IMG/VR virus record: IMGVR_UViG_3300037507_002279
Span: 1 to 26,458 of that record
Reading direction: 5' to 3' (one strand)
Length of the DNA stretch: 26,458 nucleotides
Origin: a virus
This document shows positions 1 through 26,458 of this stretch, piece by piece. Position numbers and translations under genes: made by a program. The notes beneath the pieces are model-generated. The model was given only the letters and a program-made list of their open reading frames with translations. It did not search any database and had not been told where the DNA came from. Each line of letters starts with the position of its first letter. Positions within the stretch are counted from its first letter, which is position 1.

Positions 1-242
1 TTTTGTCGAATGCCACCTACTACTGAGTCGGCTTTACTTTCTTTTATGTCGTAGTCTAAGCTACTGCACGCACTCACAATCATGTTGACGCCGCGGTTAA
101 CACTCTCCAGTCGATTAAACGCCTGTAGGTAGCTGATTGTGGCGTTGGTGTCGACTGAGGTGCCCTCGTCACGGCTAATAATGCCCTGAGCTGGGTTCAG
201 TTTTTCAACCAACCAGCTCCTAAAATCTTTGATGATGTTCAT
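1..242 (-). CDS. Portal protein, N-terminal fragment
   Basis: The gene starts at 242 and is open to the left window edge, giving about 80 residues (start MNIIKDFRSWLVEKLNP, then a TNATISYLQAFNRLESVNRG stretch). The repeated pattern of aromatic/acidic residues followed by 'VNRGVNMIVSACSSL' resembles the N-terminus of HK97-type portal proteins, in which early helices precede the wing domain. Its place downstream of terminase small and large subunits on the same strand is the usual order in tailed phages. The portal forms the ring at the capsid vertex through which DNA enters and leaves. The start is supported by a GAGGAACACC ribosome binding region just upstream. Identification rests on weak N-terminal similarity plus synteny; the rest of the gene is outside the window. 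Confidence 0.6.
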   Translation of the reverse strand, partial: MNIIKDFRSWLVEKLNPAQGIISRDEGTSVDTNATISYLQAFNRLESVNRGVNMIVSACSSLDYDIKESKADSVVGGIRQ

Positions 243-250
243 GGTGTTCC

Positions 251-676
251 TCAATAAAATTCACTAAAGAGTCCAGTTACCACAGGCTTTTGTTCCCGCG
301 GTAATAACATCTTAGCTTTTTGAGTTTCAATCCAGGAACCCTGTTTGACAGCAGTGGAAAGTGGCGGTGCTTTACCGTACACTCCGTGAAGGGCAACATG
401 GTGAGGGTTACACAGTGTGTACACATCATCATATATTTCCTTGTGGTGGTGCTCGATAAACTCGTCACGATTGGCCAATACTGCCTCGTCTGACGAAAAA
501 TCACGGCCGGTCTTTTCAATCCAACGCTCTAACAACAGTGTTACTGAATGAGTGTGATGTAATTCCAAGTCCTCTTCACTGTTACAGATATAACAATGGT
601 GTTTTTTATCATAGGCACTTTTTGCGCGATCACGTATCCATTTCACAGGAATACGTTTGTTTGTGTTTTTGGCCAT
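251..676 (-). CDS. HNH endonuclease
   Basis: A 141-aa protein with an HNH-type zinc/catalytic core: C28-x2-C31, the His pair H40-H41, and C89 followed by H92-H93 and H97. A basic N-terminus precedes the core. HNH proteins of this size are free-standing nicking or homing enzymes, or packaging-associated nucleases that assist terminase at cos sites. It lies between a GIY-YIG nuclease and the portal gene and has its own consensus promoter at 720-748, so it can be expressed apart from the terminase operon. Which of the two roles applies cannot be told from sequence: proximity to terminase favours a packaging role, while the neighbouring second nuclease favours mobile elements. Start at 676, since no other Met lies upstream of the first zinc ligands. 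Confidence 0.85.
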   Translation of the reverse strand: MAKNTNKRIPVKWIRDRAKSAYDKKHHCYICNSEEDLELHHTHSVTLLLERWIEKTGRDFSSDEAVLANRDEFIEHHHKEIYDDVYTLCNPHHVALHGVYGKAPPLSTAVKQGSWIETQKAKMLLPREQKPVVTGLFSEFY

Positions 677-719
677 GGTTGGTTAAAAAATTTTGGTATT
701 ACAACTCTAAATTACCGAT

Positions 720-748
720 ATTATAGCACGTAGGCAAAGACCTGTCAA
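720..748 (-). promoter_or_regulatory. Sigma-70 promoter of HNH/portal unit
   Basis: On the minus strand TTGACA (743-748), a 17-bp spacer and TATAAT (720-725) make a perfect consensus promoter. Transcription would start near 713, about 37 nt before the HNH start codon. The 98-bp gap between the HNH and GIY-YIG genes holds nothing else that I can identify. Confidence 0.85.
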
Positions 749-774
749 AACCATTTTTGGCGTGGTACAAAATT

Positions 775-1260
775 TCAGTTCCACAATTTGTACCACCAAC
801 TGCTAGACTTGTAGGCTCTGAGTGAGGCCACCTCCAGCTCCAAGTCCCTCAACCGGTCTAGTTCCCCCGGCAATACCACCCCCTCATCTCTAAGATTTTT
901 CAATTCGGTCTGGGTTTCACTCATATACTTCAACAAGCTGCCGGTACTGTTTTCCAATACCCCACTATAGCGTCGTATCCAGAGGTCGTGTTCTGGTGGT
1001 TCAGGATACACTTTATTCAACAGGTTGACACCTCGACTTATCCAACTACGTTCCAACACGTCGAGATGATCGGGGTGGCACAATTCCAGTACCTCACAGC
1101 GCGGAATTCCCCATACTTTGTAGTGAGCTTGCAACTCGCTGGTGTGATTGCCACGACGCAGCGAGTTCAAGTGTTGCTTGTATCGGGAGGAGATATCTAC
1201 GCTCTTGCCAATGTAGGTGTAACCGCTGTCGAACTTTAAGACATAAATTCCGCTTTTCAT
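775..1260 (-). CDS. GIY-YIG endonuclease
   Basis: A 161-aa protein with the GIY-YIG nuclease fold at the N-terminus: GIY at residues 4-6, YIG at 16-18, catalytic Arg26 and Glu70 in the expected spacing. The last ~50 residues are charged and probably coiled coil, ending in a Trp-rich tail, and could hold the DNA-specificity region. The start codon overlaps the terL stop as ATGA (1257-1260), so it is translated by coupling with terminase. GIY-YIG enzymes make site-specific breaks and often act as free-standing homing endonucleases in phage structural and packaging regions. The unusual tight coupling to terL suggests either long residence or a packaging-related job. Family call is firm; biological role is inferred. 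Confidence 0.85.
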   Translation of the reverse strand: MKSGIYVLKFDSGYTYIGKSVDISSRYKQHLNSLRRGNHTSELQAHYKVWGIPRCEVLELCHPDHLDVLERSWISRGVNLLNKVYPEPPEHDLWIRRYSGVLENSTGSLLKYMSETQTELKNLRDEGVVLPGELDRLRDLELEVASLRAYKSSSWWYKLWN

Positions 1261-2561
1261 ATTGTGTATGTGTACACTGCGTAGCGCAGTGCATCTGCTA
1301 TGTGACTAACTTTATTGTGAACTGGCTTTTCTCGTGTAAGTGTCTCGCGATTGTCCCACTGGTACTGATCAAACATTTCCAGTGTGTGTGTACAGTGTGG
1401 GGCCACCTTGATACGTCCCTGCTCTACCAGGGTCTGTACATATGCAATGCCTTCCAACACCTGCTTTTTAGCTTTGATGGTAGAGATATCATAGCCGTAC
1501 GCCAGATCACTTGCAAACTGTGCTGCGGCTGAGTCAATAAAAATGCCCGACTCTATTCCCCAGCGGTCTATAAACTTTTGAAATGCCTCAGCATGGGTGG
1601 CAGTAGTAGCCTCTGCTTTTAGGTACTCGTCCACCACATGGAAACTGTCGTCGACTGGATTATAGGCCAATACTAAGAACGCAGTAGGATCACGATATCC
1701 GGGGTCTATGCCTGCGAGATACTCCACACCATCAACGTGATTGAACTCTACCACCATGTCACTAGTAAATGAATAGATCTGACCCTCGAAAGTGTTGAAT
1801 GAGGCCATGTACTCCTGCTCAAACTCGGCTTTGCTCATACTAGCGCGAGCCTCTGAAACGTCGCTCTCCAACATGCGGTCATTTTCGGTGTAGTCGGCTT
1901 GCAGACTTATCCACTGTGGGTAGAGATCGCTGTACCCACGTTCGTAGAACTTGGCAAACCAGTTGTGTTTGCCGCGTGGCGTACTAATAAAGATAGCTTT
2001 CGACCCGGGACGGTCCAGAGTCGGTCGCAGACTCACATTGAAAGCCTCTTCGCCTCCATCACCTAACGCAGCCTCGTCGAATATGATCAAGTTGTAGCTA
2101 CGACCAACACTTGAATCCACAGTGGTGATACTTCCCATGCGGATGGTACTGCCATTACTTAATTCGATCACCTTGTCTTTGTGGTTGTCTTTGGTCACCT
2201 CCAAATCAAACTGCTTGATAAAGCCACGCTGCAGTTCGAAACTGATGGTGGACAGGTTATAGTTGGGGCTCATGATCAACACATTGCAGCCTGGTATCAA
2301 CACCACCAGTTGGCCGATCACGTTGGCAATAAACGTCTTGCCCAGTCGTCGACTAAGAGCAGCAACTATGAACCTGTAGTCAGGTGAGTTCACAGCATTG
2401 ATTAAAGCAATCTGTGGACGGTTCAAGTTGTCGAATATGGGCACACCACCCACGGTGGCCAACTTCAAGTAGTTGACTATGGGCAGCTTGATAAATCGAC
2501 TATCGCCTGGATAGTCGGTAATGTTGTAACAATCTATGTCATCTCGAGAAATCTTAAGCAT
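1257..2561 (-). CDS. Terminase large subunit
   Basis: A 434-aa packaging motor with both expected domains. The ATPase has a Walker A variant SRRLGKT (residues 70-76), Walker B LIIFDEA with the catalytic Glu (159-165) and the coupling motif STPRG (193-197). The RNase H-like nuclease has three acidic positions, D286 in GIDPGY, D343 in FIDSA and D423 in HIADALRY. Length is normal for the family. The N-terminus overlaps the end of terS by 8 nt, and the C-terminus overlaps the GIY-YIG gene. It translocates DNA into the prohead through the portal and cuts concatemers. The sequence alone does not tell me whether packaging is cos or headful. Confidence 0.95.
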   Translation of the reverse strand: MLKISRDDIDCYNITDYPGDSRFIKLPIVNYLKLATVGGVPIFDNLNRPQIALINAVNSPDYRFIVAALSRRLGKTFIANVIGQLVVLIPGCNVLIMSPNYNLSTISFELQRGFIKQFDLEVTKDNHKDKVIELSNGSTIRMGSITTVDSSVGRSYNLIIFDEAALGDGGEEAFNVSLRPTLDRPGSKAIFISTPRGKHNWFAKFYERGYSDLYPQWISLQADYTENDRMLESDVSEARASMSKAEFEQEYMASFNTFEGQIYSFTSDMVVEFNHVDGVEYLAGIDPGYRDPTAFLVLAYNPVDDSFHVVDEYLKAEATTATHAEAFQKFIDRWGIESGIFIDSAAAQFASDLAYGYDISTIKAKKQVLEGIAYVQTLVEQGRIKVAPHCTHTLEMFDQYQWDNRETLTREKPVHNKVSHIADALRYAVYTYTI

Positions 2562-3027
2562 TGGGCTTCAACAACCTTTCTAACAACGACCCATAGTTGG
2601 AGCCAGCACCGCCGTCATTGATTTGTACGTTGACCTGGCTCTTAATATTGCTGGCTCGAACTTTTTCCAAGGCAATCTCACGGTCCAACTGTTCGATGGT
2701 CATTTTGTGGCTTAATGCCAACAGATCTGCAATGTCTTTTGAGGACCCCACTCCTGCCTCGTCCAATTCTTGAAACTTTTTGGAGATCAACATGTCCATT
2801 GCTTTGCGCATTTTGAAACGGTTGTTGAAGCCGACGTCTTTAAACACCTGATCAATGTAAGTCTTTACCTCACGGCGGGCTAGTTGGCTAGCTACCAGCT
2901 CGGTACTGACCCCCAATTCCTCACTTACCTTGGTCAAGCTCTGAGTCTGTAAATAGCAGTTGGCAATCTCCAAGCCCTCGGGATCGATGGTGAGTGTTTC
3001 GGCTGGGTGGGTTTGAGCTGGTAGCAT
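2554..3027 (-). CDS. Terminase small subunit (probable)
   Basis: A 157-aa protein directly upstream of, and overlapping, terL. Residues about 32-55 look like a helix-turn-helix (SLTKVSEELGVSTELVASQL), the type of N-terminal DNA-binding module found in terminase small subunits. The middle is a long amphipathic helical region (residues 75-130), and the end is a Gly-rich linker with a short C-terminal helix (GSLLERLLKP) that could dock onto TerL. TerS recognises the packaging site and loads TerL. The name rests on position, size and HTH, since small subunits are poorly conserved. Confidence 0.75.
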   Translation of the reverse strand: MLPAQTHPAETLTIDPEGLEIANCYLQTQSLTKVSEELGVSTELVASQLARREVKTYIDQVFKDVGFNNRFKMRKAMDMLISKKFQELDEAGVGSSKDIADLLALSHKMTIEQLDREIALEKVRASNIKSQVNVQINDGGAGSNYGSLLERLLKPNA

Positions 3028-3036
3028 GTGGACTCC

Positions 3037-3417
3037 TTAGTGGATATCGATTTTGACTGTGGTACTCTTGGGGCTGGTTTGGAGTTCGATGTACAACACC
3101 CCATCTTGTAATACTACACTTGACACGTGGATGTCCGGTTCTAGGGTCCAGGTTTTGGTCCAGGATCTGTGGGCGAGTCCACGGACCAGATAAACACGAG
3201 TGTCTTCGGCTTCCTTGGTGCCCTTGACAGTCAAGGTGGTACCGGTTAAACTCACGTCCAACTCACTACGGTCCCAGCCACTTACCGCAATTTCGATTAC
3301 ATAGTGGTCCTCGTCTTTGTAGAGGTTATACGGTGGGTATTGATTGGTTGCACGATTCATCATGTTCTCAAAACCAATCATGGTCTGGTAGAGGGGGTCT
3401 AGCATTGTTGTCTTCAT
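3037..3417 (-). CDS. Small heat shock protein, Hsp20/IbpA family
   Basis: A 126-aa alpha-crystallin-domain chaperone. The N-terminal stretch DPLYQTMIGFENMMNRA is very close to the IbpA/IbpB N-terminal arm, YPPYNLYKDEDHYVIEIAV opens the crystallin beta-sandwich, and GVLYIEL is the conserved end of the domain. The IbpA-type C-terminal I-x-I anchor is approximated by the terminal VKIDIH. Such proteins hold unfolding proteins in an ATP-independent way. The gene lies 9 nt upstream of terS, with an AGAGGATCAACT ribosome binding region, so it is co-transcribed with packaging genes and may protect capsid or packaging proteins during late infection; that role is inferred. Phage-borne Hsp20 genes are known, for instance in cyanophages. 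Confidence 0.92.
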   Translation of the reverse strand: MKTTMLDPLYQTMIGFENMMNRATNQYPPYNLYKDEDHYVIEIAVSGWDRSELDVSLTGTTLTVKGTKEAEDTRVYLVRGLAHRSWTKTWTLEPDIHVSSVVLQDGVLYIELQTSPKSTTVKIDIH

Positions 3418-3428
3418 AGTTGATCCTC

Positions 3429-3536
3429 TTAGATATAGCGATCGAATGGGCGGGTGCCGTAGTAACGTGCTCGGAATTCGTACAATTCCTCTGAATAGTC
3501 TACTAACGCATCCCAGATGTGTTTGATAATCTTCAT
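3429..3536 (-). CDS. 35-aa small protein
   Basis: A short gene between the DUF3563-like gene and hsp20. Its ATG at 3536 overlaps the preceding stop (ATGA), and a GAGGTT ribosome binding site sits 4 nt upstream. The product begins MKIIKHIWDALVDYSEELYE and ends in a basic/aromatic tail (RARYYGTRPFDRYI). It resembles the very short proteobacterial proteins with a helical start and an Arg/Tyr-rich end, but I do not recognise a named family. Spacing of 11 nt to hsp20 makes it part of the same operon. Confidence 0.7.
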   Translation of the reverse strand: MKIIKHIWDALVDYSEELYEFRARYYGTRPFDRYI

Positions 3537-3670
3537 AGATAACCTCGACGTTGTATGGCTTTCATACGGTTTTCCAAGTCACACAGGTCTGTGCTCTGTG
3601 ACAAGTAACTGTAGATCTCCTGACAATAGTGAGGTTGGAATGATCGTGTGATCCATTCTAAAAATTTCAT
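3533..3670 (-). CDS. DUF3563-like small protein
   Basis: A 45-aa protein starting MKFLEWITRSF, with a good AAGGA ribosome binding site and a promoter about 45 nt upstream. The C-terminal half, SYLSQSTDLCDLENRMKAIQ, fits the DUF3563 signature (YLxQSxDLxDLExRMRxLxR) found in many short proteobacterial proteins of unknown function. A longer reading to 3787 exists but would run through the promoter, so the short form is preferred. It is the first gene of the packaging operon and is translationally coupled to the next one. Function is unknown. Presence in a phage is useful as a hint that the host is a proteobacterium. Confidence 0.75.
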   Translation of the reverse strand: MKFLEWITRSFQPHYCQEIYSYLSQSTDLCDLENRMKAIQRRGYL

Positions 3671-3713
3671 GTTGTTTTCCTTGTTGATGATCCCAAATTT
3701 GGCGATCGGGTCC

Positions 3714-3742
3714 ATTATAACACGTGGGGCTTGTTGGTTCAA
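3714..3742 (-). promoter_or_regulatory. Sigma-70 promoter of packaging operon
   Basis: Minus strand TTGAAC (3737-3742), 17-bp spacer and TATAAT (3714-3719). Transcription would start near 3707 and run through the DUF3563-like gene, hsp20, terS and terL. Confidence 0.85.
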
Positions 3743-3963
3743 GTGAAAATTTGGTCTGCGTACAAAGGGTCTGTGGAAAATTTCCAAAATAGGCCGTGAG
3801 GGTGGGCGCAGCGGGGGTCGAAAATAACAGGTCTAACAACCGCCCCTAGTCTATTGTATCACGGAACCTACAGCACTGCGAATACCCTACCGACTTGTAG
3901 GGAAATAAACTTGCATGTGAATTTTTATGGTACACTGTGTTCACTGTAGACAAGGAGATCAAC
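3743..3963. promoter_or_regulatory. Divergent intergenic control region
   Basis: This gap separates the minus-strand packaging operon from the plus-strand cassette region. On the plus strand TACACT at 3931-3936 is preceded by TGG, giving an extended -10; the best upstream -35 match (TTGCAT, 3911-3916) is too close at 14 bp. A small hairpin CCCTAC/GTAGGG lies at 3885-3902. No coding potential is convincing here. Confidence 0.5.
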
Positions 3964-4128
3964 ATGACCACTAGCGAACACATGGACGACCTGGCTCAAC
4001 GATACGCTCGTGCCTTGGTGCGGTATCACATGACCAGCGACCGTGACGATTACAAAATCATGTTTGAACTGCACGAGATGCTGAACATGGTTTGCCATGA
4101 GTATGCTCAGGAACAATTGGAGGCTTGA
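3964..4128 (+). CDS. 54-aa small helical protein
   Basis: The first plus-strand gene after the divergent region. The start at 3964 is chosen because AAGGAG lies 7 nt upstream; an in-frame Met at 3937 lacks a site. The product is a soluble, charged, probably all-helical protein (DDLAQRYARALVRYHMTSDR, then HEMLNMVCHEYAQEQLEA). I recognise no family. It is followed after one nucleotide by a tiny membrane protein gene and then a 47-aa gene, forming a three-gene unit. Confidence 0.75.
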   Translation: MTTSEHMDDLAQRYARALVRYHMTSDRDDYKIMFELHEMLNMVCHEYAQEQLEA

Positions 4129-4129
4129 T

Positions 4130-4240
4130 ATGGAAACGATTGCTTGGGTGGTATTGGTGGGCCTACCCGTTTGGGTTATGGTGGCATGTAATGTTATCAC
4201 TGCAGTGATTCGTACTATTGGAAAGGTAAACCTAAAATGA
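4130..4240 (+). CDS. 36-aa single-pass membrane protein
   Basis: Starts METIAWVVLVGLPVWVMVAC and consists almost entirely of one hydrophobic segment, ending in a short basic tail (RTIGKVNLK). The start is 1 nt after the upstream stop, and its stop overlaps the next start (ATGA). A Gly-Leu-Pro kink lies in the middle of the membrane segment. Similar tiny single-pass proteins occur at 4677-4760 and 7200-7286 in the same position within their cassettes, so they look like diverged members of one group. Function is unknown; a holin or signalling role cannot be judged. Confidence 0.7.
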   Translation: METIAWVVLVGLPVWVMVACNVITAVIRTIGKVNLK

Positions 4241-4380
4241 ATAACCCCTTTTACGCTGCGGTAATTACCGCGTCACGACTGGTAGCAGCCTGCCGTATGA
4301 CCGTCCGGGATGCCTGCCGAACAGCAGCCCACCAGCACGGCGTGGACTACCACAAACTGTACCGGGCCTTGACGGACTGA
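4237..4380 (+). CDS. 47-aa small basic protein
   Basis: Start overlaps the preceding stop (ATGA). The sequence opens MNNPFYAAVITASRLVAACR, then has a basic helical part with two Cys and several His (TVRDACRTAAHQHGVDYHK). The pattern 'RDACRTAAHQHGVDYHKLYRAL' could form a small helix-turn-helix, but this is weak. The gene ends 3 nt before the terminator hairpin. Confidence 0.65.
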   Translation: MNNPFYAAVITASRLVAACRMTVRDACRTAAHQHGVDYHKLYRALTD

Positions 4381-4383
4381 AGC

Positions 4384-4409
4384 AAAGACCCCACAGATCG
4401 TGGGGCTTT
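4384..4409. terminator. Bidirectional hairpin terminator
   Basis: AAAG-CCCCAC stem paired with GTGGGG-CTTT around a 5-nt loop, A-rich on one side and T-rich on the other, so it can end transcription from either direction. It is followed directly by the minus-strand promoter element at 4421-4450. Confidence 0.75.
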
Positions 4410-4420
4410 GGTGCGCCGAA

Positions 4421-4450
4421 ATTATATCACGTCATTTCGGGCCCTGTCAA
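4421..4450 (-). promoter_or_regulatory. Antisense promoter element, copy 1
   Basis: Minus strand TTGACA (4445-4450), 18-bp spacer, TATAAT (4421-4426). The flanking arms CCGAAAT and ATTTCGG are inverted repeats. Compared with the other copies both arms carry matching changes, so the symmetry is kept. Transcription would enter the hairpin at 4384-4409. Confidence 0.75.
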
Positions 4451-4484
4451 TACCCCACCTGGTCACAGGGGCATTATTTTGGGC

Positions 4485-4514
4485 TTGTGTTGGGTTGGTG
4501 TTTTCGCTTAAAAT
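4485..4514 (+). promoter_or_regulatory. Plus-strand promoter
   Basis: TTGTGT (4485-4490), 18-bp spacer and TAAAAT (4509-4514), leading to the gene at 4547. The upstream segment ACCTGG-TCACAGGGG is shared with the TGTAAGG-type promoters, but here the direct repeat has decayed to TTGTGTT/TTGGTGTT. Confidence 0.6.
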
Positions 4515-4546
4515 CATTACATCGCAAGGCAAACAGGAGAACCAAG

Positions 4547-4675
4547 ATGTACTACCCCGCTGACATGACCCGTGAAGACATTGAGGCTTTTGAGCTGGAC
4601 ATGGTTGCAGCTGAACTGATCTGGAATGAAGACCCCATCAATTGGGAACTGCAAGAAATTGCAGAAGGGGAATGA
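4547..4675 (+). CDS. 42-aa acidic protein
   Basis: Start at 4547 chosen for the AGGAG site 8 nt upstream; the longer in-frame reading would run back through the promoter. The product (MYYPADMTREDIEAFELDMV, continuing to QEIAEGE) is strongly acidic and helical, with no recognised domain. Phage proteins of this kind often bind or mimic nucleic-acid-binding partners, but nothing here proves that. Confidence 0.7.
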   Translation: MYYPADMTREDIEAFELDMVAAELIWNEDPINWELQEIAEGE

Positions 4676-4676
4676 C

Positions 4677-4760
4677 ATGGAAATCGTTGCATTGTTTGCG
4701 TTTTTGGTGGTGCCCACATTGATTGTGGGGTTAATCATGATTTTGATGGGAGAATGGTAA
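4677..4760 (+). CDS. 27-aa single-pass membrane peptide
   Basis: One hydrophobic helix (start MEIVALFAFLVVPTLIVGLI) with almost no soluble part. It begins 1 nt after the previous stop, and its TAA overlaps the next start. It shares a METI/MEIV-type start and a central Pro with the peptides at 4130 and 7200. Function unknown. Confidence 0.6.
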   Translation: MEIVALFAFLVVPTLIVGLIMILMGEW

Positions 4761-4978
4761 TGGATTATCCTGACTATGACACTGAGGAACTGGCTTCCTA
4801 CTTTAGTGACTACCACAAGGACGTCCATGGCGTGCGTCCTCGTTGGGTTGACCACACAGACCGTGTGGCGATCATTGAAGGGCTGGAAAGTCTGGACCGT
4901 TACATGGATTCCATGAAAACCACTCCCGAGGGTCGTGCCCAACTGAGGGCCGCTGGCTGGTGGGTGGAACAGGACTGA
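4760..4978 (+). CDS. Conserved phage protein, 72 aa
   Basis: Start at 4760 overlaps the preceding TAA; GGGAG lies at the right distance upstream. The sequence MDYPDYDTEELASYFSDYHK then DVHGVRPRWV and the end TPEGRAQLRAAGWWVEQD match a small conserved protein seen in many tailed phages (pattern YFsDyhKDvhGvRPRw). Its function is unknown. It closes the cassette that begins at 4547. Confidence 0.8.
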   Translation: MDYPDYDTEELASYFSDYHKDVHGVRPRWVDHTDRVAIIEGLESLDRYMDSMKTTPEGRAQLRAAGWWVEQD

Positions 4979-4993
4979 ACAAAGACCCTACAC

Positions 4994-5023
4994 TTTACAG
5001 GGTTTTATGATGCGTGGTAACAT
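4994..5023 (+). promoter_or_regulatory. Terminator fused to promoter
   Basis: The hairpin ACCCTAC-ACTT-TACAGGGTTTT at about 4986-5005 would end the upstream unit. The same bases supply the -35 TTTACA (4994-4999), followed after 18 bp by TAACAT (5018-5023) for the gene at 5051. The -10 is a weak match. Confidence 0.5.
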
Positions 5024-5050
5024 GCGTTATCGCATCAAGAAAGGAATTAT

Positions 5051-5278
5051 ATGAAGGTTTTTATCTTTGACCATCCGGTGCCGTTTCCACAATCAGAATA
5101 TGGTGGCATGTGGGTTGTTCGTGCTGAGGGGCACTATCAGGCTGGGCATGTTGCGTGGGAATACTTTGGTGATCCTGTATTGAGGGTAGAATCATTCCAG
5201 CAGGCTGCACTTGAGGGTCAATCGTTGGAATTGGTGAACCACGGCGAGCCCATGGTTCTGGATTGTTTTCTGACTTGA
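5051..5278 (+). CDS. 75-aa protein, unknown
   Basis: MKVFIFDHPVPFPQSEYGGM opens a compact mixed alpha/beta protein rich in aromatic residues (GGMWVVRAEGHYQAGHVAWEY). An AAAGGA site lies 5 nt upstream. The middle and end (SFQQAALEGQSLELVNHGEP) read like a small globular domain. I do not recognise the family. It is a single-gene cassette between a fused terminator-promoter and a strong hairpin. Confidence 0.8.
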   Translation: MKVFIFDHPVPFPQSEYGGMWVVRAEGHYQAGHVAWEYFGDPVLRVESFQQAALEGQSLELVNHGEPMVLDCFLT

Positions 5279-5281
5279 ACA

Positions 5282-5310
5282 AATAACCCCACAGATCGTG
5301 GGGTTATTTG
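5282..5310. terminator. Bidirectional hairpin terminator
   Basis: Perfect 12-bp stem (AAATAACCCCAC / GTGGGGTTATTT) with a 5-nt loop, starting 3 nt after the stop codon of the upstream gene. Confidence 0.85.
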
Positions 5311-5318
5311 CGCCAAAA

Positions 5319-5348
5319 TTATATCACATAATTTTGGGCCGGGTCAAG
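5319..5348 (-). promoter_or_regulatory. Antisense promoter element, copy 2
   Basis: Minus strand TTGACC (5343-5348), 18 bp, TATAAT (5319-5324), within a palindrome CCAAAATTAT-N5-ATAATTTTGG at 5314-5338. Confidence 0.75.
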
Positions 5349-5382
5349 CGGCCTGGCCAATAGTTGACCTGGAACAGGGGTT

Positions 5383-5415
5383 GTAAGGTTGGCGTAAGGT
5401 TGAGGGGCTACACTG
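5383..5415 (+). promoter_or_regulatory. TGTAAGG direct-repeat promoter A
   Basis: TGTAAGG (5383-5389) and CGTAAGG (5394-5400) repeat with an 11-bp period. Nine bases later comes a -10 TACACT (5410-5415), and no normal -35 is present. This matches the layout of response-regulator boxes that replace the -35. It drives the gene at 5441. Confidence 0.65.
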
Positions 5416-5440
5416 TATTTATTGGATCAAGGAGTTCATC

Positions 5441-5686
5441 ATGAACGGCAAAATCAAGTTTCATAAAGCCACTGGCCCTGCGTTTAAGACTGGTGAAGTG
5501 TGGTATGCTGCCAATGGCAGGATGGCTGAGATTGTAGACGTTGCCCGATACCTTGGTGTACTGTCCAATCACGCATCGGATTACAGCGTGATGTACAAGG
5601 ATGTTCAAGATGGTACAATGCACGAAAAAGATGCGTGGAATTTTCAGGTTCGCTACACTCACCAAGCCGATAGGCTTGTGGGCTAA
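5441..5686 (+). CDS. 81-aa protein, unknown
   Basis: Begins MNGKIKFHKATGPAFKTGEV with an AAGGAG site 7 nt upstream. The product is soluble and mixed alpha/beta (VWYAANGRMAEIVDVARYLG in the middle) without recognised motifs. It is the only gene of its cassette. It lies between a TGTAAGG-type promoter and the fused terminator-promoter in front of the first HTH paralog, so it may share regulation with the SprT-like gene at 6228. Confidence 0.75.
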   Translation: MNGKIKFHKATGPAFKTGEVWYAANGRMAEIVDVARYLGVLSNHASDYSVMYKDVQDGTMHEKDAWNFQVRYTHQADRLVG

Positions 5687-5696
5687 AACCCTACGC

Positions 5697-5726
5697 TTGA
5701 CAGGGATTTGTGTCAGGCACTAAAAT
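5697..5726 (+). promoter_or_regulatory. Terminator fused to promoter of HTH paralog A
   Basis: AACCCTAC-GCTTGA-CAGGG forms a short hairpin after the upstream gene. Its loop and right arm contain the -35 TTGACA (5697-5702), followed by an 18-bp spacer and TAAAAT (5721-5726). Confidence 0.75.
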
Positions 5727-5752
5727 GTGTTTTCACTTTTGGAGATTTTGAA

Positions 5753-6067
5753 ATGGCTGAAAAGAACCTGAACTATACCCCTGAGCAAACCGCACAAATG
5801 GTGCAGGACTACCAAGTGGGTGTTACCGTGGAGATTATCGCTCAAGGGCTGGGCAAGACCGTTCGTTCGGTTGTGGCCAAGCTCTCACGTGAGGGTGTTT
5901 ACAAGCGTAAGGAATACACCACCAAGACGGGTGAGGCCCCGGTGGCCAAGGAATACTTGGCCGATCAAGTCGGGGCTTTGGCTGGGTTGAGTGAGGGTGA
6001 AATCGACTCACTCACCAAGGCAAACAAGACTGCACTGGCCAAGATTCTGGCCAAGCTGAGTGGTTGA
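5753..6067 (+). CDS. HTH DNA-binding protein, paralog A
   Basis: A 104-aa protein. Residues about 8-50 (NYTPEQTAQMVQDYQVGVTV followed by EIIAQGLGKTVRSVVAKLSR) form a helix-turn-helix of the sigma-region-4/GcrA-like type, in which RSVVAKLSREGVY is the likely recognition helix. The C-terminal part ends in a conserved helix (EGEIDSLTKANKTALAKIL). Three more copies lie at 10573, 12375 (minus) and 19869. The start at 5753 is fixed by alignment with the paralogs and by GGAG 8 nt upstream. It has its own near-consensus promoter. A role as transcription regulator or nucleoid-type protein is inferred; no target is known. Confidence 0.85.
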   Translation: MAEKNLNYTPEQTAQMVQDYQVGVTVEIIAQGLGKTVRSVVAKLSREGVYKRKEYTTKTGEAPVAKEYLADQVGALAGLSEGEIDSLTKANKTALAKILAKLSG

Positions 6068-6068
6068 C

Positions 6069-6118
6069 AATAGGGGGAAACCCCTATTCCAAATCTGTTG
6101 TTTTTTAACAACAGATTT
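6069..6118. terminator. Double hairpin terminator
   Basis: Two hairpins in a row after the HTH gene: AATAGGGG/CCCCTATT (6069-6088) and AAATCTGTTGTT/AACAACAGATTT (6091-6118, 12-bp stem, T4 loop). The second abuts the antisense promoter element. Confidence 0.75.
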
Positions 6119-6126
6119 GCGCCAAA

Positions 6127-6156
6127 ATTATATCATATAATTTTGGGGGCTGTCAA
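6127..6156 (-). promoter_or_regulatory. Antisense promoter element, copy 3
   Basis: Minus strand TTGACA (6151-6156), 18 bp, TATAAT (6127-6132). The palindrome at 6122-6146 is perfect: 11-bp arms CCAAAATTATA and TATAATTTTGG around a 3-nt centre. Confidence 0.8.
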
Positions 6157-6188
6157 CAACTTTTCTATACCCGACCTGGCACAGGGGT

Positions 6189-6221
6189 TGTAAGGTTGGT
6201 GTAAGGTAGCCTGGCGAGAAT
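6189..6221 (+). promoter_or_regulatory. TGTAAGG direct-repeat promoter B
   Basis: TGTAAGG at 6189-6195 and 6200-6206 (11-bp period), then 9 bp, then -10 GAGAAT (6216-6221). The start point would fall at about 6228, the first base of the next gene, so that mRNA may have no leader. Confidence 0.65.
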
Positions 6222-6227
6222 GGCAGC

Positions 6228-6605
6228 ATGGACAAACAAGCATTGCAGGATCTGGCCCAATACCATGTTCGGGCGTGGTGGGTGAAACTGTTGAGGGAAT
6301 ACCCTACAATCCAAAGGGCCACTCCCCTCGTCACCCTAAACAACCGATTGAAGACCACGGCCGGCCGGGCCTTTATTGAAGATGTTCCCCAGCGTATCGA
6401 CCTGTCAACCGACTTGTTCACTCAGTACACAGACCAGATGATCCACGACACCATCCCGCATGAATTGGCTCACTTGGTGGCTTATACCATACATGGCGAT
6501 CCGGGGCACGGCAAGGGCTGGTATAGTGTACTGGCCAAGATGGGTATTGTGACAACCCGGCTTCATAACATGGTAAACTCTAACTATCGTGGAAAGAGGG
6601 GCTAA
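6228..6605 (+). CDS. SprT-like zinc metalloprotease 1
   Basis: A 125-aa protein with the zincin motif HELAH (residues 78-82) followed by a third ligand His in DPGHGKGW (about 94), the SprT-like arrangement. SprT/Spartan-type domains cleave proteins crosslinked to DNA; phage versions are short and of uncertain substrate. The start codon at 6228 has no ribosome binding site and lies where transcription should begin from the 6189-6221 promoter, so it may be translated as a leaderless mRNA. A second, diverged SprT-like gene is at 9772. It overlaps nothing and is followed closely by a membrane protein gene. Confidence 0.85.
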   Translation: MDKQALQDLAQYHVRAWWVKLLREYPTIQRATPLVTLNNRLKTTAGRAFIEDVPQRIDLSTDLFTQYTDQMIHDTIPHELAHLVAYTIHGDPGHGKGWYSVLAKMGIVTTRLHNMVNSNYRGKRG

Positions 6606-6606
6606 A

Positions 6607-6810
6607 ATGATTGGCTGGATTGGGACCGTGGCTAGTGTGATTGGCAGTTTTGTGGTGGCCTTTCAGGTTTTTGTACTCGGTTATGCCCTATTCCTGATTG
6701 GCAGCGTCTCGTGGCTTTGGGTGGCGGTCAAAACCCGGAATTTGAGCCTTGGGGTTTTGAATGGGTTTTTCATGGCTGCAAATATCATTGGATTGTGGAG
6801 GAGTATCTAA
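6607..6810 (+). CDS. Small multi-pass membrane protein (PnuC/SWEET-like)
   Basis: 67 aa with a GAGGGG site upstream of the Met at 6607. Two to three hydrophobic helices are visible: MIGWIGTVASVIGSFVVAFQ, then GYALFLIGSVSWLWVAVKTR, then LNGFFMAANIIGLWR. The 'SWLWVAVKTRNLSLGVLNGFF' pattern resembles half-transporter proteins of the PnuC/SemiSWEET group, which work as dimers. A second such protein is at 8518. Transport substrate unknown, and the family call is tentative. Confidence 0.65.
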   Translation: MIGWIGTVASVIGSFVVAFQVFVLGYALFLIGSVSWLWVAVKTRNLSLGVLNGFFMAANIIGLWRSI

Positions 6811-6811
6811 A

Positions 6812-7039
6812 ATGCACATTTTTGGCGGAGTAAATCATTGTGATTTTGAAGACAAAGATTATCCCGATTTTGTTGAAGGTATCCACTTTTTTGCCCGTGG
6901 TGCCACCGGCAGGGTTTGCTGGGTAATGAGTATGGGCCCGGATTGTGAGGGTTTTCAAAAGTACTTGGAAACTGCAGTTTCCGTGGAACAGCTGGAAGCC
7001 TGGGCCGAATCGGTGCCCGGTGGCTGGTTGGATTATTGA
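6812..7039 (+). CDS. 75-aa protein, unknown
   Basis: Begins MHIFGGVNHCDFEDKDYPDF one base after the previous stop, with a GGAGGAG site. A soluble acidic protein with three Cys and an aromatic-rich end (SVEQLEAWAESVPGGWLDY). No family recognised. Last gene of the three-gene cassette that starts with the SprT-like protein. Confidence 0.75.
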   Translation: MHIFGGVNHCDFEDKDYPDFVEGIHFFARGATGRVCWVMSMGPDCEGFQKYLETAVSVEQLEAWAESVPGGWLDY

Positions 7040-7045
7040 AGAAAA

Positions 7046-7067
7046 CAATAAGGGTTAACCCTTATTG
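7046..7067. terminator. Palindromic hairpin terminator
   Basis: Perfect palindrome built on CAATAAGGGTT and its complement, 6 nt after the stop codon, immediately before the antisense promoter element. Confidence 0.75.
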
Positions 7068-7077
7068 TGGCGCCAAA

Positions 7078-7107
7078 ATTATAACACATAATTTTGGGCC
7101 CTGTCAA
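7078..7107 (-). promoter_or_regulatory. Antisense promoter element, copy 4
   Basis: Minus strand TTGACA (7102-7107), 18 bp, TATAAT (7078-7083), in a CCAAAATTAT/ATAATTTTGG palindrome. Confidence 0.8.
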
Positions 7108-7140
7108 GGGCCTGGGCAAAGGTTGACCTGGCTGTAGGGC

Positions 7141-7173
7141 TGTAAGGTTGGTGTAAGGTTGGGTATTCACAAT
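7141..7173 (+). promoter_or_regulatory. TGTAAGG direct-repeat promoter C
   Basis: TGTAAGG at 7141-7147 and 7152-7158, 9 bp, then -10 CACAAT (7168-7173). Same geometry as promoters A, B and D; drives the cassette starting at 7200. Confidence 0.65.
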
Positions 7174-7199
7174 GTGGTTCTTGACACAAAGGGGCTGAT

Positions 7200-7286
7200 A
7201 TGGAATTGATCTTGAACATGATAGCCGTGTGGATCATTGGCGTGGGTCCGGTGGCTTTGATTGTGTGGCATTTGACAGGAGACTGA
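7200..7286 (+). CDS. 28-aa single-pass membrane peptide
   Basis: Start MELILNMIAVWIIGVGPVAL with an AAAGGGG site 6 nt upstream. It consists of one hydrophobic helix with a Gly-Pro in the middle, like the peptides at 4130 and 4677. It sits first in its cassette. Confidence 0.65.
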   Translation: MELILNMIAVWIIGVGPVALIVWHLTGD

Positions 7287-7289
7287 AAA

Positions 7290-7439
7290 ATGGCTGGTTT
7301 TGATTTAGTCGACGAAATGATGTGGGAAGACTTGACCGAGTTTTTGACGCTGGAAGAGGCTGGATTGGAGAATTCCGATCTGGACAATATGGGCGGTGCC
7401 CTGCGTGAATACTTCAAAGATGAAGGGGGTTTCATATGA
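7290..7439 (+). CDS. 49-aa acidic protein
   Basis: MAGFDLVDEMMWEDLTEFLT is followed by more acidic helical sequence (LEEAGLENSDLDNMGGALRE). GGAG lies 7 nt upstream. Its stop overlaps the next start (TATGA). No domain recognised. Charge and size resemble the acidic protein at 4547, which also neighbours a tiny membrane peptide. Confidence 0.65.
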   Translation: MAGFDLVDEMMWEDLTEFLTLEEAGLENSDLDNMGGALREYFKDEGGFI

Positions 7440-7576
7440 ACGAATATCAAGACTGGGTTTTTATGATGGAAGCCGTAACTGGTTTTCAGATATTGGATTT
7501 GGAAATGGATCATCCCGACTGCTGGTATTGCGAGCCGGGTTATTATCCTTCACTGTTGGGCTGTTTGTCGGAGTAA
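7436..7576 (+). CDS. 46-aa protein, unknown
   Basis: Start overlaps the preceding stop. MNEYQDWVFMMEAVTGFQIL then a Cys pair in DCWYCEPGYYPSLLGCL (CxxC plus a further Cys), which could bind a metal. The reading is favoured over a longer frame through the same DNA because it keeps the overlapping-gene layout. Moderate confidence. Confidence 0.55.
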   Translation: MNEYQDWVFMMEAVTGFQILDLEMDHPDCWYCEPGYYPSLLGCLSE

Positions 7577-7578
7577 TT

Positions 7579-7755
7579 ATGACACAATATATCTTCTGGG
7601 TTGACACTGCCTATATTGGCTGGATTCACATTACTATTGGGGCATTTTCCAAAGAATCTGCCATGAAAATTGCCCAGGATTATCAAGACCGAGGCGAGTT
7701 CCGGTCTTGGGAATATCGGGGTATCTTGAGCATATTTGATTATAACAACACTTGA
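7579..7755 (+). CDS. 58-aa protein, unknown
   Basis: MTQYIFWVDTAYIGWIHITI with a CGGAG site 5 nt before the ATG. A longer in-frame reading from 7396 overlaps two coupled genes and is less likely. The middle (GAFSKESAMKIAQDYQDRGE) suggests a small alpha/beta fold with a basic/aromatic end. Last gene of this cassette. Confidence 0.7.
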   Translation: MTQYIFWVDTAYIGWIHITIGAFSKESAMKIAQDYQDRGEFRSWEYRGILSIFDYNNT

Positions 7756-7763
7756 GATAACCA

Positions 7764-7781
7764 ATAAGGGTTTACCCTTAT
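7764..7781. terminator. Palindromic hairpin terminator
   Basis: ATAAGGGT/ACCCTTAT with a 2-nt centre, 9 nt after the stop codon and directly before antisense promoter copy 5. Confidence 0.7.
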
Positions 7782-7793
7782 ATAGGCGCCAAA

Positions 7794-7823
7794 ATTATAA
7801 CAGATAATTTTGGGCCCTGTCAA
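7794..7823 (-). promoter_or_regulatory. Antisense promoter element, copy 5
   Basis: Minus strand TTGACA (7818-7823), 18 bp, TATAAT (7794-7799), palindromic. It is the first of a tandem pair separated by a hairpin. Confidence 0.8.
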
Positions 7824-7831
7824 GGGCCTGG

Positions 7832-7864
7832 CACAAAGCCCCTACGGTCCGTAGGGGCTTTGTG
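7832..7864. terminator. Perfect 16-bp hairpin between two antisense promoters
   Basis: CACAAAGCCCCTACGG pairs perfectly with CCGTAGGGGCTTTGTG around one central base. It lies between antisense promoter copies 5 and 6, so the RNA from copy 6 would start with this hairpin. Confidence 0.8.
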
Positions 7865-7872
7865 GCGCCAAA

Positions 7873-7901
7873 ATTATACTCTACCCTGGCTCACCTGTCA
7901 A
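7873..7901 (-). promoter_or_regulatory. Antisense promoter element, copy 6
   Basis: Minus strand TTGACA (7896-7901), exactly 17 bp, TATAAT (7873-7878). The GGCGCCAAAATTATA half is kept, but the second palindrome arm is absent, so this copy is a bare consensus promoter. Confidence 0.8.
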
Positions 7902-7937
7902 TAGGGGTTTGCCCTAGTAGGACATAAGACCCCTCGC

Positions 7938-7967
7938 TGGACATGGGTTTGACTCCTGTATCATAAT
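7938..7967 (+). promoter_or_regulatory. Plus-strand promoter of HAD gene
   Basis: TGGACA (7938-7943), 18 bp, CATAAT (7962-7967), about 37 nt upstream of the gene at 8004. Confidence 0.55.
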
Positions 7968-8003
7968 CACTCCATCGCAACAGACAACCACTAGGTGTAC
8001 AAA

Positions 8004-8480
8004 ATGGCAAAGATCAAGAAAGTTAGTATCTACGATATGGACGGTACCATTGTAAACTCACTGCATCGGTATCGTACCATTATCGACGAAAACGGCGAGC
8101 GTATTGATCTGCAATACTGGCGAGAAAATGAGTATCGTGCTGGCGATGATACCCTGTTGCCCCTTGCAGAGCAATATAAGGCTGATTTGGCTGACGAAAA
8201 CACATTCGTCATTATCGCCACTGCCCGTGTTATGCACGAGCCTGATTATCAATTTGTCCGTGAAGTATTGGGCGAGCCTGATTATCTTATCTCTCGCCCC
8301 GAGGGTAGCACAGTATCTGGCAAAACTCTCAAAATTTCCGGTCTTGCCAAGTTTTTTAATCTGGTCAATTTCCGGGATGCTGAATTTACATTCTATGAAG
8401 ACAATATCGAATATCTGAAAGCGGTTTGTGACCGTTTCAATATCCGCGGTGTATATGTTCCCTCTAAACAAGGTCATTAA
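8004..8480 (+). CDS. HAD-superfamily phosphatase
   Basis: A 158-aa protein with the HAD motif I DMDGT (D11 and D13, nucleophile and acid/base) and motif II in FVIIATAR (Thr near residue 72). A Lys in SGKTLKISG may act as motif III, and the acidic pair in FYEDN is motif IV. It lacks a cap domain. Short phage HAD proteins of this type are related to the phosphatase domain of polynucleotide kinase/phosphatase and to nucleotidases. The exact substrate (a phosphorylated nucleic acid end or a nucleotide) cannot be decided. Start at 8004 has a weak AGGTG site; the in-frame Met at 7995 is possible. It is followed by a terminator hairpin. Confidence 0.85.
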   Translation: MAKIKKVSIYDMDGTIVNSLHRYRTIIDENGERIDLQYWRENEYRAGDDTLLPLAEQYKADLADENTFVIIATARVMHEPDYQFVREVLGEPDYLISRPEGSTVSGKTLKISGLAKFFNLVNFRDAEFTFYEDNIEYLKAVCDRFNIRGVYVPSKQGH

Positions 8481-8481
8481 C

Positions 8482-8505
8482 AGATAACCCCGAAAGGGGT
8501 TATCT
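8482..8505 (+). terminator. Hairpin terminator
   Basis: AGATAACCCC-GAAA-GGGGTTATCT followed by TT, 1 nt after the HAD stop. The GAAA tetraloop makes it very stable. The next gene starts 12 nt later, so it may be leaky or serve as an RNA-processing hairpin. Confidence 0.7.
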
Positions 8506-8517
8506 TTGGAGAATATC

Positions 8518-8766
8518 ATGGAAACCATCGGGTGGATTGGTGCGGTATTGTTTGCAATATGTGGATTGCCCCAGGCCATACAATGTGCCAAAGACGGACA
8601 TTCTCGGGGATTGAATTGGTTTTTCTTGGCCGCATGGTTAGGTGGTGAGATTCTCACGATAATCTATATCTGGCCAAAACAGGATTATCCCCTGTTATTC
8701 AATTACTTATTGAATCTGGTATTCTTGGGGGTTATGATCCGATATAAAATCTGGGAACGTAAATAA
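8518..8766 (+). CDS. PQ-loop (SemiSWEET-like) membrane protein
   Basis: 82 aa, start at 8518 with GGAG 6 nt upstream. Three predicted membrane helices: METIGWIGAVLFAICGLPQA, then NWFFLAAWLGGEILTIIYIW, then LLFNYLLNLVFLGVMIRYK. The GLPQA motif at the end of helix 1 is the PQ-loop signature of the SWEET/SemiSWEET superfamily, whose 80-90-aa bacterial members dimerise into sugar or metabolite transporters. Size and helix count fit. Why a phage carries it is unclear. It could alter uptake in the infected host. Confidence 0.8.
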   Translation: METIGWIGAVLFAICGLPQAIQCAKDGHSRGLNWFFLAAWLGGEILTIIYIWPKQDYPLLFNYLLNLVFLGVMIRYKIWERK

Positions 8767-8768
8767 TA

Positions 8769-8794
8769 CTATATAAGGGTTTACCCTTATATAG
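8769..8794. terminator. Palindromic hairpin terminator
   Basis: 12-bp arms CTATATAAGGGT and ACCCTTATATAG around TT, 2 nt after the stop codon, abutting antisense promoter copy 7. Confidence 0.8.
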
Positions 8795-8802
8795 GCGCCA
8801 AA

Positions 8803-8832
8803 ATTATAGCATATAATTTTGGGGGCTGTCAA
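8803..8832 (-). promoter_or_regulatory. Antisense promoter element, copy 7
   Basis: Minus strand TTGACA (8827-8832), 18 bp, TATAAT (8803-8808), in a perfect palindrome (8798-8822). First of a tandem pair, like copy 5. Confidence 0.8.
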
Positions 8833-8842
8833 GCCCCGGCCA

Positions 8843-8871
8843 CAAAGCCCCTACGGTCTGTAGGGGCTTTG
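8843..8871. terminator. Hairpin between two antisense promoters
   Basis: CAAAGCCCCTAC/GTAGGGGCTTTG around a 5-nt loop, nearly the same sequence as the hairpin at 7832-7864. Confidence 0.8.
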
Positions 8872-8881
8872 GTGCGCCAAA

Positions 8882-8910
8882 ATTATATCTCACCCACAAA
8901 AACCCGTCAA
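8882..8910 (-). promoter_or_regulatory. Antisense promoter element, copy 8
   Basis: Minus strand TTGACG (8905-8910), 17 bp, TATAAT (8882-8887). Like copy 6 it lacks the second palindrome arm. Confidence 0.75.
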
Positions 8911-8977
8911 TAGGGGTTTACCCTATGTTGCGATTCCACCACACGGCCTGGCAGAAGACCACACTGCAACTAGGGGC

Positions 8978-9006
8978 TTTACAATGTGGTCAATCCCTGA
9001 TACACT
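8978..9006 (+). promoter_or_regulatory. Plus-strand promoter of exonuclease gene
   Basis: TTTACA (8978-8983), 17 bp, TACACT (9001-9006), about 60 nt before the gene at 9071. Confidence 0.65.
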
Positions 9007-9070
9007 CGACTGGTGTCGCAAGACATGGGCGAGATTCCGACCCCTTCGGTAATCAATTGGAGTTAATATA

Positions 9071-9766
9071 ATGGGCAAAAAGCAATACTTCGCAATTCTG
9101 GATACTGAAACCACTGTGGCTGATACGGTGGCTGATATTGGTATTGTAATTGTGGATCGTAAGGGAGTTATACATAATCAAATGGCTGTATTGGTTAATG
9201 GCCATTATGGTACGCATGAATTGTTCCATGACAAGAATGCGTCCGATATCTGGGGTTATGCTGGTTTGAATCGTCGCAAGATGGCATATTCGGGTATGCT
9301 GGAATCTGGTACCCGTATGATTGCTGGGGTATCTGCAATTAACTCTTGGATTCAAAAGTGTATTACAGTTTATAACCCGGTATTGACCGCATATAATCTG
9401 GCTTTTGACGTGAGTAAGTGCAACAATACTGGTATCAACCTTAATGGTTTTGATTCTCGGTTTTGTTTGTGGCAGGCTGCCGTGGGCAATATCTGCAATA
9501 CTGCAAAGTATAAGCAATTTGTTCTGGATAATCATTGCTTCAATAAGCCTACCGATAAGGGTAACATGACATTCCAAACTAATGCAGAAGTAGTTTGTGG
9601 TTATATTACTGGGACTTTGATCGTTGAACCCCATACTGCTATTGAGGATGCTATTAACTTTGAATTGCCTATTCTCACCCATATTCTCAAAAAACGTAAT
9701 TGGCGTGATAATGTGGTCCCTTACGATTGGAATAAGTTTCAAGTCCGAAACCATTTTAAGGTGTAA
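9071..9766 (+). CDS. DnaQ-like 3'-5' exonuclease
   Basis: A 231-aa protein of the DEDD exonuclease fold: Exo I DTET (residues 11-14), Exo II around N109-x3-D113 (NLAFD) and Exo III H188 with D193 (HTAIED), which makes it a DEDDh enzyme. This is the proofreading/RNase T-type fold. Without a linked polymerase it may trim DNA or RNA ends, or degrade host nucleic acid. GGAG lies 8 nt upstream of the start. The region between Exo II and Exo III is longer than usual and Asn/Cys rich. It is followed after 5 nt by a SprT-like gene, suggesting a shared DNA-repair or DNA-processing role. Confidence 0.85.
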   Translation: MGKKQYFAILDTETTVADTVADIGIVIVDRKGVIHNQMAVLVNGHYGTHELFHDKNASDIWGYAGLNRRKMAYSGMLESGTRMIAGVSAINSWIQKCITVYNPVLTAYNLAFDVSKCNNTGINLNGFDSRFCLWQAAVGNICNTAKYKQFVLDNHCFNKPTDKGNMTFQTNAEVVCGYITGTLIVEPHTAIEDAINFELPILTHILKKRNWRDNVVPYDWNKFQVRNHFKV

Positions 9767-9771
9767 TTAAA

Positions 9772-10155
9772 ATGAATGCTGACATTCTGCTGTTAATCAA
9801 AGCCTGCGAAGCGGGTTTGAGTATCAACAAACCCGTCAAAATCATTATCAAAACCAAAGTGAAAGGAGAGGTTTCTAAACTCGCTGGATATTGTGACAGT
9901 TATATTCGCAAGAATAAGATTGTAGGTCACAAAGTAGTTATCCATCTGGATACTGTGGTGAGTAGTGGTTATAGTATTCACGATGTTATTGCCCATGAAT
10001 TAATCCATGCTGCAACACTTGAGCATGGGTTATTTAATGAAAACTACCATCATGACAATACTTTTCAGAGTTTGGCAATTCACTTGACCGAATATCTCAA
10101 TAATATGGGGTTTCAAATAGGGACACTATATGATCCGGCAATAGATACTGATTGA
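9772..10155 (+). CDS. SprT-like zinc metalloprotease 2
   Basis: 127 aa with HELIH at residues 75-79 and a further His pair (HHDNTFQ, about 93-94) that can supply the third zinc ligand. The first half is a basic beta-rich region (KPVKIIIKTKVKG). It matches the SprT-like zincin layout of the protein at 6228 but shares little sequence outside the active site. Downstream of, and co-transcribed with, the DnaQ-like exonuclease. AAGGTG is the likely ribosome binding site. Confidence 0.8.
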   Translation: MNADILLLIKACEAGLSINKPVKIIIKTKVKGEVSKLAGYCDSYIRKNKIVGHKVVIHLDTVVSSGYSIHDVIAHELIHAATLEHGLFNENYHHDNTFQSLAIHLTEYLNNMGFQIGTLYDPAIDTD

Positions 10156-10192
10156 TAATATAATGGGGGCATATTGCCCCCATTATATTATC
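10154..10192. terminator. Long 18-bp hairpin terminator
   Basis: GATAATATAATGGGGGCA and its exact complement flank a 3-nt loop. The left arm starts inside the stop codon region of the SprT-like gene. This is the longest perfect hairpin among the plus-strand cassettes. Confidence 0.85.
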
Positions 10193-10198
10193 CAGGAT

Positions 10199-10218
10199 GT
10201 TAGTGAGCACTCACTAAC
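10199..10218. promoter_or_regulatory. Possible operator palindrome AGTGAG-CA-CTCACT
   Basis: GTTAGTGAG and CTCACTAAC flank two bases. The core recurs twice at 11558-11608. The shape and size resemble operators of TetR-family repressors; no such repressor gene is in the window. Confidence 0.45.
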
Positions 10219-10231
10219 TTGGGGCGCCAAA

Positions 10232-10261
10232 ATTATAGCATATAATTTTGGGGGCTGTCAA
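10232..10261 (-). promoter_or_regulatory. Antisense promoter element, copy 9
   Basis: Minus strand TTGACA (10256-10261), 18 bp, TATAAT (10232-10237), perfect palindrome. Almost identical to copy 7 over 45 bp, including the flanking AAGCCCCGGCCAC. Confidence 0.8.
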
Positions 10262-10270
10262 GCCCCGGCC

Positions 10271-10303
10271 ACCAAAGCCCCTACAGTTTGTAGGGGCTTT
10301 GGT
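10271..10303. terminator. Hairpin between two antisense promoters
   Basis: 14-bp arms ACCAAAGCCCCTAC and GTAGGGGCTTTGGT with a 5-nt loop, related to the hairpins at 7832 and 8843. Confidence 0.8.
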
Positions 10304-10311
10304 GCGCCAAA

Positions 10312-10341
10312 ATTTTATCATAAAATTTTGGGGGCTGTCAA
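10312..10341 (-). promoter_or_regulatory. Antisense promoter element, copy 10
   Basis: Minus strand TTGACA (10336-10341), 18 bp, TAAAAT (10312-10317). The palindrome arms read CCAAAATTTTA and TAAAATTTTGG: both arms changed together relative to other copies. Confidence 0.75.
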
Positions 10342-10384
10342 CACCTGGCCAAAATACCCGACCTGGGCTCAGGGTCTTTGTGTC

Positions 10385-10417
10385 TGTAAGGTTCGTGTAA
10401 GGTGGCCTGGCTACACT
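10385..10417 (+). promoter_or_regulatory. TGTAAGG direct-repeat promoter D (no gene of its own)
   Basis: TGTAAGG at 10385-10391 and 10396-10402, 9 bp, then TACACT (10412-10417). A ribosome-site-like AAGGAG follows at 10445, but there is no start codon before the terminator at about 10457, so the cassette gene seems to have been lost. Confidence 0.65.
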
Positions 10418-10464
10418 GTCTTCATCGGTTCAGGAACTAAGCAGAAGGAGCAAAAACCCCACAC

Positions 10465-10493
10465 TTGACAGGGTTTCTCACTTACCCTAAAAT
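10465..10493 (+). promoter_or_regulatory. Terminator fused to promoter of HTH paralog B
   Basis: ACCCCACACTTGACAGGGTTT forms a small hairpin whose loop and right arm contain TTGACA (10465-10470); 17 bp later is TAAAAT (10488-10493). Same design as at 5697-5726. Confidence 0.75.
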
Positions 10494-10572
10494 AGTGAAA
10501 CGGATCGGGGAATGCCGGGTATCAATCAGAGTTTCCCCATGCAAGTGTTTTTTAACTTTCGGAGAATTGAGA

Positions 10573-10899
10573 ATGGCTGAAAAAGTTGTCAACTATACCC
10601 CTGAGCAAACTGCCAAGATGGTAGCAGATTACGCTCAAGGCGTCACCGTGGAATCTATCGCAGAATCCATGGGCAAGACCGTTCGTTCGGTTGTGGCAAA
10701 ACTGTCCCGTGAGGGTGTTTATAAGAAGAAGGAGTATGTGAGCAAAACTGGCGAAAAGCCGGTGAAAAAGGATGCTCACGCTGATGCAATCGGCGCTATC
10801 CTCCAACTGAGTGAGGGTGAGATCGACAGTCTCACCAAGGCAAACAAGTCTGCCTTGAAGACTATTTTTGAGGCACTGGCAAACAGCCGGCCTGTTTGA
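10573..10899 (+). CDS. HTH DNA-binding protein, paralog B
   Basis: 108 aa, closest to paralog A: the N-terminal HTH region (NYTPEQTAKMVADYAQGVTV through GKTVRSVVAKLSREGVY) is nearly identical. The C-terminal helix EGEIDSLTKANKSAL is also conserved, while the middle linker differs. Start fixed by alignment and GGAG 8 nt upstream. The 80-nt leader between promoter and start contains no obvious structure. Probably a DNA-binding regulator; it and paralog A may bind the same sites. Confidence 0.85.
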   Translation: MAEKVVNYTPEQTAKMVADYAQGVTVESIAESMGKTVRSVVAKLSREGVYKKKEYVSKTGEKPVKKDAHADAIGAILQLSEGEIDSLTKANKSALKTIFEALANSRPV

Positions 10900-10920
10900 A
10901 GTATTAGGGGGAGTGAGTCT

Positions 10921-10940
10921 GCCCGGCACAAGGGCCGGGC
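10921..10940 (+). terminator. GC-rich hairpin terminator
   Basis: GCCCGGC/GCCGGGC with a 6-nt loop followed by CTATTCTTAAA, 21 nt after the stop of paralog B. The T-run is poor. Confidence 0.6.
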
Positions 10941-10982
10941 CTATTCTTAAACAACCGAAGCGTGCCCCTATTTCTTGAATCT

Positions 10983-11060
10983 GGATTGTCAGGGATTGTT
11001 GAACAGTAGGCCAACAGTAGTTTCGACGAATACGGCCGGAAACGTAATCCCTGACAATCC
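10983..11060. repeat. 15-bp perfect inverted repeat upstream of small gene
   Basis: GGATTGTCAGGGATT (10983-10997) is repeated in inverted form at 11046-11060 around a 48-nt loop that itself contains GGCC/GGCC. It lies in the leader of the gene at 11094 and could be an RNA hairpin or paired protein-binding sites. No clear promoter was found in this gap. Confidence 0.65.
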
Positions 11061-11093
11061 ACCCCATTTTGTTTTCATTTGAAAGGAACTATC

Positions 11094-11300
11094 ATGTTTG
11101 CAGTTTTCGCTGAGGATTTTTCGGGTTTTGAGTTTTTCTCTCGGGGTTTGTCTCCACAAATGGCATGGGAGAATATGTTGACCGATTTTGCCATTGAAGA
11201 AGAAGATATTGACGTGGATACTGTCCGATTCTTTGTGGAAACTGATATTGTCAGGGAAACCAAAATCACTTGGCAAATTCCAGATACTGACGACGAATAA
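11094..11300 (+). CDS. 68-aa acidic protein
   Basis: MFAVFAEDFSGFEFFSRGLS opens a small beta-rich protein that ends in a very acidic tail (EEEDIDVDTVRFFVETDIV then IPDTDDE). AAAGGA lies 7 nt upstream of the ATG. No family recognised. It is the last plus-strand gene before the long gene-free repeat region and is followed 3 nt later by a strong terminator. Confidence 0.75.
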   Translation: MFAVFAEDFSGFEFFSRGLSPQMAWENMLTDFAIEEEDIDVDTVRFFVETDIVRETKITWQIPDTDDE

Positions 11301-11303
11301 TAA

Positions 11304-11326
11304 AAAAGGGGCATATTGCCCCTTTT
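11304..11326 (+). terminator. Hairpin terminator
   Basis: AAAAGGGGCA/TGCCCCTTTT with a 3-nt loop, followed by ATTTTA. Confidence 0.85.
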
Positions 11327-11337
11327 ATTTTACCCCT

Positions 11338-11370
11338 ATAACCCTATTCCCGACCAGGTTATAGGGTTAT
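11338..11370. terminator. Second hairpin
   Basis: ATAACCCTAT/ATAGGGTTAT with a 13-nt loop, abutting antisense promoter copy 11, so RNA from that promoter enters it. Confidence 0.65.
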
Positions 11371-11380
11371 TTGCGCCAAA

Positions 11381-11410
11381 ATTATATCACTAATTTTGGG
11401 GGGCTGTCAA
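11381..11410 (-). promoter_or_regulatory. Antisense promoter element, copy 11
   Basis: Minus strand TTGACA (11405-11410), 18 bp, TATAAT (11381-11386), palindrome arms CCAAAATTA/TAATTTTGG. Confidence 0.8.
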
Positions 11411-11439
11411 CATTTTTCGATTACCCCTACAAACCATGT

Positions 11440-11850
11440 GTGGTAAAGAAACAACTTGACACCGGCCGTGCGCACGTGATAAAATTGTGGTGGCTTGCCC
11501 AACATAAGTCAACTCTTATATAAGCGACGGCTTATATAAGGATCCGCTTATGTAGACGTAAGTGAGCACTCACTGGGGCGGTAGATGTAAGTGAGCACTC
11601 ACTGGGGCTGCTGCACTGCAACATAAGTGGGTTCTTATATAACCATCGACTTATTTGCGCAGGTGGTACCACCTGCGCCAGTGCAAAACCTTGAATTTTT
11701 CAAGTCCAGTGGAACCTGCGCCAGTGCAAAACCTCTAATTTTTTCAAGTCCAGTGGAACCTGCGCCAGTGCAAAACCTCAAAATTTTTTAGATTCTGCGC
11801 CAGTGCAAAAATGGGTCAAGTCCAAAAAATTGGTGGTCAGTCTGCGCCAA
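11440..11850. other. Gene-free repeat region, candidate replication origin or control centre
   Basis: No plausible gene. In order it contains: AACATAAGT...TCTTATATAA twice (from 11501 and 11621); the 10-bp palindrome CTTATATAAG at 11515-11524 and 11531-11540; the operator-like repeat GTAAGTGAGCACTCACTGG at 11558 and 11587; a perfect 22-bp palindrome with half GCGCAGGTGGT (11657-11678); and four copies of GCGCCAGTGCAAAA separated by AT-rich TTTTTCAAGTCCAGTGGAA units (11671-11810). Iterons, palindromes and AT-rich DNA together are typical of replication origins, but transcriptional control or partition sites are alternatives. Confidence 0.55.
11671..11810. repeat. Tandem direct repeats, 43-44-bp unit
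   Basis: Unit starts ACCTGCGCCAGTGCAAAACC and continues with an A/T block and CAAGTCCAGTGGA. Starts at 11671, 11714 and 11758, with a degenerate fourth copy from about 11794. The A/T block varies while the GCGCCAGTGCAAAA core is invariant, as expected for protein-binding iterons. Confidence 0.8.
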
Positions 11851-11851
11851 C

Positions 11852-11881
11852 ATTATAATCCACACAACCCCCAACAGTCAA
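11852..11881 (-). promoter_or_regulatory. Antisense promoter element, copy 12
   Basis: Minus strand TTGACT (11876-11881), 18 bp, TATAAT (11852-11857), preceded by GCGCCAACATTATA instead of GCGCCAAAATTATA. No palindrome. It reads leftward into the repeat region, so it could prime or regulate an origin. Confidence 0.65.
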
Positions 11882-11932
11882 GACAGAAATAGTGGACCAC
11901 CCCGGATTGATGCCTTCGCATCAACCAATGCA

Positions 11933-11966
11933 AAAAGCCCCTAATTCGTGTGAATTAGGGGCTTTT
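11933..11966. terminator. Bidirectional terminator
   Basis: 15-bp stem AAAAGCCCCTAATTC/GAATTAGGGGCTTTT with a 4-nt loop. It ends the minus-strand operon whose last gene stops at 12049. A smaller hairpin GCCGC/GCGGC lies just before at about 11999-12012. Confidence 0.8.
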
Positions 11967-12048
11967 GTGGGAAGATTGGACTTGTTTTGGGTTGATTGCC
12001 GCGAAGGCGGCGAGTTGTGGGATAACTTGAGAAAATTGGACTTGTTGG

Positions 12049-12375
12049 CTAATTGGGCTGATTTTTTTGATGTGCCACCGCTTCCAATGCACGGATTATC
12101 AACACCAACACGCCTTTATTGCACTTTTCCAAGCTCTCCAGCCGATCTACTTCAACCTCCAACAATTCTGCCACTTGCTCAATGTAGACCTCCTTCTTGA
12201 CGGGGGTCTCACCACGCTTGTTGAGGTAACGAGCCTTCTGGTAGACCCCAAGGCTGCTCAGCTTTGCGATCACACTGCGAGTGGGTACACCTAAGCTGGC
12301 TGCTATAATTTCAACTGAGGTCCCCTCACGGTATTGGGCTACAACCTGGTCTGCGATCTCTTTGGTGTACTTCAT
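12049..12375 (-). CDS. HTH DNA-binding protein, paralog C
   Basis: 108 aa, the most diverged of the four paralogs. It keeps the HTH (YTKEIADQVVAQYREGTSVE, then IIAASLGVPTRSVIAKLSSL and GVYQKARY), the GETPVKKE linker and the C-terminal LESLEKCNKGVL helix. Start at 12375 is chosen by alignment and because it overlaps the stop of the upstream 258-aa gene (ATGA). It is the only paralog on the minus strand and the only one coupled to another gene, which suggests its level follows that of the 258-aa protein. Confidence 0.85.
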   Translation of the reverse strand: MKYTKEIADQVVAQYREGTSVEIIAASLGVPTRSVIAKLSSLGVYQKARYLNKRGETPVKKEVYIEQVAELLEVEVDRLESLEKCNKGVLVLIIRALEAVAHQKNQPN

Positions 12376-13148
12376 ACCATGTCCCACATTGAGGTTGTGG
12401 TTGGTGAGACCGGAAGCTCTAATACATCGCCCTCTACTAGAGGGGTAGGTTGACGGTCCAAGTCCATATGGCTGCCGATGGTGTAGCGAGTGCGAAGTGT
12501 GGGATGAAAACACCACAACTGACACAGGTTTAACTTCATTAACCTGGGCAGGGCTTTGAATGCTGGGTCAGTCACTCCATAGACTTGAGTCATGCTAGTA
12601 GGCTTGCGAACGGTGCCCTGAGTCTTGCCAGTCTTCACAGTCAGACTGCCCTCACGAAAGTCCAATAGTTCGGCATCAGTCCAGCCTTGAACCAACCCAA
12701 AGTGGTTGCTCCAAGCCAATATATCTTCGTCTACTAGGAAACTCCTGAGGGGATCATTCCAATCCCAGGCACCGTAGGGTACTTCACGATACTCCTTGAA
12801 GGCGCTCAGTACTAGGGGTACACCTGCTGAATATCTAATCCACTCCTTGGCAGTCTGCTTAGCCCCTGACCCTAGAACTGAACCACGTGGGCTAAGACAC
12901 AACCACTTCAACAGGTTGGTAATACCCCGTTTGCTAATAGTCTCTCCATCCAACACCAACTCGAGTCGATCACTGGCCACACCCCATGCAGAGATAGTAC
13001 TCTTGAAACTGACCCGGCCATTGACGTCTTTGACTAGAGGCCAGCTACTGCCGATACCTGCTATCACTTGAGGAAGAACCCAAAACTGGTTACCGTCGAC
13101 AACTTGATCAGTCTCCCAGTTGATATACCGTATATTTTTCTTAGTCAT
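12372..13148 (-). CDS. 258-aa protein, unknown
   Basis: MTKKNIRYINWETDQVVDGN opens a soluble, Trp-rich protein (GAWDWNDPLRSF, EDILAWSNHFGLVQGWTD). A basic stretch in the middle (SVLGSGAKQTAKEWIRYSAG) and a C-terminal part with TLRTRYTIGSHMDLDRQP stand out. I recognise no family and no catalytic motif. It is expressed from the promoter at 13429-13457 with an unusually long leader containing a large hairpin, and is translationally coupled to HTH paralog C. The pairing suggests a regulatory or DNA-related role, but this is only context. Confidence 0.8.
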   Translation of the reverse strand: MTKKNIRYINWETDQVVDGNQFWVLPQVIAGIGSSWPLVKDVNGRVSFKSTISAWGVASDRLELVLDGETISKRGITNLLKWLCLSPRGSVLGSGAKQTAKEWIRYSAGVPLVLSAFKEYREVPYGAWDWNDPLRSFLVDEDILAWSNHFGLVQGWTDAELLDFREGSLTVKTGKTQGTVRKPTSMTQVYGVTDPAFKALPRLMKLNLCQLWCFHPTLRTRYTIGSHMDLDRQPTPLVEGDVLELPVSPTTTSMWDMV

Positions 13149-13480
13149 TTGCTCTCTTTAGATGTGAAAAAACCGGAGAGAAACCCCAGTATTTAAGATT
13201 AAAAATTTTTAGTTAACTTTTAAAAAACAAACAATTAGCCTCGCTTCAGCATTGCTATTGACCCTCATAATTGCAAGTAGTTACTAAAACGGAAAAACTA
13301 GGAAAAACATCGAAAACTATCAGCGTGTTCCGGCGGGGCTCCACGTCAAGATGTTTTCAAGTTTTTCGTAGTTTTTTGTTTTAGTACTACTCAATTGGTC
13401 TCTTTATGTATTCCATAAGTTATAACAGATTATAGCACAACTTTTTTGAAAATACAAGTGTAAATTTTGCTAGGAGGTTA
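13149..13480 (-). promoter_or_regulatory. Long structured 5' leader and promoter region
   Basis: The gap between the 258-aa gene and the next operon holds no gene. Arms 13283-13317 and 13353-13385 form a long imperfect inverted repeat (ACTAAAAC, AAAAACTA and GAAAAAC blocks in order) around a GC-rich 35-nt loop. In the minus-strand RNA this gives a ~30-bp stem near the 5' end. Closer to the gene, CTGG/CCGG followed by TTTTTT at about 13168-13185 could be a weak attenuator. Confidence 0.6.
13429..13457 (-). promoter_or_regulatory. Sigma-70 promoter of 258-aa gene/HTH C operon
   Basis: Minus strand TTGTAT (13452-13457), 17 bp, TATAAT (13429-13434); start point near 13422, leaving a ~270-nt leader. 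Confidence 0.75.
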
Positions 13481-13681
13481 CTAGGCGATGTTTATTTGTT
13501 GGACTTCGTCACGTTCCACCTGGATGATTCTGTCTGTACGAAGGGGACACTGGATTATCAAGCTGCCGTTTGGTAGGGTTGTGTGGATTGAAAACTCCCA
13601 GTCCACCATGTTGTCAAAGTGGTGGGTGTAGCTTCGTCTGCTGTAGAACTTCTCATTCAACTTGTAGTGGACTGTATTCAT
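13481..13681 (-). CDS. 66-aa protein, unknown
   Basis: Start at 13681 is preferred because GGAG lies 9 nt upstream; an in-frame Met at 13705 has no site. The gene overlaps the end of the metallophosphoesterase gene by 29 nt. MNTVHYKLNEKFYSRRSYTH is followed by beta-rich sequence (WEFSIHTTLPNGSLIIQCPL). No family recognised. Last gene of its operon. Confidence 0.65.
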   Translation of the reverse strand: MNTVHYKLNEKFYSRRSYTHHFDNMVDWEFSIHTTLPNGSLIIQCPLRTDRIIQVERDEVQQINIA

Positions 13682-14438
13682 CTGTGTCAACTCCGTAGTA
13701 ACCACGTGGGTGGCAGTGGACTTGAGTGCTGCCTACGCAATAGTGGAAGGGGTGGTGGGTGTGACCGTGTACCCAGGTCTTGATGTTGGGGTGGTCTAGA
13801 ATGAACTCTTCTAGACTGGTGTAGTAGCAGTGGTTGATGGGGTCGCCTTGGTACCGAGGGTGCACGCTGCCTTGGCTAGGGGCGTGGTGTGTGATAACAA
13901 AGTGGGGGACACCGGACTGTAGGCTGGACTTTAGAGACTGTAGGCTGGTTTTGTGTGAGTTTACAGTGTCTTGTGGTTGGAAGCGGCTGGTCCAGTAGCT
14001 GTGGCCAGTGGGTTGGACTACACGGTGGGTGTGTTTGATGTGGACGTAGTCGTTCATGGCTCCCTGGGCCAGGTTCATGGTCACTGGGTTAGACCTGTTC
14101 ATATCAGTCCACAGCGTGGCTCCCCAGAATCGGATACCACCAATGTCTACGTATTCGTTTTCCAGGATGATGACATTGTCAGACATGTGGCCCTGAATGA
14201 GGTCCCGGGTCTTGGAGTACTCAACACCATAGTGTTCGTGATTGCCAAACACGTACAATACAGTGTGGTACTTGGTCAATTCTTCGTCCACGAATCGGTC
14301 GTAGATTGAGGCGTAGGGGCTGCCCCTCTTCCAGTGACTGGCCTCAAAGACGTCACCTGCCATGATTAAAAGGTCACCGCCGGGCAGGTGTAAGTCGCCC
14401 CAGCAAAGGTGTAGGTCACTCACCAATTGGATGTTCAT
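13653..14438 (-). CDS. Metallophosphoesterase (calcineurin-like)
   Basis: A 261-aa enzyme with the full metal-binding set: DLH (D8, H10), GD (28-29), GNHEH (65-69), the late HH in ITHHAP (about 199-201) and HGHTH (about 233-237). This is the dimetal calcineurin-like fold of small single-domain phosphoesterases. Phage members act on nucleotides, phosphoproteins or nucleic acid ends; the substrate here is not determined. An AAAGGG site lies upstream of the start. It is the main enzyme of the operon that starts at 14929. Confidence 0.9.
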   Translation of the reverse strand: MNIQLVSDLHLCWGDLHLPGGDLLIMAGDVFEASHWKRGSPYASIYDRFVDEELTKYHTVLYVFGNHEHYGVEYSKTRDLIQGHMSDNVIILENEYVDIGGIRFWGATLWTDMNRSNPVTMNLAQGAMNDYVHIKHTHRVVQPTGHSYWTSRFQPQDTVNSHKTSLQSLKSSLQSGVPHFVITHHAPSQGSVHPRYQGDPINHCYYTSLEEFILDHPNIKTWVHGHTHHPFHYCVGSTQVHCHPRGYYGVDTDEYSPLQVE

Positions 14439-14451
14439 AGTTCTTTCCCTT

Positions 14452-14676
14452 TCATTTCTCTAGTCCAAAGTGCTTACGTGCCACAAAAGCAACATGCCAG
14501 CCCTTCATAGGACTGTCTGCTGGACCGTTCCAGGAACAGTTTTCTGGCAGCAACTTTTCATATTCCCTGACAATCAACTCGGCGAGATGTTCCATTTGTT
14601 CTCTAGAATACATTTCTCTGTCGGGATACGGAAATGTCCACGGCCTGGGAATTAGTTCTTTGATTCGTTCGTTCAT
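14452..14676 (-). CDS. Small conserved phage protein, 'MNxRI...FG' family
   Basis: 74 aa. Start at 14676, two bases after the preceding stop, by comparison with its relatives. The pattern MNERIKELIPRPW, then EQMEHLAELIVREYEKLL and a final VARKHFGLEK is shared with the genes at 14678, 16231 and 16448 and is common in many tailed phages. Function is unknown; the fold is probably helical. GGAG of its ribosome site lies inside the sequence coding HFGVE of the upstream relative. Confidence 0.8.
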   Translation of the reverse strand: MNERIKELIPRPWTFPYPDREMYSREQMEHLAELIVREYEKLLPENCSWNGPADSPMKGWHVAFVARKHFGLEK

Positions 14677-14677
14677 T

Positions 14678-14929
14678 TTATTCAACTCCAAAGTGTTTTA
14701 GTACATCTATACCTTGGGCGAAGATGGAACAATCATTACGTCCATAAACTGGTTCAGCGTCTTCATACACCTTATCAACAGCACGGGCACATTCCCGGAT
14801 CAAGAGCTCGGCGAACTGTACCAGTTCTTGACTTGAAAAGAAGTAAGCATACACCTTTGGATCGCCTTCGATCAGGTCATCTTCGCGTGGCAAAACCTGG
14901 TTGGCAATTTCAAATATTCGGTTGTTCAT
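14678..14929 (-). CDS. Small conserved phage protein, 'MNxRI...FG' family
   Basis: 83 aa, start MNNRIFEIANQVL at 14929, just downstream of the promoter at 14957-14985. Contains the family core LVQFAELLIRECARAVDKVY and the ending GIDVLKHFGVE. A longer in-frame reading to 14983 would cross the promoter and is rejected. First gene of the metallophosphoesterase operon. Function unknown. Confidence 0.8.
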   Translation of the reverse strand: MNNRIFEIANQVLPREDDLIEGDPKVYAYFFSSQELVQFAELLIRECARAVDKVYEDAEPVYGRNDCSIFAQGIDVLKHFGVE

Positions 14930-14956
14930 GGTTGGTCTTTCATTGTTTGATAAAAC

Positions 14957-14985
14957 ATTATAACCCAAACAAAAAGGGCACACAA
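14957..14985 (-). promoter_or_regulatory. Sigma-70 promoter fused to upstream terminator
   Basis: Minus strand TTGTGT (14980-14985), 17 bp, TATAAT (14957-14962). The -35 is part of the right arm of the terminator hairpin at 14976-15011. Confidence 0.8.
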
Positions 14986-15011
14986 GCCAATATTTTTTGA
15001 CCTGTGTGCCC
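14976..15011 (-). terminator. Terminator of the 16855-15017 operon
   Basis: GGGCACACA (14976-14984) pairs with TGTGTGCCC (15003-15011); on the minus strand a TTTTTG tail follows. It overlaps the next promoter. Confidence 0.8.
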
Positions 15012-15016
15012 CTACC

Positions 15017-15307
15017 CTATGCATGCTCCCAGTTTTCTGGTTCGGGTTCTGGACTCTTCTGTTCACCTGTACGACCACGATCTGTGGGGTAAATGTCTGT
15101 GAACGGTGCCTCCTTGTTCAATACGAACTGATCACCAAAGTGTTTCATCAACACCCACATGTACTGTTCGTACAGTTCGCCCGCACGGTAGTCCACCTTC
15201 AACTTCTGGTCAGGAAAGCGAAACATCAGTTCGCGGTTTTGTTCGTTGACCATAAAGGCCCCACGACGGGTCAGTTTTGCCAACACCACTTGATTTACGT
15301 TAATCAT
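15017..15307 (-). CDS. 96-aa protein, unknown
   Basis: MINVNQVVLAKLTRRGAFMV begins a two-part protein: an N-terminal globular part (YEQYMWVLMKHFGDQFVLN) and a Pro/Glu-rich acidic tail (QKSPEPEPENWEHA). No domain recognised. Its start overlaps the end of a possible 24-aa gene at 15300. Last gene before the terminator at 14976-15011. Confidence 0.75.
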   Translation of the reverse strand: MINVNQVVLAKLTRRGAFMVNEQNRELMFRFPDQKLKVDYRAGELYEQYMWVLMKHFGDQFVLNKEAPFTDIYPTDRGRTGEQKSPEPEPENWEHA

Positions 15308-15374
15308 TTTTAAAAGTCATCCAAATTGAACCCACCATACCCAACGCTGTACCGAACAGGCCATCATTGGACAT
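15300..15374 (-). CDS. Possible 24-aa hydrophobic peptide
   Basis: A tiny open frame, start MSNDGLFGTALGMVGSIWMT, that overlaps the gene on each side by about 10 nt, as its neighbours do. It fills an otherwise unexplained gap and is hydrophobic enough to insert in a membrane. No clear ribosome binding site, so the call is weak. Confidence 0.35.
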   Translation of the reverse strand: MSNDGLFGTALGMVGSIWMTFKND

Positions 15375-15561
15375 ACATTACAGGTTTTTGAACAAAACCC
15401 TTGTGACGTTTATACCGCTTGATGTGTTCCACAGCCTTTTCAATTGATGAGTGGGTGTTGGTGTATCCACACTGAATCCAAAACGGCCACCACCAGTACC
15501 TGATTTGGGCCTCATAACCAAGGTAACGATCTGTTACCACTCTGTAGCGGGTCTTAAACAT
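15364..15561 (-). CDS. Small conserved phage protein, 65 aa
   Basis: Start MFKTRYRVVTDRYLGYEAQI at 15561 rather than 15633. The sequence then has a Trp-rich core (RYWWWPFWIQCGYTNTHSS) and a basic helical end (EKAVEHIKRYKRHKGF). This 'YLGYE...WWPFW' protein recurs in many tailed phages and has no known function. Its start overlaps the preceding stop by 8 nt. Confidence 0.8.
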   Translation of the reverse strand: MFKTRYRVVTDRYLGYEAQIRYWWWPFWIQCGYTNTHSSIEKAVEHIKRYKRHKGFVQKPVMYVQ

Positions 15562-15868
15562 GGTCAAACACCTCCAGTCTGTAATCCACAGCTTTCCGAT
15601 TGGTGCCGTCAAAGATGTTCTGCATATAACCACTCATCCTTTCACGGTTCTTGTAGAGGTAGTAGACAGTGCCACTGTGTTGTGGAACTTCCAGGTAGTC
15701 ACCCCGATCGATTATTTCCTTGTTACCACTGCTCATCTTCCAGTAGTCACCACCCAAGTAGCCACCATACCAGCTGCAAAGCACACGATTGTGGCTAGGA
15801 ATGGTGTTATCGTGTGGTACTATCTTCACAAATTTCCAGCAGTCTGGTACTTCTGTCATTCCGTCCAT
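15554..15868 (-). CDS. Conserved phage protein, 104 aa
   Basis: Start at 15868 with AAGAGGA 6 nt upstream. The pattern VPDCWKFVKI, then VLCSWYGGYLGGDYWKMSSG and near the end RERMSGYMQNIFD matches a conserved phage hypothetical family (W-x-G-G-Y-x-x-x-D-x-W-x-x-x-S-G). Function unknown, probably a small soluble enzyme-like or binding domain. Confidence 0.8.
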   Translation of the reverse strand: MDGMTEVPDCWKFVKIVPHDNTIPSHNRVLCSWYGGYLGGDYWKMSSGNKEIIDRGDYLEVPQHSGTVYYLYKNRERMSGYMQNIFDGTNRKAVDYRLEVFDHV

Positions 15869-15869
15869 G

Positions 15870-16052
15870 TCATTCCTCTTGGTCTTGGTCCAGATCAAAC
15901 CACTCACAGATTGAATTCAATACTTGGTCTGTGACAGCACTCACCACTTGGTCACGGGTGGGTGTGTCGGTGTGCTTGTAGGCACGGTTCAAGCCGTAAG
16001 TGACGCCTTCTTCTACAGCCATACACAATACTTGATAGGTTTTAGGTTTCAT
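15870..16052 (-). CDS. Small conserved phage protein, 60 aa
   Basis: MKPKTYQVLCMAVEEGVTYG, then LNRAYKHTDTPTRDQVVSAV and an acidic end (DLDQDQEE). The 'EEGV..G..RAYKHTDTP' motif occurs in a widespread phage protein of unknown function. Start overlaps the stop of the upstream gene (ATGA), so it is translationally coupled. Confidence 0.8.
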   Translation of the reverse strand: MKPKTYQVLCMAVEEGVTYGLNRAYKHTDTPTRDQVVSAVTDQVLNSICEWFDLDQDQEE

Positions 16053-16234
16053 GAATAATCTCCCCCCATGGCAAAGCCCATGATGTAACGTTCAACTGCT
16101 AGTGGATCTTGAGTCCAGACTTGATAGGGTGTGTCACCCTCCCAGAACTTGTTGGGTGTGTGCCACCAACGGCTCACCAAGTCTTCCGACCCTAGCATCC
16201 TGTAAAGTACGTCGTTCAATTCGTGTTTTTTCAT
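16049..16234 (-). CDS. Small protein with MbcA/ParS-like (DUF2384-type) pattern
   Basis: 61 aa, start at 16234 with GGAGGT just upstream. The sequence RWWHTPNKFWEGDTPYQVWT followed by V..YIMGFAMGGDYS fits the short phage relatives of the MbcA/ParS/Xre toxin-binding domain, which have a WL/WWxTPNxxF-G-xTPxev pattern. No toxin partner is adjacent, so an antitoxin role should not be assumed. ATGA overlaps at both ends tie it into the operon. Confidence 0.7.
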   Translation of the reverse strand: MKKHELNDVLYRMLGSEDLVSRWWHTPNKFWEGDTPYQVWTQDPLAVERYIMGFAMGGDYS

Positions 16235-16470
16235 TTTACCTCCGGGTGGACCACACCATAAAATTCTTCCAATCGGTTGAGTGCATGGGTTAAACCAGCA
16301 CGAAATCCCACATCCCAGTTGTCGTGGCAACGCAGGGTTGTCAACTCCAGCTCTAGGCGATCTGCAAACTCCCGAACAATCAGGTCAGCCAACACCTGAG
16401 CACGCCCTGCCAGTTCAGGTGCTGCATAACCGGCCTGCTCCATCAATTCACGAACTCTTGGGTTGATCAT
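16231..16470 (-). CDS. Small conserved phage protein, 'MNxRI...FG' family
   Basis: 79 aa, start MINPRVRELMEQAGYAAPEL at 16470 with AAGGA 7 nt upstream. Core VLADLIVREFADRLELELTT and the late GFRAGLTHALNRLEEFYGV align with the relatives at 14452 and 14678. Function unknown. Confidence 0.8.
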   Translation of the reverse strand: MINPRVRELMEQAGYAAPELAGRAQVLADLIVREFADRLELELTTLRCHDNWDVGFRAGLTHALNRLEEFYGVVHPEVK

Positions 16471-16696
16471 TATAGATCCTTTCCAGGTTGATAAAAACGT
16501 CCAGTGCAGTCTCACCCATCATGGCTTGAGCTGCCACCACAGTGATGATGTCCTTGTAGATCAGACGGGCAAACTTTTCTGCACTGACATCACCTTGCCA
16601 GTACACAGTGCTGGGATTGCCGTCTAGAGCCGGGTCGCCGTCGTGGGTTCGAACACTGTGACTACGTTGATACAGTTCGAGAAAATGTGCGTTCAT
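16448..16696 (-). CDS. Small conserved phage protein, 'MNxRI...FG' family (diverged)
   Basis: 82 aa; two adjacent ATGs (16699 and 16696), with the second better spaced from GGAG. MNAHFLELYQRSHSVRTHDG and the core VSAEKFARLIYKDIITVVAA resemble the family, but the FGV ending is replaced by a short hydrophilic tail. Overlaps the next gene by 23 nt. Confidence 0.7.
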   Translation of the reverse strand: MNAHFLELYQRSHSVRTHDGDPALDGNPSTVYWQGDVSAEKFARLIYKDIITVVAAQAMMGETALDVFINLERIYNDQPKSS

Positions 16697-16699
16697 CAT

Positions 16700-16855
16700 T
16701 CAACTCCAGTCATTGTTTGTGGGGGGTTGTGGCTTTTTTACAGGTCGGCCAGGTTTCTTGGGCATAACCCCAAACAGGGCGTTGAAGACGGTGGCCAACA
16801 ACCACAACCACACGGGCAACAACACAAATATGATTGTAAAGATCGTTTCCAACAC
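16700..16855 (-). CDS. 51-aa membrane protein with GTG start
   Basis: A single-pass membrane protein that begins at GTG 16855 (a TTG at 16852 is the alternative) with AGGGGATA upstream. Residues 2-29 are hydrophobic (LETIFTIIFVLLPVWLWLLA then TVFNALFGV), followed by a basic Pro-rich tail (PKKPGRPVKKPQPPTNNDWS). It is the first gene after the promoter at 16875-16904. The topology (short N-terminus, basic C-terminal tail) would place the tail in the cytoplasm. Function unknown. Confidence 0.65.
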   Translation of the reverse strand: MLETIFTIIFVLLPVWLWLLATVFNALFGVMPKKPGRPVKKPQPPTNNDWS

Positions 16856-16874
16856 TATCCCCTTTGTTTGAATT

Positions 16875-16904
16875 ATTATAACCTAAAAGACAAAGGGCAC
16901 ACAA
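16875..16904 (-). promoter_or_regulatory. Sigma-70 promoter fused to upstream terminator
   Basis: Minus strand TTGTGT (16899-16904), 18 bp, TATAAT (16875-16880). As at 14957-14985, the -35 lies in the right arm of the preceding terminator. Confidence 0.8.
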
Positions 16905-16931
16905 CATCAAAATTATTGAAGTTGTGTGCCC
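16895..16931 (-). terminator. Terminator of the 19548-16936 operon
   Basis: GGGCACACAAC (16895-16905) pairs with GTTGTGTGCCC (16921-16931), 11 bp, 15-nt loop; a short T-run follows on the minus strand. Confidence 0.8.
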
Positions 16932-16935
16932 CACG

Positions 16936-17115
16936 TTAATTCCACCCAAAATCATTCAACCGGTCTCTGAGCGTTGCGATCTCCAGTGCAGCCTCCTCTA
17001 GCAGATCAGCTATGTGGTCAGGCTTGTTTTCAACAACACTGCGGCGGTCTGGGATTTGGCGACGAATTTCTGCTCGCTTCATCAGCCTGTAAACAATGTC
17101 ATCATTTTCTACCAT
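16936..17115 (-). CDS. 59-aa helical protein
   Basis: Start MVENDDIVYRLMKRAEIRRQ at 17115 with GGAG 8 nt upstream. The C-terminal half (DHIADLLEEAALEIATLRDR) is a typical short coiled-coil-like end seen in small phage proteins whose general pattern is DLLxEAAxxIxxLR. Function unknown. Its start overlaps the upstream 48-aa gene. Confidence 0.75.
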   Translation of the reverse strand: MVENDDIVYRLMKRAEIRRQIPDRRSVVENKPDHIADLLEEAALEIATLRDRLNDFGWN

Positions 17116-17248
17116 TAATGGGGCTCCAGTTTCGCATTCGCTTATAGTACTCGTCCAAGACCTGCTTTTCAGGCTTATCACGAATCAGGCCACGAGTGTG
17201 GCTGTTAGCCGTTCGTTTTAGATCGTGGTACGCTGTAGGAAAACTCAT
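17102..17248 (-). CDS. 48-aa basic protein
   Basis: MSFPTAYHDLKRTANSHTRG then KPEKQVLDEYYKRMRNWSPI. Starts one base after the stop of the upstream gene; MNKM at 17257 is an alternative start. Basic and helical, possibly nucleic-acid binding. No family recognised. Confidence 0.65.
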   Translation of the reverse strand: MSFPTAYHDLKRTANSHTRGLIRDKPEKQVLDEYYKRMRNWSPINGRK

Positions 17249-17249
17249 T

Positions 17250-17465
17250 TTATTCATCTTGCTTCCACGCCCAGTTCACTACAATCCAGTCTTCTAAACA
17301 GTCTTGGAAGGAGTAGTTCTCGTCTACATAACCTCTTCCAAACTTTGAGCACATCTTGTGGTACCAGTGGTTCCAGTAGTGGTCTATGATTTCTTCAACA
17401 CTCCAGCAGGTAGGATGTTGGTCGTCACACCCATTCCAGAAACAGTAGTGTTCAGTTGTATTCAT
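17250..17465 (-). CDS. Conserved phage protein, 71 aa
   Basis: Start MNTTEHYCFWNGCDDQHPTC at 17465. The sequence WSVEEIIDHYWNHWYHKMCS, then FGRGYVDENYSFQDCLEDWI and VVNWAWK, matches a small phage family with a WTxxExxxxYWxxWYxKM pattern. Several Cys and His residues might bind a metal. The upstream in-frame extension is not supported. Overlaps the 61-aa gene by 14 nt. Confidence 0.8.
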   Translation of the reverse strand: MNTTEHYCFWNGCDDQHPTCWSVEEIIDHYWNHWYHKMCSKFGRGYVDENYSFQDCLEDWIVVNWAWKQDE

Positions 17466-17637
17466 TGAAGTTTCTGCGACGAGCCTTTTTCTGTTCATGT
17501 TGCTCACTCTTTTGCCGGCGGCTGTCAATGCGGCTGGGCTTGACTTCTGTGGCCACCTCGTTGAAGTAATCGGGGTCATGAATTACCTTGTCCAGGACCT
17601 GTTGTTCGATTACTTTGTTGAATTTGTTCTTGTTCAT
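17452..17637 (-). CDS. 61-aa highly basic protein
   Basis: MNKNKFNKVIEQQVLDKVIH followed by a lysine/arginine-rich end (RRQKSEQHEQKKARRRNFNE). Start at 17637, 5 nt after the endolysin stop. The tail could bind nucleic acid. No family recognised. Confidence 0.7.
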   Translation of the reverse strand: MNKNKFNKVIEQQVLDKVIHDPDYFNEVATEVKPSRIDSRRQKSEQHEQKKARRRNFNEYN

Positions 17638-17641
17638 GACG

Positions 17642-18118
17642 TTACTTGTAAAAAACGTGATTGCCAATGGTTGCTATATGTTTGCGCTTCCAGCTTGGTT
17701 TGACTGTCTTGTTGTGAAAGTACAGGGCTTGGAAGTCCATCATGGAATGGGTACCCATTAGGGCAACCCGGGCTACTTGAACGCTTTGGTGATCTGCTCT
17801 CCATGCACGGTCCCAGCCCTGTGTCCAACTAAACTGGCTTTTCTGAAACACCACGCTGCAAATGTCGTTGGGAAATTGTGAGCTCTTCACCCGGTTGATG
17901 ACCGTTTGAGCTACTGCTAGTTGGCCACGGTGAGGCTCGCCACGAGCCTCACGGTAGACCACTTCTGCTAGGCAACGCACTCGCTGGTCATAACTGGTGG
18001 CCTTGCTGTGTGCTGGGTTGACCGAGGCCCACAGTGCTACCAGACACAGGGCCGTGGTAATGGTCCGCCAAATACTGTTATACAGTCTGCACTCCTGGCA
18101 TACTTTGTCTGAGTTCAT
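17642..18118 (-). CDS. Endolysin, SleB-type cell wall hydrolase
   Basis: A 158-aa protein with an N-terminal hydrophobic segment (about 17-32, ITTALCLVALW) followed by AHSKA, which looks like a Sec signal or signal-anchor. After it comes the Hydrolase_2/SleB domain: RCLAEVVYREARGE with catalytic Glu57, then GQLAVAQTVINRVKSSQFPN and QFSW. These enzymes cut the glycan chain of peptidoglycan, probably as lytic transglycosylase-like or amidase-like hydrolases. The export signal implies that lysis does not depend only on a holin. A GGAAGGG site lies upstream of the start. The gene overlaps the 70-aa coiled-coil gene, which is a possible but unproven lysis partner. Confidence 0.85.
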   Translation of the reverse strand: MNSDKVCQECRLYNSIWRTITTALCLVALWASVNPAHSKATSYDQRVRCLAEVVYREARGEPHRGQLAVAQTVINRVKSSQFPNDICSVVFQKSQFSWTQGWDRAWRADHQSVQVARVALMGTHSMMDFQALYFHNKTVKPSWKRKHIATIGNHVFYK

Positions 18119-18290
18119 TGAGTTTCCCTTCCAGCCGCTTGATGCGATTGTAGTTGTAATCGCAGTTTGCTTCGGCCCAGTCCATTGCGGTTTCTGACCG
18201 CATCAAAGCCAGCCGGGACTCCTCCAACTCCTGAAGAATGGCTTCCTCATAGGTGGTTTCACGAAGTACATGTCGCTTAAAAAATTTCAC
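18078..18290 (-). CDS. 70-aa coiled-coil protein with GTG start
   Basis: Begins at GTG 18290, which overlaps the upstream stop (GTGA) and has GAGGGG 6 nt before it. The sequence is almost all charged helix (TYEEAILQELEESRLALMRS, then NRIKRLEGKLNELRQSMPG) and is probably a coiled coil. It overlaps the endolysin gene by 41 nt. A spanin or lysis role is possible from position, but no membrane segment or lipobox is seen. Confidence 0.7.
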   Translation of the reverse strand: MKFFKRHVLRETTYEEAILQELEESRLALMRSETAMDWAEANCDYNYNRIKRLEGKLNELRQSMPGVQTV

Positions 18291-18691
18291 TTCAGTCCCC
18301 TCTTGATTTCGTAGTGGTGATCGCACAGTGTGTGTATCCAGCTCAAATCCAATCTGCGGTGTCCAGGTTCACCACAAGTTTCGCATACCTTGTAGCTACG
18401 ACTTTCATAGCGGTCAATGATATTGTATACCGCTTCACTAGCCCGGTCTACATAAAACCTCATTCCACCAAACTTCTCCTTGACTTGTTCAGCTGTAGGA
18501 ACTCGGTCGCCTGTGGTTTCACAGTGTGTCATGATCTCACTGCACAGGTCATAGATGATCTGATACCAGCCGTCACCGCACTCAAAGCCCCAGTATTGCT
18601 GGTCGGCTTTGTCTTGGTGGTTGGTTCCGGGTGTGCGGATAAAGATTTGAGGAAAGGTCTGGGTTAGGTGATAGTCAAGATTTTGAATCAT
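18287..18691 (-). CDS. Conserved phage protein with zinc-ribbon-like end
   Basis: 134 aa, start MIQNLDYHLTQTFPQIFIRT at 18691. Contains GFECGDGWYQIIYDLCSEIM, VKEKFGGMRFY and a Cys/His end (CETCGEPGHRRLD then WIHTLCDHHYE) with CxxC-x17-CxxH spacing. This is a very common tailed-phage protein (CGDGWY...VKEKFGxLRFY...CexCGxpG) whose function is unknown. The cysteines make zinc binding likely. Confidence 0.85.
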   Translation of the reverse strand: MIQNLDYHLTQTFPQIFIRTPGTNHQDKADQQYWGFECGDGWYQIIYDLCSEIMTHCETTGDRVPTAEQVKEKFGGMRFYVDRASEAVYNIIDRYESRSYKVCETCGEPGHRRLDLSWIHTLCDHHYEIKRGLK

Positions 18692-18899
18692 AGCGATTGT
18701 GGACAATGCCACCCTTAGAGTTAATGCCTACTAGATCACTGTGGTTAAAGACCGGAACATAGTTTGACTTGTGCATGGGCACAATGGTGTGGCGTATTGT
18801 ACGGGCCAGTGCCTCGCCGCAGGCCAAACAGGTTTTGAAACCAATGGCCCAGCGGTTGGGGTTGACGTCATCTGAACAGTTGATGCAGTAGTGTGTCAT
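18675..18899 (-). CDS. Small zinc-finger-like phage protein
   Basis: 74 aa, start MTHYCINCSDDVNPNRWAIG at 18899. Two CxxC knuckles (CINC, CLAC) suggest zinc binding; the later HTIVPMHKSNYVPV is typical of a conserved phage family. No ribosome binding site is present, and the promoter at 18909-18937 places the start point about 3 nt before this ATG, so the mRNA is likely leaderless. The alternative start at 18920 lies upstream of that start point. Confidence 0.8.
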   Translation of the reverse strand: MTHYCINCSDDVNPNRWAIGFKTCLACGEALARTIRHTIVPMHKSNYVPVFNHSDLVGINSKGGIVHNRYDSKS

Positions 18900-18908
18900 A
18901 GTGTAACT

Positions 18909-18937
18909 ATTATAGTTCATTTGGGAACTTCAATCAA
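18909..18937 (-). promoter_or_regulatory. Internal sigma-70 promoter
   Basis: Minus strand TTGATT (18932-18937), 17 bp, TATAAT (18909-18914). Start point expected at about 18902, next to the ATG at 18899. Confidence 0.7.
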
Positions 18938-19175
18938 CTGTATATTTTTGAGCCAAGCCAAAGCTTTCTAAAATTAGTAATCTGCTGTTGGTGTTGTCAG
19001 CTAGGTTTGCACAGGTTTTAACAGTCAACCTGACCAGTTCTACAACCTGGTCATCATAGTCACAGCTCCAGTCGATGGCCTGAAGTTCAGGAGCCCAGGT
19101 CTCACCCTCCCAGAATTGGAAGTCTGCTTGACGAGCCAGTTCCATGGCCCTTTGATACAACTTAGTCTTATCCAT
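18930..19175 (-). CDS. 81-aa protein, related to 'MNxRI...FG' family
   Basis: MDKTKLYQRAMELARQADFQ, core QVVELVRLTVKTCANLADNT and ending LILESFGLAQKYTVD. The layout (helical start, central LxxLxxxTVKxC, late FG) is like the small phage family at 14452-16696 but diverged. Start at 19175 overlaps the upstream stop (TAATG). Confidence 0.7.
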   Translation of the reverse strand: MDKTKLYQRAMELARQADFQFWEGETWAPELQAIDWSCDYDDQVVELVRLTVKTCANLADNTNSRLLILESFGLAQKYTVD

Positions 19176-19363
19176 TAATAGCCGCATCCGTACTGTTGTT
19201 TATACTGTTGAAATAATTGGTGTTGGAAGTCCACCAAGTCATCTACAGGAACACTAGAAATATTGTCCAGTTGGTTGACCAAACAAAAAGCTTCTTTGAC
19301 ACCCAGGTTGTCTACTGCAAATTTGAGGTTTTCCAGTTGAGTTTTGTCAAAGTTCCAAGTCAT
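19175..19363 (-). CDS. 62-aa protein, unknown
   Basis: MTWNFDKTQLENLKFAVDNL, then GVKEAFCLVNQLDNISSVPV and a Gln/Tyr-rich end. A perfect GGAGGTG ribosome site lies upstream, and the start overlaps the previous stop. Helical, no family recognised. Confidence 0.75.
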   Translation of the reverse strand: MTWNFDKTQLENLKFAVDNLGVKEAFCLVNQLDNISSVPVDDLVDFQHQLFQQYKQQYGCGY

Positions 19364-19548
19364 TGTACACCTCCACGAATGTTGTGTAACTCAAGCTGCA
19401 ATACTTTAATTGATTGATCCATCTGTTTGATTATACTAGCCGCTCGGAGCATAACTGCATTGGGTGGCCTGTACTCTACAGTCTCTGAGCCGTCTTCTTG
19501 CACTTTAAAGATTTTTTGCGGGCCAGTGAGTTCTTCTAGAATATTCAT
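19360..19548 (-). CDS. 62-aa protein, unknown
   Basis: MNILEELTGPQKIFKVQEDG, then RPPNAVMLRAASIIKQMDQS and a final coiled-coil-like helix. The 'RxPNxxxLRAAxxI' piece is a recurring ending in small phage proteins. GGAG lies 7 nt upstream. First gene of the minus-strand operon that reaches 16936. Confidence 0.75.
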   Translation of the reverse strand: MNILEELTGPQKIFKVQEDGSETVEYRPPNAVMLRAASIIKQMDQSIKVLQLELHNIRGGVQ

Positions 19549-19572
19549 GGTATTTCTCCGTTAGAGAACACT

Positions 19573-19601
19573 ATTATAAACCAAAAGCAGGTGGTGATCA
19601 A
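19573..19601 (-). promoter_or_regulatory. Sigma-70 promoter of large minus-strand operon
   Basis: Minus strand TTGATC (19596-19601), 17 bp, TATAAT (19573-19578). Confidence 0.8.
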
Positions 19602-19661
19602 GCCAAAAATTTCGTGGCTGCAGCGCCAACGTGCCTTGCGTTCAAATCCAAAAATATTTTC

Positions 19662-19690
19662 TTGAAGACTTAAAGTCACTGTGCCATAAT
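19662..19690 (+). promoter_or_regulatory. Plus-strand promoter 1 of HTH paralog D
   Basis: TTGAAG (19662-19667), 17 bp, CATAAT (19685-19690), followed by AGATTTAT. Confidence 0.75.
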
Positions 19691-19696
19691 AGATTT

Positions 19697-19868
19697 ATTC
19701 GATGGAAAGGGTAGCCACCGGCTTCTACCGATACCAACGGCTACTGAAATTGTGTTGTCGTTGGTGTCTAAAAAGGTCGGGGCTGTCGCAGTACATCAAA
19801 GATTTTGAGTTTGAAGTGTGGTCTGTTTTGAGAGACAATAGATTTATCAATTAACAAAGGAGAAAGAA
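19697..19868 (+). promoter_or_regulatory. Structured leader with second promoter copy
   Basis: About 170 nt precede HTH paralog D. GTAGCC (about 19710) can pair with GGCTAC (about 19739), and CCAACG (about 19736) with CGTTGG (about 19759); the two pairings interlock. A second promoter TTGAAG (19811-19816), 17 bp, GACAAT (19834-19839) is followed by the same AATAGATTTAT as the first, suggesting duplication. The leader could be a regulatory RNA or small ncRNA. Confidence 0.5.
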
Positions 19869-20171
19869 ATGTCTGAGGTCAAGAATGTGAACTATACCCC
19901 TGATCAAGTGGTGACGATGATCACCATGTATGGCGAAGGTGTTGGCGTAGAGCAGATCGCGCAAGCAGTTGGCAAGACTGTTCGCAGTGTGGTTGCCAAG
20001 CTGAGCCGTGAGGGCGTGTACGTGGCCAAGACCAAGACTGCCTCCAGCCGCCTGACCAAGGAGGACCTGGTGGCTCGTATCGAGGCGGGCATGGGCTTTG
20101 AGGCCGGTGTGTTGGACAGCCTGACCAAGTGCAGCCGCGACCAACTGGTGTTGATCGCAGCCCGGTTCTGA
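19869..20171 (+). CDS. HTH DNA-binding protein, paralog D
   Basis: 100 aa with the same HTH (VNYTPDQVVTMITMYGEGVG, then QIAQAVGKTVRSVVAKLSRE) and a shorter C-terminal part ending LDSLTKCSRDQLVLIAARF. AAAGGAG lies 7 nt upstream. Codon use is richer in G/C at third positions than in paralogs A and B, with several CTG and CGC codons, so it may have a different history. It sits alone at the head of the RNA-rich island, with duplicated promoters in front and a fused terminator-promoter behind. Confidence 0.85.
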   Translation: MSEVKNVNYTPDQVVTMITMYGEGVGVEQIAQAVGKTVRSVVAKLSREGVYVAKTKTASSRLTKEDLVARIEAGMGFEAGVLDSLTKCSRDQLVLIAARF

Positions 20172-20175
20172 GGTC

Positions 20176-20224
20176 AAGGCAACAGAAATTTTGATTTGAA
20201 GTCTGTTGCCTTTTGTGTCATAAT
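20176..20224 (+). promoter_or_regulatory. Terminator of HTH D fused to promoter of next RNA
   Basis: AAGGCAACAGA/TCTGTTGCCTT (20176-20186, 20202-20212) forms an 11-bp terminator hairpin. The promoter TTGAAG (20196-20201), 17 bp, CATAAT (20219-20224) overlaps its right half. Confidence 0.75.
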
Positions 20225-20230
20225 AATGTT

Positions 20231-20510
20231 TCTGTTGATGAGGAGACCCTTGGCGATCCTTGTGCGACAAAAATATCGGTAGTGGTAAGCCCCAACAGTC
20301 AGAGGCACTATCCATGTGGCAATAGAGCTGATTTTCTCTGAATATCAGCGCGAGTAACTCTCTGAGCTAGACGTGGAAAGGGCTGTATGTGAGTGGCAGC
20401 CATGAAAGCTAGATACAGATAGGAGTCGTTACCTATCCAAGGTCTGTTTCGATTCCCTGTTGTACAGGGTTGATAATTGTTGTCTTGAAAAGCGATTGTC
20501 AACCCTGTAT
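20231..20510 (+). ncRNA. Candidate structured noncoding RNA, ~280 nt
   Basis: No convincing gene on either strand. Helices visible by eye: GCTGAT/ATCAGC (about 20328-20349), GGCTG/CAGCC (about 20380-20402) and GATAGG/CCTATC (about 20419-20438). At the 3' end two alternative hairpins exclude each other: CCCTGT-TGT-ACAGGG (20455-20469), or ACAGGGTTGA (from 20464) with TCAACCCTGT (to about 20508). It starts from its own promoter and ends where the next promoter begins. A regulatory or structural RNA is likely, but no known class is recognised. Confidence 0.5.
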
Positions 20511-20513
20511 AAT
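20485..20513 (+). promoter_or_regulatory. Promoter upstream of tRNA-Glu
   Basis: TTGAAA (20485-20490), 17 bp, TATAAT (20508-20513). The -35 lies in the loop, and the -10 at the end, of the ACAGGGTTGA/TCAACCCTGT inverted repeat. Confidence 0.8.
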
Positions 20514-20519
20514 AGAGTT

Positions 20520-20741
20520 TGTTGGGTGATATAGGGCACTGTCTTGTACAGTGATAGCATCTTGATGGCAAAGGAATTTCCTTAGTTGCCGCCCACTTTT
20601 TAGGGTATGTCAACCGCCTCAGCGTTGACCGCAGGTATGCGTCAAATATCCGCTAGTGCCTAGCCAGCACGGTGTTATCCCAACATACCGGGCTGATGCG
20701 GTACCTGGCGCTGGTACACTGGAACACGTAACCAGTACTTT
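20520..20741 (+). ncRNA. Structured leader RNA before tRNA-Glu
   Basis: About 220 nt without a gene, read by the 20485-20513 promoter. Hairpins: CACTGT/ACAGTG (about 20540-20556), GGCAA/TTGCC around a GGAA/TTCC helix (about 20566-20591), GTCAAC/GTTGAC (about 20609-20630) and GTAC-TGG/CCA-GTAC next to the tRNA. It could be processed off by RNase P, or be part of a larger RNA that contains the tRNA. No known class recognised. Confidence 0.45.
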
Positions 20742-20817
20742 GGCTCTATCGTCTAACGGTTAGGACGCTGCCCTTTCAAGGCGGAAACGAGGGGTTCGAT
20801 TCCCCCTAGGGCTACCA
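20742..20817 (+). tRNA. tRNA-Glu (anticodon TTC)
   Basis: 76 nt with encoded CCA. Anticodon loop CTTTCAA, T-loop TTCGATT and D-arm all fit. The acceptor stem pairs GGCTCTA with TAGGGCT and so has G-U pairs at positions 1 and 4, which is unusual. It reads GAA/GAG codons. Confidence 0.9.
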
Positions 20818-20942
20818 TATTGAAACACATTAGACGGGTGTTGTGCTGCAGGCCGCGGGCCGGGCCGGCATTCGGTGCTCCTGGCAGACTGCGAATATCC
20901 ACTATGCCAGTAGTGGAACATATTTAGTGTGTTTCAATATGG
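20815..20942 (+). ncRNA. tRNA-tail RNA element 1
   Basis: 128 nt beginning in the CCA of tRNA-Glu. The ends CCATATTGAAACACA and TGTGTTTCAATATGG are perfectly complementary (15 bp, extendable by about 5 weaker pairs). The GC-rich inside contains CCACTA/TAGTGG. The same terminal helix with a different inside follows tRNA-Leu (25639-25764). It may be an RNA domain, a processing signal, or a small mobile element with inverted ends. Confidence 0.6.
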
Positions 20943-20957
20943 TATAAAAATTTACAC

Positions 20958-20986
20958 TTGAACTACAATCCCGTTTGTACTATAAT
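20958..20986 (+). promoter_or_regulatory. Sigma-70 promoter of the large noncoding RNA
   Basis: TTGAAC (20958-20963), 17 bp, TATAAT (20981-20986); start near 20993. Confidence 0.85.
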
Positions 20987-20992
20987 AATATC

Positions 20993-22088
20993 ATGAGTTG
21001 AGAAAAGGGTGTCAGCGGTTGCCGAGGCCACGCCCGCCACCGGCAATGCGACTTAATTGACAGGAAATCCGAGTGTCAGCCCTCTACAAACCTTTTAGAA
21101 TTTGGAGAAGGTCTTAATGCCTAAGATTGAGAGCTTCTAAACGCAAGCAATTCCATAGCCCATTGACAGACAAGGTCCCGAAGATGTGAGTAGGCAAACT
21201 CAATAATTCGTAGCGAACCGTAATGAATAGATGGTAGGGAACCAAGCAAAGTAGAACTCTGTTTCTCCAAATCCTAAAATGTTTAATTCGTAGATTGTAC
21301 TGTTGAGGTTTCGGCAGACAGGTTAACTCCCTAAGCCTTCGATGGTCAGGCCCACGTCTCGTGGTTAATACACAATACCAGACCAGCTTCTTTCAGGCTA
21401 CGGTAAACGCTTTCGTCCACGGTGAGGTGACGTTAAACTCGCGGACAAAGAAGTCTGTAAAATACAGCTATCTTCTAACTCAGTGCCACAAACACTGAAC
21501 AACAAGAGCAGGAATCTACTCCTGTAATGTGGGTCTGGAATCCCACTAGCGATCAACTAATGAGAGGCGACTCTGTTAGATTGATTAATAATTCGCCAAG
21601 GTATGAGGATTGGAAATCAGATACCGGGTCACTTTTGCAGCTACGACCATAATGAAACTGCACTGTCGAAAACATAGCAGCCTCTGGTGCAGATCGAGGG
21701 GCGGGGGCGGAATGTCCCGGACAGATCAAATCTAGTTGGTACACCAAAACCGCAATACCGAGAGTTTTACGACACTCCTCTTGCGTACCAAAACCAGTGG
21801 GATTGTGGGGTCCTAATAGCCCAGACGTGATAGATTGAAGTTGCCGTAAACTAACTTTCCCCGGAGTCAACCGGGTCACAAAACACTTAAATCCGTACAG
21901 CTAGCGTAAACTAGAACACTGTAGTGGGGAGGATGGAAAATCCCCGATGCCTGGCCAACAAGCCGAATACGTACTCGTAGAATACGCCCGACTAAAAACT
22001 GTGGCTGTCTGAATTTCTACAGGCAACAAAAACTCGATCGGTTCAAAAGCCACCCTGCTGTTAAAGGCACGGTGGCTTTTGTTTTATC
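20993..22088 (+). ncRNA. Giant structured noncoding RNA candidate, ~1.1 kb
   Basis: A complete transcription unit (promoter 20958-20986, terminator 22045-22088) with stop codons in all frames and no ribosome-site/gene pair. The main visible helix joins 21093-21110 with 21262-21279 (TTTTAG, a mismatch, then 11 bp ending in one G-U), extended by AAAC/GTTT and CTAC/GTAG. Local hairpins include CCACG/CGTGG (about 21352), CTGTA/TACAG (about 21454), CAGTG/CACTG (about 21481), CAGGA/TCCTG (about 21509), GTGGG/CCCAC (about 21529), GGTAT/ATACC (about 21600), CTGCAC/GTGCAG (about 21658), CGCAA/TTGCG (21751/21781) and CCCGG/CCGGG (21860/21871). Length, phage origin and tRNA neighbours recall GOLLD and ROOL RNAs, which assemble into large RNA cages, but I cannot confirm membership of a known class. 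Confidence 0.8.
22045..22088 (+). terminator. Terminator of the large noncoding RNA
   Basis: AAAAGCCACC (22045-22054) pairs with GGTGGCTTTT (22071-22080), followed by GTTTTAT: a typical intrinsic terminator. Confidence 0.9.
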
Positions 22089-22121
22089 TAAATTTAATCT
22101 ATGAGCAAAAGAATTTTTGAT

Positions 22122-22150
22122 TTGCGCGGGTCCAGGTATAGTGCTATAAT
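22122..22150 (+). promoter_or_regulatory. Plus-strand promoter
   Basis: TTGCGC (22122-22127), 17 bp, TATAAT (22145-22150), for the gene at 22173. Confidence 0.7.
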
Positions 22151-22172
22151 ACGAAATAGCGAGGATACCACC

Positions 22173-22352
22173 ATGAACAACGACAACCAGTACGTTAAAG
22201 ACCTTGAAAACTTGTGCAGCAAGTTGCTGCCAGTATACCACAAATACTACAAACTGGTTGGTGGCGCCAAACCTGTATTGGAAATGCCAGTAGTGGATAA
22301 ACTATCTCGCAAAGAGCCGGCCCTCTTTAAACCTTGGCCGCTGGATAATTAA
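22173..22352 (+). CDS. 59-aa protein, unknown
   Basis: MNNDNQYVKDLENLCSKLLP, then VYHKYYKLVGGAKPVLEMPV and an ending LFKPWPLDN. The start at 22173 has GAGGAT 7 nt upstream and lies just after the promoter, whereas the Met at 22101 lies before it. Helical N-terminal half, no family recognised. The next 265 bases up to 22618 hold an interrupted reading frame (see the entry at 22423). Confidence 0.75.
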   Translation: MNNDNQYVKDLENLCSKLLPVYHKYYKLVGGAKPVLEMPVVDKLSRKEPALFKPWPLDN

Positions 22353-22422
22353 CGGGGTTTTGACGTTTACCCTGCACGAGCGAAAGCCATGAAAAAACTA
22401 AACTGTCCATAAGCTGTATCTC

Positions 22423-22617
22423 ATGATGGCAGAACTATACAAACTGCTTGAAACCAGTGCAGTAGCTCTACCCAACAGTACGGATCTGTATGCCAAGTGC
22501 TGTTTTGAATAACGTGAAGTTATTACCGAGCCAGAGGGTAAGATCTGCAACACAGATGGCCATCTGTGTGCCCGGTGCGATCCCGGGCCTCCAACTATCA
22601 ACCTAACTCAACCATCT
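22423..22617 (+). other. Possible broken N-terminal extension of the MazZ-like gene
   Basis: A frame in phase with the MazZ-like gene starts at ATG 22423 (MMAELYKLLETSAVALPNST) and is broken by a single TAA at 22510, then stays open. The part after the stop reads like real protein, with CNTDGHLCARCDPG (three Cys as in a zinc knuckle). It may be a decayed longer gene, a separate 29-aa gene plus untranslated leader, or a sequencing error. Confidence 0.4.
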
Positions 22618-23124
22618 ATGAATTCTCGATCAGACCTACAACAGTTCTGGAAAGACTTTGACCATCCATTTCCAACCCCTGGTGATGACAACATCACAGT
22701 CACAGTACAGGACAGTCCGCCTGTTAACATCACAGTCACAGTACAGGACAGTCCGCCTGTTTTATCTAAGGTTACTGTGGACCCAACTCCAGACCCTAAA
22801 ATTGAATCCACTGCAGTTAAATATGACAGTGGTAAAACGGACTGGAGTTTGATGCCGTTTGAGGCGGTAGAAGAAATCAACAAGGTATTAGAGTTTGGTG
22901 CTCGTAAGTATGCAGCCCACAACTGGACTCAGGGAGACGGGTTTCGTTATACCCGGGTGCTGAGTTCCTTATTCCGCCATCTATTCGCATGGAGTCGTGG
23001 TGAGGACTTGGATCCTGAAAGTGGACTGAGCCACCTAGCCCACGCTGGCTGCAATGTAATTTTCCTGATTTACTACAGCAAGTACAAGGACCGATACAAC
23101 AATGATGACCGTTTTAAAAGATGA
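22618..23124 (+). CDS. dATP/dGTP pyrophosphohydrolase-like protein (MazZ-type)
   Basis: 168 aa. Residues about 68-158 match the all-alpha NTP pyrophosphohydrolase domain annotated in phages as dATP/dGTP diphosphohydrolase: KYDSGKTDWSLMPFEAVEEI, then LEFGARKYAAHNW and HLFAWSRGEDLDPESGLSHL. The E/D/H residues are the usual metal ligands. The family includes MazZ, which makes dGMP from dGTP in 2-aminoadenine phages, but no PurZ- or DatZ-like gene is visible here. The N-terminal 60 residues are a low-complexity linker with an exact 12-residue tandem repeat (NITVTVQDSPPV twice). The start at 22618 has no clear ribosome site. The stop overlaps the next start (ATGA). Confidence 0.8.
   Translation: MNSRSDLQQFWKDFDHPFPTPGDDNITVTVQDSPPVNITVTVQDSPPVLSKVTVDPTPDPKIESTAVKYDSGKTDWSLMPFEAVEEINKVLEFGARKYAAHNWTQGDGFRYTRVLSSLFRHLFAWSRGEDLDPESGLSHLAHAGCNVIFLIYYSKYKDRYNNDDRFKR
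22690..22761 (+). repeat. Exact 36-bp tandem duplication
   Basis: Two identical 36-bp copies (22690-22725 and 22726-22761) in frame inside the MazZ-like gene. Identity at every third position indicates a recent duplication. Confidence 0.95.
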
Positions 23125-23327
23125 ATGAACTAGAGAAGTCCCTGTACCGTAAAAAGAAGAGTTTATTGGAAGCGTGTTTGGAGTTCAACATCCCAGTAGA
23201 AGAAGCAGACATTCCCACCATTGAAACTTGCAGCAACTGTAGTATCTGGTTTCGTAGTACAGAATTGATCCCAGACTTGGACGGCAACCCAATCTGCAAA
23301 GTATGTAATAGATTTTATGGAATGTAA
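23121..23327 (+). CDS. Small zinc-ribbon protein, 68 aa
   Basis: MNELEKSLYRKKKSLLEACL is followed by two Cys pairs (CSNC and CKVC) that would form a treble-clef or zinc ribbon (ETCSNCSIWFRSTEL...NPICKVCNRFYGM). Start overlaps the MazZ-like stop. No family recognised. Probably an accessory nucleic-acid- or protein-binding protein. Confidence 0.8.
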   Translation: MNELEKSLYRKKKSLLEACLEFNIPVEEADIPTIETCSNCSIWFRSTELIPDLDGNPICKVCNRFYGM

Positions 23328-23913
23328 AACAGTATTATCATTGTTTGACTTTAGCGGCCGATGGAGTAGTCCCTACCGTGAAAGCGGCTACGAAGTCTAC
23401 CAAGTAGACGTCAAACTTGGTGTCAACATACTGGACCTAACACCAGACGACATTCCGGCCTCAGAGATAGGAATCATACTCGCAGCTCCACCCTGTACTG
23501 ACTTTGCCTCAAGCGGTGCTCAGTACTGGAAGACCAAAGACAATGATGGTCGCACTGAGGCTAGCATGGACCTGGTGTCCAAGACCCTAGAACTGGTCCA
23601 ACACTACAAGCCCAGAACCTGGGCAATTGAAAACCCTGTGGGCCGGTTGAACAAACTGTTCCCAGAACTGGGAACACCGTGGTATTTCAATCCCTGCGAG
23701 TTTGCTGGCTATTTATCCGATCCATCTACTGAGGCCTACAACAAGCGTACTGGACTGTGGGGAACCTTTAACATCCCGGTCAAAAAGCCAGTTGACCCAT
23801 CATTGGGCAATAGTCCCATCATGAAGCTGGGCGGCAAGAGTGAAAAAACAAAAGAACTACGAAGTATGACACCATTGGGCTTTAGCAAAGCCTTTTACCT
23901 TGTAAATCCCTGA
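23317..23913 (+). CDS. DNA cytosine-C5 methyltransferase-like protein
   Basis: 198 aa with a Rossmann start (TVLSLFDFSGRWSSPYRESG), an acidic residue in VYQVDV that can contact SAM, the catalytic motif IV PPC (C60) and motif VI ENP (105-107). It is about half the length of a complete C5 methyltransferase, and the region where a target recognition domain would sit is very short. Short phage proteins of this type are common and annotated as DNA methyltransferases. It may modify phage DNA against restriction, or work on another substrate. The start overlaps the previous gene by 11 nt. Confidence 0.8.
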   Translation: MECKTVLSLFDFSGRWSSPYRESGYEVYQVDVKLGVNILDLTPDDIPASEIGIILAAPPCTDFASSGAQYWKTKDNDGRTEASMDLVSKTLELVQHYKPRTWAIENPVGRLNKLFPELGTPWYFNPCEFAGYLSDPSTEAYNKRTGLWGTFNIPVKKPVDPSLGNSPIMKLGGKSEKTKELRSMTPLGFSKAFYLVNP

Positions 23914-23914
23914 C

Positions 23915-23943
23915 TTGATTGTTATAGTCATTTGATATAAAAT
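23915..23943 (+). promoter_or_regulatory. Promoter of UVDE gene
   Basis: TTGATT (23915-23920), 17 bp, TAAAAT (23938-23943). The leader before the ATG at 23966 is only about 16 nt and has no ribosome binding site. Confidence 0.75.
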
Positions 23944-23965
23944 AGTGTTTTAATCAACTACAACT

Positions 23966-24961
23966 ATGTTTAATCAACAAATCAACAGAGTGGGCTTTGC
24001 GTGTAAGTTCGAAGAACTAAGTGTCCCCAACATCAAGACCACCACAATTACGTGGTTGAATTCAGCCCCACGTCAAAAAGCTGTCGAAAAGTTGACAGAC
24101 CTGATGAAGCACAATGTGGTGGCTTTAATGAGTCAGGTAAACCATGTGGGAGCCCTGTCACACGGTCGGCGTATGCTGCGTATAAGCAGCGATGTGTTAC
24201 CAGCCTATACTCACGACGACTGGAGCTGGTTCTACTGGGAACACGACACCGTCAACTTTCTAGAACGTGAATTGATGAAGGTAGGCAACCGTGCTCGAGA
24301 ATTAGACGTGCGTTTGAGTTTTCACCCCGGCCAGTTTTGTGTGTTGGGATCTGAGAATCCACAAGTTGTGGAGAATAGTATCCAAGAATTTGAGTATCAC
24401 GTAGACCTCATCCGATATATGGGGTATGGCAAAACCTTCCAAGACTTCAAGTGTAACATTCACATTGGTGGCAAAGCTGGCCCTACAGGTTTCAAAGCAG
24501 CACTGAAGAAGCTGAGCCGTGAAGCACGCAACGTAATCACTGTCGAGAACGACGAGTTCAAGTGGGGAGTCGAAGCCAGCCTAGAGCTGGTTGACCACTG
24601 TGCCCTAGTCTTAGACATTCACCATCACTGGATCAGAACAGGCGAGTATATCGAGCCCTCTGACCCACGAGTTCTAAGGATGATGGAATCCTGGCGTGGC
24701 GTCCGCCCCGTCATTCACTACTCATTGAGCCGAGAAGAAGTAATCGGTGAGTACTGGGATTCTGACCTCCTGCCAGATCTAACTGAATTGGTGGGTACTC
24801 ATGGATACACAAAAACCCAACTACGTGCTCATAGCGATTATTATTGGAATATGGCCAGTAATCGTTGGTGTTATCAGTTTAGCAACACACATGATATTAT
24901 GCTGGAGTCGAAGATGAAGAACTTGGCAGCGGATAAATTCTGTCTTGAAGTTGGTCACTGA
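23966..24961 (+). CDS. UV DNA damage endonuclease (UVDE family)
   Basis: A 331-aa TIM-barrel nuclease with the family motifs in order: RLSFHPGQF (HPGQF 120-124), NIHIGGK (164-170), ITVENDE (191-197) and VLDIHHHW (215-222). The His and Glu residues form the three-metal site. UVDE enzymes nick DNA 5' of cyclobutane dimers, 6-4 photoproducts and some abasic sites and so start an excision pathway that does not need UvrABC. The N-terminus MFNQQINRVGFACKFEE fits the family start IRLGYACxN. In a phage it would repair sunlight-damaged genomes after entry, which suits a surface-water habitat. It has its own promoter. Confidence 0.92.
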   Translation: MFNQQINRVGFACKFEELSVPNIKTTTITWLNSAPRQKAVEKLTDLMKHNVVALMSQVNHVGALSHGRRMLRISSDVLPAYTHDDWSWFYWEHDTVNFLERELMKVGNRARELDVRLSFHPGQFCVLGSENPQVVENSIQEFEYHVDLIRYMGYGKTFQDFKCNIHIGGKAGPTGFKAALKKLSREARNVITVENDEFKWGVEASLELVDHCALVLDIHHHWIRTGEYIEPSDPRVLRMMESWRGVRPVIHYSLSREEVIGEYWDSDLLPDLTELVGTHGYTKTQLRAHSDYYWNMASNRWCYQFSNTHDIMLESKMKNLAADKFCLEVGH

Positions 24962-24973
24962 AGTCTCTATAAT
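24945..24973 (+). promoter_or_regulatory. Promoter of tRNA-Arg
   Basis: TTGAAG (24945-24950), 17 bp, TATAAT (24968-24973). Start point falls about 3 nt before the tRNA. Confidence 0.8.
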
Positions 24974-24982
24974 AGTATCTTT

Positions 24983-25057
24983 CGGGCCATAGTTCAACGG
25001 ACAGAACAACGGCCTTCTAAGCCGTCAATCCAGGTTCGATTCCTGGTGGCTCGACCA
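24983..25057 (+). tRNA. tRNA-Arg (anticodon TCT)
   Basis: 75 nt with encoded CCA; anticodon loop CTTCTAA within a perfect ACGGC/GCCGT stem, T-loop TTCGATT, acceptor CGGGCCA/TGGCTCG. Reads AGA/AGG codons, which are rare in many bacteria. Confidence 0.92.
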
Positions 25058-25071
25058 TAACGGAGTAACAA

Positions 25072-25272
25072 GTGCATTGGTATTGCAGGGTTTATGATGA
25101 AATAGGTGACTGGATAGCCTACTGTGTGTGGAACCCAACCGAATGGGGTGCTAGTAAAAAGCTGTCATTGTATGTTCAAGATGTAGAGGGATACAATCCC
25201 TCAGAAGTGGAAACCCAAATGTGGAACACGTTCCAACACGGCAACATCAACGACTATGAGGTACTGAGCTAA
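25072..25272 (+). CDS. 66-aa protein, unknown (GTG start)
   Basis: Begins at GTG 25072 with CGGAG 6 nt upstream. HWYCRVYDEIGDWIAYCVWN, then a polar second half (VEGYNPSEVETQMWNTFQHG). No family recognised. Lies directly between tRNA genes, so it can be co-transcribed with them. Confidence 0.7.
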   Translation: MHWYCRVYDEIGDWIAYCVWNPTEWGASKKLSLYVQDVEGYNPSEVETQMWNTFQHGNINDYEVLS

Positions 25273-25469
25273 TGGCAGGATATACAAAAGAGTTCTTGAT
25301 CGACGCATTCATGAGCAGGTTTTTGGCCTGTTCCCTGATCACCATCGAACAACTCGTAGAACTAGAGTCCATGGCCAACCGTTTTTATGACGAAGTTGGT
25401 CGCGACAAATTCCGGGTCTACTGTAGCCTAGATGCCGACGCAATCAAGACTTACAAAACCACAATTTAA
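25272..25469 (+). CDS. 65-aa protein, unknown
   Basis: Start overlaps the preceding TAA (TAATG). MAGYTKEFLIDAFMSRFLAC, then ITIEQLVELESMANRFYDEV: a small helical protein with a possible EF/HTH-like middle. No family recognised. Its stop lies 4 nt before tRNA-Tyr. Confidence 0.7.
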   Translation: MAGYTKEFLIDAFMSRFLACSLITIEQLVELESMANRFYDEVGRDKFRVYCSLDADAIKTYKTTI

Positions 25470-25473
25470 CAAC

Positions 25474-25561
25474 GGAAAGTGCTCCATTCGGGTGACTGTA
25501 AATCACTTGCCATAATAAGAATGGTGGCGGCAGTTAGGTTCGATTCCTTCACTTTCCACCA
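25474..25561 (+). tRNA. tRNA-Tyr (anticodon GTA)
   Basis: 88 nt with long variable arm, anticodon loop CTGTAAA, acceptor GGAAAGT/ACTTTCC and encoded CCA. A class II tRNA as expected for bacterial Tyr. Confidence 0.9.
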
Positions 25562-25564
25562 ATC

Positions 25565-25641
25565 GCCCCGGTGACGGAATTGGCATACGTGTTGGTCTTA
25601 GAAACCAAATTTTAGGAGTTCGAGTCTCCTCTGGGGCACCA
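25565..25641 (+). tRNA. tRNA-Leu (anticodon TAG), short variable loop
   Basis: 77 nt; acceptor GCCCCGG/CTGGGGC, D-arm of the Leu type, anticodon loop CTTAGAA in a TTGGT/ACCAA stem, T-arm AGGAG/CTCCT. Between anticodon stem and T-stem there are only 5 nt (ATTTT), where bacterial tRNA-Leu has a 12-nt or longer arm. Confidence 0.85.
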
Positions 25642-25764
25642 TATTAAAGCACACTAAATCGAAAGTATCCTCAGAACAGAAGTGACTGTCTGGTGAGTAT
25701 GCAGGTAGAGAGATGTAAAAAGAGCTCCGCTGGTCACGGTTATCTCAAGTGTGTTTCAATATGG
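25639..25764 (+). ncRNA. tRNA-tail RNA element 2
   Basis: 126 nt beginning in the CCA of tRNA-Leu and ending TGTGTTTCAATATGG, as in element 1. The left end CCATATTAAAGCACACT pairs with the right end over 17 positions with one mismatch and one G-U. The inside is unrelated to element 1. Both elements are followed by TA and then a promoter or extended -10 for the next unit. Confidence 0.6.
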
Positions 25765-25794
25765 TAAGAAGCCAGAACCAAACCATAGGATTGG

Positions 25795-25800
25795 TATAAT
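25795..25800 (+). promoter_or_regulatory. Extended -10 promoter
   Basis: TGGTATAAT without a good -35, about 20 nt upstream of the gene at 25822. Confidence 0.55.
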
Positions 25801-25821
25801 AATAAAAACAAAGGAAATCTT

Positions 25822-26004
25822 ATGTCAGACGAATTAGTATTGCGGCTAAACGTGCCGCTTATGCTAAGGCTGTTGGAATTTGCACGGGAAGACGCTAATA
25901 CGGACCTTGACCTGCACTTTTTAACAGAGAACTTAGTAAAACACAGTGACCCAACCAGTTACCTGAGCATGAAAGACTATGACCAGCTGGTGGGGGTGTC
26001 ATGA
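25822..26004 (+). CDS. Small phage protein, paralog pair member 1
   Basis: 60 aa; AAAGGA 6 nt upstream. MSDELVLRLNVPLMLRLLEF, then LDLHFLTENLVKHSDPTSYL and MKDYDQLVG. It aligns with the next gene over most of its length (VPLMLRLLEFAREDA against TPQLMKKLFEFVKDP). A common small phage family of unknown function, mostly helical. The stop overlaps the next start (ATGA). Confidence 0.8.
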   Translation: MSDELVLRLNVPLMLRLLEFAREDANTDLDLHFLTENLVKHSDPTSYLSMKDYDQLVGVS

Positions 26005-26198
26005 GCAAGTACAAACGAATGGAGATTGAACTCACTCCACAATTGATGAAAAAGCTGTTTGAGTTTGTCAAAGACCCTAAAATTACAGCAACTGATTTTG
26101 ATTGGTTGGTCAATAACTTGGCCTGGATGAGCAAGGACACAGATCCACTCACAATCGAAGAATTTGAACACATAACAAAAAAACCCACGGTCGTTTGA
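26001..26198 (+). CDS. Small phage protein, paralog pair member 2
   Basis: 65 aa; MSKYKRMEIELTPQLMKKLF, then ATDFDWLVNNLAWMSKDTDP and TIEEFEHITK. A tandem, strongly diverged duplicate of the 60-aa gene at 25822, with the same order of a LxxLLEF helix, a central LxxNL and a final MxxYDxL/IEEFEHI. Function unknown. Confidence 0.8.
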   Translation: MSKYKRMEIELTPQLMKKLFEFVKDPKITATDFDWLVNNLAWMSKDTDPLTIEEFEHITKKPTVV

Positions 26199-26200
26199 TC

Positions 26201-26225
26201 CTGGTCGGCAGCTAGGGCTTGCCGG
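26201..26225 (+). terminator. Possible hairpin terminator
   Basis: CGGCA and TGCCG around a 9-nt loop, 3 nt after the previous stop; no clear T-run. Confidence 0.4.
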
Positions 26226-26276
26226 CCTTAACTGCTGTTTATTAACCCACTTAAAATAATAAAAAAGGGGAATACA

Positions 26277-26458
26277 ATGGCAGAAATTCTAAATCCAAGC
26301 GGTATGATGATGAGCGGTGGCGGCGACGGCCTATTTGGCGGTGGCGGCGGTGGCGGATTGATTGGTGGTCTAATTTTAGGCAGTCTACTCCGCAACAACG
26401 GTAATCTATTTGGCGGGAACGGTGATGGAGCAGGAGCAGTATTACGCTCACCTCCAGA
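26277..26458 (+). CDS. Gly-rich phage protein, N-terminal fragment
   Basis: Open from ATG 26277 (AGGGG site upstream) to the right window edge. MAEILNPSGMMMSGGGDGLF, then a (Gly)n run and a hydrophobic GLIGGLILGSLLRNNGNLFG segment. Phages often carry Gly-rich proteins with this start and a short 'GGLxLGSLLRNN' helix; the function is unknown, possibly a structural or membrane-linked protein. Incomplete in this window. Confidence 0.75.
   Translation, partial: MAEILNPSGMMMSGGGDGLFGGGGGGGLIGGLILGSLLRNNGNLFGGNGDGAGAVLRSPP

Follow-up and report, generated by a model that had tools for sequence, protein, structure and literature searches.

What does a phage transcribe from a stretch of ~1.1 kb that begins with a promoter, ends with a terminator and appears to encode no protein? 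To our knowledge, few classes of very large structured RNA are known from bacteria and phages, and most of these are without a known function. We address the question for a locus in a 26.5-kb phage fragment whose terminase (TerL) is up to ~49% identical to the terminases of T5-like Demerecviridae. The whole fragment (IMG/VR record IMGVR_UViG_3300037507_002279, 26,458 nucleotides) is referred to here as the window. A first-pass annotation of the same DNA had proposed that the locus produces a giant structured RNA, either GOLLD-like or of a new class. The parts of the locus, the tRNA-Glu unit next to it and the helix-turn-helix gene upstream lie on the plus strand.

Transcription unit and coding potential

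The first-pass annotation described a near-perfect promoter, a classic terminator and nothing plausible encoded between them, and each of these descriptions agrees with our analysis. The promoter is of the sigma-70 type, TTGAAC-17-TATAAT, and is located at 20958–20986, with a counterpart in relatives of the locus; the intrinsic terminator, a AAAAGCCACC hairpin followed by a T tract, is located at 22045–22085 and is like the terminators in relatives. With the start taken from the promoter and the end from the terminator, the predicted large non-coding RNA extends over ~1.09 kb (20993–22085). Promoter-like sites are not rare by count alone (13 found vs. 7.2 expected in 5 kb). Both a TTG...TATAAT promoter and a CAAAAGCC-hairpin-GGCTTTTGTTTT intrinsic terminator are present at nearly all relatives with complete loci.

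No reading frame is conserved across the ~1.1 kb. The longest open reading frame in the unit has 108 aa, lies on the minus strand, and is within the length expected in shuffled sequences (P=0.125). This frame is the argument for a missed coding gene, which is ruled out by its chance length together with its disruption in L003, the nearest relative. An assembly artefact would have to recur in ~30 independent contigs, i.e., in the whole family described below, and we regard a missed gene or an artefact as scarcely credible. Elsewhere in the window, a promoter-like site TTGAAG-17-CATAAT is followed by ~250 nt of non-coding sequence (20196–20480), possibly a further small RNA.

Relatives, comparative evidence for folding and known RNA families

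The search for relatives was seeded by a 19-base block, AAATACAGCTATCTTCTAA, and variants thereof. A loose search pattern yielded mostly noise from coding genes, and members were retained by the presence of the hairpin, the GCTATC sequence and the arms downstream of it. The resulting family consists of 30 non-redundant loci in IMG/VR, window included, all of them in viral contigs, and the total length of the RNA varies from ~0.7 to 1.24 kb. A Flavobacterium match in bacterial genome contigs (L105) lacked any family context and was taken as chance. The window and L003 constitute clade A, which has two sequences; a pattern search for further clade-A relatives gave only L104, which is the same record as L003. 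In L003 the flanking protein is 82% identical and the same RNA follows the same tRNA-Glu, and the two RNAs share conserved blocks with variable loops between them. BLASTN searches of the window RNA and of the RNA of L147 against 50,697 phage records gave no match. The phages T5, My1 and VspSw_1 are without the 5' module described below, and their match to the core is not significant.

The folding energy of the window RNA as a single sequence is ordinary (z=-1.5), and the case for structure is consequently a comparative one. In the alignment of the window with L003, the alifold consensus energy has z=-8.2, and there are 24 compensatory pairs, whereas 40 column shuffles gave 12.6 +/- 3.4 and never more than 18. 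The family-wide comparison, in which no tree was used, concerns two domains, namely a core and a 5' module. For the core (22 sequences) the covariation score is 0.480, compared to at most 0.098 when the pairing partner is slid; 95% of cells are paired, and both sides have changed in 57 cells vs. at most 13 after sliding. The score of the 5' module is 0.416 in 11 sequences (at most 0.083 slid) and 0.535 in 21 copies (at most 0.158). Hold-out models, trained without the window and L003 and then run on the window, detect the 5' module at 21007–21082 (model R2, 58.3 bits, E=1.9e-11) and the core at 21439–21552 (model R3, 69.6 bits, E=4.2e-12), where all model E-values are rough due to short calibrations. 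The earlier proposal of a giant structured RNA without a gene is borne out by homologues, covariation and the absence of a conserved frame.

The individual structures listed in the first-pass annotation fared differently. The 17-bp long-range helix (arms 21093–21110 and 21262–21279), which encloses clade-specific hairpins, pairs at 17 of 18 positions, including one G-T pair, with one A-C mismatch; L003 retains the helix, with a single compensatory change from U-A to C-G. The four GTAAAC or GTTAAAC motifs are all present at their reported positions and are identical in L003, but as a family-wide feature they were not seen. The two halves of a suggested pseudoknot, GGCGA (21566–21570) and TCGCC (21593–21597), exist as well; the pairing is unsupported because they fall within a variable segment, 21553–21735, that does not align with L003. 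This segment is followed by a 3' domain (21736–21960) that is strongly conserved with L003 only and is specific to clade A.

Two known families deserve comparison. GOLLD and ROOL are phage RNAs that occur near tRNA islands and form cages, and GOLLD in particular is a non-coding RNA of phages and prophages, often >800 nt long, near tRNAs and sometimes with tRNAs inside it (PMC12286853). The window RNA is similar to GOLLD (RF02032) in being phage-encoded, as judged from TerL, in having a tRNA-Glu nearby and in exceeding 800 nt, and to ROOL (RF03087) as a phage non-coding RNA of complex structure near tRNA islands. It differs from GOLLD in having a conserved core and a 5' module of its own and from ROOL in being ~2x the length of the ROOL model, and it is matched by neither model. 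The GOLLD model has no match in the window and reaches at best 7.5 bits elsewhere, vs. a cut-off of 150, in the family and terminase-relative records tested (a result without a positive control). The ROOL model likewise detects nothing in the window, in L003, L004 and L081, or in 14 other records of the family, while giving 130 bits on its positive control, the known megaplasmid pMP118 (NC_007930). Hence the earlier suggestion, if taken to mean membership in GOLLD, is unsupported. The phage origin, the length and the adjacent tRNAs could also be read as signs of a strongly diverged member of GOLLD or ROOL that forms an RNA-only cage; with both models blank in the window, and without a meaningful score in any of the tested relatives, this is very improbable. 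The term "GOLLD-like" would be fair only as an analogy (phage, ~1.1 kb, tRNA neighbours).

The other suggestion, a new class, agrees with the Rfam scan of the window, at gathering and at permissive thresholds, in which tRNAs alone exceed the cut-off; in six relatives, tRNA and tmRNA aside, no credible family was found. Nor did we find a description of the family in the open literature, subscription papers being mostly outside our scope. We conclude from these comparisons that the window unit very probably makes a large, folded, phage-encoded non-coding RNA of an apparently unrecorded family.

The GOLLD cage is a 14-mer, and an RNA unrelated to GOLLD and ROOL could act alike, i.e., as an RNA-only homo-oligomer. 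The large, modular, multi-helix architecture is consistent with this idea and the conserved loops (AAAGAA, and GTAAAC in clade A) could serve as contacts, but we consider it unlikely: the relatives vary widely in RNA length and in their 3' domains, so that a fixed quaternary fold fits poorly.

The tRNA-like core, the 5' module and the hammerhead motif

The core domain as modelled comprises ~114 nt (21439–21552). It contains a hairpin with a conserved AAAGAA loop (GGAC-AAAGAA-GUCU, 21443–21456), all 4 pairs of which covary in the 22 sequences, and a predicted tRNA-like cloverleaf (21467–21550) recognised by models R1 and R3 and supported by covariation. Within the GCUA/UAGC closing stem of the cloverleaf there are three arms: a UCU/AGA arm (GCC/GGC in L167), a second hairpin where a tRNA has its anticodon arm and, in the T-arm position, a 5-bp hairpin, which in the window is GUGGG/CCCAC.

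The likeness to tRNA points to tRNA-Glu. When the R1 core model was run on 69 kb of sequence containing many tRNA types, the best full-length matches outside the family were the tRNA-Glu genes of L237 and L239 (26.5 and 22.4 bits). The third-best non-family match was a part of the window tRNA-Glu (16.1 bits), and tRNA-Arg (11.7 bits) and tRNA-Asp (9.3 bits) were among the weaker ones. R3, which was trained separately, matched tRNA-Glu alone outside the family. Common to the core and tRNA-Glu are the closing stem with three arms, the block CTATC[A/G/T]TCTAA and the position of the 5-bp T-arm-like hairpin, which in both adjoins the 3' strand of the closing stem. In contrast to a tRNA, the core has a closing stem of 4–5 bp and a variable anticodon-like hairpin, is embedded in a 1-kb RNA and scores under the tRNA cut-off; the Rfam tRNA model gives 16.5 bits (E=0.026, cut-off 29) for the core of L102 and does not find that of the window. 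The core cannot be an ordinary tRNA, because it has neither the GG of the D-loop nor a fixed, conserved anticodon and because the T-like arm contains large insertions in a few members (L130 and L167). From the sequence, the topology and the shared layout of module and tRNA-Glu, we infer that the core is probably a tRNA-Glu gene that ceased to work as a tRNA and became part of a larger RNA.

The 5' module (~72 nt, 21007–21082) is composed of a GGG/CCC closing stem, a 3-bp stem, a hairpin and a 6-bp stem, as supported by the R2 hold-out and by covariation. A second copy of it (20524–20594; R2, 36.8 bits, E=4.4e-7) heads the leader of the upstream tRNA-Glu unit, which has a promoter with 11 of 12 consensus positions (20485–20513) and in which the tRNA-Glu (UUC) itself, at 20742–20817, lies 176 nt before the point where the large RNA is expected to start. 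L003 also has a copy at the head of its tRNA-Glu leader (7622–7693), and in four records where no core was detected (L038, L044, L040 and L057) the module is found upstream of tRNA-Glu. Copies in the first position, including those leading tRNA-Glu, start mostly 8–22 nt past TATAAT (48 in L040), and a second module type (GGGUGUUAUGAG) is located further inside transcripts. A 15-bp inverted repeat, CCATATTGAAACACA...TGTGTTTCAATATGG, delimits a segment directly 3' of the window tRNA-Glu (20815–20942).

An element with a comparable placement is the HK022 put RNA, which is ~70 nt long and acts in cis on RNA polymerase; putL is located just downstream of its own promoter (PMC9378689). The 5' module is likewise a structured element of ~70 nt right after a phage promoter, the likeness being one of size and position and not one of sequence comparison, and its stem plan differs from that of put.

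The resemblance of the core to tRNA-Glu and the modular setting that it shares with the tRNA-Glu unit could also mean that the locus is decaying filler of a tRNA region, namely a dead tRNA-Glu copy with a structured leader and no function of its own. This is quite improbable given that promoter, terminator and core have been retained in phages that diverged strongly and that compensatory changes in the core and the module show selection on structure.

Between the 5' module and the core, 21 relatives contain a hammerhead consensus of the order stem I-CUGANGA-stem II-GAAA-stem III-GUC^-stem I. All three stems show covariation, with 42 cells changed on both sides in the 21 relatives vs. at most 23 in 1000 shuffles, and a relaxed version of the pattern has a background of 2 matches in 3.5 million other strand-bases. 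In L130 and L167, which are among the 21, stem II is preceded by one additional U. The motif was sought in the window and L003 and is absent from both. It resembles a type I hammerhead ribozyme, which ends at stem I, in its CUGANGA, GAAA and GUC elements and covarying stems, and differs in a ~50-nt insert in stem III and in its Rfam score; the best Hammerhead_1 score among the relatives is 10.7 bits (L092) vs. a cut-off of 34, perhaps because of that insert.

Neighbouring genes and proposed role

In the window, the gene at 19869–20171 encodes a small helix-turn-helix protein; downstream of it come first the tRNA-Glu unit and then the large RNA. Genes of this type flank the RNA in most relatives, one of them upstream on the same strand and often a second on the downstream side in convergent orientation. 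The proteins are paralogous, and their match to the helix-turn-helix is weak. The large RNA may be a partner or sponge that controls the activity of these adjacent proteins, a proposal that we find rather doubtful. In its favour, besides the flanking arrangement, some records have a tRNA-like element immediately after a further copy of the helix-turn-helix gene. However, the proteins look DNA-binding, the window has the upstream gene alone close by, and clade A as well as the group of L089, L092 and L211 have other neighbours.

The degenerate tRNA-like elements just 3' of helix-turn-helix genes are G049:12886-12956, G042:4553-4623 and L248:2663-2754; those of G049 and G042 exceed the Rfam cut-off for tRNA, at 37.7 bits, and receive no ARAGORN call, and in one by-eye reading the anticodon loop is UUUUAUU. 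As a general rule this arrangement was rejected, being found in few records among 117 downstream segments checked. The window has four helix-turn-helix paralogues in 26 kb, at 5753–6067 (+), 10582–10899 (+), 12049–12369 (-) and 19869–20171 (+), with approximate outer limits. In intergenic DNA of L087, L116, L130, L033 and other relatives, a 10-mer, GACCCTAAAC / GTTTAGGGTC, recurs at promoters, at terminators and inside the RNAs, in a manner that recalls operator or stoperator sites.

Several further genes were noted in passing. The window encodes a GIY-YIG endonuclease adjoining the terminase (775–1260), an Hsp20-like protein (3037–3417) and a UV-damage endonuclease, UvdE (23966–24958). Two relatives carry a phage tmRNA, permuted according to ARAGORN (L092:7674-8028 and L101:5526-5941), with the tags ANDEVFALAA and ANDSQFALAA; that of L092 is also matched by the Rfam models beta_tmRNA and tmRNA_permuted.

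The reading that we prefer, and consider reasonably likely, is that of a large phage non-coding RNA that combines a transcript-leading module with a domain derived from tRNA-Glu. As for the mechanism, we suggest tentatively that the module acts on the nascent RNA and that the core, as a binding or decoy domain, engages a tRNA-handling factor. The 5' module would fold on leaving RNA polymerase and act in cis, either keeping the polymerase processive or shielding the 5' end, and long untranslated structured transcripts, i.e., the tRNA-Glu unit and the large RNA, would thereby be completed and accumulate. The tRNA-like domain of the finished RNA may then, in the course of infection, bind or occupy a host factor that handles or cleaves tRNA; phage tRNAs are known to be able to evade or blunt tRNA-targeting defences (PMC11555353, PMC12409363). 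In sister phages the hammerhead motif could cleave itself and part the leader from the core, a step for which the clade of the window has no motif.

More generally, the family could conceivably represent a modular class of phage RNA with a put-like promoter-proximal module, a payload derived from tRNA-Glu and, in most members, release by a hammerhead. The tRNA-like core, the repeated promoter-proximal module and the hammerhead motif of the sister clade had all escaped the first-pass annotation. The locus belongs to an apparently new family of ~30 members, with domains supported by covariation and with recognisable parts, namely the tRNA-like core, the hammerhead motif and the transcript-leading module. 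These parts make the function of the RNAs directly testable, whether as self-cleavage, as an interaction with proteins that handle tRNA or as an influence on transcription.
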